This document shows, in pieces, positions 1 through 64,000 of a stretch of 64,000 nucleotides of DNA. The translations under genes and the position numbers were made by a program. How positions within the stretch are numbered: the stretch's first letter is position 1; each line of letters starts with the position of its first letter. Below the pieces are notes generated by a model that was not told where the DNA came from, searched no databases, and saw nothing but the letters and a program-made list of their open reading frames with translations. Source of the DNA: Actinopolyspora halophila DSM 43834 (GTDB lineage Bacteria; Actinomycetota; Actinomycetes; Mycobacteriales; Pseudonocardiaceae); the NCBI RefSeq assembly GCF_000371785.1, contig NZ_AQUI01000002.1, positions 5,133,352 to 5,197,351 of the forward strand. The letters are read 5' to 3'.

Positions 1-2
1 AC

Positions 3-221
3 AGCATCGACCCGAAGGGCGCGGAGATCTTCGTGCAGAACGCCGAGCTGCACACGCACGGATTCGTCACCCCGGATCTCGGCATGGCCGCCTACCGCAA
101 CTCCTGCATCATCCGGGAGATGCTCGGCGAGGAGTACTACCCGATCGAGCGCTCGATCGCCTTCCAGCAGTTCGGCGCTCCCGAACAGCGGAGCCGAGCG
201 GGAGAGGAGCCGGTGGCATGA
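3..221 (+). CDS. desB: Lysine/ornithine N-monooxygenase, C-terminal end (DesB-like)
   Basis: This is the last 72 codons of a gene that begins before the window. The residues (for example [19 protein letters not shown]) match the C-terminal end of the flavin-dependent lysine/ornithine N-hydroxylases (IucD/DesB family), which use FAD, NADPH and O2 to hydroxylate the terminal amine of cadaverine, lysine or ornithine in hydroxamate siderophore synthesis. The flavin and NADPH sites are not in view. Its TGA overlaps the ATG of the acyltransferase gene (ATGA), so the genes are translationally coupled. The substrate is inferred from the DesB-DesC-DesD order, which matches desferrioxamine operons; a lysine substrate cannot be excluded from this fragment. 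Confidence 0.85.
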
Positions 222-805
222 ACGACGTCGTTTTCACCCGCACCGACCCACGACTCGGGGAGTTCGCGGTCCGCCACGTGGACCCGGCCGCGGACGTCGA
301 CCTGCTGCACCGCTGGCTCACCCACCCCAAGTCGGCGTTCTGGCTGATGGGCGAGGCCACGCGGGACGACGTGGCGCGGCAGTTCACCGACGTAGCGGCC
401 ACCCCCGGGCACGACGCGCTGCTGGGCACGCACGACGGGACGCCCGCCTTCGTGATGGAGCGCTACGACCCGGCCGGCAGCGAACTGGCCGATGCGTACC
501 GGGTGCTGCCGGGCGACGTGGGCATGCACTTCCTGGTCGCCCCGACCACGACGCCCCTGCGCGGATTCACCCTCGGCGTGCTGCGCACCGTCATGGAACT
601 GCTGCTGTCCGATCCGGACAACCGGCGCGTGGTCGTCGAGCCCGACGTGCGCAACACCTCCGTGCACCGGCTCAACCGCGCTGTCGGGTTCGAGGAGGTC
701 GAGACCGTGTCCGTGCCGGGCAAGACGGCCCTTCTCAGCACCTGCACCCGCGCCCAGTACCAGGCGACGGTGCCCGCCGAGCACGATCAGGAGGTATCCA
801 GTTGA
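218..805 (+). CDS. desC: GNAT-type siderophore N-acyltransferase (DesC-like)
   Basis: A 195-residue protein of the acyl-CoA N-acyltransferase family used in hydroxamate siderophore synthesis (DesC/RhbD/IucB-like). It would transfer an acetyl or succinyl group from CoA to the N-hydroxylated amine made by the monooxygenase. Recognisable features are the N-terminal [13 protein letters not shown] stretch (about residues 30-42), the central GMHFLVAP strand, and the C-terminal VVVEPDVRN...LNRAVGFE segment (about 139-160), typical of the acetyl-CoA-binding part of these enzymes. The ATG overlaps the upstream stop by 4 nt, and its own stop overlaps the TTG start of the next gene, so three genes form one tightly coupled operon. 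Acyl donor specificity is not readable. Confidence 0.85.
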
Positions 806-2607
806 GCAGCGCAGCAGCACCGCGCGAGGCCGCGGCCCATCTGACACCGCACCACTGGGAGACCGCCAACCGATTACTGGTGCGCAAGGCACTGGCCGAG
901 TTCTCCCACGAACGCCTGCTGGAACCCGCGGAAACCGCGCCGGGGCACTACCGGGTGAGCAGCGACGACGGGCTGGTGGAGTACCACTTCACGGCCGAGA
1001 TGGGGAGCCTGCGGCACTGGCGGGTCGACGCCGACAGCATCACCAGGCACTCCGAGGGCAGCGAGCAGCCGCTCGACGCGCTCGCGCTGTTCCTGGAGTT
1101 CCGCAAGACCCTGGGGCTGCGCACGGAGATGCTGCCCGTCTACCTGGAGGAGATCAGCAGCACGCTGTCCAGCAGCGCGTTCAAGCTGGCCATGCCCGCC
1201 ACGCGCTCGGCGGAACTGCTCGACGCAGGCTTCCAGGCGGTGGAGTCCGGGCTCACCGAGGGGCACCCGTGCTTCGTGGCCAACAGCGGGCGCATCGGGT
1301 TCGACAGCACCGAGTTCACCGCGTACGCGCCGGAGGCCGGGCAGGCGGTCTCCCTGGTCTGGATGGCCGCGCACCGCGACAGGTCCACCTTCACCGTCTC
1401 CTCCGAGACGAGCTACGCGGAGCTGATCTCGTCCGAACTGGACGAGGAGGAGCGGGCCGGGTTCGCCGCCGGGCTGCGCGAGCGCGGGCTCGACCCGGAG
1501 GAGTACCACCTCTTCCCGGTGCACCCGTGGCAGTGGGAGAACAAGCTCTCGGTGACCTTCGCCGCCGAGGTGGCGCGGAACAACCTCGTCCACCTCGGCC
1601 GCGGGACCGACGCGTACCGCCCGCAGCAGTCCGTGCGCACCATGTTCAACGAGAGCTCACCGTCGAAGCACTACGTGAAAACGGCGCTGTCGGTGCTCAA
1701 CATGGGCTTCCTGCGCGGGTTGTCCGCCGAGTACATGAAGGCGACCCCGGCCATCAACGACTGGCTGGCCGGGGTGATCGCGCGTGATCGGCAGCTCGCC
1801 GACTCGGGATTCGACATCCTGCGCGAGCGGGCCGCGATCGGATACCACAACGAGTACTACGAGGCCGCCGGTTCGAAGAGCTCCCCCTACCGCAAGATGC
1901 TGGCCGCGCTCTGGCGGGAGAGCCCCGTGCCGAAGATCCGCTCCGGGCAGCGGCTGGTGAGCATGGCCGCGCTGCTGCACGTGGACCGCTTCGGGGACTC
2001 GGTGCTCGGCGAGCTCGTGTCCCGCTCCGGGCTGGAGCCCGCGGTCTGGCTGCGCCGCTACCTGGACGTCTACCTGCGGCCGCTGCTGCACCTGTTCTAC
2101 GCCCACGACCTGGTGACCATGCCGCACGGCGAGAACATCATCCTCGTGCTGGAGGACGGGGTCCCCGAGGGCGCCCTGCTCAAGGACATCGCCGAGGAGG
2201 TCGCCGTGCTCGACGCCGACGCGGAGCTGCCGCCCGAGGTCGAGCGGATCCGGTCGGTGGTTCCGGAGCACCTGCGCGAGCTGTCCCTGCTCACCGACGT
2301 GTTCGACTGCTTCTTCCGCTTCCTGTGCTCGATCGCCTCCACCGAGGGCGTGCTCAGCGAGGAGGTCTTCTGGAGGACCGTGGCCGAGTGCGTGGCCGAC
2401 TACCAGCGGGACAACCCCGAGCTGCGGGACAAGTTCCGGCGGCACGACCTGTTCACCGAGTGGTTCTCGCTGTCCTGCCTGAACAGGCTGCAGCTCGGCG
2501 ACAACGAGCAGATGGTCGACCTGCAGGACCCGAGCAGCGCGCTCGCCTTCGCCGGGACCCTGTCCAACCCGATCGCGCCCCACGCGCCGGAGCTCGTGCA
2601 GCGGTGA
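802..2607 (+). CDS. desD: NIS siderophore synthetase, IucA/IucC family (DesD-like)
   Basis: A 601-residue ATP-dependent NRPS-independent siderophore synthetase. DesD-type enzymes adenylate a carboxylate and condense or cyclise N-hydroxy-N-acyl diamine units into desferrioxamines. The IucA/IucC core is visible: GHPCFVANSGR around residues 154-164, LFPVHPWQWENKL around 238-250, and SPSKHYVKTALS around 287-298 (ATP site). The C-terminal region resembles the FhuF-like domain fused to these proteins. The TTG start is preceded by AGGAGGT at good spacing and overlaps the desC stop. Length fits DesD (about 590-600 aa). The operon promoter, and presumably an iron box and desA, lie upstream of the window. 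The exact product (B, E or another hydroxamate) is not determinable. Confidence 0.9.
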   Translation: MSSAAAPREAAAHLTPHHWETANRLLVRKALAEFSHERLLEPAETAPGHYRVSSDDGLVEYHFTAEMGSLRHWRVDADSITRHSEGSEQPLDALALFLEFRKTLGLRTEMLPVYLEEISSTLSSSAFKLAMPATRSAELLDAGFQAVESGLTEGHPCFVANSGRIGFDSTEFTAYAPEAGQAVSLVWMAAHRDRSTFTVSSETSYAELISSELDEEERAGFAAGLRERGLDPEEYHLFPVHPWQWENKLSVTFAAEVARNNLVHLGRGTDAYRPQQSVRTMFNESSPSKHYVKTALSVLNMGFLRGLSAEYMKATPAINDWLAGVIARDRQLADSGFDILRERAAIGYHNEYYEAAGSKSSPYRKMLAALWRESPVPKIRSGQRLVSMAALLHVDRFGDSVLGELVSRSGLEPAVWLRRYLDVYLRPLLHLFYAHDLVTMPHGENIILVLEDGVPEGALLKDIAEEVAVLDADAELPPEVERIRSVVPEHLRELSLLTDVFDCFFRFLCSIASTEGVLSEEVFWRTVAECVADYQRDNPELRDKFRRHDLFTEWFSLSCLNRLQLGDNEQMVDLQDPSSALAFAGTLSNPIAPHAPELVQR

Positions 2608-2616
2608 TTCCCGCCC

Positions 2617-2652
2617 GCCGGTGGGATGTTTCGCGTGAAACGTCCCACCGGC
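2617..2652 (+). terminator. Strong hairpin after the des operon, with a parS-like centre
   Basis: Ten bases after the desD stop lies a 16-bp stem (one T:G wobble) around a GCGT loop, with no T-run. Position and stability suit a transcription terminator of the desBCD operon. The centre, GTTTCGCGTGAAAC, differs from the ParB-binding parS core GTTTCACGTGAAAC at one base; see findings. Confidence 0.65.
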
Positions 2653-2800
2653 AGCGTCCGGGGTGGGGGCATGGCACGCGACTAAGGACGCTGCTTGGGA
2701 GGTTCGAGTCGCGCGAACAGCGTGATAGGTGCGGACATGTCGGACACACTCCTTTCACAGTGTTCGAATATTTCGGTTTTCTGGTCCTGACCAGGAAGGA

Positions 2801-4039
2801 TCAGGGCCAGAAGATCACGACACGGGTGTGGTTCCTGTCGAGCACGAACCCGTGATTCATCCGCTCATCGGGGGTGTGGGCGGGGTGGACCTCGATGACG
2901 GCGCCGGGGCCGTGGCGGTGTTGCCGGTCCCACTGGCGCATCAGGTCGACGTACTGCTCGGCGAGTTCGGCGCCGCGAGGGCCGTGGCCGTGTACGCCGA
3001 GTTCGTGCCGCTCGTCCTCGGTGGTGCGCACCGTGGCGCGGTAGGCGAAGCTGTCCCCGTCAACCGCTGCCGGAACTCCCCGGCGGGCGGGGCGGCCCAC
3101 GAGCCCGCGATCGATGGCGGCTTGTTTCGCGGTCAACATGCCGCAGCCGGGCAGCGTGGTCGTCAGCCACAGGGTCAGGTCGTCGATCATTTCCCGGGAA
3201 CCGATGGTGATTCCCGACCACCGCTCTTCAGGGGGTGTGGTCAGCGCCTCGCTGAGCCCGGCGATGTTGAGACGTCGCTGCTCGTCGAACCGCAACCCCA
3301 CGTCCGCGTCGAGTAGCGCCACGTGCTCCTCGCGGGCACCCGCGCCCTGCATCGGCACGAACCCGCACGGGTGCACGCTTCGGCTGGTCAGCCGGTCGTC
3401 CGCGCGTTCCAGCGCGATCGACCGCATTACCCCCTGCAACCGAAGAGGGACGATCAGCCAGCCGCCCTCGACGAGCTGATCCAACCAGGCGGGCGGAATG
3501 TCCCACACCCCGACGGTGACCAGGATCCGGTCGTAGGGCGCCTGGTCGGCCACGCCGTGTTCAGCGTCGGCGCAGACCACCCGCACCTGGTCGTATCCGG
3601 ACTCGGACAGTCCGCGCCGGGCGCGCTCGGTCACGTCCGCGTCGATGTCGACCGTGGTCACGTGCCCCTCCGCGCCGACGAGTTCGGCGAGCATCGCAGC
3701 GTTGACCCCACCGGATCCGATCTCCAGCACGCGCATACCGGGCTGGACCTCGGTCTGCTCCAGCATGTTGGCCTGCATACTGGGAGCCGACACGGTCGAC
3801 AGCGCCATCCCGTCGTCGTCCCGTTTGACCACCACCGACCGGTTGACCCCGTACGCCTCCATCAGCGGTGCCTCCGGGGAGAACAGATGCCGGGGCACCA
3901 CCCGGAAAGCCCGCTCGACCGGATCGCTGCGCAGTGCGCCCATCTGGCGCAGTTCCTCGGCCATGGCCGCACGCAGAGCACCGGGCTGCGCGCTGTCCTC
4001 CGCAGTACCCTCATCAGCCATGTCACGTTCTACATCCAT
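2801..4039 (-). CDS. PIMT-like SAM methyltransferase, FxLD/RiPP-associated type
   Basis: A 412-residue methyltransferase related to protein-L-isoaspartate O-methyltransferase. The PIMT-type stretch STVSAPSMQANMLEQ (about residues 81-95) is followed by SAM motif I VLEIGSGG (about 104-111) and TVDID. The roughly 200-residue C-terminal extension ending in RVVIFWP is what I know from actinobacterial 'methyltransferase, FxLD system' proteins, whose relatives convert Asp to isoaspartate or aspartimide in ribosomal peptides (OlvSA, ThfM, imiditide enzymes). I chose the ATG preceded by GAAAGAGGT; an in-frame GTG ten codons upstream has no ribosome site. It is the last gene of a minus-strand operon of three small zinc-finger-like proteins. 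No lanthipeptide dehydratase, cyclase or ATP-grasp gene is nearby, so it is an orphan of its class. Substrate unknown. Confidence 0.75.
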   Translation of the reverse strand: MDVERDMADEGTAEDSAQPGALRAAMAEELRQMGALRSDPVERAFRVVPRHLFSPEAPLMEAYGVNRSVVVKRDDDGMALSTVSAPSMQANMLEQTEVQPGMRVLEIGSGGVNAAMLAELVGAEGHVTTVDIDADVTERARRGLSESGYDQVRVVCADAEHGVADQAPYDRILVTVGVWDIPPAWLDQLVEGGWLIVPLRLQGVMRSIALERADDRLTSRSVHPCGFVPMQGAGAREEHVALLDADVGLRFDEQRRLNIAGLSEALTTPPEERWSGITIGSREMIDDLTLWLTTTLPGCGMLTAKQAAIDRGLVGRPARRGVPAAVDGDSFAYRATVRTTEDERHELGVHGHGPRGAELAEQYVDLMRQWDRQHRHGPGAVIEVHPAHTPDERMNHGFVLDRNHTRVVIFWP

Positions 4040-4086
4040 GTGGATACCTCTTTCACGTCTTTGCAGCACCGAACCCGGTCGGCCAT
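4030..4086 (-). CDS. Possible 18-aa leader peptide overlapping the methyltransferase start
   Basis: A short frame starting at ATG with an excellent ribosome site (AAGGGGAT seven bases upstream) encodes 18 residues, including a CC pair, and stops 10 nt inside the methyltransferase gene in another frame. Third-position GC is about 72 percent. It could be a translational-coupling leader that delivers ribosomes to the methyltransferase start, or chance. Nothing in it looks like a known RiPP precursor. It is too short to judge by homology. Confidence 0.35.
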   Translation of the reverse strand: MADRVRCCKDVKEVSTWM

Positions 4087-4252
4087 TGCTAATCCCCTTC
4101 TATTTCCTTTCGGACAAAGCTCGGAGGGTTCTGGAGGACCGCCCGGTACGTCGCTGGGGCCGGGCGGGCACGGGTACACGCGCTGGTCGGGGATTCGCGG
4201 CACGCGTCCGGGTTCTGGGGTCTGGTCAGGTCGCCCGGCGGGGCCCGTAGCG

Positions 4253-4798
4253 CTACGCCGCGGGCCGGAGCTCCGCCGGATAGCGGCTGGCGGGTTCCGC
4301 TCGTGTGTGCAGCGCGGTCGCCGTGGTCGGCTCGCCGGTGTCCGGGTCGAAATCCGGCCACTGGGGACCTGACTCGTCAGTCACTCGTGGGAGGCGTCTG
4401 CGCAGCACCGCGCGCGGCGGGAGGTAGCCGACCGCGTGCAGGCACGGCCCGCACACCGACCGGTGCCGCTGCTCCGGCGGGTCGTAACCGGTGCTGCGCT
4501 CGTGCAGGCCGCGCACGGTGCGCCCGCAGGCACCGAGCACGGACGCGGAACCAGGGCCGACCACGACCTCGCAGGCGTGCCACTGGGCCTCGCCCTCGCC
4601 CGCGATCCACGTCCGGTCGGCCACCAGTCCGCGTGGTCGCGGGATCTCCGCCGTGACAGCGGCGGCATCGCCGGCCACGCCAGCCCCGCTGCCAGCAGCG
4701 GAATCCACACAGGCCCCCGGGGCGACTCGGACGACACCGCTATCGGCCCGTATCCAACGGAGAAAAGCAACCAAGATGGACAGAATCAGAGTGATCAT
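4253..4798 (-). CDS. Small HA/CG/CxxC protein with N-terminal membrane segment
   Basis: A 181-residue protein I cannot name. It starts with a hydrophobic helix (LILSILVAFL, residues 4-13) followed by an Ala/Gly-rich linker. The core carries H74-A75, then C91-G92, then C116-G-P-C119, a possible zinc site made of one His and three Cys. The same HA...CG...CxxC pattern occurs in the two genes immediately upstream, so the three appear to be divergent paralogues; this copy has gained a membrane anchor and a longer tail. It lies third in a minus-strand operon ending in the FxLD-type methyltransferase. Small Cys-containing 'zinc finger' proteins of this kind are common in actinomycetes near XRE/DUF397 genes and peptide maturation genes, but no activity is established. 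Confidence 0.6.
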   Translation of the reverse strand: MITLILSILVAFLRWIRADSGVVRVAPGACVDSAAGSGAGVAGDAAAVTAEIPRPRGLVADRTWIAGEGEAQWHACEVVVGPGSASVLGACGRTVRGLHERSTGYDPPEQRHRSVCGPCLHAVGYLPPRAVLRRRLPRVTDESGPQWPDFDPDTGEPTTATALHTRAEPASRYPAELRPAA

Positions 4799-4862
4799 GC
4801 GTTCCGGTCCAGATCGTTGAACGGGGAACCGACCGTCGCGCGGAGCGTGGCGAGCCGCTCTC

Positions 4863-5135
4863 TCAGCTCGTCACGAGCCACGACGGGTACGGCTCCCTGA
4901 GATCGTTGCGCAGGTCAGCGATGCCGGCGCGCGTCATCAGGCACGGCCCGCAGTAGCCGTGCCGGGAGAAATCCATCAGCACGGGCGGGTGCGGCGCGAG
5001 AGCGATCCACGCGCCGCACAGGCACAGCACCCAGCCGTGTCGGAAATCAGCGGCCAGGCGGGAACTCGTGGCATGAATCCAGCCGGAGCCCCACCCCAGC
5101 ACGAAACGCGCCTGCCCAGCAGCGCGCGAACTCAC
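4863..5135 (-). CDS. Small HA/CG/CxxC zinc-finger-like protein
   Basis: A 90-residue protein of unknown function. H21-A22, C40-G41 and C62-G-P-C65 follow the same order and similar spacing as in its two operon neighbours, suggesting a compact HCCC metal site. It has no signal peptide or membrane helix. Its GTG start overlaps the upstream gene's TGA (GTGA), so the two are translationally coupled and probably made in similar amounts. A gap of about 64 bp separates it from the membrane-anchored paralogue downstream. Inference: a small regulatory or scaffold protein belonging with the methyltransferase operon. Confidence 0.6.
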   Translation of the reverse strand: MSSRAAGQARFVLGWGSGWIHATSSRLAADFRHGWVLCLCGAWIALAPHPPVLMDFSRHGYCGPCLMTRAGIADLRNDLREPYPSWLVTS

Positions 5136-5458
5136 CCGGATTCCAGGAGGACACGGCGGTAGCCGTGCTCGCGAGCCATCGCGTCACAGTGCTCGCAGTC
5201 GATCATCGCGTCCGCGGTGCTCACCCCCGCCGCACCCTGCTGGGGAATGGTCGGAAACGGCACGATCATCGACGTGCCGCACAACGCGCGGAGCTGCGTG
5301 CGCACCTGATGCCTGCTCGGGTGCTCCCGCAGCGCGTGCCGCCGCCCGTCCGGCGGCCACTGCTGCGGCACCACCACCAGAAACACCACGTTCGCGTCTT
5401 GCTCGGGTCCCCGGAACGTGTCCTCACCGGTTGTCCCGCAGAACTCAGGCGGTAGCAT
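5132..5458 (-). CDS. Small HA/CG/CxxC zinc-finger-like protein, first gene of operon
   Basis: A 108-residue protein of unknown function and the first gene of the minus-strand operon. It contains H41-A42, C60-G61 and C88-E-H-C91, the same arrangement as the two downstream paralogues. The start is uncertain: three in-frame starts (5473 GTG, 5464 ATG, 5458 ATG) occur together, and I chose 5458 because AGGAG lies seven bases before it. It is divergent from the XRE regulator gene across a 336-bp spacer, which suggests that regulator may control it. Confidence 0.6.
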   Translation of the reverse strand: MLPPEFCGTTGEDTFRGPEQDANVVFLVVVPQQWPPDGRRHALREHPSRHQVRTQLRALCGTSMIVPFPTIPQQGAAGVSTADAMIDCEHCDAMAREHGYRRVLLESG

Positions 5459-5794
5459 GACCATGCTCCTCACTCAGAAATTGACTGGTTGGAGCCCTCC
5501 CCGCGTGCTACTTGGCGGTGGAACGCGGGAAAGACTGCTCGTCCGGTGGTTGCCGCCACCGGACGAGCGGTTCACACATCGACGGACGTGCTTGCCGTGA
5601 CGTCCACTACGGCAAGAGCAGTCACATCCTCATCCCCTGCTCCTCGATGCGTTCTTAGTGGACTGTATTACAGGAACGTTCCTATAACAACGTTCTTCTA
5701 AATTTGTTCGCAATGTGCACCCAAACGGAGGAACGTGCGTGTAGCACGGAGGCAATTGGATAGAGTCGCCGCAGGGACCACCGGAGGTGACACA
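5459..5794. promoter_or_regulatory. Divergent control region between zinc-finger operon and XRE gene
   Basis: This 336-bp spacer holds two perfect hairpins (12-bp arms at 5538-5567; 8-bp arms CTTGCCGT/ACGGCAAG at 5591-5616). An AT-richer stretch at 5655-5710 contains the palindrome GGAACGTTCC (5673-5682), and a second AACGTTC follows about ten bases later. The paired AACGTTC sites are plausible operators for the adjacent XRE protein, but that is inference. No clear -35/-10 pair could be assigned. Confidence 0.45.
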
Positions 5795-6646
5795 GTGGCC
5801 AAGAAGCCGGGACCGAGTGTTCGTCGCCGTCAGCTCGGCGCGATGCTGCGCCAACTGTGGCAAGAGGCGGGTACGAGCCGTAAGGATGCGGCCGAATGGC
5901 TGGAGATTGGCGAACCAACGTTGAGCAAGATCGAGCTGGGACGCCAAGCCATCAAAGGGCCGCACGTCAGATTGCTGTGTCAGCTCTACGATGTGGATTC
6001 TTCCACGGTGGACACGCTGCTTCGCTTGGCACGCGAAGCCAATCAAAGAGGCTGGTGGACTGCCTACCGCAACACGGTGCCCTCGTGGTTTCGACACTAC
6101 GTCGGTTTGGAAAGCGACGCTGCGGACATCTGGGCGTACGAAGCGGAGTTCGTTCCAGGACTACTCCAGACCACCGAGTACACCAGGGCAATTACCCGTG
6201 CCTCCCGCCCCGAGATCAGTGACGAAGAACTGGACAAGGAAATCGCCGTTCGACGAGAACGCCAGACTCGTCTGCACGACGAGCATCCACCACGTCTCCA
6301 CCTGATCGTCAACGAAGCCGTCGTACGACGCCAGGTGGGCGGTTCCGAAGTGATGAGCGAACAGCTCGAACACCTGCTCCGCTCATCGAAGCTCGATCAC
6401 ATCTCGCTCCGGGCGTTGCCGTTCTCCGCAGGCGCACACGCCGCCATGACCGGATCGTTCATCATGATCAGATTCCCTGACGAGGACACCCCCGCCTTCG
6501 TCTATCTCGAGAACGACCGCGGCGGGATTTACCAAGAGGATCCCGGAGACATCAAGCGCTATAGCCTGGTGAGGGACCAGCTCACGAGATTGGCTTACAG
6601 TGAGGAAGACACTCGCGAGCTACTTAAGCAGCTGGTCCCAGCTTGA
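5795..6646 (+). CDS. XRE-family regulator with DUF5753 domain (WhiJ-like)
   Basis: A 283-residue regulator. Residues about 10-65 form an XRE/Cro-type helix-turn-helix (RQLGAMLRQLWQEAGTSRKDAA...EPTLSKIELG). The rest, from about WWTAYRNTVPSWF to the end, is the DUF5753 domain typical of actinomycete regulators paired with DUF397 proteins, as in WhiJ and AbaA-type developmental loci of Streptomyces. The GTG start follows GGAGGTGAC at ideal spacing; an upstream ATG (5735) lacks one. It precedes a DUF397 gene by 25 bp and diverges from the zinc-finger/methyltransferase operon. By analogy the DUF397 partner modulates DNA binding, often as part of a repressor module. The target genes here are inferred from position only. 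Confidence 0.85.
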   Translation: MAKKPGPSVRRRQLGAMLRQLWQEAGTSRKDAAEWLEIGEPTLSKIELGRQAIKGPHVRLLCQLYDVDSSTVDTLLRLAREANQRGWWTAYRNTVPSWFRHYVGLESDAADIWAYEAEFVPGLLQTTEYTRAITRASRPEISDEELDKEIAVRRERQTRLHDEHPPRLHLIVNEAVVRRQVGGSEVMSEQLEHLLRSSKLDHISLRALPFSAGAHAAMTGSFIMIRFPDEDTPAFVYLENDRGGIYQEDPGDIKRYSLVRDQLTRLAYSEEDTRELLKQLVPA

Positions 6647-6671
6647 CGTACGCACCTGGAAAGGGAACGGA

Positions 6672-6881
6672 ATGGCTCCGGACGATCTTGCGAACGCTGC
6701 GTGGCGTAAGAGCAGCCGAAGCAGCGGTAACGGCGGTGCCTGCGTTGAAGTGGGGATCGCGCCTTCCGCTGCTGGAGTACGCGACACGAAACTGGGCGAG
6801 GAAAGCCCCACCCTCGCGTTCACACGTTCGCAGTGGGGCTCCTTCCTCGACGCGATCAAAAGCGACCGCCTCGACGACTGA
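6672..6881 (+). CDS. DUF397 small protein
   Basis: A 69-residue DUF397 protein with the family hallmarks WRKSSRSSGNGGACVEV near the N-terminus (about 10-24) and FTRSQWGSFLDAIK near the C-terminus. DUF397 proteins are co-encoded with DUF5753 XRE regulators and are thought to bind or relieve them. I chose the ATG preceded by GGAAAGGGAACGGA; an upstream in-frame start would overlap the regulator gene. A strong hairpin terminator follows immediately. Confidence 0.85.
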   Translation: MAPDDLANAAWRKSSRSSGNGGACVEVGIAPSAAGVRDTKLGEESPTLAFTRSQWGSFLDAIKSDRLDD

Positions 6882-6892
6882 CCCCGCTTCGC

Positions 6893-6927
6893 GAAGTCCC
6901 GCTCGGTGCGCCACCGGGCGGGACTTC
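6893..6927 (+). terminator. Terminator of the XRE/DUF397 operon
   Basis: Perfect 10-bp arms GAAGTCCCGC/GCGGGACTTC around a 15-nt loop, 11 bases after the DUF397 stop. This separates the regulator pair from the small genes downstream. Confidence 0.7.
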
Positions 6928-7162
6928 TCGTGGCGCGCCGCCGTGCCGAACGGTTCGGAGCCCGACTGCTGGAAAGCACCGATCGCTTCAGACGAGCACG
7001 GACTTCACTGAATCAACTCACCCGTCACGAAGCCCGAACCACAGCAGGCAGTACAACGAACTGACGATGCGATCACCGACCGGCAGACGCATCACGAACA
7101 TGCTACCTGGATGGACCGGCATACCTGATGTGGTCAGTTGAAAAACAAGGAGCTATGTTGCG

Positions 7163-7309
7163 ATGCCGATCGCAACTTCGAACGCTAAGCACGGTGCCTC
7201 GACGCAGCATGCCTCCGGAAAAGACGCCGGGACGCTGGCCACCGCCGTCGGAATAGCCGCCGGTCCAGGGGCGGCCGCCATCGCGGCTTCTTTCGGCCTG
7301 ATCGGGTAG
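7163..7309 (+). CDS. 48-aa Gly/Ala-rich hydrophobic peptide
   Basis: A very small gene. The N-terminal third is polar (HGASTQHASGKDAG) and the C-terminal half is a hydrophobic Ala/Gly helix ending in SFGLIG. AAGGAG lies ten bases before the ATG; third-position GC is about 73 percent. It has no Cys. The shape resembles small membrane-active peptides such as class II bacteriocin-like or type I toxin-like peptides, but I recognise no family. It is followed after 6 bp by a 31-aa gene and then a two-TM protein, giving a compact small-gene operon downstream of the XRE/DUF397 pair. Confidence 0.5.
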   Translation: MPIATSNAKHGASTQHASGKDAGTLATAVGIAAGPGAAAIAASFGLIG

Positions 7310-7315
7310 CTGATC

Positions 7316-7411
7316 ATGTCATGCGAGCACGAGAACGGCTGGACCTACATACACTTGATCGGAATGCCACCCTTCACGCCCGGCGGCGTCGTATGCAATT
7401 CCTTCGGCTGA
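7316..7411 (+). CDS. 31-aa two-cysteine peptide
   Basis: A 31-residue frame with C3 and C27, aromatic residues (GWTYIHLIG) and a PFTPGGVVC segment. Its third-position GC is 25 of 31, whereas the competing frame over the same bases (a possible upstream extension of the next gene) has about half, so this frame is the better coding candidate. The TGA overlaps the next ATG (TGATG). There is no obvious ribosome site; translation may depend on coupling with the 48-aa gene 6 bp upstream. The two Cys could form a disulfide or be modified. Function unknown. Confidence 0.4.
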   Translation: MSCEHENGWTYIHLIGMPPFTPGGVVCNSFG

Positions 7412-7626
7412 TGCCACAGGACAGGACCACGAAACCGTCCGTCAGACAACGGATCACACTGGCCGGCGTGCTCTGTCTGGCCGGAGGCGTCGTCGCTATG
7501 GCGGTGCTCCAGCTGACGGAGGTGATCGACAGGATGAACACGCTCATCACCGTCTTCTTCCTGTTCACCACCTTCGTCGGAGTCGGCGCATCCCTCGGCT
7601 GGTTGCCCGAACGTCCCGGACGATGA
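7411..7626 (+). CDS. Small two-TM membrane protein
   Basis: A 71-residue protein with two hydrophobic helices (about residues 17-35, LAGVLCLAGGVVAMAVL, and about 45-63, LITVFFLFTTFVGVG) and basic termini. Its ATG overlaps the stop of the 31-aa gene (TGATG), indicating translational coupling. Longer in-frame starts at 7321 and 7393 exist, but codon use in that extension is poor. Position after two tiny peptides suggests an immunity or partner protein, which is inference. I recognise no family. Confidence 0.6.
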   Translation: MPQDRTTKPSVRQRITLAGVLCLAGGVVAMAVLQLTEVIDRMNTLITVFFLFTTFVGVGASLGWLPERPGR

Positions 7627-7681
7627 AAAACCCGAGGGCGCATCGTGCTCTCCTGTACCGCCTCGTCGGGGATGCTCGCTG

Positions 7682-7740
7682 AGCGGAACCTCTCGCGGGC
7701 TCTCGCTGCGAGTTGCCCCGACATCGGCCAGTAACGATCA
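7682..7740 (+). repeat. Half copy of the class 1 intergenic palindrome
   Basis: Left half of the class 1 repeat (GCGGAACCTCTCGCGGGC onward), diverging after CCCCGACATCGG. It sits 3' of the 71-aa gene in the same orientation. Confidence 0.7.
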
Positions 7741-7832
7741 CATCGGAGCGAGCGGACACAGCGGAGCCCACTGTGGCCGGACCAACCGGTCCGCGGGCGC
7801 ACCGGAACGACTCCGAGCAGCGGACCGGCCCG

Positions 7833-8816
7833 TCAGTGACGGCCCTCGCGCCAGTACCCCATGAAGGCCACCGAGGTGCGCGGAACCCCGTACTGGTTGA
7901 CCGTCATCCTGCGCAGACGCTTGATCACCCCGGCCTCACCGGCGAGCCAGCCGTAGAGCTCACCGCTTTCCACGTCGACGCGCTCCCGCGCCGGGGCCTC
8001 CGGGACCTCCCAGAGCGGGCAGCTGTCCACGTCCACGTCCTCCAGGGACGCGGAGCGGGACGAGGCGAGCTCGTCCGGCTCCCCGTGTCCGCCGCACAAC
8101 TCCCGCAGCGCCTCGTCCAGGGCGCCCTCCAGCAGCGAGCCGTGCTCCCGCGCGCTGGCCGCGTTCCTGGGAAGCCACCGGACCTCCACCCCGCTCGGAA
8201 CCTCCCAGTCCTGGACGTCGTCCTCGGTCGGGATCTCCAGGCAGGCGATGCCGCACGCTCCCGCGGGCAGGGACTCGAGGATGGCCCCCACCGCGGGGAT
8301 GGCGGTCTCGTCCCCGGCCAGCAGCAACCGCCGGGCCGTGGCGGGCGGGCACCACTCGCACCCCCACATGCGCCCGGTTCCGGGGCGGTCCGGTCCGAGC
8401 AACGCCACCCGGTCCCCCGGTCGGGCGGAAGCGGCCCAGTTGGACGCGGGCCCTCCCGAGTCCTCCTCGGACCCGTGCAGCACGAAGTCGATGTCGATCT
8501 CCGCCCGGGACGGGCGGAAGGCACGCACCGTGTAGGTCCGCATCGTGGGCCGCGTCTCCTCCGGCATCGCCTGCCACTCGGCGTACCAGTCCCGGCCCAT
8601 CGGGACGTCGGCGACGGTCCGTCCCGGTTGGGGCAGCATCAGCTTGATGCGCTGGTCGGCCCCGCCCGCCCCGAAGGCACGCAGGCACTCGCCCGCGACC
8701 GTCACGCGCACGAAACTCGGGCTCAACCGCTTCCGAGCGACCACCTCGACGGTGTAGACCCGGTACTCGGGCTTCTGCTCGTTACGCCGAGCCGTGTGTT
8801 CGAGCGCAGTGGTCAT
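7833..8816 (-). CDS. Siderophore-interacting protein (ferric-siderophore reductase, SIP family)
   Basis: A 327-residue flavoprotein of the ViuB/SIP family, which releases iron from imported ferric siderophores in the cytoplasm by reduction. The FAD-binding barrel is seen in RTYTVR (residues 93-98) and GPASNWA (122-128). The C-terminal half has the NAD(P)-type LLLAGDETAIPAVGAILESLP. Good ribosome site AAGGGGAG before the ATG. An IdeR/DmdR-like iron box lies about 115 bp upstream, so expression is expected only under iron limitation. It may process the desferrioxamine-type siderophore made by the operon at the left edge; no permease is adjacent. Confidence 0.88.
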   Translation of the reverse strand: MTTALEHTARRNEQKPEYRVYTVEVVARKRLSPSFVRVTVAGECLRAFGAGGADQRIKLMLPQPGRTVADVPMGRDWYAEWQAMPEETRPTMRTYTVRAFRPSRAEIDIDFVLHGSEEDSGGPASNWAASARPGDRVALLGPDRPGTGRMWGCEWCPPATARRLLLAGDETAIPAVGAILESLPAGACGIACLEIPTEDDVQDWEVPSGVEVRWLPRNAASAREHGSLLEGALDEALRELCGGHGEPDELASSRSASLEDVDVDSCPLWEVPEAPARERVDVESGELYGWLAGEAGVIKRLRRMTVNQYGVPRTSVAFMGYWREGRH

Positions 8817-8930
8817 GGGCTCTCCCCTTCTCGCACGAGCGGGCTTATGAAGATTCGCGATGCGGTTGTCCCGGGTGGCCGAACAACCGAACGAACCACC
8901 CGATCGAGCTCTACCGATCCGATCTACGGG

Positions 8931-8949
8931 TAAGGTTAGCCTATACTTA
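8931..8949. promoter_or_regulatory. IdeR/DmdR iron box
   Basis: TAAGGTTAGCCTATACTTA matches the actinobacterial iron-box consensus TTAGGTTAGGCTAACCTAA at 14 of 19 positions. It lies upstream of the siderophore-interacting protein gene (minus strand), where iron-loaded DtxR-family repressor would block transcription. Both sides of the spacer 8817-9110 could be affected. Confidence 0.7.
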
Positions 8950-9110
8950 AGCTTCTGACGACAGTAGTACAGGAGGCGTCACGTCACAGCCGGACGAGAC
9001 GTACTCGGCCCGGCCGGGTAACCACCCCGGACCCGTCGGGAACCACGCGCGGGTTCGGCGCGTCCCAGGTACGAACGACCAACGACGGCTACGACGGGAG
9101 TGCTCGCCTC

Positions 9111-9824
9111 ATGTACGTGGAGGACACCGGTTCCGGCGACGGCGACATCCGCATCGACGTGGACGGCGCGGAGTACACCGCCGAGGCCAACTACGACCTG
9201 GACGGGAACGGGGTGGACGAGACCGTGGCCGTGCTCACCGACGACGGCTACCTCGCCTACACCGACTCGGACTCCGACGGCGAGGCCGACGTCATGCGCT
9301 CCGTCGACGAGCGGGGCAACGTCGTGGAACGCGCTCGTTTCGACGAGGCCTCCGGGGGGTGGGTGCCCGAGCGACCCGGCGGTTCGGCCGATCCGGACCC
9401 GCGGGACGACGCCGCGGGACGACCGATGGTGGTGGACACTCCCCGGGGCGACCGGGAGGTGGGGCCTCCGACCGAGGACACCAACAACGACGGCAGGCCG
9501 GACACGACGATCGTCGACACCGACGGCGGGCAGATGCTGGTCACCGATGTGAACGGGGACGGAGCCGCGGACCAGATGGTCCGGATCAACGACTCCGGCG
9601 AGGTGACCGTCGCCAAGCACACCGGTGACGGCGAGTGGACCGTGGTCGACCAGGGCCGCTTCGACGGCAGCGGGCAGCACGCCTCCGGGCGGACGGAGAC
9701 CCCGGTCACCGGCGCCGAGGACTGGCTGTGGGAGCCCAACGAGCACGCGGAGTCGAAGTCGTCGGCGCACCGGAACCCGGACACCGGGAAAACCGACCCG
9801 GCGAGCGACTCCTTCTGGGGCTGA
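9111..9824 (+). CDS. Asp-rich calcium-loop repeat protein (DUF6802-like)
   Basis: A 237-residue acidic protein of the DUF6802 type found in Pseudonocardiales. It contains at least four D-x-[DN]-x-[DN]-G-x-x-D loops (DLDGNGVDE, DSDSDGEAD, DTNNDGRPD, DVNGDGAAD), the pattern of EF-hand-like or FG-GAP calcium-binding repeats, separated by short beta-prone segments. No signal peptide is seen. The C-terminal part contains EDWLWEPN and ends in SFWG. Role unknown; structural calcium binding is inferred. Monocistronic. Confidence 0.7.
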   Translation: MYVEDTGSGDGDIRIDVDGAEYTAEANYDLDGNGVDETVAVLTDDGYLAYTDSDSDGEADVMRSVDERGNVVERARFDEASGGWVPERPGGSADPDPRDDAAGRPMVVDTPRGDREVGPPTEDTNNDGRPDTTIVDTDGGQMLVTDVNGDGAADQMVRINDSGEVTVAKHTGDGEWTVVDQGRFDGSGQHASGRTETPVTGAEDWLWEPNEHAESKSSAHRNPDTGKTDPASDSFWG

Positions 9825-10242
9825 GCACGAGCTGCCCCGAAGTGTTCGTGAATACGATTACCGCCCGCCCGACATCACCAAACCTCGAGAACAAAAATGT
9901 GACCCGAAACACAGCAGAATTCGGTTGAAACGCTCCGCGAAGCGGAGGCCCGAACCGGTCGCATCCCGGATGGGCCGGAAAACATGGCGCGAAAGCGGGC
10001 AACGACACGCGAATTTCGCGGATCCCGCTCAACTGAATCGATTCCCTTATCGTTCCTGTGAGGGAAGCGACAACGCTGATCTCCGTAAACGCAGGCCCAT
10101 CCGGTTAGTCTCGGTGCATCCACTTCGCAGCTCCGCCCGGAAATTCCGGGCGGAGCGATGCATTCCTTGAAAGCGCCGTCGGCCGGTGCGCCGACGGAAC
10201 GAAGAATCCGGGCTGAGGCGCCCAGTCAGGAGACACGACGCG
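9825..10242. other. 418-bp spacer upstream of pckG with two hairpins
   Basis: Contains a near-perfect 13-bp-arm hairpin at 10130-10156 (GCTCCGCCCGGAA/TTCCGGGCGGAGC) and a second at 10176-10197 (CCGTCGG/CCGACGG). These lie in the probable 5' leader of pckG or terminate upstream transcription. No promoter could be assigned with confidence. Confidence 0.5.
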
Positions 10243-12072
10243 ATGACCGCTCTGACCATCCCCGGTCTCGACCAGGCACCCGTGAATCACGAACGCCTGC
10301 TGTCATGGGTACGCGAGGTCGCGGAACTGACCACGCCCGAACAGGTCGTGTGGTGCGACGGGTCCCAGGAGGAATGGCAGCGTCTGACGGACCGACTGGT
10401 CGAGGCCGGCACCTTCAAGCGACTGGACGAGTCGAAGAAGCCCAACTCGTTCTGGACCGCCTCCGACCCCAGTGACGTCGCCCGCGTCGAGGAGCGCACG
10501 TTCATCTGCTCGCGCGACAAGGCCGACGCGGGCGTGACGAACAACTGGATGCCCCCGGAACAGATGAAGGCCACCATGACCGAGCTCTACCGGGGCTGCA
10601 TGCGTGGTCGGACGATGTACGTGGTCCCGTTCTGCATGGGCCCGGTCGAGGCGGACCCGCCGCGCCTGGGCGTGGAGATCACCGACTCCGAGTACGTGGT
10701 GGTCTCCATGCACATCATGACGCGGATGGGCGACCGGGTGCTGGAGCGGTTCGCCGAGGACAGCGACGCGGAGTTCGTGCCCGCGCTGCACTCGGTCGGC
10801 GCCCCGCTCGAGCCCGGCCAGCAGGACGTCCCGTGGCCGTGCAACGAGACCAAGTACATCACGCACTTCCCCGAGGAACGCCTGATCTGGAGCTTCGGCT
10901 CCGGATACGGCGGCAACGCGCTGCTCGGCAAGAAGTGCTACTCCCTGCGGATCGCCTCGGCCATGGCCCGTGACGAGGGCTGGCTGGCCGAGCACATGCT
11001 GATCCTGAAGCTGATCTCGCCGGAGAACGCGGTCTACTACGTGGCGGCCGCCTTCCCGTCGGCCTGCGGCAAGACCAACCTGGCGATGCTCGAGCCGACC
11101 ATCCCCGGCTGGAGGGTCGAGACCCTCGGCGACGACATCGCGTGGATGCGCTTCGGTGAGGACGGCAGGCTCTACGCCGTCAACCCCGAGGCCGGTTTCT
11201 TCGGTGTCGCGCCGGGCACCAACTGGAACACCAACCCCAACGCGATGCGCACCGTCGAGAAGGGCAACTCCATCTTCACCAACGTCGCGCTCACCGACGA
11301 CGACGACGTGTGGTGGGAGGAGATGGAGGGCGAGCCCACGCACCTGACCGACTGGAAGGGCCGGGACTGGACCCCCGACTCCGACGAGAAGGCCGCCCAC
11401 CCCAACTCGCGCTACTGCACTCCGATGTCGCAGTGTCCGATCCTGGCCCCGGAGTGGGACGACCCGCAGGGTGTTCCGATCTCGGCCATCCTCTTCGGCG
11501 GACGCCGCAAGACCACGATCCCGCTGGTCAACGAGGCCTTCGACTGGCAGCACGGCGTGTTCATGGGGGCCACGCTGTCCTCCGAGAAAACCGCGGCCGC
11601 CGCGGGCAAGGTCGGCGAGGTCCGGCGCGACCCGATGGCGATGCTGCCGTTCATCGGCTACAACGTCGGGGACTACTTCCAGCACTGGGTCAACATGGGC
11701 AAGGAGGCCGACGCCTCCAAGATGCCGAGCATCTACTACGTGAACTGGTTCCGCAGGGACCCGTCCGGCGAGAAGATCGTCTGGCCCGGTTTCGGCGAGA
11801 ACTGCCGCGTGCTCAAGTGGATCGTGGACCGGCTCGAGGGCAAGGCTGCCGCGGAGGAGACCTCCATCGGCCGGGTCCCCACGGCCGAGCAGCTCGACCT
11901 GAGCGACCTCGACGCCACCCGCGAGGAGATCGAGCAGTCGCTGGAGGTGGACCGCTCCGAGTGGCGCGCGGAGCTTCCGCTGATCGAGGAATGGTTCGAC
12001 ACCATCGGCGACGCCCTGCCCACTTCGATGCGTGACGAGCTGGAGGCTCTCAAGCAGCGCGTCGGCGAGTGA
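10243..12072 (+). CDS. pckG: Phosphoenolpyruvate carboxykinase (GTP)
   Basis: A 609-residue GTP-dependent PEP carboxykinase that converts oxaloacetate and GTP to PEP, GDP and CO2, the entry step of gluconeogenesis. The P-loop with its reactive cysteine is at residues 270-279 ([11 protein letters not shown]275), and [13 protein letters not shown] follows shortly after. Further on, NWFRRDPSG and [14 protein letters not shown] are typical of the family. Length equals that of mycobacterial PckA. I chose ATG 10243 with AGGAG about ten bases upstream; an ATG 57 bp earlier would add non-conserved residues. Followed by a strong terminator; monocistronic. Confidence 0.97.
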
Positions 12073-12119
12073 GGCGGTGTTCATCCACCGTCTTCCCGGG
12101 GTAGGCCCACCTCGGTGGT

Positions 12120-12158
12120 CGTGCGGGCATTCCGCGATCTCCTCGGAATGCCCGCACG
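12120..12158 (+). terminator. pckG terminator
   Basis: Perfect 15-bp arms (CGTGCGGGCATTCCG and its complement) with a 9-nt loop, 48 bases after the pckG stop. The rest of 12073-12484 shows no gene; its end carries the promoter and leader of the small membrane protein gene. Confidence 0.8.
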
Positions 12159-12484
12159 ACTTATCACGGAGTGTATTCTTATTTGAAGTCAATCTCCGCA
12201 ACTCACTCCTCCGAGTGAAACCTTGATCGATGCTTTCAGCAAGCGGAATCACCCGATCCGAGGTTTCGCGCGGATATTTCCGCGAACTCGCGAAATTTTC
12301 CGCCGATCCGAACCGAAATGCGTGGGGGAGAACCGCTCAGCAGCGGTGACCGGCCGTTCGGACGGCGTAAGAATACTCAGCGTCAACGAGTGAGATTTGG
12401 TTGGCAGGGCCCGCCTGCCGCGGGGCACACTCAACGCGTCCGATAAACCGGAAAGACTGCGCAACACACCCGAGGAGGTGTGTC

Positions 12485-12751
12485 ATGGTTGATCTGGCCA
12501 CGGTCGCACTCGCCCTGATCGCGCTGCTGGCGATCTGGTTGTTCCTGCGGGGAACGGACGACGGCAGGTTCTCCCGGAAGAAGGGACCGCCCTCCGGAAG
12601 GGGCGCCGGGGAGAACTCCCGGCAGCGATCCGACTCCCGTGAATCACGCGGCCCGGGGTTGTACCGCTCCATGCTGCTGCTGTCCCAGCGCCGGTCCGAG
12701 CAGGAACGCGGACCGGACGAACGGCACGGCACAACCGGCCGCTCGCCCTGA
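12485..12751 (+). CDS. Small single-TM protein
   Basis: An 88-residue protein with one N-terminal membrane helix (VDLATVALALIALLAIWLFL, residues 2-21) followed by a charged, Ser/Arg/Gly-rich cytoplasmic-type tail predicted to be disordered. Start supported by GAGGAGGTG just upstream. No recognisable family. Convergent with the ABC transporter genes. Confidence 0.65.
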   Translation: MVDLATVALALIALLAIWLFLRGTDDGRFSRKKGPPSGRGAGENSRQRSDSRESRGPGLYRSMLLLSQRRSEQERGPDERHGTTGRSP

Positions 12752-12782
12752 CGTCACTGTCCGATGTCGGGGCACCCGCTCG
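12751..12782 (-). repeat. Relic of the class 1 intergenic palindrome
   Basis: Contains GATGTCGGGGCACCCGCT, matching the core and adjoining arm of the class 1 repeat in minus orientation. It lies between the small membrane protein stop and the ABC ATPase stop. Confidence 0.55.
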
Positions 12783-12815
12783 GCGATCGCCCAACGACGA
12801 GCCGAGCGGAGCACA

Positions 12816-13577
12816 TCAGTCCTCCGGCGCAGCGTGCGTCGGATTCAGCACCCTGGCGAGGAACCCGCGAGTGCGCTCCTGCTGCGGCGCCCCGATGACG
12901 TCGGCCGGTGCGCCCTGCTCGACGATGACTCCGCCGTCCATGAACAGCACGCGGTCGGCCACCTCCCGCGCGAACTGCATCTCGTGGGTGACCACCAGCA
13001 TCGTCATCCCCTCGTCGGCCAGCCTGCGCATCACCCCGAGCACGTCCCCGACCAGTTCGGGGTCCAGCGCCGAGGTCGGCTCGTCGAACAGCATCACGTC
13101 CGGGTCCATCGCCAGGGCGCGAGCTATCCCGGCGCGCTGCTGCTGCCCGCCCGACAACCGCCCGGGCATGGAACCGGCCTTGTCCTCCAGCCCGACCTTG
13201 CGCAGGTTCTCCCCGGCCACGGACTCGGCCTTGTCCCGGTCCCGCTTGAGCACCTTGCGCTGGGCCACGGTGAGGTTGTCCAGCACCGACAGGTGCGCGA
13301 ACAGGTTGAACTGCTGGAAGACCATCCCGATGCGCGCCCGGGCCGCGTCGATGTCCGTGTCCGGGTCGGTGAGATCCGCCCCGTCCACGACGATCCTGCC
13401 CGCGGTGGGCTGCTCCAGCAGGTTGACGCAGCGCAGGAAGGTGGACTTGCCCGAGCCGGAGGGCCCGATCACGCAGACCACCTCACCGGCCTCGACCCGC
13501 TGGTCGACCCCGCCGAGCACTTCCAGCTGCCCGAAGGACTTGCGCAGCCCCGATATGTCGATCTTGACGTCGCTCAT
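12816..13577 (-). CDS. Polar amino acid ABC transporter, ATP-binding protein
   Basis: A 253-residue ABC ATPase of the GlnQ/HisP family. Walker [10 protein letters not shown] (residues 38-46), Q-loop [17 protein letters not shown] (about 85-101), signature LSGGQQQ (141-147), Walker [13 protein letters not shown] (about 161-172). The ATG overlaps the permease stop (ATGA), so this is the third gene of an SBP-permease-ATPase operon. The expected substrate is a polar amino acid such as glutamate, glutamine or arginine. Confidence 0.92.
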
Positions 13578-14407
13578 GACTTGCTCCCCTGTCCACCGTC
13601 GGGGCCGAACCTGCGCTCCAGGCGCTGCTGCAGGACTCCCAGCGGGATCGTGATCACCAAATAGCACAGCCCGACGACCAGGATCGAGGTCATGCCCGTA
13701 TAAGTGGTCAGAGCCGACCTGCCGAACTGGGTCAGCTCCTGCTGCTCCAGCTGCGCACCCAGCACGAAGGCCAGCGAGGAGTCCTTGGTCAGCAGGATCA
13801 GCTCGTTGGTCAGCGGCGGCAGGATGATCCGGAAGGCCTGCGGGATGACGATGGTCATCGTCGCGCGGGCGTGCGACATCCCCAGGGAGCGCGCCGCCTC
13901 GAGCTGTCCGCCCGGCACCGCCTTGATCCCCGCGCGGATCGTCTCGGCCATGTAGGCCGAACCGACGATCCCCAGCGAGAGCATGATGGTGATGTTGCGG
14001 TTGAGGTCGACGTCCTCGAAGGCCGTGGGGAGGCCGATCCCCACGGACAGGAACACCAGCAGCGCGGGCAGTCCGCGGAAGAACTCGATGTAGGCGCCCG
14101 AGATCCAGCGGTACGGCCCCACCGAGGACATCCGCATCAGGGCCAGCACGAGCGCCAGCCCGAGACCGAAGACGAAGCCCAGCGCGGTGTAGACCGCCGT
14201 GTTCACCAGCGCCGTGGTGACCACGGTGGGGAACATGGACCGCGCGACCTCGAGGTTGAAGAAGGTCTCCTGGATCTTCCCCCAGTCGGCCAGCAGGGCG
14301 GCCACGACCACGATCAGGACCAGGGCCACGTACTGCGCACCGCGCCCCAGTTTGGCGCGCTTGCGCTTGCTCATCCCGCTCTTGGCGGGGCGAGGTTCTA
14401 CTGCCAT
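13574..14407 (-). CDS. Polar amino acid ABC transporter, permease
   Basis: A 277-residue HisM/GlnP-type permease with a basic N-terminal tail ([13 protein letters not shown]) and about five membrane helices. The EAA-type loop is seen in [27 protein letters not shown] (about residues 166-192), which contacts the ATPase. The ATG follows GGAG. Coupled to the ATPase gene by a 4-nt overlap; separated from the binding protein gene by 104 bp carrying two hairpins. Confidence 0.92.
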
Positions 14408-14429
14408 CGAGACTCCAGGGCAGTCGTGG

Positions 14430-14505
14430 CGGGCCGGGCGCGGTTCACGCCCGGCCCGTCGGATACGGGCTCAGCGAGTACGGCCGGTTCCGCCGCGGCG
14501 GAACC
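14430..14505 (-). terminator. Two hairpins between binding protein and permease genes
   Basis: A hairpin with 11-bp arms (14430-14458, CGGGCCGGGCG/CGCCCGGCCCG) and the perfect 20-bp palindrome GGTTCCGCCGCGGCGGAACC (14486-14505) lie between the two genes. Such intercistronic structures commonly cause partial termination or protect the upstream mRNA, so the binding protein is made in excess over the membrane parts. Confidence 0.55.
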
Positions 14506-14511
14506 GAGAGC

Positions 14512-15315
14512 TCACTCCTCCGCGGGCGCGAATCCGAACCACTTCTCGTGCAACCGGTCGTAGGTTCCGTCCTGCTTGGCCCGGGCGAGCACCTCGTCGA
14601 TCTTCTCGCGGAGCTCGTCGCTGCCGCTCTCCACCCCGAAGCCGTAGGACTCGCTGGTGTCGAACTTCTTGGACATCTCGTAGTCCGGGTTCTGCTGCAC
14701 GAAGTCGCGGAGCACGAAGTCGTCGGCGATCACGGCGTCGATCTGCCCGTTCTGCAGCGCCGGGTACAGCAGCCCCAGGTCCGCGTACTGCTTGATCGTG
14801 ATGCCCTTCGGCTTGGCGTGCTCCTTGGCGTACTGCTCGCCGGTGGTGCCCTTCTGGTAGCCCACCGTCTTGCCCTCGAGCTGGTCCAGGCTGTTCACCC
14901 CGGAGTCCTTCGGCACGAGCAGCGCCTGGGTGGCCTGGAAGTACGGCTCGGAGAAGTCGAAGTTCTCCTTGCGCACATCGGTGATCGTTATCGCCGAGGC
15001 GGCGATGTCGCAGTTGCCGACGTTGAGCGCCTGGCCGGACTGGATGGTCTCGAACGGAGCGGTGGTGACTTCCTGCGGGACGCCGAGGTCCTCGGCCACC
15101 AGGTCGATCAGCGCCATGTCGAAGCCGACGATCTCGCCGTCCTTCCTGGACTCGAACGGCTCGTACGGCGGGTTGGTGCAGGTGGTCAGTTGGCCCTGCT
15201 TCACCAGCGGAACGCCCTTGGCCTCGCCACCGCCGCTGCCGCAGCCCGCCACTGCCGCGACCAGTGCGAGCGCGGGCAGCACGGCCGCCGCTCTCCACAT
15301 CGTCCGACGCGCCAC
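14512..15315 (-). CDS. Polar amino acid ABC transporter, substrate-binding lipoprotein
   Basis: A 267-residue family 3 solute-binding protein. Signal peptide with lipobox VAGC (Cys25) followed by a GSGGG linker, so it is a membrane-anchored lipoprotein. The binding fold shows TTCTNPPYEPFES...DIAASAITITDVRKENFDFSEPY, typical of glutamate/glutamine/polar amino acid receptors. GTG start preceded by GAGGAGTGAC. First gene of the operon. Confidence 0.92.
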   Translation of the reverse strand: MARRTMWRAAAVLPALALVAAVAGCGSGGGEAKGVPLVKQGQLTTCTNPPYEPFESRKDGEIVGFDMALIDLVAEDLGVPQEVTTAPFETIQSGQALNVGNCDIAASAITITDVRKENFDFSEPYFQATQALLVPKDSGVNSLDQLEGKTVGYQKGTTGEQYAKEHAKPKGITIKQYADLGLLYPALQNGQIDAVIADDFVLRDFVQQNPDYEMSKKFDTSESYGFGVESGSDELREKIDEVLARAKQDGTYDRLHEKWFGFAPAEE

Positions 15316-15709
15316 AGTGTCACTCCTCCTCGACGGGAATCCGGATGCTGGGATACTGCCATCCGCCGGGACCATCGGAAATGGCCTCACGTGTTTCGAT
15401 CACGTCAACTTCACTCGGAAGTATGACAGTCACACAACGAGTGAACACACAGCGCTTTCCCGATTGGGTTGGTCACTCAACCGACGCCGCGCGAGATCGA
15501 GTTCAGCGGCCGCGATAGCGGCCAATACGATACCCCTCCTCCGAACAGGTGAAGCGACGAGGGGTTGAAATCCATCACCAAGAGTGACCAGGACCGTTCA
15601 CGAGAACCGGTCCTCCCGTCCGGGCTCGGCTTTCGCCGCCGGAGGTGCCCCGACGACGCGGACACGCCCCTCCCGAGCGGAGGAAACCACCGCCCGCGGG
15701 CGCGGAGGC
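15316..15709. other. 394-bp spacer: promoter region of the ABC operon, no gene seen
   Basis: Holds the minus-strand promoter region of the amino acid transporter operon and the 3' end of the M20 peptidase transcript. A small hairpin GGACCG/CGGTCC occurs near 15592-15615. No convincing open frame or regulator site. Confidence 0.4.
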
Positions 15710-17134
15710 TCACTTCCGCGCGTGCGCGTCGAGCACGTAGGCCACGGCGCTGGTCACCCTGGCCGCGTAGTCGAGGTCCAGGGACTCGTCCGGCACGTGG
15801 GCGTTGCTGCGCGGCCCCAGCGCTCCGGTGACCACGAACTGCGCCTCCGGGTAGCGCTCGTGCAGCAGCCCCATGAACGGAATCGAACCACCGAGCCCCA
15901 TGGAGCGCCAGCCCGCGCCGAACACCTCGGCACTGGCCTCGTCCAGCGCCTCGCTCAACCAGGGAGCCGTCTCGGGCGCGTTGAAGCCCCGCCCCGCTTC
16001 CTCGTGGTCGAACTCGACCTCGGCCCCGTAGGGAACGTCCCGCTCCAGCGTCGAGCGCACGGCGCGCAGCGCCGCGTCCGGGTCGGCGGTGGGCGGCAGC
16101 CGGAAACTCAGGTCGAGCGTGGTCCGGGAGCGCAGCACGTTGCCCGCCTCCGCCGGATGCGGCAGACCGTCCGCGCCGATCACGGTCAGCGTGGGGCGCC
16201 ACCAGTTGTTCAGGGCCAGCTCGGCCTCGTCCTCGTGCACCATCCGCATCCCCTGCGGCAGCTCCACCGAGCCGCGCACCAGCCCCGGCGCCGCCTCGAC
16301 TCCCGCGCGCGCCTCCGCGGCGCGGCTGTCCGGGATCCGCACGTTCAGCTCCGGCAGCAGGATCTCCCCCGTCGCCGAGTCCTCCAGCCGATCCAGCAGT
16401 TGACGGGCTATCCGGAAGGAGTCGGGGACCAGCCCGCTCGCCGCCCCCGAGTGCTGCCCGGTCTCGAGCACCTTGACGGTCAGGTTCACCTGCACCATGC
16501 CGCGCAGCGAGGTGGTCAGCCAGAGCCGCTCGTAGTCCCCGCCACCGGAGTCCAGGCACACCACCAGACCGATCCGGCCCAGCCGTTCGGAGAGGTGGTC
16601 CAGATAGGCGGGCAGATCGGGACTGCCGGACTCCTCGCCCGTCTCCAGCAGCAGCACGCAGCGCGGATGCCGACCGCCCTGCGAGCGCAGGGCCTCGATC
16701 GCCGTCACGGCGGCGTAGCCGGAGTAGCCGTCGTCCACCGAGCCGCGCCCGTAGAGCCTGCCCTCGTGCACCACCGGCTCCCACGGGCCGAGTCCCGCGG
16801 ACCAGCCGTCCATCGGAGGTTGCTTGTCCAGGTGCCCGTACAGCAGCGCGGTCTCGGCCGAGCCGTCCGAAGCGTCGCCCGTGGCCGGGACGTCCACGAG
16901 CAGCAGCGGGCTGCGCCCGGGCAACCGCACGACCTCCGTGCCGGCCCCGGTGAGGCCACGGGCCTCGATCCACTCCCGCACGTGCCCGATCGCCGAGTCC
17001 AGGTGGCCGTTGGCCTCCCACTCGGGGTCGAAGCCGGGGGAGACGGCTGGTATCTCGACCAACCGGGAGAGGCTGGACACCACGGAGGAGTCCCACTGCT
17101 GACGAACGAAGGTGTTAACTGCTGCGCGGTCCAC
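15710..17134 (-). CDS. M20-family metallopeptidase (dipeptidase)
   Basis: A 474-residue zinc peptidase of the M20/ArgE/DapE group, probably a cytoplasmic dipeptidase. Metal-site motifs are in place: YGHLDKQP (H101, D103), GRGSVDDGYSG (D134 bridging region) and LLETGEESGSPDL (catalytic Glu167/Glu168). The lid domain and the C-terminal His region (MGLGGSIPFM) are present. Start set at the GTG giving VDRAAVNTFVRQQW; the longer frame upstream runs through a class 1 repeat and is not credible. With the amino acid transporter next to it, a role in peptide nitrogen use is likely. Confidence 0.88.
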   Translation of the reverse strand: MDRAAVNTFVRQQWDSSVVSSLSRLVEIPAVSPGFDPEWEANGHLDSAIGHVREWIEARGLTGAGTEVVRLPGRSPLLLVDVPATGDASDGSAETALLYGHLDKQPPMDGWSAGLGPWEPVVHEGRLYGRGSVDDGYSGYAAVTAIEALRSQGGRHPRCVLLLETGEESGSPDLPAYLDHLSERLGRIGLVVCLDSGGGDYERLWLTTSLRGMVQVNLTVKVLETGQHSGAASGLVPDSFRIARQLLDRLEDSATGEILLPELNVRIPDSRAAEARAGVEAAPGLVRGSVELPQGMRMVHEDEAELALNNWWRPTLTVIGADGLPHPAEAGNVLRSRTTLDLSFRLPPTADPDAALRAVRSTLERDVPYGAEVEFDHEEAGRGFNAPETAPWLSEALDEASAEVFGAGWRSMGLGGSIPFMGLLHERYPEAQFVVTGALGPRSNAHVPDESLDLDYAARVTSAVAYVLDAHARK

Positions 17135-17171
17135 ACCGCGATCGTAGAGAGTGCGCGGCTTGACCTGCTCG

Positions 17172-17300
17172 GGTGGTTCCGTGGGGGAACCTCGGTCGGG
17201 GTCTCGCTGCGGGTGCCCCGACATCGGGTAGCGACCTACACAACGTCGGGGCCGTCCTCGCGAGACCCGAGACCGAGAACCCCCGGCGGCGCCGATTGAT
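17172..17300 (+). repeat. Class 1 intergenic palindrome (copy with variant arms)
   Basis: Long imperfect hairpin. Core CCCCGACATCGGGTAGC...CCTACACAACGTCGGGG is nearly identical to the other copies, but the outer arms are CTCGGTC/GACCGAG where other copies have CTCTCG/CGAGAG: both sides changed together. It lies upstream of the M20 gene. A further decayed class 2 element (containing GGCAAGGCGCCGACTCAC) follows at about 17380-17425. Confidence 0.8.
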
Positions 17301-17508
17301 CGGGCGGTGACAAGCGGCTGCGCCACTTACCCGCCGACCGACCCAGCTGAGCGGGCACTCACCCCATCCGGCCGCTACTCGAGGGGCCCTCCAACGCTGG
17401 CAAGGCGCCGACTCACATGATGGTTGCCCGGCCGGCTCAGCAAAGTTCCGTTATGAGTTCGTATTCCCACTGTCCGGGAAAGGACAGCTCCCCGTCGGGT
17501 GGGCGAGC

Positions 17509-18225
17509 TCAGTCCCCGCCGCCTCCGCCGCCTCCGCCACCGGCGCCGCCGGTCCTGGTCTGAGGCGTCACGGAACGGCCGAGGAGCTCACCGGAGACCA
17601 CCGCGGAATCCGACGCGGCTTCCCCGGCCAGCTCCCCTCGGGAAATCGCGCGCAACCGCTTCCGCAGGGGCCGTTCGAAGCCGAGCTCCCGACACAGCCC
17701 ACTGGAGTGGGCGAGCGCGACGAGCAGCACCGTCCGGTCGTCGACGTCTTTCTCGCCGCGGGCGACGCTGAACAACTCCTCCAGCCGCGCTCCGCGTTCC
17801 CGCTCCAGCGGGAAGTAGCGCTCGTACGGCAGGAACCCGAACAGCCTGTCCCGGCGGTACTCGAGGGAACCGGCCGCGCACAAACGGGCGCGGTGCTCGG
17901 TGAAGGCCGTCCGCCGGAGCGGGAACCAGGAGCGCAAGGAGATCGAGGCCGAGCGCGACCTCATCCAGAAGGCCAGCAGTTCCAGGTCCCGGTCCAGCCA
18001 CTCCACCTCTGTCGTCCCCCGGTCCAGCAGCACCAGATCGGCCGTTCCGAGGAGCTTCCCGCGCAGCTCGACCCGGCCGCGCAGCACGAGCTCGGCCACC
18101 TCGGCCGCGGCCACGACGGCGTGGGAGTCCACGTTGACGAAGGCTCTGCCGTTCGGCTTGTGCAGCAGCAGGAGGAGTTCCTCGGGCAGCGAGCAGTCCT
18201 GGACACCGGGCACTCGTTCGTTCAC
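17509..18225 (-). CDS. GPP34-family protein, paralogue 1
   Basis: A 238-residue bacterial homologue of Golgi phosphoprotein 3 (GPP34). The family start SLPEELLLLLHKPNGRAF (about residues 12-29) is followed by VVAAAEVAELVLRGRVELRG and LLDRG. Eukaryotic GPP34 binds phosphatidylinositol-4-phosphate; bacterial members are common in actinomycetes, which also make phosphoinositides, but their role is unknown. The tail is a run of glycines ending in Asp. GTG start chosen by alignment with the two paralogues upstream; no clear ribosome site. Third of three tandem copies with equal 78-bp spacers. Confidence 0.82.
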   Translation of the reverse strand: MNERVPGVQDCSLPEELLLLLHKPNGRAFVNVDSHAVVAAAEVAELVLRGRVELRGKLLGTADLVLLDRGTTEVEWLDRDLELLAFWMRSRSASISLRSWFPLRRTAFTEHRARLCAAGSLEYRRDRLFGFLPYERYFPLERERGARLEELFSVARGEKDVDDRTVLLVALAHSSGLCRELGFERPLRKRLRAISRGELAGEAASDSAVVSGELLGRSVTPQTRTGGAGGGGGGGGGD

Positions 18226-18303
18226 CCGACGGAGTCTAGGAGGCCGCAGCACAGCGGTGGGCGCTTTTCGCGATCCCGAGAGGCACACCACCGGTTCGGA
18301 GGA

Positions 18304-19068
18304 TCAACCACCCCCGCCGCCTCCACCATCTCCGCCACCTCCACCCCCGTCTCCCCCGCCGTCTCCGCTTCCTCCACCGGTCGATCCCCTCCCGTTCACG
18401 GTGGCGAAGGGAACGGCGGTACCGATGACCGTGCTGCTTTCCGCGACGGCACCCGAGACGGCCGCCCCCAGCAGCTCTCCCCCGGCGACCGCACGCAACC
18501 GCTTCAGCGGAGAACGCCCCAGGGAGAACTCCCGGCACAGCCCGCTGGAAAAGGCGATCGCGACGAACAGAGCCATCCGGTCGTCGACGCGCCTCTCGCC
18601 GTGGGCGACACGGACGAGCTCGTCGAACCGCGCTGCCCGCTCCGCCTCGTGCGGGAAGTAACGGTCGTACGGTATGAACCCGAGCAGCTTCTCCCGCCGG
18701 TACTCGAGACCACCGATCGCGCACAGCTGGGCGCGATGTTCCGCGAAGGCGTGCTGCCGGAGCGGGTACCAGGAGTGGAAGAAGATCGAAGCGGACCGCG
18801 ACCTCACCGAGTGAGCCAGCGAGATCAACACCCGGTCCAGCCAGTCCACCCCCACCGGAGTCCTGTCCAGGAGCACGATCTCGGCTTTTCCGCGCTTCTT
18901 CTCGCGCAGCTTGACCCGACCGTGCAGCACGAGTTCGGCGACCTCGGCCGCGACGGTGACGATGTAGGGGTTCACGCGGGAGAACTCCCCGCCACCAGGC
19001 CGGTGCAACAGCAGCACGAACTCGGCGGGCAGCGGCAGGTTCGGGGCACCTGGTGCTCGGTCGTTCAC
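18304..19068 (-). CDS. GPP34-family protein, paralogue 2
   Basis: A 254-residue GPP34 protein, middle of a tandem triplet. Conserved PLPAEFVLLLHRPGGGEF near the N-terminus, EVAELVLHGRVKLR, and later SSGLCREFSLG and PLKRLRAVAGGELLG in the C-terminal half. The tail is a long Gly/Asp tract (about 25 residues) predicted to be flexible. GTG start. The 78-bp spacer to the next gene resembles the spacer before it, so duplication included the spacer. Confidence 0.82.
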   Translation of the reverse strand: MNDRAPGAPNLPLPAEFVLLLHRPGGGEFSRVNPYIVTVAAEVAELVLHGRVKLREKKRGKAEIVLLDRTPVGVDWLDRVLISLAHSVRSRSASIFFHSWYPLRQHAFAEHRAQLCAIGGLEYRREKLLGFIPYDRYFPHEAERAARFDELVRVAHGERRVDDRMALFVAIAFSSGLCREFSLGRSPLKRLRAVAGGELLGAAVSGAVAESSTVIGTAVPFATVNGRGSTGGGSGDGGGDGGGGGGDGGGGGGG

Positions 19069-19146
19069 GTTTCGTGAGTCTAGAGCGCCACACCGACGCG
19101 GTGGGGCGCTTTCACGACACCGGCGGGCAACGGTCGCCCCGGAGGA

Positions 19147-19833
19147 TCAACCTCCCCCGCCGTCCCCGCCACCCGCGACGGCCGCCGCTCCGGCGACCAC
19201 GATGGCCGCCCGCGCCGCCCCCACGGTCGCGTCGACGGCCTCGCCGAGCCGCTCGCCCCTGGCCAGCGACTTGATCACCCGCCGTTCGGAACGATCCATC
19301 CCGAGCTCGCGCAGCAGACCGGTGCCGTGGGTGATCGCGGCGAGCAACGCCAGCCGGTTGTCGGCGGCCCGTTCCTGCCTGGCCACCTCCCCGAGCTCGT
19401 GGACCAGCGCGGTCCTGGCGTCCGAATCCGGGAAGTACTTGGAGTACTCCACGCCGAACACCCTGCGCCGCTCCGCCCACAGCGCCCCGCCCTGGGCCAT
19501 CCGGGTGCGGTAGCGCTTGAACACCCCGCCCCTGGAGTGGAACCAGGAACCGAGGGCGACGGCCCCGGTTGAACGCCGGACCTTGCGACGCAACTGGTCC
19601 AACGCGTCGTCCAACCAGTCGAGCCCGCTCGGTTCCGCGTCGTCCAGCCGCATCCCGGAGCCGGACGTTCCGGTGCCGATGATCGTGGCACGCCCCCGAA
19701 GCACCAGTTCCCCCACTTCGGCGGCGGCCACGGCCACATCCGGATGGGCCGAGTAGTGCCCGCCCTGCGGCTTGTGCGACAGCAGCACGAGCTCACCGGG
19801 GAGCCCGAAAGCGGTACGTGATCGATCATTCAC
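19147..19833 (-). CDS. GPP34-family protein, paralogue 3
   Basis: A 228-residue GPP34 protein, first of the tandem triplet in transcription order. It has GLPGELVLLSHKPQGGHY, EVGELVLRGRATIIG, and HGTGLLRELGMDRSERRVIKSLARGE. The C-terminus is Ala/Val-rich, then GGGDGGGG. Start set at the GTG giving VNDRSR, matching the VNDR/VNER starts of its paralogues; an ATG three codons upstream (19842) is equally possible. The most divergent of the three, so the duplications are not recent. Confidence 0.8.
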   Translation of the reverse strand: MNDRSRTAFGLPGELVLLSHKPQGGHYSAHPDVAVAAAEVGELVLRGRATIIGTGTSGSGMRLDDAEPSGLDWLDDALDQLRRKVRRSTGAVALGSWFHSRGGVFKRYRTRMAQGGALWAERRRVFGVEYSKYFPDSDARTALVHELGEVARQERAADNRLALLAAITHGTGLLRELGMDRSERRVIKSLARGERLGEAVDATVGAARAAIVVAGAAAVAGGGDGGGG

Positions 19834-19917
19834 CCCACGCATTGTATGGCGCGCGGAGCGCCACACGAAGGGCTTTCGCCGATTCGTAAGCAAAACCCCC
19901 GAAGATCGGTTATACAA

Positions 19918-20193
19918 CTGTCACAACCCCATCAATCGGAGTTCCACCCCTTTGATGACCTGCGAATACGTACTCCACAACCGAGCACTACGGTGCCGGG
20001 GAAAAGGTTTGCAGGCGGAATCGATCTTTGTGGCGGGACTCACGAAAGTGGCGGGTGTCATGCCAGGATGGCCACTACAGCGATCCAACGGCTGCGCCCG
20101 GCGGCCCGGAACCCACCAGGTCGACGGCACCGGGCGGAGCAACCGGACCCGTCGTCACAAGCGATCGGGCCGGGGTGAGACGAGGAGATCCAC
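19918..20193. other. Spacer upstream of the branched-chain dehydrogenase operon
   Basis: 276 bp carrying the divergent promoters of the GPP34 cluster and the bkd operon. I see no recognisable operator. GAGGAG just before 20194 is the bkdA ribosome site. Confidence 0.35.
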
Positions 20194-21447
20194 ATGTCCC
20201 CCGAACACTGGACGCGACCGAGCCGATCCGAGGATCGTGGTCACGCGGACGAGACGGCACCTGCCGCTACCTCAGCAGCACCAACGAGGGAGCAGGTGAT
20301 CGCCGGATTGCGCGCGACCAGCGAAGGCGGAGCTGACCTCGTGCAGCTTCTGACACCGGAGGGTCAGCGGGTATCGCACCCGGATTTCGACATCGACATT
20401 TCAGAGCAGCAGCTGCGCGAGATGTACCGCGACATGGTGCTGATACGGCGGGCGGATCGTGAGGGCAACTCCCTGCAGCGCCAGGGACAGCTCGGCATCT
20501 GGGTACCGCTGCTCGGCCAGGAAGCGGCGCAGATCGGCGCGGGAAGAGCGCTGCGGCCCCAGGACATGGCCTTCCCGAGTTACCGCGAGCACGGAGTGGC
20601 CTGGTGCCGGGGTATCGACCCCACCGAGCTGCTCGGCATATTCCGCGGAACGGATCACGGAAGCTGGGACCCGAACCGAACCGGGATGGGGCTCTACACC
20701 ATCGTCATCGGCAACCAGTGCGTGAACGCCACCGGTTACGCGATGGGACAGAAGTTCGAGGGCATGGTCGGCAACTCCGACCGGGACCCGAACGCGAACG
20801 AAGCCACGATGACGTTCTTCGGCGACGGCGCCACCAGCCAGGGCGACGTGCACGAAGGCATGGTCTGGGCCTCCGTCTACGACGCTCCCGTGGTCTTCTT
20901 CTGCCAGAACAACCAGTGGGCGATCTCCGAGCCGACCGAACGTCAGAGCCGGGTCCCGCTCTACGAGCGCGCCAGGGGATACGGTTTCCCCGGCATCAGG
21001 GTGGACGGAAACGACGTCCTCGCCAGTCTCGCCGTCTCCAAGTGGGCTCTCGACGAGGCGCGCAGCGGAAACGGCCCGGTGCTGATCGAGGCCTTCACCT
21101 ACCGCATGGACGCGCACACCACCTCCGACGACGCCACGCGCTACCGGATGGACGACGAGCTCCAGGCGTGGAAGCTCAAGGATCCGATCGAACGGTTGCG
21201 GGTGTACCTGCTCCGTGAGCAGATCGTGGACCAGGGGTTCATCGACGAGGTGCAGAACGAGGCCGAGGAACTGGCCACGCGGTTCCGCGAGTTCTGCCTC
21301 AACATGTCCGAACCACCACCGGAACGGATGTTCTCCGCCGTCTACGCGGACGAGAGCCCCGTGGTGGCCGCACAGCGGGACGAGTACCTCGACTACCTTT
21401 CCGGCTTCGCCGATGCGGGCCACGACACCGAGGGGAGTGTTCGCTGA
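20194..21447 (+). CDS. bkdA: 2-oxoacid dehydrogenase E1 alpha subunit (branched-chain type)
   Basis: A 417-residue E1 alpha subunit that, with E1 beta, decarboxylates a 2-oxoacid on thiamine diphosphate and passes the acyl group to lipoyl-E2. The ThDP-binding motif runs from GDGATSQGD (residue 210) to NN (about 239). A 40-residue polar N-terminal extension precedes the conserved core. Preceded by GAGGAG. The E1 beta ATG overlaps its stop. The two-subunit E1 and the E2 type fit branched-chain 2-oxoacid dehydrogenase (valine, leucine, isoleucine breakdown; branched starter units for fatty acids); a pyruvate role is not excluded by sequence alone. Confidence 0.88.
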   Translation: MSPEHWTRPSRSEDRGHADETAPAATSAAPTREQVIAGLRATSEGGADLVQLLTPEGQRVSHPDFDIDISEQQLREMYRDMVLIRRADREGNSLQRQGQLGIWVPLLGQEAAQIGAGRALRPQDMAFPSYREHGVAWCRGIDPTELLGIFRGTDHGSWDPNRTGMGLYTIVIGNQCVNATGYAMGQKFEGMVGNSDRDPNANEATMTFFGDGATSQGDVHEGMVWASVYDAPVVFFCQNNQWAISEPTERQSRVPLYERARGYGFPGIRVDGNDVLASLAVSKWALDEARSGNGPVLIEAFTYRMDAHTTSDDATRYRMDDELQAWKLKDPIERLRVYLLREQIVDQGFIDEVQNEAEELATRFREFCLNMSEPPPERMFSAVYADESPVVAAQRDEYLDYLSGFADAGHDTEGSVR

Positions 21448-22466
21448 TGGCCGCACCAACCGTTGAAACCACCGGTTCCGGCACCACACAGCCCCAGACG
21501 ATCACCATGGCCAAGGGTCTGAACATGGCCATGCGGGCCACCATGGAACGCGACCCGAAGGTGCTCGTCATGGGCGAGGACGTCGGCAAGCTCGGAGGTG
21601 TCTTCCGGGTGACCGACGGGCTGCAGAAGGACTTCGGGGAGCACCGCGTACTGGACACCCCGCTCTCGGAGTCCGGAATCATCGGAGCGGCCATCGGACT
21701 CGCGATGCGCGGTTTCCGCCCGGTCTGCGAGATCCAGTTCGACGGATTCATCTTCCCCGGCTTCGACCAGATCGTCTCGCAGCTGTCCAAGATGCACTTC
21801 CGCAGCCAGGGCAAGGTCAAGGCTCCCGTGGTCATCCGGGTCCCGTTCGGCGGGGGGATCGGCGCGGTCGAACACCACTCCGAGTCACCGGAGTCGCTGT
21901 TCGCGCACATCGCGGGGCTGAAGGTGATGTCCTGCTCGAATCCGGTGGACGCCTACTGGATGTTGCAGCAGGCCATCGACAGCGACGATCCGGTCCTGTT
22001 CTTCGAGCCGAAACGGCGCTACTGGGAAAAGGCCGAGCTCGACCCCACGGCCGAGCACCTGTCCATGGGCAGTTCGGCACTGCTGCGCAGGGGGTCCTCC
22101 GCCACGCTCGCCACGTACGGGCCGATGGTCAAAACCTGTCTGGACGCGGCCAACGCGGCCACGGAGGACGGTAACGAGCTCGAGGTCGTGGACCTGCGTT
22201 CCTTATCACCGTTGGACCTCGGCCCGGTGGCCGAGTCGGTACGCCGCACCGGACGTCTGATCGTGGTGAGCGAGTCCCCACCGGAGTCCTCGGTCACCTC
22301 GGAAGTCGCCGCGCGGATCCAGCAGGAGTGCTTCTACTCCCTCGAGGCGCCCGTCATGCGGGTGAACGGGTTCGACACACCGTACCCACCGAGCAAGTTG
22401 GAAGAGGGGTACCTGCCCGATCTCGATCGGGTGCTCGATGCCGTCGACCGTTCGCTGGCGTACTGA
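21447..22466 (+). CDS. bkdB: 2-oxoacid dehydrogenase E1 beta subunit
   Basis: A 339-residue E1 beta subunit. Typical features: LNMAMRATMERDPKVLVMGEDVGKLGGVF (about residues 24-52), DTPLSESGIIGAAIGLAMRGFRPV, and the C-terminal transketolase-like half ending YPPSKLEEGYLPDLDRVLDAV. It completes the ThDP active site with the alpha subunit. TGATG overlap with bkdA and an 11-bp gap to the E2 gene show a single transcription unit. Confidence 0.9.
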   Translation: MAAPTVETTGSGTTQPQTITMAKGLNMAMRATMERDPKVLVMGEDVGKLGGVFRVTDGLQKDFGEHRVLDTPLSESGIIGAAIGLAMRGFRPVCEIQFDGFIFPGFDQIVSQLSKMHFRSQGKVKAPVVIRVPFGGGIGAVEHHSESPESLFAHIAGLKVMSCSNPVDAYWMLQQAIDSDDPVLFFEPKRRYWEKAELDPTAEHLSMGSSALLRRGSSATLATYGPMVKTCLDAANAATEDGNELEVVDLRSLSPLDLGPVAESVRRTGRLIVVSESPPESSVTSEVAARIQQECFYSLEAPVMRVNGFDTPYPPSKLEEGYLPDLDRVLDAVDRSLAY

Positions 22467-22476
22467 AGAGGCTGCC

Positions 22477-23919
22477 ATGTCACAACTCAAGCACTTCCCG
22501 CTTCCGGACGTCGGTGAAGGCCTGACCGAAGCGGAGATCCTGAACTGGCGGGTCGGCCCCGGGGACGCGGTGGAACTCAACCAGACCATCGTGGAGATCG
22601 AGACTGCCAAGGCGTCCGTCGAACTGCCCTCCCCCTACGCGGGCAGGGTCGGTGAGCTGCTGGCCCAACCGGGACAGACCATCGAGGTCGGCACCCCGAT
22701 ACTGGCCTTCGAGCTGGACGACCAGCAGGCCGGGGCGGAAACCTCCCCCGAGCCCGCGGAGGAGAGCGGTGAGCAGGGCGAGGACGAGCAGGTCGCGAAC
22801 CTGGTCGGATACGGGCCCCGCGCCTCCAGCGCCAAACGCCGTCCCCGCAAGAAGAACGCGGCCCCGACGAGCACACCGCAGCGGGAATCCGGCGTGCAGG
22901 AAGGCGGAGATACCGCCGAAGGCGGCCCCACCGCGAAGCGCAACGGGACTAACGGTACCCAGCGGAGCGCTCCCGCGGGCGGAACCGCGATGAACGGTTC
23001 CACTCCGCTCCGACAGGACTCCTCGGCACCTTCCTCCGGACAGGTCCCGCTGGCCAAACCTCCGGTGCGCAAACTGGCCAAGGATCGCGGAGTGGACCTG
23101 CGTTCCCTGAACGGATCCGGCTCCGCGGGCGTCATCACCCGTGAGGACGTCGAACAGGCCGCGGCCGGAGCGCAGCAGCCCGCCGCGACCGTCCCCGCCG
23201 GTGGTTCCGGGGCTTCCGGGACACGGGAACACCGCGTCCCGGTCAAAGGGGTGCGCAAGGCCACGGCCCAGGCGATGGTGGACAGCGCGTTCACCGCACC
23301 GCACGTCACCGAGTTCCTCACCGTCGACGTCACGCCGATGATGGAGTTCCGACAGCGGCTCAAGACCCACCCGGACTTCCAGGACGTGAAGGTGACCCCG
23401 CTGGCCGTCGCCGCGAAGGCCATGTGCCTGGCGGCGGCCAGGACGCCGGACGTGAACGCGACCTGGGACGGCGAAGCAGGCGAGATCGTCTACAAGGACT
23501 ACGTGCACCTGGGGGTGGCCGCGGCCACCGACCGGGGGCTGGTGGTCCCCAAGGTGCGCGACGCCGAGGCGAAGTCGCTGCGGGAGCTCGCGGTGGCCCT
23601 GGAGGAGCTCACCAACACCGCGCGGGAGGGCAGGACGCCGCCCGAGGCGATGACCAACGGCACCATCACGATCACCAACGTGGGTGTGTTCGGTGTGGAC
23701 ACCGGCACTCCCATCCTGAATCCCGGCGAGTCGGCCATCCTGGCTTTCGGCGCGATCCGCGAGATGCCCTGGGTGGTGGACGGCCAGGTGGTGCCGCGTC
23801 AGGTCTGCCAGCTCGCGTTGAGCTTCGACCACCGCGTGGTCGACGGGCAGCAGGGATCCCGCTTCCTCGCCGACGTCGGGGCGCTGCTGGCCGACCCCGG
23901 CATGGCGCTGACCTTCTGA
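22477..23919 (+). CDS. bkdC: Dihydrolipoamide acyltransferase E2
   Basis: A 480-residue E2 component. Residues 1-80 form one lipoyl domain with the modified Lys45 in EIETAKASVEL. An Ala/Pro/Ser-rich linker leads to the peripheral subunit-binding domain (PPVRKLAKDRGVDL...ITREDVEQA, about 193-228). The catalytic domain ends with SFDHRVVDGQQG (about 448-459), containing the His-Asp pair of acyl transfer. Start at ATG giving MSQLKHFPLPDVGEGLTE. E3 (lipoamide dehydrogenase) is not in the window, so it must be encoded elsewhere. Confidence 0.92.
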   Translation: MSQLKHFPLPDVGEGLTEAEILNWRVGPGDAVELNQTIVEIETAKASVELPSPYAGRVGELLAQPGQTIEVGTPILAFELDDQQAGAETSPEPAEESGEQGEDEQVANLVGYGPRASSAKRRPRKKNAAPTSTPQRESGVQEGGDTAEGGPTAKRNGTNGTQRSAPAGGTAMNGSTPLRQDSSAPSSGQVPLAKPPVRKLAKDRGVDLRSLNGSGSAGVITREDVEQAAAGAQQPAATVPAGGSGASGTREHRVPVKGVRKATAQAMVDSAFTAPHVTEFLTVDVTPMMEFRQRLKTHPDFQDVKVTPLAVAAKAMCLAAARTPDVNATWDGEAGEIVYKDYVHLGVAAATDRGLVVPKVRDAEAKSLRELAVALEELTNTAREGRTPPEAMTNGTITITNVGVFGVDTGTPILNPGESAILAFGAIREMPWVVDGQVVPRQVCQLALSFDHRVVDGQQGSRFLADVGALLADPGMALTF

Positions 23920-23932
23920 CCGATCTCCCGTC

Positions 23933-23966
23933 CCGGGGGCGGCACCCGCGCGGGTGCCGCCCCCGG
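23933..23966 (+). terminator. Terminator of the bkd operon
   Basis: Perfect 15-bp arms (CCGGGGGCGGCACCC and its complement) around a GCGC loop, 13 bases after the E2 stop. Confidence 0.8.
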
Positions 23967-24049
23967 TCTCACCCGAGTTTTCCGGCCGATGAGCGGTTCG
24001 TGGCGCTCGGCAACGTGGTGCGCACCATGTCCCGGGCCGATACGACGAT

Positions 24050-25276
24050 GTGCTGCCCGGCCCGCTCCTGCGTGCGACCGCGGGGGACCGCGTCCAGGTG
24101 CGCGTGCGGAACCAGCTGCCGGAACCGACCACCGTGCACTGGCACGGACTGGCGATCCGCAACGACATGGACGGCGTGCCGGAGGTGACCCAACCACCGA
24201 TCCCGGCCGGCGAAGAGTTCACCTACGAGTTCATCCCGCCCGACCCGGGGACGTACTGGTACCACTCGCACGGCGAGTTGCAGCGCGGTCGGGGCCTATT
24301 CGGCGCGCTGATCGTGGACGACCCGCGCGATCCGGGTGATTACGACGTCGAGTTCCTCCTCGTGCTCTCCGAATGGCTCGGTCAGCGCACACCGCGGCAG
24401 GTCCTCGACGAGCTCCGCGGCGGAGAAGCGCATTCGCAAAACGACGGACACGCAGAACAGTCCAGCTCGGCAGTGCTCGGTCCCGATGCGGGCGATGTGC
24501 GCTACCCGTGCTACCTGATCAACGGTCGCCCCCGAGGTGATCCGGAGACCTTCCGCGCCCGCGCGGACCAGCGCGCTCGCATCCGCGTCATCAACGCCGC
24601 CGAGGACACCACGTTCCACGTGGCCCTGGGCGGGCACACGCTGACCGTGACCCACACCGACGGTCAACCGGTCACGCCCCGAAATACCCGGTCGATCCTC
24701 GTGGGCATGACCGAACGCTACGACTGTCTCGTCACCCTGGACGACGGGGTGTTCCCGCTGGTCGCCTCGGCCGAGGGCAAGGACGGCCGGGGCTTCGCCC
24801 TGGTCCGCACCGGCTCCGGAAACGCTCCACCCCCGGATGCCCGCGTGCGCGAGCTGGACCCGCGCCCGCTACTGGCCACGGAGCTGCGCGCCGCCGAATC
24901 AGCTCGGCTCGCGCCCCGGCAGCCGGACCGCACGCTGACCGCCGAACTCGGCGGGAACATGCAGCAGTACGTGGGGAGGATCAACGGGCGCAGCTACCCG
25001 GACCACGAACCGCTGGTGGTATCCCCGAACCAACGGGGGCGGCTGGTCTTCGCCAACACCACGATGATGCCCCACCCGATGCACCTGCACGGACACTTCT
25101 TCACAGTGGGAACTCCCGACGGGACCGGCCCGCGCAAGGACACCGTGATCAGCCTGCCGCATCAGCGGTTGGTGGTGGACTTCGAGACCGACAACCCCGG
25201 CCAGTGGTTCACGCACTGCCACAACGAATACCACCAGGCAGCAGGGATGGCCTCGGTCCTGTCGTACCGAAGGTAA
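24050..25276 (+). CDS. Multicopper oxidase lacking its N-terminal segment
   Basis: A 408-residue multicopper oxidase with all four copper-binding motifs: HWHG (30-33), WYHSHGE (70-76), HPMHLHGH (342-349) and HCHNEYHQAAGM (389-400; type 1 ligands Cys390, His395, Met400). Family members oxidise phenolics or metals with reduction of O2 to water and are normally exported. Here the frame opens at GTG directly in the PGPLLRATAGDRV strand, so the usual signal peptide and first 40-80 residues are missing, and the frame is closed by a TGA at 23990. Upstream is only 130 bp containing the bkd terminator. It may be a 5'-truncated pseudogene, a frameshifted gene, or an active cytoplasmic form; truncation is the simplest reading. 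Confidence 0.7.
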   Translation: MLPGPLLRATAGDRVQVRVRNQLPEPTTVHWHGLAIRNDMDGVPEVTQPPIPAGEEFTYEFIPPDPGTYWYHSHGELQRGRGLFGALIVDDPRDPGDYDVEFLLVLSEWLGQRTPRQVLDELRGGEAHSQNDGHAEQSSSAVLGPDAGDVRYPCYLINGRPRGDPETFRARADQRARIRVINAAEDTTFHVALGGHTLTVTHTDGQPVTPRNTRSILVGMTERYDCLVTLDDGVFPLVASAEGKDGRGFALVRTGSGNAPPPDARVRELDPRPLLATELRAAESARLAPRQPDRTLTAELGGNMQQYVGRINGRSYPDHEPLVVSPNQRGRLVFANTTMMPHPMHLHGHFFTVGTPDGTGPRKDTVISLPHQRLVVDFETDNPGQWFTHCHNEYHQAAGMASVLSYRR

Positions 25277-25309
25277 CCCGCCGACAATTCGCGACGCTCG
25301 CTCCGCCGG

Positions 25310-25338
25310 CCCGCCGAACCGAGAAGTGGTTCGGCGGG
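25310..25338. terminator. Bidirectional terminator between convergent genes
   Basis: Perfect 11-bp arms CCCGCCGAACC/GGTTCGGCGGG with a 7-nt loop between the multicopper oxidase and the FMN-oxidase-like gene, 17-34 bases from both stops. Confidence 0.75.
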
Positions 25339-25355
25339 ACAACCGCTCAACTCGC

Positions 25356-25823
25356 TCAGGACCGGTGGAACAGGGTCACACCGGCATCGGGACGCCACAG
25401 CCGCACCGCCAGCTGCTGCCCTTCCACCTCGGTGAACACCACCTCCCGCAGATCCAGCCGGAACAGGTGCAACGGTTCCGGTGGGGGCTGCGTCTGCGCG
25501 CGGTAGTGATCCAGTTCGTCCTCCGTGGTTATCTCCACGGCGTGCGCGGTGATCTTGGCGTCACCGCCTTCCATGCTCTGGTCCGAGGGGTGGGCGTGCA
25601 GCGCGCAGCGCGGGTCTCGTTGCAGGTCGCGCGCCTTGACCGCACCCCACATGGAGCCGAACGCCAGCTCGGCGTCGTGGAACTGGACCTCGGTCCCGCT
25701 CACCCGCGGCGAACCGTCGCCGCGCAGGGTGGCCAGCACGTGGTGCGTCCCGGCTTCGAAGCGCGCCCGGACGGCCGAGGCGAGCTCAGGGGCCTCGGTG
25801 GTGAAACGCTGCCATGTGGTCAT
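25356..25823 (-). CDS. Pyridoxamine 5'-phosphate oxidase-family protein
   Basis: A 155-residue split-barrel flavin-binding protein of the PNPOx-like superfamily. Residues about 20-60 (THHVLATLRGDGSPRVSGTEVQF) and KARDLQRDPRCALHAHP (about 64-80) are typical of the small actinobacterial FMN, F420 or haem-binding members. True PNPOx specificity is not implied. Start at ATG giving MTTWQRF; the longer frame adds unsupported residues. Separated from the GH97 gene by 54 bp on the same strand and possibly co-transcribed with it. Confidence 0.75.
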   Translation of the reverse strand: MTTWQRFTTEAPELASAVRARFEAGTHHVLATLRGDGSPRVSGTEVQFHDAELAFGSMWGAVKARDLQRDPRCALHAHPSDQSMEGGDAKITAHAVEITTEDELDHYRAQTQPPPEPLHLFRLDLREVVFTEVEGQQLAVRLWRPDAGVTLFHRS

Positions 25824-25877
25824 GACGCGAACATCGCACGAGGCCCCGACATCCGAGCCCCGCTCGGCGGGCACGGA

Positions 25878-28022
25878 CTACGGGTTCCGCGGGTCCGAGC
25901 TCCCGGCGGGGACGATCCACATCGCGTGCCCGCTGCCGTTGGTCATCCTGGCCCGCACCGTCGTCGTGGCGTCCACGCGTTCGCTGGTCACGGCCACCGC
26001 GTTGGGGTTGTCCTCCAGATCGGTCTCCGGCGAGTCCGCGTAGAAGTGCGCCACGTAGCTGCCCGCGCCCAGGAAGTCCAGCGGCACCTCCACGGTGCGG
26101 GCCTGCTCGTCGGTGAGGGTGCCGACGAACCACTGCTCACCGCTGCGCCGGGCCACGCTGATGTAGTCGCCGACCGCGCCGTCGACCACCCGCGTGTCGT
26201 CCCAGGTGGCGGGCACGGCGCGCAGGAACTCGAACTCCGGGGCGCCCCGGTAGTTCTCCGGGACGTCGGCCAGCATCTGCACCCCGCTGAGCAGCACCGG
26301 GTACAGCGCGATCTGGTGCGCCCTGGTGGTGTGCACGCGCGTGCCGTCGTTGTCCGCGCCGTGCGGGTCCTCCGGCGACTGCTCCGGGAACCAGGTGATG
26401 TCGAAGATGCCCGGCGTGTAGTCCAGCGGCCCCGAGAGCATCCGGGTGAAGGGCAGCGTCACGGTGTGCTCCGGCGGGTTGCCCTTGGACCAGGCCTCGT
26501 ACTCCTGCCCCTTGACCCCCTCCCGCGAGACGAAGTTCGGCCAGGTCCGCTCGATGCCGGTCCCCTTGATCGGCTCGTGCGCGTTGATCATCAGCCGGTG
26601 CTCGGCCGCCTTCTCGATGACCCGCTGGTAGTGCCGCACCATCGTCTGGTCGTGGTGGTAGTGCTTGTCGATCACACCGGCGTAGCCGGTTTTGACGCCG
26701 GGGATCCCGAGCCGCTCGTACTTGGCGAACGCCTCGTCGAGCTGCTGCTCGTAGTTCTCGATCCCACCGCCTGTCTCGTTGTGCGCGAGGAACCGGACAC
26801 CCCGCTCGCGCCCGTACTCCACCACGCGCTCCAGGTCGAACTGCTCGTTCGGGGTGGTGAAGTCCTGCTCGTTGGCGAAGTCCTCGCCCTCGCCGGTCTG
26901 CCACCCCTTGTTCCAGCCCTCGGCCAGCACGTAGGGGATGCCGTTCTCGGCGGCGAAGTCCATGTAGCGCATGACGTTCTCGGTGGTCGCACCGAGGTCC
27001 GGACCGGGGGCCCAGCTGTGCCGTCCCTTGTGGATGCTCCACCAAACGCCGACGTAGGTGGCCGGCTCGATCCAGGACGTGTCCCGGATGGCGCACGGCT
27101 CGTTCAGGTTGAGCACCAGGTGCGACTCGACGAGGTCACCGGGGCGCCGCCCCAGGGTGAACGTGCGCCAGGGAGTGGAGAACGGACCGGTGAGCCGGGC
27201 CTTGAGGCGTCCCTGCCCCTTCAGCGGTGCCAGGGCCGTGCGCAGCGACGGCCCGCCCTCGATCTTGCCGAGGGTGGCCTCCGGGTAGTCGTAGAGCGCC
27301 GCCTCGTGCAGCGCCAGGTACAGGTCGTCGGCGATCCGCACGGTCAGCGGCGTGGCGGCCGACCCGATCCGCTGCCCGGGGTCGTCGCGTGGTTCCTGCC
27401 AGTCGGCCAGCCCGCCGATGCCGGACAGCGGCGTCTCGGTGTACAGGTACTCGTAGGAGTCGTAGTTGGCCGGGATGGACCAGGCCGTGTGGTTGCCGGT
27501 GAACCGGAACTCCGTGTGCTCGTCGAGCACCTCGAAGTCCTGCCACCTCCTGCCGAACAGGTAGCGAAAGCCCACCCCGTCGTCGAACACGCGGAACTCG
27601 ACGCCGAGCTCCGCGCCGCGCCGGTGGGGGATCCGTAAGCTGGCCACCATCCGATTGCAGTGACTGCGCACCTCGGAGCGCGCGCCCCAGGTCGGTTGCC
27701 ACGTCTCGTCGAGCTCGTCGCGGTGGACGGCGGACAGCACCGTCCGCTCGTCCAGCCGGGAGCCGTCTCCGAGCTCGAATCCCATCCCCGACCAGGTCAG
27801 CACGGTGCGACCCGAGTGAGCGATCGAGTACTGCGGCCTCCCCCGGGCCACGCGGAAGCGGAGTTCGACGTTTCCGTCCGGTGAGGTCACCACGACCGGT
27901 TCGCCCCTGGACTCGGCCGCGGAAACCGGCCCCGCCCCCAGGAGCGAACTCGCGGCCCACCCCGCCGCGGCCAGTCCTGTTCCGGCCACGAACGCGCGGC
28001 GATCGATACGGCGATCCGACAT
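25878..28022 (-). CDS. Tat-exported glycoside hydrolase family 97 (SusB-like)
   Basis: A 714-residue GH97 enzyme. The N-terminus has a Tat signal (IDRRAFVAGTG, hydrophobic stretch, GPVSAAE, cleavage near 36). An N-terminal beta-sandwich (about 40-290) precedes the TIM barrel with YVLAEGWNKGW, NETGGG, GVKTGYAGVIDKHYHHDQ and MINAHEP. The KTGY segment, with Gly where retaining GH97 enzymes have the Asp nucleophile, and the NAHE and GQEYE glutamates match the inverting alpha-glucosidase subgroup typified by SusB. So an alpha-glucosidase acting outside the cell on alpha-glucans is the best guess. GH97 is best known from Bacteroidetes; an actinomycete copy is less usual. No sugar transporter is adjacent. 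Confidence 0.88.
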   Translation of the reverse strand: MSDRRIDRRAFVAGTGLAAAGWAASSLLGAGPVSAAESRGEPVVVTSPDGNVELRFRVARGRPQYSIAHSGRTVLTWSGMGFELGDGSRLDERTVLSAVHRDELDETWQPTWGARSEVRSHCNRMVASLRIPHRRGAELGVEFRVFDDGVGFRYLFGRRWQDFEVLDEHTEFRFTGNHTAWSIPANYDSYEYLYTETPLSGIGGLADWQEPRDDPGQRIGSAATPLTVRIADDLYLALHEAALYDYPEATLGKIEGGPSLRTALAPLKGQGRLKARLTGPFSTPWRTFTLGRRPGDLVESHLVLNLNEPCAIRDTSWIEPATYVGVWWSIHKGRHSWAPGPDLGATTENVMRYMDFAAENGIPYVLAEGWNKGWQTGEGEDFANEQDFTTPNEQFDLERVVEYGRERGVRFLAHNETGGGIENYEQQLDEAFAKYERLGIPGVKTGYAGVIDKHYHHDQTMVRHYQRVIEKAAEHRLMINAHEPIKGTGIERTWPNFVSREGVKGQEYEAWSKGNPPEHTVTLPFTRMLSGPLDYTPGIFDITWFPEQSPEDPHGADNDGTRVHTTRAHQIALYPVLLSGVQMLADVPENYRGAPEFEFLRAVPATWDDTRVVDGAVGDYISVARRSGEQWFVGTLTDEQARTVEVPLDFLGAGSYVAHFYADSPETDLEDNPNAVAVTSERVDATTTVRARMTNGSGHAMWIVPAGSSDPRNP

Positions 28023-28351
28023 CTCCGGACACCTCCAACGGCTAGGCCTTCGTTGGCGCGAAAGCTAAACACGCGGAAGTGGATCGGTCAAGATGCCGAG
28101 AACGGGCGGCCCCGCGTCGAAGGCCGCCCCGCGAAGCGGAGGAACCGGTCACACCACGGGTGATCACGCAGCGAATTCACGGGTGCCCGCCGCGGGGAGC
28201 TCGGCGCCGCGCGCAGCCGAACAGGCCGTCCGGGGACGGGCGGACCTCGCGCCGGGCACGTGCCGTTCGGGGCCGACACGTGACTCGGGGCGATCAGGAT
28301 GCGTGGACGAGCGTTCGCGGCCGGACGGTCCGCGGCGAACCGCTCGTGGGC
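28023..28351. other. 329-bp spacer upstream of the GH97 gene
   Basis: Holds the GH97 promoter region and, at 28104-28129, a hairpin with 8-bp arms GGGCGGCC/GGCCGCCC that could terminate the gene coming from 28352-28849. No gene seen. Confidence 0.4.
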
Positions 28352-28849
28352 TCAGTCCTCCTTGCGCCTGCGGCCCCCGCGCTGCGCCGCCGCCGCGCCG
28401 GCCACGGCCTCGGCCGCCGCGTTGCTGCTCTGCCCACCGTGCTGGGAGTCGCCGCTGTCGGGGTCCTCGGCCGCCTCGGTGCTCTCGGCCCTGGAGCGCC
28501 GGTTGGCCCGCCCCTCCGAGCGCGTGGTTCCGCGCGTGGCGTCCTCCGCGGCGGCGGGCTCGGCAGTCTCGTTCCGGGCCTCCTGCGCCTCCGCGGACGG
28601 TTCGGGCGCACCCGCGCTGCCCTCGTCCTGAAGCGCGTCCTGCCCGGGCTCCTCGCCGGTCGCCTCGTTCGGGGCCGCGGTTTGGTTCGGCTCGCCGCCG
28701 TCAACCTCCGGCGGCCGAGTGGCCGAGGGGCCCTCGGGGAAGTCGAATTCGTGCCACTCGAAGTCGTGCACGTCGATCTCCGGCAGTTCGAGCTCGCTGT
28801 GGACCTCCCCGAAGATCGGAGTTCCGGGGTCGGATGTCGCCTTGCTCAC
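28352..28849 (-). CDS. Acidic disordered protein of unknown function
   Basis: A 165-residue protein rich in Glu, Ala, Pro, Ser and Gly. A short N-terminal block with aromatic residues (IDVHDFEWHEFDFPEG, about residues 25-40) is the only part likely to bind or fold; the rest is low-complexity and predicted disordered, ending in a basic RGGRRRKED. No signal peptide or membrane helix. GTG start after GGGCGAAG. Family not recognised. Confidence 0.55.
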   Translation of the reverse strand: MSKATSDPGTPIFGEVHSELELPEIDVHDFEWHEFDFPEGPSATRPPEVDGGEPNQTAAPNEATGEEPGQDALQDEGSAGAPEPSAEAQEARNETAEPAAAEDATRGTTRSEGRANRRSRAESTEAAEDPDSGDSQHGGQSSNAAAEAVAGAAAAQRGGRRRKED

Positions 28850-29524
28850 CGCTTCGCCCTCCCAATCACTCTCGAAGCGAAGCCGGAGCCTCGAGATCGT
28901 CGCCCGTCCGAGGTTCCGGCATGGTGCCCCACGTGTTCGGGGCTCCCCGTCCGGGGACCGCGCGTCCCACGGCAGGACCGCGGGTCGCCCACGTCAATGA
29001 AACGCGGAGCACACGGCTGCCATGGGGGAAGTCGTTCGATCTCCTCCGTTCGGGTGAAGATTCAAACCACTTAACCGCGTCGCAACCAAACACCATCCCA
29101 GAGCAACGGGGTCAAAACAGGCGAGAATTCCGAACCGTGGTGAACACCACGAACCGCCAGGGATCACCCACTCCGGACAAAACAGAAATCGCTGCGCAGC
29201 AGGCTGAACAGTACAGTTCCGCACTGTCAACGAACAGTGACGCGCATCATCCCGCACCGTGACGAGCTTTCCGCCGGGTGAACGCCGCTCAGCGAACCTA
29301 GCCGCCAAACACCCGTCAGGAACTTCCAGCAGAAAGCTCCACTCCAACGCAGGCGCTTACGAGCCCACGCAGTCGGCACCGCCGCGGGTTCTCCCGTGGT
29401 GCTCTCGCAGGCAAGGCCCGACGTTGTGTAGGCCGCTACCCGATGTCGGGCCTCGCCTTCAGCGAGAGCCCGCGAGAGGTTCCGTCACGCAACCACCCGA
29501 GCAAAGGGACCGACCGACCTCCGA
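28850..29524. other. 675-bp intergenic region with a class 1 repeat
   Basis: The left part (28850-29300) is AT-richer and holds the minus-strand promoter region of the acidic protein gene; short ACTGT-type repeats occur at 29209-29240. The right part (29317-29502) is a class 1 palindrome. No open frame has convincing coding character. Confidence 0.5.
29317..29502 (-). repeat. Class 1 intergenic palindrome, long form
   Basis: Full copy plus a conserved flank (CTCCAACGCAGGCGCTTACG). The core reads GGCCCGAC...GTCGGGCC instead of GCCCCGAC...GTCGGGGC, a paired change that keeps the stem. It lies 22 bp after the acyl-CoA dehydrogenase stop, oriented with that gene. Confidence 0.8.
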
Positions 29525-30733
29525 TCAAGGAATGTGGCGGCCGGAAATGGCCCTGGCCACCACGAGCTGCTGGATCTGCTCGGTGCCCTCGAAGATGTCG
29601 TAGATCTTGGCGTCGCGATGCATCCGTTCCACCGGGTACTCCCTGGTGTAACCGCTTCCTCCCAGAACCTGGATGGCGCGCTCGGTGGCCCAGGTGGCCA
29701 CTCGGCCCGCCTTCAGCTTCGACATCGACCCCTCACCGGAGGTGAACGGAACCTCGTTGCGCCCCATCCAGGCAGCTCGCCAAACCAGCAGTCGCGCGGC
29801 GTCGATCTCGGTGCGCATGTCGGCGAGCGTGAACGCGATCCCCTGGTTGTCGACGATGGGGCGCCCGAAGGTCTCCCGCTGTCCGGCGTACTCCAACGCC
29901 TGTTCGTAGGCGGCTCTGGCGATGCCGATCGCCTGAGCTCCTACGGTCGGACGGGAGAGCTCGAAGGTGCGCATGGCCTGTGAGCTCGACTTGCCGCCCT
30001 CCCGGGCACGTGCGAGCCGCTCGTCCAGTTTCTCCTTCCCACCGAGCAGGCACCTGCCCGGAACGCGCACGTCGTCGAGGAAGACGTCGGCGGTGTGCGA
30101 GGCCCGCAGACCGTGCTTGCGGATCTTGCTCGGCGCGGAGAGCCCGGCGGTTCCCGGCGGAACCACGAACGCGGCCTGCCCGCGCGATCCCAGCTCGGGG
30201 TCGACCACGGCCTGAACCACGTGGACGTTGGCGATCCCCCCGTTGGTCGCCCAGGCCTTGTGCCCGTTGATCACCCACTCGTCCGTGGCCTCGTCGTAGA
30301 CCGCGCGGGTGCGCATGGCCGCCACGTCCGAGCCCGCATCGGGCTCCGAGGAGCAGAACGCCGCGACCTGGGGTTCCTCCACGTCCCCGTAGCACTGGGG
30401 CACCCACTCGGCCAGCTGGTCGGGGGTACCGGCGGAGAAGATCCCGGCCACGGCCAACGTGGTCCCGAAGATCGCCATCCCGATTCCGCCGTCGCCCCAG
30501 AACAGTTCCTCGTTGGCGATCGGCAGCGACAGGCCCGTCTCGTCCGCCCAGAAGGTCGCCAGTGTCTCGAACCCGTACAGCCCGACCTTGGCCGCTTCGG
30601 AGATGACGGGCCACGGCGTTTCCTCGCGCTCGTCCCACTCGGCCGCGGCGGGGCGTATCTCCCGCTCGGCGAATCCGTGCAGCCAGTCGCGCAGTTCCCG
30701 GTGCTCTTCGGTCAGTTCTAACGAGAAGCTCAT
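29525..30733 (-). CDS. Acyl-CoA dehydrogenase
   Basis: A 402-residue FAD-dependent acyl-CoA dehydrogenase catalysing alpha,beta-desaturation of an acyl-CoA. Family signatures: AAFCSSEPDAGSDVAAM (about residues 123-139), VINGHKAWATNGG (about 153-165), and near the C-terminus GGSGYTREYPVERMHRDAKIYDIFEGTEQIQQL, which contains the expected catalytic Glu region. Chain-length specificity cannot be read; the neighbouring SCP2-domain gene and TetR regulator with paired operators suggest fatty acid or sterol-type lipid catabolism. The SCP2 gene lies 73 bp upstream on the same strand, so the two may be co-transcribed. Confidence 0.9.
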   Translation of the reverse strand: MSFSLELTEEHRELRDWLHGFAEREIRPAAAEWDEREETPWPVISEAAKVGLYGFETLATFWADETGLSLPIANEELFWGDGGIGMAIFGTTLAVAGIFSAGTPDQLAEWVPQCYGDVEEPQVAAFCSSEPDAGSDVAAMRTRAVYDEATDEWVINGHKAWATNGGIANVHVVQAVVDPELGSRGQAAFVVPPGTAGLSAPSKIRKHGLRASHTADVFLDDVRVPGRCLLGGKEKLDERLARAREGGKSSSQAMRTFELSRPTVGAQAIGIARAAYEQALEYAGQRETFGRPIVDNQGIAFTLADMRTEIDAARLLVWRAAWMGRNEVPFTSGEGSMSKLKAGRVATWATERAIQVLGGSGYTREYPVERMHRDAKIYDIFEGTEQIQQLVVARAISGRHIP

Positions 30734-30806
30734 AACGTCCTCGGCGGTTCGGGGATACGACTCGGAGGGGAGGTGCTCGTGTTCCGCCCGCGGGCGGGGA
30801 GCTCTG

Positions 30807-31400
30807 TCACGCCTTCGGGATCTGGAAGAGCTTGGTGAGTCCCGCGGCGAATCCCACGTCGCCCGCGACCTTCAACTTGCCCGTCATGAACAGCATCGGC
30901 GCCGAAGCGTTGCTGGAGGCGAGCTTGAGCAGCTCGACCGGTCCGAGCATGACCGTGACCCGCGGTTCCCGTTCCGGGGTCTTGCTCACCGTGCAGGTTC
31001 CTTCCGAGAGCACGCACTCGTAGCGCAGCACACCGGGCTCGTCCTGCCCGTCCGTGGAGGAGTCCTCCGGCGCGGCGGAACCGTCCAGGTTGATGCGCCA
31101 GCGCACCACCGCTTCGGTGCTGCCCGCCTTGTCGGAACGGTAGTGCTCGCCCATGCGCCGGAACATCTCGTCCAGGATCCGCTCGGCCAGCTCCGGGCGC
31201 GCCATGACCGCTTCGAGCTGCTCGTCCGAGGCTCGCGAGATGAGCCTGGCGAACTGCTGCGGCTCCAGGGAGCTGAGATCGACCTCGGCGTCGGCGGTCG
31301 CCCGCGCGGAGGCCGCTTCCAGCAGCGCGACGAATTCCTCGCTGCCGAGTCGTTTCGGGTCCGTGGAGCTGAGGGCGGCGATCGGATCGGATTCTGTCAT
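30807..31400 (-). CDS. SCP2 sterol-binding domain protein
   Basis: A 197-residue protein whose C-terminal half (VVRWRINLDG...CTVSKTPEREPRVTVMLGPVELLKLASSNASAPMLFMTGKLKVAGDVGFAAGLTKLF, about 92-194) is a sterol carrier protein 2 fold that binds lipids or acyl-CoA in a hydrophobic tunnel. The N-terminal half is helical. ATG preceded by GGAGGGG. Two TACTCssGAGTA palindromes directly upstream lie between it and the divergent TetR gene. Probably delivers lipid substrates to the acyl-CoA dehydrogenase encoded next. Confidence 0.85.
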   Translation of the reverse strand: MTESDPIAALSSTDPKRLGSEEFVALLEAASARATADAEVDLSSLEPQQFARLISRASDEQLEAVMARPELAERILDEMFRRMGEHYRSDKAGSTEAVVRWRINLDGSAAPEDSSTDGQDEPGVLRYECVLSEGTCTVSKTPEREPRVTVMLGPVELLKLASSNASAPMLFMTGKLKVAGDVGFAAGLTKLFQIPKA

Positions 31401-31414
31401 GTGAAACCCCTCCA

Positions 31415-31452
31415 TTACCTACTCGCGAGTAAGACTACTCCGGAGTAGGTAA
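31415..31452. promoter_or_regulatory. Tandem palindromic operators (TetR type)
   Basis: Two palindromes, TACTCGCGAGTA (31420-31431) and CTACTCCGGAGTAG (31435-31448), have centres 16 bp apart and share flanks so that each reads TTACCTACTCssGAGTA on one strand. They lie between the SCP2 gene and the divergent TetR gene and are the likely binding sites of that TetR protein. Confidence 0.65.
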
Positions 31453-31675
31453 CGCGGCAAGGCAGTTCCGATCAGCCCGATCCACTGTACTCCGCCCCGT
31501 TCCCGATCGGATCTCCGAAGCACCCGTCCGAGATCCAGGACCGCCGAACCAAGTCGGCGGGCAGCACCCGAGACCTTGCAGAATTGGTGTGCCGGCTTGG
31601 GTGCTCAGCCTGACCAGCGTGCGAAGCTCCGACGCCCGAGCACGGACTCAAGCCGCCGCGAAAGGACTCCTCAGG

Positions 31676-32362
31676 GTGCAGGACGCGAGACATCCCCGGA
31701 CCGAGCGGTCCGGACCCCACACCAGGCCACGTTCCCGACGGCTGCCTCGCGAAGTACGCGAACGCCAGATCCTGGACGCCGCCGTACAGGTCTTCGCCCG
31801 GCACGGCTACCACGAGGCCGCGATGGACGAGATCTCCGATGTAGCCGAGATCTCCAAACCCATGATCTACACTTACCTCGGTTCCAAGGAGGAACTCTTC
31901 GTCGCGTGCATTCGACGGGAGGCGAACCGGTTGATCGACTCGATCGGCCAGGCCGTCGAGGCGAACCTGAGTCCGGACGAGCAGCTCTGGCGGGGCCTCC
32001 GAGCCTTCTTCGAGTACGCCAACGAGAACCGAGCCAGTTGGACGGTCCTGCATCGCCAGGCCAGTACCCAGGGGCAGCCCTTCACCTCCGAGCTCTCCGA
32101 GTGGCGACAACGCGCGCTGAACCTGGTCACGGCACTGCTGGCCCGCGCGAGCGGCACCGACGAGCAGCCGGTGCCGCACGAGCAGATGCAACCGTTCGCC
32201 GCCGCGCTGGTCGGTGCGGGTGAGTCCATGCTCGACTGGTGGATCGATCACCCCGAGTACACGGCCGACGCGTTGTCGATGCGACTGATGAACCTGGTCT
32301 GGATGGGGTTCGGCGACATGGTGCAGGGGCGGAGGTGGAAACCTCGGGAAGGGATGGAGTGA
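31676..32362 (+). CDS. TetR-family transcriptional regulator (lipid metabolism)
   Basis: A 228-residue TetR regulator. The DNA-binding part is LPREVRERQILDAAVQVFARHGYHEAAMDEISDVAEISKPMIYTYLGSKEELF (about residues 24-76), followed by an all-helical ligand domain. Start at GTG 31676, preceded by AAAGGA; earlier starts exist but lack a ribosome site. Divergent from the SCP2/acyl-CoA dehydrogenase pair with tandem palindromes between, so it probably represses that pair and itself, with an acyl-CoA-like ligand. The ligand is inferred. Confidence 0.85.
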   Translation: MQDARHPRTERSGPHTRPRSRRLPREVRERQILDAAVQVFARHGYHEAAMDEISDVAEISKPMIYTYLGSKEELFVACIRREANRLIDSIGQAVEANLSPDEQLWRGLRAFFEYANENRASWTVLHRQASTQGQPFTSELSEWRQRALNLVTALLARASGTDEQPVPHEQMQPFAAALVGAGESMLDWWIDHPEYTADALSMRLMNLVWMGFGDMVQGRRWKPREGME

Positions 32363-32472
32363 GCGGGTCGGTTCGCTGAGCGGTGCGAGTCGCTCGGGGA
32401 ACACTTCTATCCCTCCCGCGCCGAAGCACAGCGGTGAGACAACACAGTCGAACGAGAACACGGAGGTAACCC

Positions 32473-33126
32473 TTGAGGCTGACCCACTACGGTCACTCCT
32501 GCGTACTGGTCGAAATGTCCACGGCCCGGCTGCTGATCGACCCGGGAACCTTCTCCGAGGGCTTCGACGCGCTCCGTGACCTGGACGCGGTGCTGATCAC
32601 GCACAAGCACCCCGATCACCTGGACACCGAACGCCTGCCCGCGGTACTGCGCAACAACCCGAACGCTCGGCTGGTGGCCGACACGGAGTCGGCAGCGGAG
32701 CTGTCCGAACTGGGCACCACGGCCGAGGTCGCCCACCCCGGGGACACGTTCGAACTCGCCGGGGTGCCGGTCGACGTGGTCGGCGGTCGGCACGCGGTCA
32801 TCCACCGGGACATCCCCGTCATCGCCAACATCGGCTACCTCTTCGACAGCGGTGCCTTCTACCACCCGGGAGACTCCTTCCACGTGCCCGAGCAACGGGT
32901 CGACGTGCTCGGCCTGCCCACGGGAGCACCGTGGCTGAAGCTCTCCGAGGCGGTGGACTTCCTGCGAGAGGTGGCCCCGCGCGTCACGGTGCCGATCCAC
33001 GAGGCCGTGCTCTCCGTGCCGGAGATGCACTACAGCAAGTTCGAGCAGCTCGGCCCGGAGGGCAACACCGTCAACCGCCTCCACAGGGGCGAGCCCACCG
33101 AGATCCCCCAACCCCAGCAAACGTGA
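32473..33126 (+). CDS. MBL-fold metal-dependent hydrolase
   Basis: A 217-residue metallo-beta-lactamase-fold protein of the UPF0173/YtnP-like branch. The zinc motif is THKHPDHLD (His44, His46, Asp48, His49), with GHSC at the N-terminus, GRHAVIH in the middle and HPGDSF (about 133-138) supplying further ligands. TTG start with GGAGG at good spacing. Substrate unknown. Ends 12 bp from the convergent DUF2334 gene. Confidence 0.85.
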   Translation: MRLTHYGHSCVLVEMSTARLLIDPGTFSEGFDALRDLDAVLITHKHPDHLDTERLPAVLRNNPNARLVADTESAAELSELGTTAEVAHPGDTFELAGVPVDVVGGRHAVIHRDIPVIANIGYLFDSGAFYHPGDSFHVPEQRVDVLGLPTGAPWLKLSEAVDFLREVAPRVTVPIHEAVLSVPEMHYSKFEQLGPEGNTVNRLHRGEPTEIPQPQQT

Positions 33127-33138
33127 CGCCCCCGTCGA

Positions 33139-33891
33139 TCAGCTGGTCAACGGGTCCGGGTTCGGAGCCCCGCCCCGCGTTCCGGGCACCGGACGCGGGG
33201 CGCGGTCCCGCGGAACCAGCTGACCGTAGGTCACCGGGCCGGCCCCGCGCGCCAACGCGCCGTCCACGGCGTCCGCCACGGCCAGACGTCGTCGCGGAGC
33301 GAGCAGGTCCGCCGCGGAGACCGCGAGCCGCGTCAGCCACCTGCCTTCCAGCACCGCCCGTTCGACGCCCGCGCGCAGAGCTCTGCAACGTCCCACCTCC
33401 CCGCGTGGCCCGGTGAAAACCCGCGCACCCACCCGGTGCGTCGAGTCCTCGCGGAGATCACGGAGCACCGTGGGGCCGACGCAGAGCCCGAACCCCGAGT
33501 CGTGCAGCGCACGCAGAGTGCCGCCCGAAACGCGGTTCGCCCGCACCGCGAAGGCCGCGGTCGGCAGCCCGCGAGCCTCGAGCACGGCGTTCGCCGCGGC
33601 CAGCCACAACCCCGCCTCGTGCCTGGGCAGGAAACGCGGGGTGTCGAAGGCGCCCTCCGCGCGGTGGAAGACCCCACCCACCCCGTACAGCACCGGGAAG
33701 TCGCCCCGCTCACGACGTCGGAGCAGCCACTCGGAAACGGCCGGATCCGTCAGCTCGGCCGGTGCCACCAGCAGCGAAAGCGCGACACCGCGGGCTTCCA
33801 TCTCGGCGGCGAAACGTTCGCAGCGGTCCAGCGCCTCCCCGCCGCCGATGTCGTACAACGAGACCACGAGCCGTGTACCCACGGGCCCCAT
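33139..33891 (-). CDS. DUF2334 polysaccharide-deacetylase-like protein
   Basis: A 250-residue protein of the DUF2334 branch of the NodB/polysaccharide deacetylase superfamily. The N-terminus RLVVSLYDIGGGEALDRCERFAAEMEARGV carries the first strand with Asp; a typical deacetylase metal triad is not obvious, and HRAEGAF and PRHEAGLW are the likely His-bearing segments. Start at ATG giving MGPVGTRL. Activity uncertain. Confidence 0.7.
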   Translation of the reverse strand: MGPVGTRLVVSLYDIGGGEALDRCERFAAEMEARGVALSLLVAPAELTDPAVSEWLLRRRERGDFPVLYGVGGVFHRAEGAFDTPRFLPRHEAGLWLAAANAVLEARGLPTAAFAVRANRVSGGTLRALHDSGFGLCVGPTVLRDLREDSTHRVGARVFTGPRGEVGRCRALRAGVERAVLEGRWLTRLAVSAADLLAPRRRLAVADAVDGALARGAGPVTYGQLVPRDRAPRPVPGTRGGAPNPDPLTS

Positions 33892-34054
33892 GGGGCCATC
33901 CCGTTCCGAAGACGACGTGACCGGAGGGCGAAACACCGGTGGCCACCGGACGAAGGAACGGTGTCCGCCCACGAGGTGTGACCAATGGAGACGCCCGGGA
34001 CACGGCAGTGCCCCGGCTCGGGTTCCCGCGGTCAGCCGTCCACGCGGGAGCCCG

Positions 34055-34966
34055 TCACGAGTCCGCGGAGTCCGCGGGCCAGTCGGCCAGATCGCGTCCG
34101 GTGATCCGCTCGTACGCCTCGACGTAGCGCTGCCTCGTGGCCGCCACCACCTCCGGGGGGAGCGGCGGGGGCGGCACGTCGGCGGAACGGTCCCAACCGG
34201 ATTCGGAGGAGGTCAGCCAGTCCCGCACGTACTGCTTGTCGAAGGAGGGCTGTGCCCTGCCCGGCTCGTACTCGTCGGCGGGCCAGTAACGCGAGGAGTC
34301 CGGGGTGAGCACCTCGTCCGCGAGGACCAGCTTCCCGTCCTCCGCGACGCCGAACTCGAACTTGGTGTCCGCGAGGACCACGCCCCTGCCGCGCGCGTGC
34401 TCGGCGGCCCGCTCGTAGATCCCCATGGTCAGCTCGCGGAGCTGCTCCGCGCGGCGCCTGCCCACGGTGTCGGCCACGGCGGCGAAGCTGACGTTCTCGT
34501 CGTGATCGCCCAGCTCCGCCTTGGTGGCCGGGGTGAAGATCGGCTCCGGGAGTCGCGAGGACTCGACGAGGCCATCGGGCAGCGTCACCCCGCAGACCTC
34601 GCCGGTCTCCCGGTACTCGGCCAGGCCGGAGCCGCTGAGGTAACCGCGCGCCACGCACTCCACCGGCAGCATGTCCAGCTTGCGCACCAACAGCGCCCTG
34701 CCGCGCACCTCGGCGGGGATGCGCGGGTCGTCGCCCGCTGCGACCAGGTGGTTGTCGACCAGGTCCCCGAGCAGCTCGAACCAGAACACGCTCATCGCGG
34801 TGAGCACCCGTCCCTTGTCCGGGATCGGGGTCCGCAGCACGTGGTCGTAGGCGGAGATGCGGTCCGAGGCGACCAGCAGCAGGTGGTCCGCGTCCACTTC
34901 GTAGAGTTCACGGACCTTGCCCGCCGCGACCGGGCGGTATTCGGAAAGCGCGACCACGTGCCGCAT
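34055..34966 (-). CDS. purC: Phosphoribosylaminoimidazole-succinocarboxamide synthase
   Basis: A 303-residue SAICAR synthetase (PurC), joining CAIR and aspartate with ATP in purine synthesis. Characteristic stretches are [26 protein letters not shown] (residues 14-39), [14 protein letters not shown], and [12 protein letters not shown] (about 196-207). The length matches actinobacterial PurC (about 290-300 aa). ATG preceded by GAGG. It is the gene after purB on the same strand, separated by about 290 bp holding a class 1 repeat, so transcription may be separate. Confidence 0.95.
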
Positions 34967-35044
34967 TCTGCCTCACCCGGCCGGGCGGAGAAGCGCCGGC
35001 CCCTCGCGGCTCGGGAGTGCTCCCCCGAGCCGCCACGCAAACAC

Positions 35045-35218
35045 GGACAGGAACTCCTGGCCAGGAGCTCCACGCCAACGCAGGTGCTCTGAGCCTACGC
35101 ATCCCGACCGACCGCGGGTTCTCTCGTGGTGCTCTCGCGAGGACGACCCCGACGTTGTGTAGGCCGCTACCCGATGTCGGGGCACCCGCTCACGGGACCA
35201 CGAGAGGTTCCGCCAAGT
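35045..35218 (-). repeat. Class 1 intergenic palindrome, long form
   Basis: Full copy with the same flank as at 29317 (CCACGCCAACGCAGGTGCTC). Core GTCGGGG/CCCCGAC type. It lies 39 bp after the purB stop, oriented with purB, and before purC. Confidence 0.8.
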
Positions 35219-35256
35219 GAGCCGCTACACAGGCAGACCCACCCGATCCTCCCCGT

Positions 35257-36690
35257 TCAGAGGATCGGGGCGGGGGAGTAGGCCGCCGCGTCGGGGTGCC
35301 GCTCGATGACCGTGTTGATCTCGGAGAGCACCTCGCGCACCTGAGTCGCGGCAGCCCCGGTGAACTCCAGCGGGTCGGACAGCAGCTCGCCGAGCCGCTC
35401 GCGGTCCAGCGGCAGCCGCTCGTCCGCGGCCAACCGGTCGAGCAGGTCGTTGCGCTCCAACCCCCGCTCACGCATGTCCAGGGCCACCGCCACGGCGTTC
35501 TCCTTGATCGCCTCGTGCGCGGTCTCCCGGCCCACACCGGCCCGCACCGCGGCCATCAGCACCTTGGTCGTGGCCAGGAAAGGCAGGTACCGGTCCAGTT
35601 CCCGGTCGATCACGGCGGGGAAGGCACCGAACTCGTCCAGCACGGTCAACATCGTCTCCAGCAGCCCGTCGAAGGCGAAGAACGCGTCGGGCAGCGCCAC
35701 GCGCCGCACCACCGAGCAGGAGACGTCCCCCTCGTTCCACTGGTCGCCCGCGAGCTCGCCGGACATCGACACGTATCCGCGCAGCACCACGGCGAGCCCG
35801 TTGACCCGTTCGCAGGAGCGCGTGTTCATCTTGTGCGGCATCGCGCTGGAACCGACCTGCCCCGGCTTGAAGCCCTCGGTGACCAGCTCCTGCCCCGCCA
35901 TCAGCCGGATGGTCTTGGCCAGGCTGGAAGGGGCCGCGGCCAGCTGCGAGAGCGTGGTCAGCACCTCGAAGTCGAGGGAGCGGGGGTAGACCTGCCCGAC
36001 GCTGCCGAGCACCTTGCCGAAGCCGAGGTGTCCGGCGACCCTGCGTTCCAGCTCGGTCAACTTGTCCAGGTCGCCGTCGAACAGGTCCAGCGCGTCCTGG
36101 GAGGTACCCACGGGTCCCTTGATGCCGCGCAGCGGGTAGCGCGCGAGCAGCTCCTCCAGCCTGCGGTAGGCCACGAGCAGTTCGTCGGCGGCGGTGGCGA
36201 ACCGCTTGCCGAGCGTGGTGGCCTGGGCCGCCACGTTGTGCGAACGGCCCGCCATGACCAGTTCACCGTGCTCACCGGCCAGTTGCCCCAGCCTGGCCAG
36301 CACCGCGACGGTGCGGTCGCGCGCGTGCTCCAGACTGCGCCGGACCTGCAGCTGCTCCACGTTCTCGGTCAGGTCGCGCGAGGTCATGCCCTTGTGCACG
36401 TGCTCGTGCCCGGCGAGTTCGTTGAACTCCTCGATGCGCGCCTTGACGTCGTGCCTGGTGACGCGTTCCCGTTCGGCGATCGACTCCAGGTCCACCCGTT
36501 CCAGGACCCGCTCGTAGTCCGCGACGGCCTCGGCGGGGACCTCGACGCCGAGCTCGGACTGCGCCCGCAGCACCGCGAGCCACAGCTTGCGCTCCAGGAC
36601 GATCTTGTGCTGCGGTGACCAGAGTTTCACCAGCTCCGGGGAGGCGTACCTGCTGGCCAGTGCGTCGGGAATGCTGGGCTTGTCCGTCAC
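35257..36690 (-). CDS. purB: Adenylosuccinate lyase
   Basis: A 477-residue adenylosuccinate lyase, acting twice in purine synthesis (SAICAR to AICAR plus fumarate; adenylosuccinate to AMP plus fumarate). The fumarase/aspartase superfamily signature SSAMPHKMNTRSCERV is present at about residue 275-290, and the active-site GMTSRDLTEN and GRSHNVAAQATTLGKRF segments are intact. GTG start (VTDKPSIPDALASRYAS) chosen by homology; the in-frame ATG upstream adds unrelated residues. The length matches mycobacterial PurB. Confidence 0.95.
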   Translation of the reverse strand: MTDKPSIPDALASRYASPELVKLWSPQHKIVLERKLWLAVLRAQSELGVEVPAEAVADYERVLERVDLESIAERERVTRHDVKARIEEFNELAGHEHVHKGMTSRDLTENVEQLQVRRSLEHARDRTVAVLARLGQLAGEHGELVMAGRSHNVAAQATTLGKRFATAADELLVAYRRLEELLARYPLRGIKGPVGTSQDALDLFDGDLDKLTELERRVAGHLGFGKVLGSVGQVYPRSLDFEVLTTLSQLAAAPSSLAKTIRLMAGQELVTEGFKPGQVGSSAMPHKMNTRSCERVNGLAVVLRGYVSMSGELAGDQWNEGDVSCSVVRRVALPDAFFAFDGLLETMLTVLDEFGAFPAVIDRELDRYLPFLATTKVLMAAVRAGVGRETAHEAIKENAVAVALDMRERGLERNDLLDRLAADERLPLDRERLGELLSDPLEFTGAAATQVREVLSEINTVIERHPDAAAYSPAPIL

Positions 36691-36843
36691 GGGTGGCAAG
36701 GATACCGGCGGCCCGGATCGCACGACGTCGGAGCTCCAATTTTGCCTATAATCGGGAGTTCTCCCCAAGATCGGCGATACCGACGTCGCTCCCGCCGAGG
36801 CAGGACGACGAGCTCACCCGCGGAGCCCGCTCACGCCACGGAG

Positions 36844-37428
36844 TCAGAGCAGCTGGGCGCGCAGCATCCTCCGGGCCGCCCCTCGGGGATCGGGGTCGCT
36901 CTCGATCAGCGCGTTGACCACGGCCCCGTCGACCAGCGCGATCAGCTCGAACATCCGGTCCCTGCTGATCCCCATCCCCGACCTGGTGAAGATCTCGCCG
37001 AGCAGCTCGTGCAACCGCGCGGCCAGGTCGCGCATCAGTTCGGCCAGACCGGGTCTGCGCGGGGAACCGACCAGCCGCTCGTAACGCAGCAGCACCGACT
37101 CCGTCCCGCCCTGCCGCGATGCGGTTCCCAGCAGCAGGTCCAGGATCAGTTCGATGACGTCCTCGGTGGCGTGCGGCTGTTCGGAAAGCCGTTCGAGTCG
37201 TCGCCGCCCCTCCGCCAGCTCTCCTTCGGCCTCGTGCCGCACAGCGGCTCCGATCAGCTCGTCGAGCGAGTCGAAGTAGTACGTCGTCGAGGCCAGCGGA
37301 AGCCCGGCACGTTCGGCGACCGCACGGTGCCGGACCGCCGCGAACCCCCCTTCCGTCAGCAGTTCGGCCGCGGCCACCACCAGCAGGTGTCGCCGTCGTT
37401 CGCCCTTCGGAGTGCTCGCCGCCGTCAT
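36844..37428 (-). CDS. TetR-family transcriptional regulator
   Basis: A 194-residue TetR protein: GERRRHLLVVAAAELLTEGGFAAVRHRAVAERAGLPLASTTYYFDSLDELIGA (residues 9-61) is the HTH domain, followed by a helical ligand domain. It is preceded on the same strand by the small multidrug-resistance gene, with an 82-bp gap, so it may regulate that exporter. Ligand unknown. Confidence 0.85.
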   Translation of the reverse strand: MTAASTPKGERRRHLLVVAAAELLTEGGFAAVRHRAVAERAGLPLASTTYYFDSLDELIGAAVRHEAEGELAEGRRRLERLSEQPHATEDVIELILDLLLGTASRQGGTESVLLRYERLVGSPRRPGLAELMRDLAARLHELLGEIFTRSGMGISRDRMFELIALVDGAVVNALIESDPDPRGAARRMLRAQLL

Positions 37429-37510
37429 CGTGGACGATCCTAGGGAAAGACGCTCGACCGGAAGACACGCGCGCCGCCCGCGAGAGCGGACTCGTCACGC
37501 GCGGGGCGGT

Positions 37511-37834
37511 TCAGTGTCCACCTCCGGCCAGGTTCAAGCCGAGAACACCGGCGACGATCAGCACGATCGAAACCACCTTGACCACGGAGACGGCGTCGCC
37601 GAGCCAGACCATGCCGATCACGGCGGTCAACGCGGCACCTATGCCCGTCCAGACCGCGTAGGCCGGGCCGACCGGCAGCGCGCGCATCGCCCAGGCGAGT
37701 CCGGCGAAGCTGCCCGCCGCGAGCACGAGGAAGGCCATGCTCGGCACGAGCCTGCTGAACCCCTCCGAGAGCTTCAGGGAAACGGCCCATCCGGCTTCGA
37801 GGAAGCCGGAGAGGATCAACACCAGCCAGGCCAT
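37511..37834 (-). CDS. SMR-family exporter, SugE/Gdx (guanidinium) subtype
   Basis: A 107-residue small multidrug resistance protein with four membrane helices. The conserved Glu13 sits in LSGFLEAGWAVSLK, and ALPVGPAYAVWTGIGAALTAVIG is characteristic of the SugE/Gdx subtype, known to export guanidinium in exchange for protons, rather than the EmrE subtype. Start at ATG giving MAWLVLILSG. I looked for a guanidine riboswitch upstream and did not find a convincing one. A TetR gene follows downstream. Confidence 0.85.
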   Translation of the reverse strand: MAWLVLILSGFLEAGWAVSLKLSEGFSRLVPSMAFLVLAAGSFAGLAWAMRALPVGPAYAVWTGIGAALTAVIGMVWLGDAVSVVKVVSIVLIVAGVLGLNLAGGGH

Positions 37835-37888
37835 CACAGCGCCTTTCCACGAGAGGGCGGTCAACGTCTTCCGCGGAGCACTCTACCC

Positions 37889-37910
37889 AAAAAATGGCAC
37901 GGCCGTACCA
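37889..37910 (-). terminator. Intrinsic terminator upstream of the SMR gene
   Basis: On the minus strand GGTACGGCCGTGCC is followed by ATTTTTT, a hairpin plus T-run rare in this GC-rich region. It lies 55 bp before the SMR start and about 190 bp after the DUF2690 stop. It may end the DUF2690 transcript or act as an attenuator for the exporter. Confidence 0.6.
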
Positions 37911-37989
37911 CTATGGTGCGCGGAACCACCACCCTGTTCCGACGGGCGCTCCGGAACGTAAGGAGGAACCTCCGGCAGGAGGACTCGTG

Positions 37990-38096
37990 CGGCTCGGCTG
38001 CTCGGCCGACGCGGCAGGGTGCCGCTCACGTGACGGCAAGCGGCGCAACCGCTTTCATCCACCCGAGCCGCCGAGCGAACCGAGCCGCCGCCCCGC
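37990..38096 (-). repeat. Class 3 GC-rich repeat 3' of the DUF2690 gene
   Basis: Contains AAGCGGCGCAACCGCTTT followed by CGAGCCGCC-type repeats. A related block (GAGCGGCGCAGCCGCTTT) occurs at 43428-43500 after purD. In both cases it abuts the stop of a minus-strand gene. Confidence 0.5.
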
Positions 38097-39152
38097 TCAG
38101 AAGGACCGCGTGCGGGCGTAGGCTCCGCTCCCACGCGCCTCGGCGTAACTGCGATGACCGGCGTCGTCCAGTTGGGATGTGATGCACGATCCGTTCGCCC
38201 CCGCCGTGCAGCTCAACTCGGCACCGTCGCTCTCCCGGCGCAAGGTGGCCACCGAACCGGGCGCGGCGTCCTCCAGAACGGCCCAGACCGTACGGCAGGT
38301 GGGACTGTAGTGCAGCCGGACGACGGCCGTGGTGGGCTCCTCCTGCCGCGGCCAGTCCCGGTAGAGGTGGCTGTAGAACACCCGCATGCGTGTCGGGTCG
38401 GCGCATTCGGTCTCGTAAGGGCTGCTGCCGTCCGACTGACGGGTCACCGTGGACGCCTGCCGCGAACCGCGGACGGACTCCTCGGCCCGCTCCGGGAGGG
38501 AGCGCTCGTCCGGGAACACGACGAACACGACCCCGACACCCCCGCCGAACAGCAGAGCCAGCACAAGCAGAATCGCAGGTCGGAACGAGTACCGGAACGT
38601 TCTTCCCCGATCAGGGGCTTCGGGAAGACGTTCCACCGAAGCGACCTCGACCGGCTCCGCGGACTCCTCCTCCCGAGCGGCCCCGTCCCCCCGCGCCCCC
38701 GCGGGGTCCTCTCCCCCGACCGCAGGAGCGACCTCGGCGTCCGCCTCCCGCGCCTCCTGCGCGGGAACCCCGGGGGAGTCCGCCACCCCGGACGGGTCCG
38801 CGGCGACCTCGGGCGTCGTCTTCTCCCGGATACGCCACTCGTGCTGGGCGCGCTCCCACAGTTCACGGAACGGAGCCGCCTCGACTCCCAGCAGCTCGAG
38901 CAGCGTCTCGTAGTAGACCCACTCGGGCAGACTGCGTTGGTCGGTAGCGGAGGGATCCGGGGTGAACACGCGACTCAACGTCGCCAGCGTCAACGTCACA
39001 CCGCCCGAGGAGGTGCTGCGCACACGCAGTTGCCGGAACGAGGGACGCCCGGCTCGCTGACAACTCTCCCGAAGGCGCTCGGTCAGCGCACGCGTGTACG
39101 GCGGCACCTCCGGGTCCAACGGTGTCCACCCACCGCGTCGCGGCGTCGCCAT
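38097..39152 (-). CDS. XRE-like N-terminus, TM, DUF2690 extracytoplasmic domain
   Basis: A 351-residue membrane protein in the actinomycete HTH-TM-DUF2690 architecture. The N-terminal 100 residues (ALTERLRESCQRAGRPSFRQL...LTLATLSRVF) look like a divergent HTH. An acidic Ala/Glu/Pro-rich linker follows, then one TM helix (ILLVLALLFGGGVGVVFVV, about 245-263). The C-terminal 100 residues (YETECADP...TTAVVRLHYSPTCRTVWAVLE) are DUF2690 with conserved cysteines, predicted outside. Start at ATG giving MATPRRGGW. Function unknown; a membrane-linked sensor or regulator is inferred. Confidence 0.75.
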   Translation of the reverse strand: MATPRRGGWTPLDPEVPPYTRALTERLRESCQRAGRPSFRQLRVRSTSSGGVTLTLATLSRVFTPDPSATDQRSLPEWVYYETLLELLGVEAAPFRELWERAQHEWRIREKTTPEVAADPSGVADSPGVPAQEAREADAEVAPAVGGEDPAGARGDGAAREEESAEPVEVASVERLPEAPDRGRTFRYSFRPAILLVLALLFGGGVGVVFVVFPDERSLPERAEESVRGSRQASTVTRQSDGSSPYETECADPTRMRVFYSHLYRDWPRQEEPTTAVVRLHYSPTCRTVWAVLEDAAPGSVATLRRESDGAELSCTAGANGSCITSQLDDAGHRSYAEARGSGAYARTRSF

Positions 39153-39369
39153 CCTGCCCCCATCGACCCGGCAACCAGCGACCCCCCAGGACCGCACCGG
39201 GTGCACCGAACACACTTCCACAACACGATCAAGATCTTTGTGTTCGGGATCATAGCAGGTCGGAACTCCGGAACGTTCCGCGTAGCGGCGTAACGCTGGC
39301 ACGGTGCCTCGCACGGCGGACAGAGTGACTTCCGTGCAGATCGCACTCCACTACGGAAAGGGGAAACAA

Positions 39370-39711
39370 ATGCGCAAGCACGGAATCGCTCTCCTGGGCG
39401 CGACGCTGGCACTGACCGGGGCCCTCGGCGTCCCCGCCGCGGCCGGAACCACCACGGAACACCGGGAAGTCGGCACGGCGAGCGCGGCGGCCCCGGCGGA
39501 CAAGGCCCCCGGCTGTGTCCGGGTCACCCAGAACAAGGGAATCGAGTCCACCAAGGTGAAGTTCACGAACAAGTGCAAGAAGAATCAGCGCGTAAAGGCG
39601 ATCATGGCGCGCGGCAGGGACAGCCGGTGCATCTCGGTCGCACCCAAGAACACCCGAAGCCATGTTTCGTACGGCGCACGTCCCTACCTGAACAAGGTCG
39701 TCTCGTGCTGA
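39370..39711 (+). CDS. Small secreted four-cysteine protein
   Basis: A 113-residue exported protein. A signal peptide (MRKHGIALLGATLALTGALG...PAAAG, cleavage near residue 25) is followed by a short linker and a basic domain of about 65 residues with four cysteines (in GCVRVTQ, NKCKKN, SRCISV and the C-terminal VVSC), probably two disulfides. Ribosome site GGAAAGGGGAAA. The basic, disulfide-bonded form recalls small secreted inhibitors or cell-surface proteins of actinomycetes, but I recognise no family. Confidence 0.7.
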   Translation: MRKHGIALLGATLALTGALGVPAAAGTTTEHREVGTASAAAPADKAPGCVRVTQNKGIESTKVKFTNKCKKNQRVKAIMARGRDSRCISVAPKNTRSHVSYGARPYLNKVVSC

Positions 39712-39718
39712 TCCCGCT

Positions 39719-39744
39719 GCCCGCCCGCTGAGCGGCGGGCGGGC
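39719..39744 (+). terminator. Terminator of the secreted protein gene
   Basis: 10-bp arms GCCCGCCCGC/GCGGGCGGGC with a 6-nt loop, seven bases after the stop. A second hairpin at about 39766-39799 (GGCTGTGC/GCACAGCC) probably serves the convergent gene ending at 39847. Confidence 0.7.
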
Positions 39745-39846
39745 CAGCGGACCGAGCGGAAACACGGGCTGTGCTCACCTGTCCGGGACGGGCACAGCCG
39801 GTTTCCCGGCACCGGTGCGCACTCGCCACCCACGTGCGCACCGGAC

Positions 39847-40527
39847 TCACAACTCGCCGGCCAGCCGTTCGGCGATGTCGCGCAGCTCCGCGGCATAGGG
39901 GGCGGGTCCACCGCTGTCCGGGCTGCTGCGCAGCGTCAGTTCCCGGCCGCTGCTCGCGCGGACGGTCACTTCCACCGCGCCGTCGCGGTTGCGTTCCAGT
40001 TCGGCGTCACCCTCGGTGGGGGCCGCGGCCGCCGGGCTGAGGACCGCCGCCACGTTGCCGCTGGCCGAGCCACGGCTCAGCTGGAAGGAGGCCGTCTTCG
40101 CCTCGGGAGGACAGTCCGCGGCCGCCACGGGCGCGCTCGCGGCGGAGACCTCGGGCAGCTCCTCCGAGAGCTCGCCCGCCAGCCGCTGGTCCGGCGGACC
40201 GCACCCGCCCGACTCGCCCCCGCCTGGGACGGAGAGCATCGTGGGGGCCTCGCCCTCACCCCCCGCGCGCGGCTCCGGTCCTTCCGACGCCGGTGCGCTC
40301 GGCGGAGGATCGGCCCGGGTGCTGACCTCCGGCTCGAACCAGCCCGCACCGAAACCGACACCGGTGACCAGCACGGCCAGCACCGCCGTGGAACCCCCGA
40401 CGGCCCCGATCCGCCTGCGAGCCGTCACCCGACGGGAAGCCCTGGCCACGTCGTTCTCGTCGAACGTGGCCTCGGGTGCGGATTCCGCCGCGTCCCGGAA
40501 CAGCTCGGTGAGATCACGCTCCTGCAC
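39847..40527 (-). CDS. Putative anti-sigma-like single-TM protein
   Basis: A 226-residue protein with a short cytoplasmic N-terminus (MQERDLTELFRDAAESAPEATFDENDVARASRRV), one TM helix (about residues 40-60) and an external, Pro/Glu/Gly-rich part with a small C-terminal domain containing two cysteines. It starts 12 bp after a sigma factor gene, the usual place for its regulator, so an anti-sigma role is inferred. No zinc-binding anti-sigma HxxxCxxC motif is present. Confidence 0.6.
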   Translation of the reverse strand: MQERDLTELFRDAAESAPEATFDENDVARASRRVTARRRIGAVGGSTAVLAVLVTGVGFGAGWFEPEVSTRADPPPSAPASEGPEPRAGGEGEAPTMLSVPGGGESGGCGPPDQRLAGELSEELPEVSAASAPVAAADCPPEAKTASFQLSRGSASGNVAAVLSPAAAAPTEGDAELERNRDGAVEVTVRASSGRELTLRSSPDSGGPAPYAAELRDIAERLAGEL

Positions 40528-40539
40528 TGTCCGACCTCC

Positions 40540-41058
40540 TCACGACATCGACCACAGATCGCCGAGCGAGTCCCCCAGCGCGGTTCGGAGCGCTTCCAGC
40601 CCCCGCGCCGTCTGGCTCTTCACATTGCCCTCGCTGCATTTCATGATCTCGGCGACCCCGGCCACGTCGAGTCCTTCCAGATAGCGCAGCACCAGCACGG
40701 CCCGCTGCTTGGGCGGCACCATGCGCAATCCGGCTAGCAGCGTGCGACGCGTGGCCACGGAATCGTCCACGTCCGGGTTCCCGGCGGGCCGCTCGGGGAG
40801 CTGCTCCACCGTCCGTTCCCGGCGCCACGGTTTCCGTGACTCGTCGATCACCGCACGCGTGAGGGTCCTCCGGACGTAGGCGTCCAGCGCGTCCTTGTCG
40901 CGTATCTTGTTCCACTTGCGGTGCACCGCGATGAAGGCGTTCTGGGCGAGATCGTCTGCGCGGTGCCAATCGCCGCACATCATGTACGCCATCCGACGCA
41001 CGGCCTCTCGCCGAGCCGCGAAGTACTCCGCGAACTCCTGCTCCTCGCGTTGGTCCAC
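40540..41058 (-). CDS. SigE-family ECF RNA polymerase sigma factor
   Basis: A 172-residue ECF-type sigma factor of the actinobacterial SigE family. Region 2 is FAEYFAARREAVRRMAYMMCGDWHRADDLAQNAFIAVHRKWNKI (about residues 9-52) and region 4 is VPPKQRAVLVLRYLEGLDVAGVAEIMKCSEGNVKSQTARGLEAL (about 116-160). GTG start with GGAGG eight bases upstream. It is followed 12 bp later by the putative anti-sigma gene. Directs polymerase to its own promoter set; the signal is unknown. Confidence 0.88.
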   Translation of the reverse strand: MDQREEQEFAEYFAARREAVRRMAYMMCGDWHRADDLAQNAFIAVHRKWNKIRDKDALDAYVRRTLTRAVIDESRKPWRRERTVEQLPERPAGNPDVDDSVATRRTLLAGLRMVPPKQRAVLVLRYLEGLDVAGVAEIMKCSEGNVKSQTARGLEALRTALGDSLGDLWSMS

Positions 41059-41225
41059 GCGGAAGCCTCCGCTCGTTGCGTGCCGACACGTACCAGGACG
41101 GAACGTCCGCCCTTCACGGTTGCACGTCCACCGGGGGCGATCACCACACCCCCACCGGAACCGCGGTCGCTCCGCCCGCGAACACCCGATTCCCCACCGG
41201 CGTACCAATATGGTGTGATCTGTTC

Positions 41226-42245
41226 GTGACCAAATTGATGCCGATCGATCTCCGTTCCGACACGGTGACACGTCCCGACGAGCGGATGACGGCGGCCATG
41301 GCCGCCGCGGAACTCGGCGACGACGTGCTGGACCGCGACCCGACCATGCGGAAGCTGGAAGCCAGAATCGCGGAACTGCTCGGCACCGAGGAGGCGCTGT
41401 GGGTCCCCAGCGGCACCATGGGGAACCTGATCGCGCTCTCCGTGCACCTGCAGCGCGGGGACCGCTTCCTCGCGCCGCGCAAAGCGCACGTGCTCACCCA
41501 CGAGCTCGGTTCGGCGGCCTGGCTCGCCTCCGGGATGCCCGAACCGCTGAGCTGGGACGCGGGCCCCGGACGCCCCACTCCCTGGCTGATTCGCTCCGAA
41601 GCGGCCGACACGGGGCGCTACGACGCGTTGCGCACCAACCTGCTCTGCCTCGAGAACACGCACAACGGGGCCGGGGGCACGGCCGTCCCGCCCGACGAAC
41701 ACGCACAGCTGGTGGCCGCGGCCAAGGACAACGGACTCAGGGTTCACGTGGACGGCGCGCGCATCTTCAACGCCGCGATCGCGCTGGGTGTCCCCCCCGC
41801 CGCCCTGACCGTGGGCGCGGACACGGTGCAGACCTGTCTCAGCAAGGGGCTCGGCGCTCCGGTCGGTTCCGCGGTCGCGGGTAGCTCCGAGTTCGTCGAG
41901 CAGGCCCGCCGCATGCGCAAGATGCTCGGGGGCGGCGTCCGCCAGGGCGGTGTGCTGGCCGCGGCCGGTCTGGTGGCGCTGGACCGCACCGAGAGACTGC
42001 GCACCGACCACGACAACGCGAAGAAGCTCGCCGAGGGACTCGTCGAGCGCGGCTGGAACATCACCTCACCGCAGACGAACATCGTGCTTGCGTCCGTCCC
42101 GGACGTGCAGCACAGTCTCGAGTGGCTGCGCGGACTCGGCGTGCTCGCCGTGCCGATGGGCGGCAGACTGCGGTTCGTCACGCACGGCGACGTGAGCTCG
42201 GCCGACATCGACGAGGTACTGCGTCGGGTGGAGCAGAGCGCCTGA
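41226..42245 (+). CDS. Low-specificity L-threonine aldolase (beta-eliminating lyase family)
   Basis: A 339-residue PLP enzyme of the threonine aldolase family cleaving L-threonine or L-allo-threonine to glycine and acetaldehyde. The N-terminal LRSDTVTRPDERMTAAMAAAELGDDVLDRDPT is diagnostic. The PLP lysine is Lys207 in TCLSKGLGAPVGS; VHVDGARIFNAA supplies the cofactor Asp. The GTG start fits a possible upstream site; ATG 41238 is an alternative. Divergent from the sigma factor gene. Confidence 0.9.
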   Translation: MTKLMPIDLRSDTVTRPDERMTAAMAAAELGDDVLDRDPTMRKLEARIAELLGTEEALWVPSGTMGNLIALSVHLQRGDRFLAPRKAHVLTHELGSAAWLASGMPEPLSWDAGPGRPTPWLIRSEAADTGRYDALRTNLLCLENTHNGAGGTAVPPDEHAQLVAAAKDNGLRVHVDGARIFNAAIALGVPPAALTVGADTVQTCLSKGLGAPVGSAVAGSSEFVEQARRMRKMLGGGVRQGGVLAAAGLVALDRTERLRTDHDNAKKLAEGLVERGWNITSPQTNIVLASVPDVQHSLEWLRGLGVLAVPMGGRLRFVTHGDVSSADIDEVLRRVEQSA

Positions 42246-42374
42246 CAGGGCTTCTCGGGTCGAGTTGTCGGTGGGTCCGGGGTTCCTTCAGGCGCTTCCA
42301 GCGCCGAAACCTCCGCCCGAGCGGTCGGCGCCGCGCGAATCACCCCGAGAACAGTTCCCAGGAGGTCGCCAGAC

Positions 42375-43016
42375 GTGCCCGCTTCGCCCGAACCCCCGCG
42401 CTGGGTGGTTTTCGACTACGGTGGCGTCATAAGCAGGCCCACCGATGCGCTGCCACGGATCGCGGCCGAGCTGGGACTCGACGATCCGGGCGTCGCCGAG
42501 GTGACAGCCGCGTACTTCGCCGAACGCGACGCCTACGACCGGGGCCGCGTGGACCACGAGTACTGGAAGGCCGTGGCCGGACGGCTGGACAGGACCGTGG
42601 ACGCGGCCCTGGCCGAGAAACTGACCCGGATCGACATCGCGGGGTGGTCGGAGTTCGATCCGGGGACCCTCGCGCTGCTCCGGGACCTCGGAGCGCGGTC
42701 GTCCGAGCTGGCGCTGCTGTCCAACGCTCCGACCACGTTCGCGCGGTCCGTGGAACGGATGCCCTGGACACGTCACTTCCGGCGATTGCTCTTCTCCGGT
42801 GACCTGGGAACGGCGAAACCCGACGAGGGCATCTGGCGAATACTGCTGGACCGGCTCGGAGTCACACCGGGGCAGTGCCTGTTCTTCGACGACGGCCCCG
42901 CCAACGTCGAGGCGGCCCGCCGAGCAGGACTCGAGGCCGAGCTGTGGCGGGGGCCCGAGCACGCGCGCGAAGTGCTGCGCTCACGTGGGGTGTCCGGCCT
43001 CGAGGGCGCCCCCTGA
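42375..43016 (+). CDS. HAD-superfamily hydrolase
   Basis: A 213-residue HAD-family protein. Motif I is present in an altered form, VVFDYGGVIS (residues about 11-20; the usual second Asp is Gly), motif II is LLSNAPTTF (about 116-124), and motifs III/IV are seen in GTAKPDEGIW and CLFFDDGPANVEAARRAGL. The DYGGV form is typical of the HAD-IA sub-branch that includes epoxide-hydrolase-like and haloacid dehalogenase-like proteins. GTG start with AGGAGGTCG. Substrate unknown. Confidence 0.82.
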   Translation: MPASPEPPRWVVFDYGGVISRPTDALPRIAAELGLDDPGVAEVTAAYFAERDAYDRGRVDHEYWKAVAGRLDRTVDAALAEKLTRIDIAGWSEFDPGTLALLRDLGARSSELALLSNAPTTFARSVERMPWTRHFRRLLFSGDLGTAKPDEGIWRILLDRLGVTPGQCLFFDDGPANVEAARRAGLEAELWRGPEHAREVLRSRGVSGLEGAP

Positions 43017-43094
43017 CCCGCGCGGAGCTCCGCCGACTGCCCCGCCCCGCCTGCGCGTGCCCGGGAAGGGCCGGCGCACACGCCGGACCACGGT

Positions 43095-43283
43095 TCACCG
43101 CGTGCGGTCCTTCAGCTGCTTGTCGTCCTTCTTCGCCCAGCCGACGGCAGCCGTGGTCAGGAACAGCACCCCACCGAGCACGGCGATCCAGAACAACCCC
43201 TTGACCACGAACCCGATGATCGCTCCGCCGACCGAGACAACCAGCCAGAGCGCGAGCAGCCCGAGAACTACCTTCCACCACAT
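43095..43283 (-). CDS. Small two-TM membrane protein
   Basis: A 62-residue protein consisting of two hydrophobic helices (about residues 3-22 and 26-49) and a basic tail KKDDKQLKDRTR. Strong ribosome site GAGGTGAG. Small conserved membrane proteins of this shape are common in actinomycetes; function unknown. Confidence 0.65.
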   Translation of the reverse strand: MWWKVVLGLLALWLVVSVGGAIIGFVVKGLFWIAVLGGVLFLTTAAVGWAKKDDKQLKDRTR

Positions 43284-43427
43284 CTCAACTCACCTCACCA
43301 CGAGAGAGGGCTCCGCGGAGCACGGTGGGAGAAGAACACCACGGCCCACCGCGTGAAGCCATTACCACCAGCGTCCCACAACTCCTCCCGGGTGAGGTCC
43401 CACGCGCTCGAGAAACCTCGGCTCGGT

Positions 43428-43500
43428 CGTCGGGCGAGCGGCGCAGCCGCTTTCTCCAGCCCGACCAGCCGGCGCCGCCAAGCAGGCCGAGCCGCGAACT
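43428..43500 (-). repeat. Class 3 GC-rich repeat 3' of purD
   Basis: GAGCGGCGCAGCCGCTTT followed by CCGGCGCCGCCAAGC; related to the block at 37990-38096. Immediately after the purD stop, in the same relative orientation. Confidence 0.5.
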
Positions 43501-43503
43501 CTC

Positions 43504-44790
43504 TCAGCGGGAGCTTCGAGTGGAACCGCTCTTCCGGGGCAGCGCGAGCTCGCCACGAGCCGCGCGGGCCGCGATGTCGGTGCGGTAGTGCGCACCCGGC
43601 AGGTGCACCGCATCGACCCGGCGGTAGACCTCCTCCCGCGCGGAGTCCAGGTCCGCTCCGGTCGCCACCACCGACAGCACCCGGCCGCCCGCGGAGACCA
43701 CGGTCCCGTCCGGGCGGACACGAGTGCCGGAGTGCAGCACCCCGGGGGCGTCGGAACCACCGATCGTCTCGTCGACGCGCGGCCGTCCGGGGTAGCCCTC
43801 CGCGGCGAGAACCACCGTCACGGCGGCCCCGGGCAGCCACTCCGGCTCGGGCTGCTCGGCCAGCTCACCCCGGGCCACCGCGTCGAGCAGGCCCGACAAC
43901 GGGGTGCTCAGCATCGCGAGCACTGCCTGGGTCTCCGGGTCCCCGAACCGGCAGTTGAACTCGACGACCTGCGGACCGGAGGAGGTCAGCGCCAGCCCCG
44001 CGTAGAGCAACCCCGAGAACGGGGTCCCGCGGTTCGCCAGTTCGTCCGCGGTGGGCTGGACGACGGTGCGCACCACCTCGTCGACCAGCCCCTCGTCCGC
44101 CCACGGCAGCGGGGCGTAGGCGCCCATGCCACCGGTGTTCGGGCCGACATCACCGTCGCCGACCCGTTTGAAGTCCTGCGCGGGCAGCAGCGGACGCACG
44201 GTCGAACCGTCGACCAGGCACAGCAGGGAGGCCTCGGGGCCGTCCAGGAACGATTCGAGCAGTACCGGATGCCCGTCCTCCAGCAGCTTCAACGCGTGCG
44301 CGCGGGCCGCGTCGAAGTCCTCGGTGACCAGCACGCCCTTGCCGCCGGCCAGTCCGTCGTCCTTGACCACCCAGGTGGGACCGAAGTTGACCAGCGCGGC
44401 GTCCAGCTTGGCTGGGTTGTCCACCGTTTCGCTGTGTGCCGTCGGCACCCCGGCCGAGAGCATGACGTCCTTGGCGAAGGCCTTCGATCCCTCGATGCGC
44501 GCGGCGGCTCTGGAAGGGCCGAAACAGGCGATCCCCTCGGCGCGGAGCGCATCGGACACCCCGGCGACCAACGGGGTCTCCGGGCCGAGGACCACCAGGT
44601 CGGCTCGCCATCCGACGGCGAGTTCGGTGACCGAGGCCGGATCGGACACGTCGACCGGATACGACTCGGAGAGCACCGAGGTTCCCGCGTTGCCCGGAGC
44701 ACACGCCAGAGCGGTCACCGCGGGGTCGCGGGAAAGCGCCAGCACGATCGCGTGTTCCCTGCCGCCTGCACCAATCACGAGGATGCGCAC
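43504..44790 (-). CDS. purD: Phosphoribosylamine-glycine ligase
   Basis: A 428-residue ATP-grasp enzyme (GAR synthetase) joining glycine to phosphoribosylamine, the second step of purine synthesis. N-terminal [18 protein letters not shown] and [11 protein letters not shown] are signatures; the ATP-grasp core has [40 protein letters not shown] is the PurD signature near residue 290-310. GTG start at 44790 fits the conserved N-terminus; the frame is open much further upstream without homology. Confidence 0.95.
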
Positions 44791-44977
44791 GCCCCGCAGC
44801 GTAAAGCTTCGGGTGGGGAGAACAACCGCCCACCCCCGCCGAACGGGTGAAACGAGTCGCGAAGAGTTCACCGCGATGTAGAAGTACGCAAGTGCACATT
44901 CGATCGCGCGGCACCGGACCGTGCGGGATACTTCCCCTCCGTTGAACACCGGCCGCTTCACGAGGAGGTAGTCCGCC

Positions 44978-46108
44978 GTGCGGAGCAGAACCCGACCACG
45001 CGCGGGGGCGCTGTTGTGCGCCCTGACACTGTCCGTGCTCTCCACTTGCGCTCTGGCACCCTCGGCAGGTGCCGCACAGGGCGCACCACGGCATTCCGAA
45101 CGTTCCGAGCAGGGGGAGTCCATCGAGGTCTTCGGCCACAGGGGGGCATCCGGATACCGCCCGGAGCACACCCTGGCTTCCTACGAACTCGCCGCGCGGA
45201 TGGGGGCCGACCACATCGAGCCCGATCTCGTTCCCACCAGGGACGGTGCGCTCGTCGCCAGGCACGAGAACGAGATCAGCGGCACCACCGACGTGGAGCG
45301 GCATCCCGAGTTCGCCGACCGCAGAACCACCAAGGTCGTCGACGGTGAGTCGGTGACGGGCTGGTTCACCGAGGACTTCACCCTGGCCGAGCTGAAGACG
45401 CTGCGCGCCACCGAACGGCTCCCCGAGATCCGGCAGCGGAACACGATCTACGACGGCCGCTTCGAGATACCGACCCTCCAGGAGGTCATCGAGCTGAAAC
45501 GGGAGCTGTCCCACGAGCTCGGCAGGCGGATCGGAATCGCACCGGAGATCAAGCACCCGAGCTACTTCCACTCGGTGGGGTTGCCCGTGGAGCCCCGGCT
45601 GGTGCGCGCGCTCGACCGCAACGGGCTCAACGATCCGCACGCCGAGGTCGCGGTGCAGTCCTTCGAGGTGGGCAACCTGCGCAGGCTGGACCGGCGGCTG
45701 CGGGTCGACCTGGTGCAGCTGGTCTGGAGCAGCGGGGCCCCGTACGACTTCGTGGAGAGCGGGGACCCGCGCACCTACGCCGACATGGTCACGCCCGCGG
45801 GGCTGCGGGACGTCGCCGAGTACGCGGACTGGGTGGCTCCGGTGAGCACCATGATCCTGCCCAGGGACGAGCAGGGGTACCTGGAGGAACCGACGCGGTT
45901 GGTGGAACACGCCCACCGGGCCGGGCTGAAGGTGCTGCCCTACACCGTTCGGGCCGAGAACACCTTCCTGCCCGCCGACTTCCGCGGCGCAGGCGGAGAA
46001 AGCGCCTACGGGGACGTGTTCGGCTTCCTCCGCGCGCTCTTCGCCACGGGGGTCGACGCGGTGTTCGCCGATCAGCCCGACACAGCCGTCCACACCCTTG
46101 AGTCTTAG
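44978..46108 (+). CDS. Secreted glycerophosphodiester phosphodiesterase
   Basis: A 376-residue GlpQ-type GDPD, hydrolysing glycerophosphodiesters to glycerol-3-phosphate and an alcohol outside the membrane. Signal peptide ([23 protein letters not shown], cleavage near 33). The catalytic [16 protein letters not shown] (about residues 53-68) is followed by [18 protein letters not shown] (about 79-96), with the two catalytic histidines and metal Glu/Asp. C-terminal [11 protein letters not shown] is conserved. GTG start with GAGGAGG. Likely phosphate or carbon scavenging. Confidence 0.92.
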
Positions 46109-46128
46109 GTGACTTCGGTGCGGCTGGC

Positions 46129-46313
46129 GCAGGTGGTTGCTTGGCGGAACCTCTCGCGGGCTCTCGCTGCGGGTGCCCCGACATCGGGTAGCCACCTACA
46201 CAACGTCGGGGCCGTCCTCGCGAGAGCACCACGAGAGAACCCGCGGCGGTGCCGACTGCTCGGGCTCACAGCGCTCGCGTTGGTGTGGGCCCCCTTGAGT
46301 GGGAGTTCCGGTC
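46129..46313 (+). repeat. Class 1 intergenic palindrome, long form
   Basis: Full copy with core CCCCGACATCGGGTAGC...GTCGGGG and arms CTCTCG/CGAGAG, plus the conserved flank up to the CACTC/GAGTG-type hairpin near 46300. It lies 21 bp after the GDPD stop in the same orientation. Confidence 0.8.
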
Positions 46314-46393
46314 CGGGTGCTCTGCGCACTTCGGGGAGAAGGCTCCGTTCCACGCGAGCGCTTCAGCCTGACCAGGACGAGAACATCCGGTGC

Positions 46394-46479
46394 GTGAGTC
46401 GGATGCATTGCAAGGCCGGGCCGCTCGCCGCGTAGGTCGCTACTCAAGAGCGGCCCAACGCCGCAAGGCGCCGACTCAC
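46394..46479. repeat. Class 2 intergenic palindrome
   Basis: Outer arms GTGAGTCGG/CCGACTCAC and inner arms GGGCCGCTC/GAGCGGCCC enclose GTAGGTCGCTAC at the tip. The same architecture as class 1 with different arms; a decayed relative with GGCAAGGCGCCGACTCAC is at about 17380-17425. Confidence 0.7.
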
Positions 46480-46521
46480 GTGACGGCTAAGCAACCACCA
46501 TGCCCGCCCGCCCAGAAAAGA

Positions 46522-47808
46522 TCACACTATCTCGTGGCGCACGATGGTCTGCTCCCTTCCGGGACCGACACCGATCGCCGAGATCCGCGCCTGCGCCAGC
46601 TCCTCGAGCCGCTCGATGTAGGCCCGGGCGTTGGGCGGCAGGTCCTCGAAGGTCCGGGCTCCGCTGATGTCCTCGCGCCAGCCTGGGATCTCCTCGTAGA
46701 CCGGCACCGCGTGGTGGACCCCGGTCTGGGTCATCGGCATCTCCGAGGTGCGCATCCCGTCCACGTCGTAGGCGACGCACACCGGGATCGTCTCCAGCCC
46801 GGACAGCACGTCGAGCTTGGTGAGGAAGTAGTCGGTGATGCCGTTCACCCTGGTCGAGTAGCGGGCGATCACCGCGTCGAACCAGCCGGTGCGCCGGTCC
46901 CTGCCGGTATTCACGCCGACCTCGCCGCCGACCTTGCGCAGGTTCTCCCCCGCCGCGTCGTTCAGTTCGGTGGGGAACGGACCGGCGCCGACCCGTGTGG
47001 TGTAGGCCTTGAGGATGCCGACCACGGAGTCGATCCTGCTGGGACCGATTCCCGCGCCTGCGCACGCACCGCCGGAGGTGGGGTTGGACGAGGTCACGAA
47101 CGGGTAGGTCCCGTGGTCCACGTCCAGCAGCGTGCCCTGCGAGCCCTCCAGCAGCACCGTCTCGTCCCGGTTGAGCGCCTGGTCCAGCATCAGCTTCGTC
47201 TCGGCGACCCGACCGGCGAACCGCTCGGCCTGCGCGAGCACGGTGTCGACCACCTCTTCGGGATCCATGGCACGCCGGTTGTACACCTTGACCAGCACCT
47301 GGTTCTTGTACTCCAGCGCGGCCTCGACCTTCTGGCGCAGGATCTTCTCGTCCAGCACGTCCTGGACGCGGACACCGACGCGGGCCACCTTGTCCTGGTA
47401 GCAGGGACCGATGCCGCGCCCCGTGGTTCCGATGCGCTTCTTGCCGAGGTAGCGCTCGGTGACCCTGTCCATGGCCACGTGGTACGGCATGACCAGGTGC
47501 GCGTCCGCCGACAGCGAGAGCTTGGAGGTGTCGACCCCCCGCGACTCCAGACCGTCCAGCTCCTCGAGCAACGCCTCCGGGTTGACGACCACGCCGTTTC
47601 CGATGACGTTGTGCACTTCGGGGCTGAGGATCCCGGAGGGGATCAGTTTCAGCGCGAAGTCCTGCCCGTCCGGCAGCACCACGGTGTGCCCGGCGTTGTT
47701 CCCCCCTTGGTAGCGCACAACCCACTGCGCCTGCTCACCGAGCAGGTCGGTCGCCTTACCCTTTCCCTCGTCGCCCCACTGGGCGCCGATCAACACGATT
47801 GCCGGCAT
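46522..47808 (-). CDS. purA: Adenylosuccinate synthetase
   Basis: A 428-residue GTP-dependent adenylosuccinate synthetase (IMP plus aspartate). The N-terminal P-loop-like [14 protein letters not shown] (residues 9-22), [22 protein letters not shown] (about 130-140) and [18 protein letters not shown] match the family closely. ATG 47808 with GGAG. Together with PurB it makes AMP. Divergent from an Rv0358-like gene, the same arrangement as in mycobacteria. Confidence 0.96.
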
Positions 47809-47953
47809 GTGAAACTCCAACCTGTCACTGGAGGCGGTCTGTGCAACTGGTAACGGCGGGTCATCGCTGTCGGTGGCCACGTCTGCGCCGCCACTCCAAG
47901 GAAGGCCCGGCACCTGCCAATGCCGGTCGATCAGGGTAAACCAGGAGCGTAAC

Positions 47954-48658
47954 GTGACTACCACCGCACTATCCTGCGGAAACGTCGACATCGAAACACG
48001 CCCGACACGCACGGGTCTGCGATGGTTCGAACTCCCCGCCCAGCCGTCACGCAACGAAGTCGATCCGGTACTCGCGGAGTCCGAGGGGCGCGTCGTCGTG
48101 CACGGGACGGACGCGGATCTCGCCGCCGTGGTGTTGCGCCTGCTCCGCAAGAACCTGCTGGACGAGCTGGCCGTCGGCTACGTTCCGGTGGGGAAGTCGC
48201 CCGCCGGTGAACTGTGGTCGATACCGGCGGGCCGGTTCGACCAGGCGTTGGACGGGGCCGCTCGTGCCACCCCTCTCATCAGGGACGACTCCGGGGGGGT
48301 ACTGCTCGGGCTGGGCACGATCGACCCGATAACCGGGCAGATCTACTGCGACGACCGGTGCGTGCTGCACGGATCCGCGCGCTCGGTGGAGGTGTTCCCC
48401 GATCCGGGGGCCCGCGCGCTGCCCGAGCCGACCGACGATCCGCTGGCGACGCAGCCCGCTCCGGCCACGGACGGTCTCGTAACCAGGATCACGCACCGTG
48501 GTCTGCTGCGGCGTCGCCGGGAGACGGCCTGCGGCCGAGCCGTGCAGGCCAGTTTCGAACAGGCCACCGTGCACCGGGACGGGGTGGCCCACCCCAGGCC
48601 GTTGACCCGCTGCGCCTGGTACCGGCACACCAGGGACCTGCTGCTGGTCCGTCCCTGA
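47954..48658 (+). CDS. Conserved actinobacterial protein divergent from purA (Rv0358-like)
   Basis: A 234-residue protein found next to purA in many Actinobacteria, including M. tuberculosis Rv0358 by position. It has [28 protein letters not shown] (about residues 50-77) and [26 protein letters not shown] (about 117-142), and ends with paired Arg/Trp-rich segments. The middle vaguely recalls diacylglycerol-kinase-like proteins, but I would not assign that activity. GTG start with AGGAG six bases upstream. Confidence 0.7.
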
Positions 48659-48774
48659 ACCGTCCCTTCCGCGAGCGGACGAGCCGCGACACGAATCACC
48701 GATCATCGTATTGCGGGGCCCGCTCCGGAGACCGGATGATCAGGACGGCATCGTCCCGACCCCGGAAGAGCTCC

Positions 48775-49428
48775 ATGTCAGTTCCGAGAAAGACGGTGGC
48801 CACGACCCTGGCCACCCTGCCGCTGCTGGCCACGCTGTCCTGCGCCGGGCCGTCGACCGCGACCGAGTACGAGTCGGCGCCGCCGGGAACTCCGAGCGCG
48901 GCGGAGGCCGCGGACCTGCTCGACGAGCTGCGGGTCGCCCCGAAGGGGTCGATGGACGGTTACGACAGGGACGAGTTCCCGCACTGGGCGAAGGCCGAGG
49001 GGCGGAACTGCAACGTGCGCGAGCGCGTGCTCATCCGGGAAGGAACGGACGTGGACACCGGCCGGGACTGCTATCCGACCTCGGGTGAGTGGGACAGCTG
49101 GTACGACGACGGAACGTGGACGGATCCATCCGACTTGGACATAGACCACATGGTTCCGCTGGGCGAGGCGTGGCGTTCGGGAGCCTCGGAGTGGAGTGTC
49201 GACAGGCGTGAGGACTTCGCCAACGACCTGGACGGGCCGCAGCTCGTCGCGGTCACCGACAACGTGAATCAGTCCAAAGGCGACGATTCCCCCGACGAGT
49301 GGCTTCCCCCGGACGAGAGCACCCACTGCGGCTACGCGGCCGCCTGGACGGGCACCAAGCACGGCTGGGAGCTGTCCGTGACCACCGAGGAGAAGAAAAC
49401 GCTCCGGGACGTCCTCCAGGGGTGCTGA
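48775..49428 (+). CDS. Secreted HNH endonuclease-family protein
   Basis: A 217-residue exported protein. N-terminal signal (TTLATLPLLATLSCAG, possible lipoprotein Cys23). The nuclease part contains DLDIDHMVPLGEAWRSGAS (about residues 120-138), then FANDLDGPQLVAVTDNVNQSKGDDSPDEW, the HNH/GmrSD-C pattern in which DxDH and the Asn of NxxK line the metal site. Such small secreted HNH proteins are widespread in actinomycetes and may be extracellular nucleases. Cys pairs suggest disulfides. Confidence 0.82.
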   Translation: MSVPRKTVATTLATLPLLATLSCAGPSTATEYESAPPGTPSAAEAADLLDELRVAPKGSMDGYDRDEFPHWAKAEGRNCNVRERVLIREGTDVDTGRDCYPTSGEWDSWYDDGTWTDPSDLDIDHMVPLGEAWRSGASEWSVDRREDFANDLDGPQLVAVTDNVNQSKGDDSPDEWLPPDESTHCGYAAAWTGTKHGWELSVTTEEKKTLRDVLQGC

Positions 49429-49451
49429 CGAACCGGACCACGGCTCTCCGG

Positions 49452-49479
49452 CGCCTCCCGCACGGGGGTCCGGGAGGCG
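49452..49479. terminator. Terminator between HNH and FUSC genes
   Basis: 9-bp arms CGCCTCCCG/CGGGAGGCG with a 10-nt loop between two convergent genes; it ends two bases before the FUSC stop. Confidence 0.7.
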
Positions 49480-49480
49480 G

Positions 49481-50575
49481 TCATTGCTGGTCCGACTCCG
49501 GGTGCAGGGGAGGCAGCTCGGCCAACGCCTCGGAACGCCCCATCCCGGTGGCTTGCAGCAGGTCCACCGCGATGGAACGGGTCTGCAGCACCACCACCTG
49601 CATGGAGAAGTCCGTTTCGGACAGCATCCGGACGGTGGTCCTCCGCGCGACGGCACGTGCCGCCTCGCGCGTGCGCACCGGATCGACCCCGTCCGCGAGC
49701 TCGTCGCGCAGCAGAACCACCGCGCCCGCCAGTTCCTCCAGCATCCCGGGAAGCGAAGGCGGAACCTGTTCGTTGTCCCGCAGCGCCGCGAGCGCGCGCC
49801 GCGTCAGCACCCTGGTGTTGCGCAGCGCGCGGTCCGTCGGGGTGGCGGCGGTCTGGTAGCGCTCCAGATCGGCACGACGGTGCCAGCGGATCGGCGCGAA
49901 ACGGGCGATCTCGCTTCCGGTGGTCAGTGCGGAATGCAGTTCATCCACCGAACGTTGGCTCTTGCGCGCCCCGGCCAGCACGTTCGAGGCCGCCTCGACG
50001 TCCTCGCCGGCCATGGCGGCGGAAATTCCGCGCAACGCGTCGGTCAGCGCCCCGAGGACCACGCGCCCGTGCCGATGGGCGACGGAAAGCGGGTTCTGCG
50101 GCAGCAGAGCGGCCACCACCAGCCCAACCAGACCACCGATCGCGGCGTCGACCATGCGGTTGAGCCCACCCATGGTGGCCGGAGGCAGCAGGGTAGCGAC
50201 CAGCACCGAGGACGACGCGGCCTGCATGACGATGACCCCGCCCGCGTCCAGCAGGACGGCCGTGCTCATGGCCAGTGCCACCACCAGGGCGATCTGCCAC
50301 GGACCTGTTCCGATCACCGATATCAGCACGTCGCCGACGCCGACGCCCACGCTGACGCCCACGACCAGCTCGGCGGCGCGCCGCAACCGCTGCCCCAGGG
50401 AGACGCCGAGGGCGATCACTCCGGCGATGGGAGCGAAGAACGGCTGGGGGTGCCCGACCACGTGCCGGGCCAGCAGCCAGGACAGCCCGGCGGCCACGGC
50501 GCACTGCACGATGGGAATGCCCGTTCGCAGCAGGCGGCGCCCCCGCCTGCTGAGTTCCTGGCGCAATCGCTGCAC
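49481..50575 (-). CDS. FUSC-family (aromatic acid exporter-like) membrane protein
   Basis: A 364-residue protein with about six N-terminal membrane helices (residues 20-165) and a helical cytoplasmic C-terminal half, the FUSC/ArAE organisation. FFAPIAGVIALGVSLGQRLRRAAELVVGVSVGV is the characteristic first membrane pair and loop. Start set at GTG 50575 after GGAGA; a TTG at 50593 would add six residues. Substrate unknown. Confidence 0.78.
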   Translation of the reverse strand: MQRLRQELSRRGRRLLRTGIPIVQCAVAAGLSWLLARHVVGHPQPFFAPIAGVIALGVSLGQRLRRAAELVVGVSVGVGVGDVLISVIGTGPWQIALVVALAMSTAVLLDAGGVIVMQAASSSVLVATLLPPATMGGLNRMVDAAIGGLVGLVVAALLPQNPLSVAHRHGRVVLGALTDALRGISAAMAGEDVEAASNVLAGARKSQRSVDELHSALTTGSEIARFAPIRWHRRADLERYQTAATPTDRALRNTRVLTRRALAALRDNEQVPPSLPGMLEELAGAVVLLRDELADGVDPVRTREAARAVARRTTVRMLSETDFSMQVVVLQTRSIAVDLLQATGMGRSEALAELPPLHPESDQQ

Positions 50576-50593
50576 GTCGACATTCTCCGTCAA

Positions 50594-50811
50594 TCACGCC
50601 GGGCAACCTCACCCAGGCGGCTGAGTGCCCGGTGGGCGGGCCGGATCGTCACCCGCTGTTGAACGTTTCGCGCGAAACGCTCTTCCCGGAATCGTTCCGG
50701 AGTGACGGCTTCGCGCGAAACGTTCCGAGGTTCCCAGCTCGTCCCTTCGGCGTTCCCGACGCCGAAACACACCAACCGAGCACCCGGGCGGACCGAGCCG
50801 TGAACCTTCGA
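50594..50811. other. Spacer with GTTTCGCGCGAAAC palindromes
   Basis: Contains the perfect palindrome GTTTCGCGCGAAAC (50665-50678), a second partial copy CTTCGCGCGAAACG (50709-50722), and a TTCGGCGTTCCCGACGCCGAA hairpin (about 50750-50770) just after the DUF3151 stop. See findings for comparison with parS. Confidence 0.5.
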
Positions 50812-51228
50812 CTAGCTCAGCCCGTTGGGCTCCAGCGACTCCGGGTCACTGTCGAGGAGCAGCTGGCGGCAGCGCTCGTACTCCTCGTCCTCTCCGATGG
50901 CCTTGGCCGCCTTGGCCAGCATCGCGACGGAACGCAGCACCCCCTGGTTCGGACGGTGGCTCCACGGGACGGGGCCGAAGCCCTTCCACCCCGCCTTCCG
51001 CAGCGAGTCCAGCCCACGGTGGTAACCGGTACGGGCATAGGCGTACGCGGCCACCGCCTCACCCGATTCCAGAGCGAGCTCGGCGAGCCGCGCCCATGCA
51101 GCGCTGTAGGTGGGGTGACGTGCGGCGACCTCGTTGGCCGCCTTGCCCTCGTCGAGTTCGGCCTGTGCGTCGGTGTTCTCCGGAAGGAGGGTTTCCGGAG
51201 GTTCCAGCATGTTTCCTTGCGTCGTCAT
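50812..51228 (-). CDS. DUF3151 protein
   Basis: A 138-residue DUF3151 protein (Rv0360c-like), a helical, TPR-like protein of unknown function. Typical stretches are HPTYSAAWARLAELAL, AVAAYAYARTGYHRGLDSLRKAGWKGFGPVPWSHRPNQGVLRSVAMLAKAA. In mycobacteria it also lies near purA and fba. ATG giving MTTQGNMLEP. Confidence 0.85.
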   Translation of the reverse strand: MTTQGNMLEPPETLLPENTDAQAELDEGKAANEVAARHPTYSAAWARLAELALESGEAVAAYAYARTGYHRGLDSLRKAGWKGFGPVPWSHRPNQGVLRSVAMLAKAAKAIGEDEEYERCRQLLLDSDPESLEPNGLS

Positions 51229-51322
51229 GGCCACATCCTCCCAGCAAGACACCCGGACGATCCGTTCCCCGAAGGGCACCGCCCGTCGCGGGGCAGCTCG
51301 ATCTCCGGGAAGATCCCTCGGC

Positions 51323-51604
51323 TCAGGCCAACCAGCTGCCGGTCACGGGACTCCACTCCCGCACGGTGGTCTCGACCAGCACTCCCTCCGTGGTGTAAGG
51401 GTCCTCGGCGAGCAGGTCGTCGAGCGCCGCCCTGTCGGCCACGTCGTAGACCAGCATCGCGCCGGTGTCGTCGGCGAACGGGCCCGCGGCCACCAGCAAG
51501 CCCCGTTCCGCCAGCGATTTCGAGTACTCGCGGTGCGCGGGGCGGGTCCGCTCGAGCAGGTCCCGATCACTGCCGTAGCGGATCTCGACGACGAATGTGG
51601 TCAT
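51323..51604 (-). CDS. YciI-family protein
   Basis: A 93-residue YciI-like ferredoxin-fold protein. The family pattern R-x-x-H-x-x-Y/F and FADDTGAMLVYDVADRAALDDLLAEDPYTTEGVLVE is clear. Small YciI proteins usually act as dimers and some have hydrolase activity; the role is unknown. ATG at 51604. Confidence 0.82.
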   Translation of the reverse strand: MTTFVVEIRYGSDRDLLERTRPAHREYSKSLAERGLLVAAGPFADDTGAMLVYDVADRAALDDLLAEDPYTTEGVLVETTVREWSPVTGSWLA

Positions 51605-51700
51605 GCGGGGGCTCCTCGCGTGAGCGATTGTAACGAGTTCCTTGCGGACATTACCGGGTGAGCAGACGCACCCCCGTCGCGGACGGTACCTTGCGGAGTC

Positions 51701-52288
51701 GTGATCGGGGACGGAACCAGCGGAATCGAGCGCTCGGTCGAGCGCACTCTCGGCCACCTACGCACCCTGGACGACTCGGGGGAGCAGGAGGAGAGCAACG
51801 ACGCGCCGCTCAGGCTGGAGGATCTCTACCGCCAGCAGCAGATGCGCATGGTGCGGCTCGCGATCCTGCTCGTGGACGATCCGGCCACCGCCGAGGACGT
51901 GGTCCAGGAGGCCTTCACCGGGCTGTACCGCAACTGGGCCCAGTTGCGCGACGTCAAGGCGGCGGTCGGCTATCTGCGCACGGCCGTGGTCAACGGCAGC
52001 CGTTCGGTGCTGCGACGCCGCAAGACCGCGCGGGAGTACCAACCTCCGCATCAGCCGGACGCGCGTTCCGCGGAGTCACTGGCGATGTTGTCGACCGAGC
52101 ACCAGGCGATCGTCACGGCGCTCGGGCACCTTCCGCGGCGTCAGCGCGAGGTCCTCGTGCTGCGTTACTACGGGAACATGTCCGAAGGCGAGATCGCCGA
52201 GGCCACCGGCGTGTCCAAGGGCACGGTGAAGTCGACGGCCAGTCGGGCGTTGGAGGCCCTGCAGAAACATCTCGGCACTTCTGAGTGA
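51701..52288 (+). CDS. ECF-type RNA polymerase sigma factor
   Basis: A 195-residue sigma factor of the actinobacterial SigE/ECF group. A 40-residue N-terminal extension precedes region 2 (LEDLYRQQQMRMVRLAILLVDDPATAEDVVQEAFTGLYRNW, about 39-79); region 4 is LGHLPRRQREVLVLRYYGNMSEGEIAEATGVSKGTVKSTASRALEAL (about 143-189). GTG start. No anti-sigma gene is adjacent; a class 1 repeat follows. Confidence 0.88.
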   Translation: MIGDGTSGIERSVERTLGHLRTLDDSGEQEESNDAPLRLEDLYRQQQMRMVRLAILLVDDPATAEDVVQEAFTGLYRNWAQLRDVKAAVGYLRTAVVNGSRSVLRRRKTAREYQPPHQPDARSAESLAMLSTEHQAIVTALGHLPRRQREVLVLRYYGNMSEGEIAEATGVSKGTVKSTASRALEALQKHLGTSE

Positions 52289-52314
52289 GGGTTCACGGCT
52301 CGGTCTGCTTGGGG

Positions 52315-52450
52315 GCGCAGGTGGCGGAACCTCTCGCGGGCTCTCGCTGCGGCGAGGCCCGACATCGGGTAGCGGCCTACACAACGTCGGGCCTTCCTCG
52401 CGAGAACACCACGAGAGAACCCGCGGCGGCGCGAGTTGCTCGGGTGGTCG
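52315..52450 (+). repeat. Class 1 intergenic palindrome
   Basis: Full copy with core GGCCCGAC...GTCGGGCC (same pair change as at 29317) and arms CTCTCG/CGAGAG. It lies 27 bp after the sigma factor stop, in the same orientation. Confidence 0.8.
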
Positions 52451-52570
52451 TTTCGGCGCCGAAGGAAAGCTTCAAGCCGATCTTGAGTTCGGCCTCCAGC
52501 TCTCCGTTCCGGTGAATCGATCCAGATTCTCGATTGGCCCGAAAGAGCGGCGAACACCACGTCTACTGCA

Positions 52571-52586
52571 GGTGGTGTAGACCAAA
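52571..52586. promoter_or_regulatory. DasR-responsive element (dre-like) upstream of nagA
   Basis: TGGTGTAGACCA (52573-52584) matches the dre core TGGTCTAGACCA at 11 of 12 positions. It lies about 130 bp before nagA. In Streptomyces the GntR-family repressor DasR binds dre sites at amino-sugar genes and is released by glucosamine-6-phosphate. Confidence 0.7.
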
Positions 52587-52717
52587 GTAGGATCGGTGTC
52601 GCAGGATCGGACGCGTACTCGAACACCGCCCGGCAACACGGGGGGACGGTTCGATGTCGCACGTCGACCTCCGGTCCCGTGCGCACCGCCGACTCCCCTG
52701 GAAGGAACGCCGACACC

Positions 52718-53872
52718 GTGAGCACCGAACCAACCGCGCCGTCCACGATCGGCGGCCGGATCGTCACCGACGAAGGAGTCCTGGAGAACGGCTGGGTCCG
52801 CATCGCGGACGGCAGGATCGCCGAGGTGGGCGAGGGCCCCACCCCGGGAAACCGACCCGTGGACCTCACGGGGGGTTGGGTCGTGCCCGGATTCGTGGAC
52901 ATGCACTGTCACGGTGGCGGCGGTGGTTCACTGACCAGTCAGGATCCCGAACAGATCGACCGGGCGGTGGCCACGCACCGCTCCCACGGCACCACCACGA
53001 TGGTGGCCAGCCTGGTCACGGCTTCGATCCCCCGGCTGCGCGAGCAGATACGAACACTGCTCGATCCCGTGGCGAACGGGGACGTAGCGGGCATCCACCT
53101 GGAAGGCCCCTTCCTCTCCTCCGTGCGCTGCGGCGCGCACGACACGTCGATGCTGCGCCCGCCCGACCGGGAGTCCCTCGACGAGCTGCTCGACGCCGGG
53201 GGCGAAGCGCTCCGGATGGTCACGCTGGCCCCGGAACTGGACGGGGCGGTGGAAGCGATCCGCCACCTCTCCGCATCGGGGGTCACAGCCGCCATCGGCC
53301 ACACGGACGCGCTGGCCGAGCAGGTCGAGCCCGCCGTCGACGCCGGCGCCACCGTGGCCACCCACCTCTTCAACGGGATGCGCCCGCTGCACCACCGCGA
53401 GCCGGGGCCCGTCGGCACGCTGCTCGACGACGAGCGGGTGACCGTCGAGCTGATCTGCGACATGGTGCACCTGCACCCGACCGTGGCCCGGCTGATCGCC
53501 CGTCACGCGGGAACGGCCCGGACCGTCGCGGTCACGGACGCGATCAGCGCCACCGACGTGGGCGACGGCCGGTACGAACTCGGCGAGCTGCCGCTGACCG
53601 TCTCCGGCGGGGAACCGCGGCTGGAGGACGGTTCGCTGGCCGGCAGCACGCTGACCATGGACGCCGCGCTGCGCAACCTGGTCCGGCGCTGTGGGCTCGA
53701 CATCACCGAGGCGGTGGCGGCCTGCTCCACCAGGCCCGCCGAGCGGCTCGGGCTGTCCGGGCGGGTCGGCTCGATCCGCTCCGGGCTGGCCGCCGACCTG
53801 GTGGTGCTGGACGAACAGCTGCGTCCCACCGAGGTGCTCAAGGACGGAACCCGGTTCGCGAAGTCCGGCTGA
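52718..53872 (+). CDS. nagA: N-acetylglucosamine-6-phosphate deacetylase
   Basis: A 384-residue amidohydrolase producing glucosamine-6-phosphate and acetate. Metal ligands are seen in GFVDMHCHGG (His63, His65), HLEGPFLS (Glu), IGHTDA (His), THLFNGM (His), and VTDAISATD (catalytic Asp). C-terminal GSIRSGLAADLVVLDEQL closes the composite barrel. GTG start after GGAAGG. A DasR-like operator lies upstream, so it is probably induced during chitin or cell-wall amino-sugar use; this also links to antibiotic control in actinomycetes. Confidence 0.95.
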   Translation: MSTEPTAPSTIGGRIVTDEGVLENGWVRIADGRIAEVGEGPTPGNRPVDLTGGWVVPGFVDMHCHGGGGGSLTSQDPEQIDRAVATHRSHGTTTMVASLVTASIPRLREQIRTLLDPVANGDVAGIHLEGPFLSSVRCGAHDTSMLRPPDRESLDELLDAGGEALRMVTLAPELDGAVEAIRHLSASGVTAAIGHTDALAEQVEPAVDAGATVATHLFNGMRPLHHREPGPVGTLLDDERVTVELICDMVHLHPTVARLIARHAGTARTVAVTDAISATDVGDGRYELGELPLTVSGGEPRLEDGSLAGSTLTMDAALRNLVRRCGLDITEAVAACSTRPAERLGLSGRVGSIRSGLAADLVVLDEQLRPTEVLKDGTRFAKSG

Positions 53873-53975
53873 GCCCGCCCGGGAGGAAAAGTTCGCCCGG
53901 CGCCGGGCCCCGTTCCTCCCGTACCGGGATGCCACCGGCGACACACCACCGTCCGAGCGGGCCTACATTGAAAGT

Positions 53976-54206
53976 ATGAACACCTCGACGAGCGGCGGCA
54001 GCGGTGGCAACGAGCCTCCGGAGCGGATGCTGTCGGCGGCCCTGCAAGCGCAGGCCGCGGGCAACGCTCAACCGGCGAGTCCGACGCCGCCCGCCCCGCC
54101 GCGGACTCCGAAACGGCGGAAACTGCCCGTGCTGCGCGTGCTGCTGCTCGCGCTGCTGCTCGGAATCGCGGCGGGAGCGGTGGTCGGAGTGCTCACGCTG
54201 CTCTGA
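53976..54206 (+). CDS. Small single-TM protein
   Basis: A 76-residue protein with a polar, Gly/Ser/Pro-rich N-terminal part and a C-terminal membrane helix (LPVLRVLLLALLLGIAAGAVVGVLTLL, about residues 50-76) preceded by PKRRK, so the N-terminus stays inside. No clear ribosome site. Function unknown. Confidence 0.6.
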   Translation: MNTSTSGGSGGNEPPERMLSAALQAQAAGNAQPASPTPPAPPRTPKRRKLPVLRVLLLALLLGIAAGAVVGVLTLL

Positions 54207-54250
54207 ACGAGGCGTTCTCTTCGGCTCGGCGGGTGGATGCTCGACGATCC

Positions 54251-54292
54251 CCGCAGCGAGAGCCCGCGAGAGGTCCCGCCGCGGAACCACCC
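54251..54292 (-). repeat. Half copy of the class 1 palindrome
   Basis: CCGCAGCGAGAGCCCGCGAG and the adjoining AGGTCCCGCC match one arm and flank of class 1 in minus orientation. It lies 3' of both the 76-aa gene and DUF368, oriented with the latter. Confidence 0.65.
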
Positions 54293-54324
54293 ACGACAAC
54301 CGGGCCGTTGCCCCCACACGCAGC

Positions 54325-55263
54325 TCAGCTCACTCGGGTGATCTGCTCCGTCGGTGACTCGGCCGTCGTTTTGCTGCGCAACACCAGGCGTTCGACGAGC
54401 AGCATCGCGGTGACCAGGGCAACACCGAGCAGGAAGAACAACACGATCACACCCACGTTGCCCGAGGGGGCCAGCAGAGCACGTCCCTCGGTCTGCCACG
54501 GCCACAGCGCCCGCAGACAACCGGCCATCACACCGGTCATCACCACCAGGGTGATCCGCCTGCGGTGTTCGAGCAGCCACTGCAGCAACTTGACGAAAAG
54601 CCCCAGGCCGATGACCGCCCCGAGCGCGAAGGTCGCGATGTAGCCCAGGTCCCTGTCGTTGAGCGCCGAGATCGTCGTCTCGTACAACCCGAACGAAAGC
54701 AGGAAGAAGGAGCCGGAGACCCCGGGCAGCACCAGGGCGCACACCGCGATGGCCGCGGCCAGGGCCACGAACACCGGGTTCGGCGCGACCGAGGTCGGCG
54801 GCAGGCTCGTGAGGGCGAAGGCGATCACGGCCACCACGACCGCGGTCAGCACGTCCGAGGCTCGCCACGGGCGTCCGACCATCGAGATCGGAACCCACAG
54901 CGAAGCCAGCACCAGGCCGAAGAACACCGCGTTCGAGGCGATCGGGTGATCGTGCAGCACCGGCTCGAGCAGTTTGGCCGCGATCAACGCGGCGCAGACC
55001 AGGCCGATCAGCGCCGGAAGCACCACGTCCCAGCGCACCCGCCGCAGTTCGGCGGAAGCCCTGGAGAACCCCGCACCGCGCGGGAGGTCGGCCACCGCGA
55101 TCCTGAGCCCGCTGAGCAGATGACCGGCCGAGCCGATGAGGGCTTCGTAGATACCGGTGACCAAGGCGATCGTTCCGCCACTCACCCCGGGAACGACCTC
55201 GGCGGTGCCGATCAGTCCCCCTCGGACCAGATTAGCCAGATACGAGCGTGCTGATTTGACCAT
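54325..55263 (-). CDS. DUF368 membrane protein (undecaprenyl-phosphate translocase, PopT type)
   Basis: A 312-residue polytopic membrane protein with about eight to nine helices. It carries the duplicated DUF368 motif: EVVPGVSGGTIALVTGIY (about residues 22-39) and LVLPGVSGSFFLLSFGLYE (about 175-193), signs of an internal repeat. DUF368 proteins were recently shown to flip undecaprenyl phosphate back across the membrane, recycling the lipid carrier for peptidoglycan and wall polymers. Start at ATG 55263. Confidence 0.85.
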   Translation of the reverse strand: MVKSARSYLANLVRGGLIGTAEVVPGVSGGTIALVTGIYEALIGSAGHLLSGLRIAVADLPRGAGFSRASAELRRVRWDVVLPALIGLVCAALIAAKLLEPVLHDHPIASNAVFFGLVLASLWVPISMVGRPWRASDVLTAVVVAVIAFALTSLPPTSVAPNPVFVALAAAIAVCALVLPGVSGSFFLLSFGLYETTISALNDRDLGYIATFALGAVIGLGLFVKLLQWLLEHRRRITLVVMTGVMAGCLRALWPWQTEGRALLAPSGNVGVIVLFFLLGVALVTAMLLVERLVLRSKTTAESPTEQITRVS

Positions 55264-55503
55264 GACCTGCTTTTCGTTGTGGGACGTCGGCTGACACCGG
55301 CTTCCTTCAGCGGTCACCGGAAAGATCCACCCACGGAGTGCTCCACGTGGATTGCCCGGAACGCGTGGATGCCACGCGGTGGAGATGCCCTCATGGTGCC
55401 ACCGGTTCGTGAACGATTCGCTACCAGGGCGACACGCCCCGGGCTCCCGGACGATCGGAGGTTCTCCGTCCCGGTGCCCGGGGCGGTCGCCGCCCGGAAC
55501 CGG

Positions 55504-56235
55504 TCACCAGGAGTTCTCGATTTCGGCGTGCTGCCGCACCCAGGTGTGCATCACGATCCCCGAGGCCACCCCCGCGTTGATCGAACGGGTGGAACCGAAC
55601 TGGGCTATGGAGACCACCACGTCGGCGACCCGCCGCGAGTCGTCCCCCAGACCGGGCCCCTCCTGACCGAACAGCAGCACGCAGTCGCGTGGCAGCGCTA
55701 CCCGCTCGATGGGTTCGGCCCCCGGGGTGTTGTCCACCGCGACGATCCGCAGCCCGTTCCCGTCGGCGTAGGCACGCAGCTCGTCGAGATCAGGATGGTG
55801 GCTGACGTGCTGATAGCGATCGGTGACCATCGCTCCACGCCTGTTCCACCTTCTGCGCCCCACGATGTGCACGGCCCGCGCGGCGAAAGCGTTCGCCGTC
55901 CGCACGACCGTTCCGATGTTGTGGTCGTGCTGGAAGTTCTCGATGGCCACGTGGAAACCGTGCCTGCGGCGGTCGAGGTCGGCCACGATGGCCGAGCGGT
56001 GCCAGTACCGGTACTGGTCCACGACGTTGCGCCGGTCCCCGTGCTCGAGCAGCTCGGGGTCGTAGCGCTCGTCGTCCGGCCACTCCCCTTCCCAGGGGCC
56101 GACACCGACGGGCGCGGTCCCCCACTCGGTGGGGCCCGGTTCGGCCGTCGTCTGCTCCGTACTCACTCGTTCAGTGGAATTCCGCTCTTCGTTCTCCGTT
56201 CCGCCGTCCACGGCGGAGACACTCTCCGGAGTCAC
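55504..56235 (-). CDS. SpoU/TrmH-family RNA methyltransferase
   Basis: A 243-residue SPOUT methyltransferase for 2'-O-ribose methylation of tRNA or rRNA. Motif 1 is NIGTVVRTANAFAARAVHIVG, motif 2 LLFGQEGPGL, motif 3 VSIAQFGSTRSINAGVASGIVMHTW (about residues 211-235). A 60-residue acidic, Glu/Thr-rich N-terminal extension is predicted disordered. GTG start after GGGAGGTG. Corresponds by neighbourhood to Rv0380c next to pyrE. Target RNA unknown. Confidence 0.88.
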   Translation of the reverse strand: MTPESVSAVDGGTENEERNSTERVSTEQTTAEPGPTEWGTAPVGVGPWEGEWPDDERYDPELLEHGDRRNVVDQYRYWHRSAIVADLDRRRHGFHVAIENFQHDHNIGTVVRTANAFAARAVHIVGRRRWNRRGAMVTDRYQHVSHHPDLDELRAYADGNGLRIVAVDNTPGAEPIERVALPRDCVLLFGQEGPGLGDDSRRVADVVVSIAQFGSTRSINAGVASGIVMHTWVRQHAEIENSW

Positions 56236-56293
56236 CGCACCTCCCCCGGAACGCGTGGCGCGACCCCGCGCGTCCGCTGCCGAGCCACCGCCG

Positions 56294-56860
56294 TCATGCC
56301 AGTCCCAGATCGGAGAGCCCCAGCAGGGACCGGTACGTCAGCCCGGCCTCCTCGATGGCCTCGCGCGCGCCGGTGTCCCGGTCCACCACGGTGGCCACGC
56401 CCACGATCTCCGCCTCGGCCTCGCGAAGGGCCTCGACGGCCGTGAGCACGCTGTCCCCCGTGGTGGAGGTGTCCTCGACCGCCAGAACCCTGCGACCGGT
56501 CACGTCCGGCCCCTCGACGCGGCGTTGCATGCCGTGTTGTTTGGTGTCCTTGCGCACCACGAAGGCGTCGAGCGGCTGCCCGCTCGCGTGCAGCACGGCA
56601 GCGGCGACGGGGTCCGCGCCGAGCGTGAGCCCACCCACCGCGGTGTAGTCCCAGTCCGCCGTGAGGCGGCGCAGCAGGGTGCCGATCAGCGGTGCCGCTC
56701 CGTGGTGCAGCGTGGCCCTGCGCAGGTCCACGTAGTAGTCCGCCCGCCTACCCGAGGACAGGGTGACCGGCTCGTGCACGACCGTGAGGTCCCGAACGAG
56801 CCCGGCCAGCCTGTCGCGGCTCTGTTGATCCACCGTAGTTTGCGCGGGTTGTTCCTCCAC
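56294..56860 (-). CDS. pyrE: Orotate phosphoribosyltransferase
   Basis: A 188-residue PRTase making OMP from orotate and PRPP. YYVDLRRATLHHGAAPLIG (about residues 42-60) is the family N-terminal motif, FVVRKDTKQHGMQRRVEG the flexible loop, and VLAVEDTSTTGDSVLTAVEALREA (about 124-147) the PRPP-binding motif. GTG start; no strong ribosome site. It is upstream of the SpoU methyltransferase gene on the same strand with a 58-bp gap. Confidence 0.94.
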   Translation of the reverse strand: MEEQPAQTTVDQQSRDRLAGLVRDLTVVHEPVTLSSGRRADYYVDLRRATLHHGAAPLIGTLLRRLTADWDYTAVGGLTLGADPVAAAVLHASGQPLDAFVVRKDTKQHGMQRRVEGPDVTGRRVLAVEDTSTTGDSVLTAVEALREAEAEIVGVATVVDRDTGAREAIEEAGLTYRSLLGLSDLGLA

Positions 56861-57034
56861 GACGGGAAAGCATACCGCCCGCTCCGACGATCTATATCGC
56901 TACTCCCCCGCCGGAGTGATAAAGAGAGCAACAGAACGGATTCACGATTCCGGCAAAAAAGAAACGTCTCACTCGAAAGTGTGCACACCAGGGAGAGGCG
57001 AACAAAACAATCCCCGGCGGTTACTATTCCCGCC

Positions 57035-57532
57035 ATGACATCAATCGCTGATATACGTCCCATGACGTACGAGGACGCACCCGAAGTACTCAAAACGGGC
57101 AACGAGGTTTTCGACACCGATGAATTCCCGTACTCCACCTGGTCGCTGAGCGCGATCGCGAAACACCTGGACCAGCAGCCGGAGGCCTGCCACGTGGCCC
57201 ACTCCGAAGGCACCGTGGTCGGGTTCATCCTGGCCTCCATGCCCTTTCTGACCCACCAGCACTGGGGGCACGTCGAGTGGATCGGGCTGCGTCCCGGTTT
57301 CCAGGGCAGGGCACTGGCCAGCAAGCTCGCCGACGCGACCCTCCGGGCGCTCTACGGCGCGGGGGCCACCAGGGTGGTCGCCGACATCGCCACCTCGAAC
57401 CGGCAGTCCAAGCTGCTCGCGCGTTCGCTCGGATTCACCGAGCTGACCACCGTGAGCCTGTTCGCCGCCCCCAACCTCGAGTGGATCAAGGCGCCCGAGC
57501 GCCCCGTGCAAGTCGCCGCGAGCGAAGCGTGA
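57035..57532 (+). CDS. GNAT N-acetyltransferase
   Basis: A 165-residue GNAT enzyme. ADIRPMTYEDAPEV at the N-terminus, VEWIGLRPGFQGRALASKLADATL (about 91-114; acetyl-CoA pyrophosphate loop R/QxxGxG/A) and the C-terminal SNRQSKLLARSLGF motif are typical. The ATG has no ribosome site, and TATTCC-like sequence lies just before it, so a leaderless mRNA is possible. Substrate unknown. Divergent from pyrE. Confidence 0.83.
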   Translation: MTSIADIRPMTYEDAPEVLKTGNEVFDTDEFPYSTWSLSAIAKHLDQQPEACHVAHSEGTVVGFILASMPFLTHQHWGHVEWIGLRPGFQGRALASKLADATLRALYGAGATRVVADIATSNRQSKLLARSLGFTELTTVSLFAAPNLEWIKAPERPVQVAASEA

Positions 57533-57555
57533 CGAGCAACCCCGCGCACAGACCA

Positions 57556-57605
57556 CGCGGGTTCGTGGTTCCCGCTCCCCGTTCTCCCGGGGCCACGAAC
57601 CCGCG
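57556..57605 (+). terminator. Terminator/inverted repeat after the GNAT gene
   Basis: Perfect 13-bp arms CGCGGGTTCGTGG/CCACGAACCCGCG separated by 24 nt, 24 bases after the stop. A further hairpin of the CGGCGCC/GGCGCCG type lies at about 57670-57690, before the convergent methyltransferase gene. Confidence 0.65.
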
Positions 57606-57728
57606 AGCACGCCTCGTCGAAGTTTTCCCGGTCGAGTCGTCGATCGGGTCGGGGGGTTTCCCCTTCCGGCGCCCCCGGCGCCGAAGCGCACCACCATCCC
57701 CACGATCGGGGGAAACGAAAAACACCGC

Positions 57729-58589
57729 TCAGTCCGCCCCGGAATCACGTTCCCGGCGGCGCAGCGCCATGACCATGAACCCGATCTCCGGCACGGCGCG
57801 CCAGTCGTCGACCACCCGCACGGCGCGTTCGGCGAATTCGGAGCCGAGCACCCGCTCGATCTCGGACCAGTGCTCCCGCAACCGCTCCAGGGCACGCGGC
57901 CACGTCTGTGCCGTGTTCTCGGTGATGTCGACGAACTCCACCGGTTCCAGCCCGGCGGCGTCGGCGACCTCGAGATGACGCGGCAGGGTGTCCAGGGAGA
58001 CCGCCTGGATCATCTCGTAGTACTCGGCCGTCCGCTGCCGCATCCGTTCGTTCATCGGCACTTTCGCGTAGGGCGTCTCCAGCACCAGTCGCCCCGAGGG
58101 GCGCAGCAGCCGGGCGAGGCTCGGGAGGAGTTCGTCCAGCTCGAAGTGCGGTGAGGACTCGATCAGCAGCGCGGCGTCGAAGCTCCCCGATCGGAACGGG
58201 GGTTCGAGCGCGTCCGCGCACTCGAAGGAGACCCGGTTGCCGACCCCGTTGGCCGCGGCGTGCTCGGCCGCCGCACCCAGTGCGCTCCTGTTGACGTCGA
58301 TCCCGGTGACCTCGGCACCGGTGCGGCCGCTCACCGAAACGGCGGGCCTGCCGTTTCCGCAGCCGACGTCCAGCACCCGGTCTCCCGGTCCGACGCGGAG
58401 CCGGTCGGCGACTAACCCGGTCAGTCGCGCCGAGGCGTCCTCCAGCGAGGTGTCGTCCTCGTCCCCGTACCAGTACCCGTTGTGCAGATCGGGTCCCCAG
58501 TACTTCTCCGCCAGCGGCGCGAAGAGCTCGTAGGCGCTCTCGACATCGGTGGAGGGGATCGCGGACCCCACTTCGGTTCGGTTCGACAT
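57729..58589 (-). CDS. Class I SAM-dependent methyltransferase
   Basis: A 286-residue methyltransferase. SAM motif I VLDVGCGNGRPAV (about residues 71-83), the acidic residue in VTGIDVN, motif II FDAALLIESSPHF (about 137-149). The N-terminal YELFAPLAEKYWGPDLHNGYWYGDE resembles small-molecule O/N-methyltransferases of actinomycete secondary metabolism (EryG/RebM-like) and glycine/sarcosine N-methyltransferases. Start at the second ATG (GGAG seven bases before). The substrate is not determinable. Confidence 0.82.
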   Translation of the reverse strand: MSNRTEVGSAIPSTDVESAYELFAPLAEKYWGPDLHNGYWYGDEDDTSLEDASARLTGLVADRLRVGPGDRVLDVGCGNGRPAVSVSGRTGAEVTGIDVNRSALGAAAEHAAANGVGNRVSFECADALEPPFRSGSFDAALLIESSPHFELDELLPSLARLLRPSGRLVLETPYAKVPMNERMRQRTAEYYEMIQAVSLDTLPRHLEVADAAGLEPVEFVDITENTAQTWPRALERLREHWSEIERVLGSEFAERAVRVVDDWRAVPEIGFMVMALRRRERDSGAD

Positions 58590-58931
58590 TAACATTCTCC
58601 GGTTCCTCGCGGACAATCGTGGTGAAACGGGACGGCCGGGTCCGGTGGACACCGCGACATCGTTCTCGGTCGATCACCGTCGCCTTTCCGAGAAACTAGC
58701 AACGATCTCGGAACCGGCTTTTCCCACCCCGAAAGAAAAAGTGACCAGAATTCATTTTCGAGGGGTGGCCAGTCCGCCCCGCTGGCCGGAGTCCGAGCCC
58801 ACGAAGAACGGTTGCCCCCCCCCCGACACGCACCGAGCCCACGCGATCGAACCGGCAGCGCCGGAAGGGGAAAGCCACGGCGAACTCCGCCCGGGCCCCA
58901 CCTCGAGCGCGAAGCGAGCGGAGCCGCCGGA
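58590..58931. other. 342-bp spacer with a C10 homopolymer
   Basis: Promoter region of the methyltransferase gene and 3' region of the SDR gene. It includes ten consecutive C at 58815-58824. No gene or clear terminator seen. Confidence 0.4.
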
Positions 58932-59705
58932 TCAGGTGCGCCCGGGGGCCGCCCTGCTCACGATGAGCCGCTGCAGCCAGTTCGGCACCAGCCGCCCCAG
59001 GAACACGAGCGCCTTGTACTGCGCTCCGGGAACGGAGACCGTCCTCCCCTTCCGGAGATCGTCCATCGCCCCGTGCACCAGGTCGTCCGCGTCCAGCCAG
59101 AAAGCGCGCGGCAGCCCGCTCATCTCCAGCTGGGCCCGCTGGTGGAACTCGGTGCGGGTGAATCCGGGGCACAGCGCCATCACACGCACCCCGCTGCCCG
59201 CCAGCGAGGGGGAAAGCCCCTCGGAGAAGGTGGTGACCCAGGACTTCGTGGCCGAGTACGTCGACCCGGACGTCGGGAAGAAACCGGCCACACTGGACAC
59301 GTTGATCACGTCACCGCGCCCCAGCCCGCGCATCACCGGAACGGCGGCGCGGGTCAGCCGCAGCACGGCCGTCACGTTCAGATCGACCTGGGCTCGCAGG
59401 GTCTCCGGGTCGGTGTCCCAGAAGGCCCCCGAGGTTCCGAAGCCCGCGTTGTTCACCAACAGGTCGATCGGGCGGGTGGGGTCCTCGAGGCGCTGCTCGA
59501 CCTCGCGGAGTTCGGCCTGCTCGGTCAGATCGGCCGGGATCGATTCGCAGGCCGTCCCGTAACGTTCGCGCAGCTGCTCCGCCAACGAGCGCAGTCGTTC
59601 CGAGTCGCGGGCAACCAGCACCAGATCATAGCCTTCGGCGGCGAGCCGGCGGGCGAAAGCCCGTCCGATGCCCGCCGTCGCACCGGTCACGAGAGCGGTA
59701 GACAT
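58932..59705 (-). CDS. Short-chain dehydrogenase/reductase
   Basis: A 257-residue classical SDR. Cofactor motif TGATAGIG (residues 7-14), VARDSER (NADP preference suggested by Arg), NNAGFG (about 88-93), and the Ser-Tyr-Lys triad VSSVAGF...YSATKSW. The C-terminal part ends in a hydrophobic [20 protein letters not shown] region found in membrane-associated SDRs of lipid metabolism. ATG 59705. Substrate unknown. Confidence 0.86.
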
Positions 59706-59818
59706 GTCCCGCAGCCTACCCGCGCCAGCGACCGGGACCACCTTGCGGAGTCGTCCCGCGGTGCTCGGGAGAAAACCCTCCGCCTCGGCCGTCGCCCCGC
59801 CCGCGGGACGAGCACACC

Positions 59819-59856
59819 GGTGGGTGGACGGTTCCCAGCGGAGCCGTCCACCCACC
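59819..59856 (-). terminator. Terminator of the Rv0383c-like gene
   Basis: 13-bp arms GGTGGGTGGACGG/CCGTCCACCCACC with a 12-nt loop, 40 bases after the stop at 59896. Confidence 0.7.
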
Positions 59857-59895
59857 GATCACCCATTCGCGGGGGGCTGCTGCCGTACCGGCCCG

Positions 59896-60666
59896 TCAGG
59901 CCGTTCCGCCCTCCGCCGACTTCCCCGTCCCGACGTCGGCATCGAGCTCGTCCGCCGCGTCGTCCACGGGCTCCTCCGCGGTGTCGTCCGGCGCGGAGCG
60001 CTCGGAAGGCCGGTCCTCGTTGGGGTCCACTTCGAACGGATCGACCAGGTCGGCCAGCTGTCCGAGAGCGCGCAGGGCGTTCTCCAGCTGCGCGGGGTCG
60101 GCGGCACCCGGTTCGAGCGCGGCCAGCACCCAGTCGCTCTCGGCCCAGACGACGGTGACGTCGTCACCGAACTCCTCGACGGCGTCCACCACGTCGGGGG
60201 TGACGTTCGGACGTGCCGTGGCCACGTCGCCCACGAACGCGTAGCGCGACCCGACCGGACCGAGCAGGTCCAGTTCGGACTCGTGCGGCACCGGCACCTC
60301 GGGCAGCCACAACTCCAGCGTGGTCGCGATCGACCTGCGACACCGCAGCCCGACCAGCACCGCCACGGTCCTGCCACCGACGACCAGGTCGAGCACCGAG
60401 ACCTGGCGCCGACCGTCGGCGGTGAACGTGGACCCCGCGACGATGTCGGTGGCCACGGCTCCGCTGTACTGCGGCAGTAATCCGCGTTGCCACTTGGTCG
60501 GCAGCACCTGGTCGTACTCGGCGAACTGCCATCCGCGCAGCGCCGCCCAACGTCGTCTTTCCCGGTTTTTGGCCGTCCGTCGCGCGCGGTCGGTGATCAG
60601 CAGCGCGACGCCTGCCGCGATAGCGACGGCCGCCACGACGAACCAGACCCATGCAGGTATGCCCAC
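59896..60666 (-). CDS. Conserved membrane-anchored protein (Rv0383c-like)
   Basis: A 256-residue protein with a single N-terminal membrane helix (IPAWVWFVVAAVAIAAGVALLI, residues 3-24), a basic stretch (RARRTAKNRERRRW), then a mixed alpha/beta domain and a 50-residue acidic tail (EDRPSERSAPDD...). It corresponds by position to Rv0383c, between pyrE and clpB in mycobacteria. GTG start. Function unknown. Confidence 0.7.
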   Translation of the reverse strand: MGIPAWVWFVVAAVAIAAGVALLITDRARRTAKNRERRRWAALRGWQFAEYDQVLPTKWQRGLLPQYSGAVATDIVAGSTFTADGRRQVSVLDLVVGGRTVAVLVGLRCRRSIATTLELWLPEVPVPHESELDLLGPVGSRYAFVGDVATARPNVTPDVVDAVEEFGDDVTVVWAESDWVLAALEPGAADPAQLENALRALGQLADLVDPFEVDPNEDRPSERSAPDDTAEEPVDDAADELDADVGTGKSAEGGTA

Positions 60667-60772
60667 ACGCGCAGGGTAGTCCGCCACCGGATCACTGCGA
60701 AGATCACCTGCCTTCGATCCCGCCGCGAACCGCGGAATCCGTGGCTGAGCGGAACGCTCACCCACGGCCGAC

Positions 60773-61417
60773 TCACCCTTCCGAAGCCCCCGAGTCCGCG
60801 CTGCGCTCACACATCCGCCGCAGCTCGTCCCAGTCCGGAGCCGCTCCCGGCAGCGGGATCGAGCTGTCCCGCAGGCCGGGCAGCACCAGGGTCAGGTAGC
60901 GCGCGCGCAGCTCGGCACGGCGTGGCTCGTCGGTGGAAAGCGGGGGGTTGAGGTGCTTGAACAGCACGAACACGTCCGCGGCCCGCAGGTCGCCGCGCAG
61001 TCCCCCCGCGTGCTGCGCCGTAGCGACGAGCTCCTCCACGCACGAGATCATCCGCTCGCGCCACGTGAGGAGTTCCTCCGAGAAACCCTCACAGTCCGCG
61101 TGGGGCGGCAGCACGACACCGATTCCGGTGTGCTCCCGCAGGCACCCGTACATGAACCGCTCGAAGGCCTTCCAGGGGTCGGACTCCGCTTCCCGGGCGG
61201 ATTCCGCCTCGGCGACGATGCGGCTGGTGGCCGCGATCCGGACGCGCTCGGCCAGTTCCCGCTTGTTCGGGTAGCGCCGATAGATGCTGGCGACCCCCAC
61301 TCCGGCGAGCTCGGCCACCTCGGAGATGGGAGCGGCGAATCCCTGCTGCGCGAACACCTCGCGAGCCGCGTTGATGACGCGCTCGTCGTAGTCCGTCGCG
61401 TGCTGCGCTGTGGGCAT
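60773..61417 (-). CDS. TetR-family repressor of the adjacent MFS gene
   Basis: A 214-residue TetR protein. HTH domain DYDERVINAAREVFAQQGFAAPISEVAELAGVGVASIYRRYPNKRELAERV (about residues 9-59), followed by the ligand domain. ATG at 61417. It is divergent from an MFS transporter gene with a GGAACGGA/TCCGCTCC palindrome in the 84-bp spacer, a classic repressor-exporter pair. The inducer is unknown. Confidence 0.87.
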   Translation of the reverse strand: MPTAQHATDYDERVINAAREVFAQQGFAAPISEVAELAGVGVASIYRRYPNKRELAERVRIAATSRIVAEAESAREAESDPWKAFERFMYGCLREHTGIGVVLPPHADCEGFSEELLTWRERMISCVEELVATAQHAGGLRGDLRAADVFVLFKHLNPPLSTDEPRRAELRARYLTLVLPGLRDSSIPLPGAAPDWDELRRMCERSADSGASEG

Positions 61418-61433
61418 GGCCACAGCATACCCC

Positions 61434-61453
61434 GGAACGGAATGATCCGCTCC
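61434..61453. promoter_or_regulatory. Palindromic operator between TetR and MFS genes
   Basis: GGAACGGAATGATCCGCTCC: 8-bp arms with one mismatch around ATGA, positioned 16 bp from the TetR start and 48 bp from the MFS start. A related GGAATAACTCGTTCC lies nearer the MFS gene. Probably the TetR binding site. Confidence 0.65.
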
Positions 61454-61501
61454 GGGGCTGTGTTGAGCGGCGCGGAATAACTCGTTCCGGTGAGGAGAGC
61501 C

Positions 61502-62734
61502 ATGCCGCCCGAGCCAAGCGCCACGACAGCCCCACCGGTCGCGGAGGGAGCGCGTGGTCGCCGACCACGATCCGGCGGGTCGTTCGCCCTGGCGGGAGCG
61601 ATTCTCGCGGTGTTCCTGATGGCCTCCACCGCGCCGTCGCCCATGTACGCGATCTACCAGCGCGAGTGGCACTTCTCCAGCACCGTGCTGACGGTGGTCT
61701 TCGCCGTGTACATGCTCGGGATACTCGCCGCGCTGGTGCTGTTCGGCTCGCTGTCCGACCACCTGGGCCGCCGCCCGGTGCTGCTCGGCTCGATCGCGCT
61801 GGAAGCGATCTCGCTGCTCGTGCTGGCGCTGGCCCCCGGAGTCCGGTGGCTGTGCGTGGGACGCGTGCTGCAGGGGCTGGCCACCGGCGCCGTGACCAGC
61901 GCGGTCAGCGCCACGCTGCTGGATTTCCAACCCGGGGGAAGCGGACGCGGACCGCTGGTGAACGGGGTCGCGGCGGCTGGCGGCATGGCCGTGGGGTCGG
62001 TGCTGGCCGGAGCGCTGGTCCAGTTCGCCCCCGCGCCGACCGAGCTCAGCTACCTCGTGCTGATCGCCGCGCTGGTGCTCCTGTTCCTGGGGGTGCTGGT
62101 GATGCCCGAGCCGGTGACCGGGCGGCGGGCCGAGCTGAGGCGGATACTGCGTCCGCAGCGGCCGACCGTGCCGGAAGGGCGGGGGCGGACGTTCGCGCTG
62201 CTGGCCACCACGATGCTGTCCGCGTGGACGATCGGCGGGATGTTCATGTCGCTGGGGCCGTCGGTGGCGAGTGGGCTGGTCGAGCACAACTCCCACTTCG
62301 TCGGCGGACTGACCGTGACGGTGCTGGCCGGGGTCGGCAGCATCGCGCAGGTGCTGGCATCGGGTTGGCACGGCACGCGCGCGGTGCGGCTGGCCGTCCC
62401 GCTGCTGCTGATCGGGCTGGCCGCCGTGGCCGTGGCCGTGGTCGTCGGCAGCGCCGCGCTGCTGTTCGCCGGGTCCGTCGTGCTGGGGGCCGGCTGGGGG
62501 CTGATGTTCGCGGGCGGCTTCCGGATGCTCAGCGCGCTGGCCACACCAGAGCAACGCGCGGGCACCTCGGCGATGATCTACGTGGTCGCCTACCTGTCCG
62601 CCGGGGGGTCCAGCATCCTGCTCGGGCACCTGACCACGCTGTTCGGGCTGGACAACGCCACGATCGTCTTCGCCGCGGCCGCGGGAGCGTTCGCCGTGCT
62701 GGCCGGGATCGGCAGCGGCAGGCAACGCGGCTGA
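61502..62734 (+). CDS. MFS transporter
   Basis: A 410-residue major facilitator with about 12 helices. The cytoplasmic loop 2-3 motif GSLSDHLGRRPVLL (about residues 80-93) and motif-5-type stretch near helix 5 (GRVLQGLATGAVTSAVSATLLDF) resemble drug or metabolite exporters. ATG after GAGGAG. Controlled by the divergent TetR gene. Substrate unknown. Confidence 0.86.
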   Translation: MPPEPSATTAPPVAEGARGRRPRSGGSFALAGAILAVFLMASTAPSPMYAIYQREWHFSSTVLTVVFAVYMLGILAALVLFGSLSDHLGRRPVLLGSIALEAISLLVLALAPGVRWLCVGRVLQGLATGAVTSAVSATLLDFQPGGSGRGPLVNGVAAAGGMAVGSVLAGALVQFAPAPTELSYLVLIAALVLLFLGVLVMPEPVTGRRAELRRILRPQRPTVPEGRGRTFALLATTMLSAWTIGGMFMSLGPSVASGLVEHNSHFVGGLTVTVLAGVGSIAQVLASGWHGTRAVRLAVPLLLIGLAAVAVAVVVGSAALLFAGSVVLGAGWGLMFAGGFRMLSALATPEQRAGTSAMIYVVAYLSAGGSSILLGHLTTLFGLDNATIVFAAAAGAFAVLAGIGSGRQRG

Positions 62735-62853
62735 ACCTCACCGACGGGGAGCACCCCGCACCGCACGTCCCCTCGCGTCCGGCAGCGCTCGACCGCCGGG
62801 CCGCACGCCGCACTCGGCGCACGGCACCGGCGGTCGGGCGCGACCGCTCCGGC

Positions 62854-64000
62854 TCACTCCGCGGCCACGGTCAGCGCGGACCCGTCGGAACCGACGTCGA
62901 CGACCACCTTGTCGCCGTCCTTGATGTCGCCGCCCAGCAACTTGCGGGACAGCTCGTCCCCGATGGCCGACTCGACCAGTCGCCGCAGCGGCCGCGCCCC
63001 GAACACCGGGTCGAACCCGCTGACGGCCAGCCACTCCTTCGCCGCCGGGCTCACGTCCAGCGTGAGTCGCCGCTTCGCCAGCCTGCGCGCCAACCGGTCC
63101 ACCTGGATGTCCACGATCGAGGTCAGCTGCTCGGTGGAAAGCGCGTGGAACACCAGCGTGCCGTCCAGCCGGTTCAGGAACTCCGGCTTGAACTGACTGC
63201 GCACCACCGTCATCACGGCCTCGTCCCGTTCGGACTCGGAGAGGTTCCGGTCCGCGATGGCCTGCGAGCCCAGGTTCGAGGTCATGACCAGGATGGTGTT
63301 GCGGAAGTCCACCGTGCGCCCCTGGCCGTCGGTGAGCCTGCCGTCGTCGAGCACCTGCAGCAGCACGTCGAAGACGTCCTGGTGGGCCTTCTCGACCTCG
63401 TCGAGCAGCACCACGGAGTAGGGACGCCTGCGGATGGTCTCGGTGAGCTGGCCGCCCTGGTCGTAGCCCACGTATCCCGGAGGCGCGCCCACCAGCCGCG
63501 CGACCGAGTGCTTCTCGGAGTACTCGCTCATGTCGATGCGCACCATCGCGCGCTCGTCGTCGAACAGGAACTCGGCCAGGGCCTTGGCCAGCTCGGTCTT
63601 GCCCACCCCGGTGGGCCCGAGGAAGAGGAAGGAGCCCATCGGCCTGTCCGGATCGGCCACCCCGGCTCGGGAACGGCGCACCGAGTCCGAGACCGCCCGC
63701 ACCGCCTCGGACTGCCCGATCACGCGGGAACCGATCGCGTCCTCCATGCGGAGCAGCTTGGCCGTCTCGCCCTCCAGCATCCTCCCCGCGGGGATACCGG
63801 TCCAGGCGCTGACCACCTCGGCCACGTCGTCCGGGGAGACCTCCTCCTGCAACATCGCCTTGGAGCGGTTCTGCGCCTCGGTGGCCGTCTCCAGCTCCTT
63901 CTCCAGCTCCGGTATGCGGCCGTAGCGCAGCTCGGCCGCCTTGCCGAGATCACCGTCTCGTTCGGCGCGCTCCGATTCGCCGCGCACCGATTCGAGCTGA
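62854..64000 (-). CDS. clpB: Chaperone ClpB, C-terminal part
   Basis: The last 380 or so residues of the ClpB disaggregase; the start is beyond the right edge. In view are the end of the coiled-coil middle domain, then the second AAA+ module: Walker A LGPTGVGKTELAKALAEFLF, pore loop GYVGYDQGGQLT, Walker B VVLLDEVEKAHQDV, sensor 1 MTSNLGSQ, arginine-finger region FLNRLDGTLVF, sensor 2 GFDPVFGARPLRRLV, and the C-terminal domain. ClpB works with DnaK to dissolve protein aggregates. Its position after the Rv0383c-like gene matches mycobacteria, with an inserted TetR/MFS pair. Confidence 0.95.
   Translation of the reverse strand, partial: QLESVRGESERAERDGDLGKAAELRYGRIPELEKELETATEAQNRSKAMLQEEVSPDDVAEVVSAWTGIPAGRMLEGETAKLLRMEDAIGSRVIGQSEAVRAVSDSVRRSRAGVADPDRPMGSFLFLGPTGVGKTELAKALAEFLFDDERAMVRIDMSEYSEKHSVARLVGAPPGYVGYDQGGQLTETIRRRPYSVVLLDEVEKAHQDVFDVLLQVLDDGRLTDGQGRTVDFRNTILVMTSNLGSQAIADRNLSESERDEAVMTVVRSQFKPEFLNRLDGTLVFHALSTEQLTSIVDIQVDRLARRLAKRRLTLDVSPAAKEWLAVSGFDPVFGARPLRRLVESAIGDELSRKLLGGDIKDGDKVVVDVGSDGSALTVAAE

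What the first reader, a model, noticed from the sequence alone, without database searches (positions are those of the whole stretch)
2801..6881. Three tandem HA/CG/CxxC mini-proteins plus an orphan FxLD-type methyltransferase, divergent from an XRE/DUF397 switch
Seen: three adjacent minus-strand genes (108, 90, 181 aa) share H-A, then C-G, then C-x-x-C in the same order with spacers of 15-18 and 20-26 residues, although the rest of their sequence differs; the first two are coupled by GTGA and the third has gained a membrane helix. The operon ends in a PIMT-like methyltransferase of the class that modifies ribosomal peptides. A WhiJ-type regulator pair faces it across a spacer with hairpins and AACGTTC repeats. 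Known: PIMT homologues act on RiPPs in FxLD lanthipeptide, graspetide and imiditide systems. Inference: this could be a self-contained peptide or protein modification module in which one of the zinc-finger-like proteins, or a small gene nearby, is the methyltransferase substrate.
Basis: partly seen in the sequence, partly recalled or inferred. Interest (0 to 1): 0.75.

Follow-up and report, generated by a model that had tools for sequence, protein, structure and literature searches.

The report
Zinc-finger cassette beside orphan lanthipeptide methyltransferase
Three tiny zinc-finger genes belong to a repeated, switch-controlled gene cassette found across the salt-loving actinomycete genus Actinopolyspora, and the methyltransferase next to them is a leftover from a lost peptide-antibiotic pathway rather than their partner.

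Summary
The sequence observation holds. The proposed modification module does not.

The methyltransferase is a firm FxLD (LanSA-type) lanthipeptide enzyme (545.9 bits, cut-off 320). A same-genus relative keeps the whole pathway behind similar zinc-finger genes. In the window the precursor is cut after about 7 codons and no dehydratase or cyclase follows, yet the enzyme gene shows purifying selection.

A-B-C belongs to a recurrent cassette (leader, A' or A, B, C, small membrane protein) facing a WhiJ/BldB-type XRE-DUF397 switch: 29 loci in 9 of 10 genomes searched. The methyltransferase, whole or broken, adjoins 6 of 29.

Unexpected:
- 23 of 29 cassettes share a hairpin leader.
- Switch and cassette are exchanged independently; in 8 of 10 pairs tested similarity begins within 12 nt of hairpin 1. 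The spacer palindrome GGAACGTTCC occurs only in the two loci sharing this XRE type.
- zf-HC3 genes, the family nearest to A, adjoin XRE genes in 20 of 30 loci elsewhere.

Most likely this is a variant WhiJ/BldB locus with zinc-finger outputs and a relic methyltransferase. The biochemical role of the cassette is inferred.

The parts
2682..2738 (-). Relic of the FxLD lanthipeptide precursor: ribosome-binding site (near 2750-2756) and first ~7 codons kept, then unrelated sequence to a stop (MSAPITLFARLEPPKQRP*)
   Evidence: Alignment with the orthologous loci L063 and L064; same truncation in L117; coordinates
2801..4039 (-). FxLD-system (LanSA/PIMT-type) O-methyltransferase, 412 aa (ATG at 4039; a GTG at 4069 is possible)
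   Evidence: TIGR04364 545.9 bits, cut-off 320; PCMT Pfam; orthologues 89-97% identical
4253..4798 (-). C: 181-aa CHCC zinc-finger-like protein with N-terminal hydrophobic helix; core 4394-4627
   Evidence: Family alignment A7, H/C/C/C invariant in 15 of 15 aligned; core model pLDDT 84.6, pTM 0.73
4863..5135 (-). B: 90-aa CHCC zinc-finger-like protein (most relatives have an extra C-terminal stretch)
   Evidence: Family alignment A6, H/C/C/C invariant in 14 of 14 aligned; model poor, pLDDT 45.8
5132..5458 (-). A: 108-aa zf-HC3-like zinc-finger protein
   Evidence: PF16827 23.1 bits, just under the 25 cut-off; alignment with 25 zf-HC3-type proteins, W/R/H/C/C/C invariant
5465..5496 (-). Leader hairpin H3, the least certain: CTCC can pair with the GGAG Shine-Dalgarno of the first gene
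   Evidence: CTCC and GGAG present in 23 of 23 leaders; window fold; coordinates
5493..5536 (-). Leader hairpin H2 (loop found in either orientation among relatives)
5537..5568 (-). Leader hairpin H1 (13-bp arms), within ~30 bp of the junction between switch and cassette
   Evidence: switch exchange
5674..5701 (.). AACGTTC-type repeats including GGAACGTTCC, candidate XRE operator (binding inferred)
   Evidence: palindrome found only in window and L123, the two of 29 loci with this XRE type
5795..6646 (+). WhiJ-type XRE regulator (HTH_31 plus DUF5753)
   Evidence: 86% identical to the XRE of another cassette (L123) but 33% to that of the 97% methyltransferase orthologue L117
6672..6881 (+). BldB-type DUF397 protein
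   Evidence: 69.2 bits, cut-off 24

Best explanation
This is a WhiJ/BldB-type switch (XRE plus DUF397) facing an output operon of small CHCC zinc-finger proteins (A, B, C), with a relic lanthipeptide methyltransferase at the operon's 3' end. Shown by sequence: the operon is one copy of a cassette repeated across Actinopolyspora; it has a conserved hairpin leader; switches and cassettes have been exchanged between loci; the methyltransferase belongs to an FxLD lanthipeptide cluster whose precursor, dehydratase and cyclase are not here. Inferred: the XRE protein binds repeats in the spacer and controls the operon, DUF397 tunes it, and the leader adds control at the ribosome-binding site of the first gene. 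Also inferred: the zinc-finger proteins, with C anchored in the membrane and, in other copies, a small membrane partner, are developmental or metabolic regulators, in the position that AbaA and IosA hold in Streptomyces. The methyltransferase is probably co-transcribed but has no local substrate; it is either idle or acts in trans.
For: Methyltransferase family. FxLD cluster behind a cassette in L064. Shared precursor truncation in window and L117. Broken methyltransferase in L120 and L125. 13 nonsynonymous of 31 changes between window and L117 against an assumed 75% if neutral, p 9e-5. Cassette at 29 loci in 9 of 10 genomes, all 29 with XRE and DUF397 matches on the opposite side. Leader in 23 of 29. 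Switch exchange. The palindrome GGAACGTTCC occurs in the spacer of window and L123, which share the XRE type, and in 0 of the other 27. zf-HC3 genes next to XRE in 20 of 30 loci, 18 of these divergent, against 7 of 107 control tiles. Precedent: WhiJ9 binds repeats in the divergent spacer and mediates activation of iosA (PMC10294661; abstract, first part of Results, section on WhiJ9 binding, passages).
Against: No experiment links the XRE to the repeats. B and C match no known family, and profile comparison with zf-HC3 is weak (probability about 10%). The 25-26 codon frame in the leader of A'-type copies shows no protein-like pattern of change. H3 has no compensating changes. The A-B-C order without A' is seen only in the window and L117 among the 29. 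The methyltransferase is conserved although orphaned, which the relic view alone does not explain. XRE genes are also fairly common near FxLD-methyltransferase genes (6 of 27 loci), so some linkage of the two may be ordinary.
Confidence: 0.72

Rival explanations
1. The first reader's module: the methyltransferase modifies one of the zinc-finger proteins.
For: Tight gene order A-B-C-methyltransferase, also in L117; purifying selection on the orphan enzyme; PIMT homologues that act on otherwise unmodified peptides exist (PMC13001092 and PMC10787088, passages).
Against: No methyltransferase match near 23 of 29 cassettes; no zinc-finger profile match in 18 of 20 methyltransferase neighbourhoods; no Asp among the invariant columns of B or C (A' has one); an FxLD precursor follows the orthologous enzyme in L064.
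Confidence: 0.06
2. The orphan methyltransferase serves in trans on another FxLD peptide of the same genome, for example the cluster at C2:3.584-3.601 Mb.
For: That cluster has precursor, LanB and LanC homologues; the orphan enzyme is under purifying selection.
Against: The other cluster has its own FxLD methyltransferase, 41% identical.
Confidence: 0.2
3. XRE-DUF397 plus the zinc-finger cassette is a toxin-antitoxin-like or anti-phage element.
For: Multi-copy, presence/absence at one site, exchange of parts; XRE-DUF397 pairs have been proposed as type II toxin-antitoxin systems (PMC10364602 and PMC6262351, titles and abstract starts).
Against: The same titles and abstract starts describe these pairs as regulators of antibiotic production and differentiation in Streptomyces; A, B and C matched no toxin model in Pfam or NCBIfam. 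The PADLOC library was not scanned.
Confidence: 0.12

Closest known systems
WhiJ-BldB-AbaA/IosA loci of Streptomyces (XRE plus DUF397 and a neighbouring output gene)
   Same: XRE regulator with DUF397 beside it, output gene transcribed away from it, repeats in the spacer, many paralogous copies per genome (PMC10294661, sections and passages; PMC4255298, passages)
   Different: The output is a set of small zinc-finger proteins plus, in most copies, a membrane protein, instead of AbaA (antisigma-like) or IosA; there is a conserved hairpin leader; switch and output are exchanged between loci
FxLD class I lanthipeptide clusters with LanSA/OlvSA-type methyltransferase (TIGR04364, TIGR04363)
   Same: The window enzyme is a full-length family member; relatives L064 and the own-genome cluster L082 have precursor, LanB and LanC homologues
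   Different: In the window only the methyltransferase and the start of the precursor remain
zf-HC3 (PF16827), including the solved structure 3rms/3rmq (Svir_20580, Saccharomonospora viridis)
   Same: A shares the W..RHA..LCG..CxxC pattern; the alignment of A with zf-HC3-type proteins matches 3rms at E 8.8e-14

Membership tests
FxLD methyltransferase (TIGR04364) | Full-length profile match above curated cut-off | tested here: met
   545.9 bits, cut-off 320, profile 2-394 of 394
FxLD lanthipeptide biosynthetic cluster | FxLD precursor peptide next to the methyltransferase | tested here: not met
   Only ribosome-binding site and ~7 codons remain
FxLD lanthipeptide biosynthetic cluster | LanB dehydratase and LanC cyclase genes nearby | tested here: not met
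   tblastn placement of LanB/LanC found none in window 1-10000; siderophore genes follow; homologues present in L064 and L082
WhiJ/BldB-type locus | XRE regulator with DUF5753 followed by DUF397 | tested here: met
WhiJ/BldB-type locus | Divergent output gene with repeats in the shared spacer | tested here: met
   that the repeats bind XRE was not tested
WhiJ/BldB-type locus | Output gene is AbaA-like (antisigma-type) or IosA | tested here: inconclusive
   A, B and C match no Pfam or NCBIfam model apart from zf-HC3 for A; AbaA and IosA were not compared by sequence
zf-HC3 (PF16827): protein A | Profile score over the gathering cut-off | tested here: not met
   23.1 against 25 bits
zf-HC3-like zinc finger: protein A | Invariant W, R, H, C, C, C of the aligned proteins | tested here: met
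   26 of 26 aligned sequences including A; 5 of the 30 fetched zf-HC3 loci were left out of this alignment
zf-HC3: proteins B and C | Profile match | tested here: inconclusive
   No Pfam hit; hhalign probability 10-11%, P about 0.003; weak fold match of C to 3rms
Imiditide/pamtide (PIMT plus otherwise unmodified precursor) | Conserved Asp-containing substrate linked to the methyltransferase | tested here: not met
   Linkage of the zinc-finger genes to the enzyme at 6 of 29 cassette loci only; no invariant Asp in B or C
Zinc-binding protein | Bound metal | not testable with these tools
   Only the invariant His/Cys pattern was seen

The most novel reading that the evidence does not exclude
The cassette (hairpin leader, A' or A, B, C, membrane protein) is a plug-in output unit that is exchanged as a block between WhiJ/BldB-type switches, each switch bringing its own operator. 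Hairpin 1 marks the cassette's left end and the recombination junction, and the leader adds post-transcriptional control. With zf-HC3 genes elsewhere in the family, this makes small CHCC zinc-finger proteins a widespread further output class of the WhiJ/BldB network.
Probability: 0.4. Interest if true: 0.75.

Novelty: new variant of a known kind. Interest (0 to 1): 0.55.

Why it matters
WhiJ/BldB-type switches are strongly multiplied in mycelial actinomycetes, yet what they switch is known in only a few cases. A defined, repeated zinc-finger output with a shared hairpin leader makes that question directly testable, and the exchange of switches in front of one cassette offers a natural experiment in rewiring regulation. 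The relic methyltransferase is also a caution for RiPP genome mining: a conserved orphan tailoring enzyme need not have its substrate next door.

Tried and rejected
Rejected: the zinc-finger proteins as methyltransferase substrates. Rejected: C's membrane helix as a start-site artefact. A second overlapping frame in L063 looked better at first, but most C homologues begin with a hydrophobic stretch. Not supported: the 25-26 codon frame in the leader as a translated peptide. Changes fall 658, 620 and 508 on codon positions 1 to 3 in the 14 frames of 25 codons.

Limits: one search tested 10 of the 32 pairs with C at least 80% and XRE under 70% identical. The 210 pairs are not independent. In the reverse class (like switches, unlike cassettes; 5 pairs) no common sharp edge is seen: two run on into the cassette. 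The 29 loci are my union: 26 C places plus 3 places with B only; 3 B fragments of at most 108 nt were left out. In one search only 150 of up to 257 candidates per genome were scored, so counts may be low.
Full report
What is there. The window lies in a 5.35 Mb genome in two contigs; same-genus relatives with named records are Actinopolyspora. On the minus strand lie A (108 aa), B (90 aa), C (181 aa) and a methyltransferase; on the plus strand, an XRE regulator with DUF5753 and a DUF397 protein. The His and the three Cys are invariant in 14 of 14 aligned B and 15 of 15 aligned C sequences. A', an additional relative in other cassettes, keeps H, C and CxxC in 11 of 11. Not every copy is intact: the B of L099 is truncated and lacks CxxC.

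The methyltransferase. It is a full-length FxLD-system enzyme (TIGR04364, 545.9 bits). Of 150 genomes of the family, 63 have a match at E up to 1e-40. Of the 20 neighbourhoods fetched, 17 have LanB and LanC homologues beside it; L063, L072 and L080 do not. In L064, an orthologue of the window gene (about 90% identical), the order is zinc-finger cassette, membrane protein, methyltransferase, precursor (TIGR04363, 50.7 bits), LanB homologue, LanC homologue, and a further thiopeptide-type protein. In L063 only the start of the precursor remains. In the window and in L117 (97% identical methyltransferase) the precursor breaks off after about 7 codons, at the same place, and siderophore genes follow. 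In L120 the enzyme is frameshifted and in L125 truncated. Between window and L117, which share the deletion, 13 of 31 substitutions are nonsynonymous against an assumed 75% if neutral (p 9e-5), so the orphan gene has stayed under selection. Published work says the characterised lanthipeptide enzyme of this kind acts only after dehydratase and cyclase (PMC13001092, passages).

The cassette. Profile searches of the 10 held genomes of the genus found C at 26 places and B at 29 places, in 9 of 10 genomes each. Their union, without three short B fragments, is 29 loci, 1 to 6 per genome. On the fetched stretches all 29 have XRE and DUF397 matches on the opposite side, and 20 of 29 have the small membrane protein. 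The XRE matches of L098 are broken and about 2 kb away. The window copy lacks A' and the membrane gene and has A instead. A methyltransferase match, whole or broken, lies beside 6 of 29. A scan of the 20 methyltransferase neighbourhoods found zinc-finger profile matches only in L063 and L064. A genome-contig scan with the C alignment returned 14 loci, all Actinopolyspora. In the family-wide search with B, 15 of 150 genomes matched at E up to 0.01: 6 from the genus, one clear match outside it (G005, E 1.5e-7), and eight weak ones (E 0.005 to 0.009).

The leader. Upstream of the first gene, 21 of 29 cassettes carry a hairpin by a simple rule, and 23 of 29 by a relaxed pattern and a covariance model. 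H1 has 13-bp arms with changes on both sides at three pairs; H2 and H3 have none on the machine alignment. The loop of H2 appears inverted in five copies. CTCC and GGAG, the halves of H3, are present in 23 of 23. Four leaders folded alone (window, L091, L097, L088) give z-scores of -6.2, -5.6, -2.5 and -4.3. The Shine-Dalgarno is paired in the window, L097 and L088, not always with the same partner, and only in part in L091, so H3 is the least certain. An exact H1 pattern search found it in 9 of 10 genomes, with no match to the reversed control pattern. With the covariance model, matches of 77 bits or more (18) occur only in the genus, among 150 genomes. Both an RNA hairpin and a DNA palindrome would give such covariation, and the score is modest. 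A 25-26 codon frame between leader and A' is open in 18 of 18 A'-type leaders but does not change like a protein.

Exchange of switch and cassette. The window's A, B, C and methyltransferase are 82-97% identical to L117, but its XRE is 33% identical to that of L117 and 86% to that of L123, whose cassette differs. The palindrome GGAACGTTCC occurs within 600 nt upstream of the first zinc-finger gene in the window (once) and L123 (twice) and in 0 of the other 27 loci, so the candidate operator travels with the switch. Over 21 loci (210 pairs), identity of XRE and of C is uncorrelated to slightly negative (Spearman -0.15). Of 36 pairs with C at least 80% identical, 4 have XRE at least 70% identical. 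Of 13 pairs with XRE at least 70%, 4 have C under 60%. In 10 pairs with like cassettes and unlike switches, DNA similarity begins 3-12 nt upstream of H1 in 8, and at 29 and 79 nt in the other two. In 5 pairs with like switches and unlike cassettes no common edge is seen, as the cassettes are themselves related. On the right, similarity ends within about 55 nt of the stop of the membrane-protein gene in the nine pairs where both stops were printed. One site occupied by switch plus cassette in five fetched loci (L084, L085, L087, L093, L124; the right flank of L093 is rearranged) has the flanking genes about 35 bp apart in G151. Four other genomes have an unrelated gene there. No flanking direct repeats were found, so neither the mechanism nor the direction (gain or loss) is known.

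Mechanism. In Streptomyces venezuelae, WhiJ9 binds direct repeats between iosA and whiJ9 and mediates iosA activation seen when BldB is lost, and overproduced IosA blocks sporulation (PMC10294661; abstract, first part of Results, section on WhiJ9 binding, passages). The window has the same layout with zinc-finger outputs. I infer the same logic: XRE acts on the spacer repeats, DUF397 modulates, and the zinc-finger proteins are the output. What they do biochemically is unknown. C's hydrophobic helix and the membrane partner suggest a membrane-associated complex.

Literature. Searches of the held library for 'Actinopolyspora' with 'zinc finger', 'zf-HC3' and 'DUF397' with 'zinc finger' returned no paper. 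'DUF397' with 'XRE' returned 14; of these I read sections and passages of PMC10294661 and searched PMC10364602 for zinc, divergent and like terms without hits. Most subscription journals are not in that library, so this is weak evidence of novelty.

Verdict. The locus is a variant WhiJ/BldB-type switch with a repeated zinc-finger cassette, carrying the relic of a lanthipeptide pathway.

Noticed in passing
L117 5267-6510 (-): On the far side of DUF397 in the closest orthologous locus lies a second PIMT-type gene, nearest to the graspetide-system methyltransferase model (TIGR04188, 299.7 bits, under its cut-off of 380), with a 40-aa Asp-rich ORF upstream that matches no family; a possible peptide-methyltransferase pair of its own.
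   Followed up: partly
window 2628-2643: A parS-like palindrome (TGTTTCGCGTGAAACG) between the siderophore gene and the methyltransferase; a related TTTC.CG.GAAA match lies at 50666. The parS consensus is recalled, not from a call.
   Followed up: no
window 7163-7309 (+): A 48-aa Gly/Ala-rich ORF downstream of DUF397 with no family match.
   Followed up: partly
window 5501-7250: The XRE-DUF397 stretch has lower G+C (about 0.59-0.63) than its surroundings (about 0.67-0.75), in line with exchange of the switch.
   Followed up: partly
L082 (own genome C2:3584287-3601483): A second FxLD cluster with XRE, DUF397, precursor, LanB, LanC and methyltransferase; two short ORFs there fit an H..CG..CxxC pattern by regular expression, but the profile scan did not detect them.
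   Followed up: partly
L083, L089, L097 downstream of the cassette: Genes that look like radical SAM enzymes (by their CxxxCxxC stretches, not by family search) follow the cassette at three loci, a hint of other peptide-maturation cargo.
   Followed up: no
L083, L086, L090, L097, L118, L123: A recurrent 118-141 aa gene (MRPLPA...) lies downstream of six cassettes; not identified.
   Followed up: no
L085, L088, L089, L093, L123 leaders: The loop of hairpin H2 (GCCGNCAAGCA) appears as its reverse complement in these five of 23 leaders.
   Followed up: partly
G038:C7:246-366 and G038:C16:253961-254053: Two further leader elements lie at contig ends, probably parts of a cassette split by the assembly.
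   Followed up: no
L124 4562-4803: Fragments of A' and B beside an intact cassette, a decayed extra copy.
   Followed up: partly
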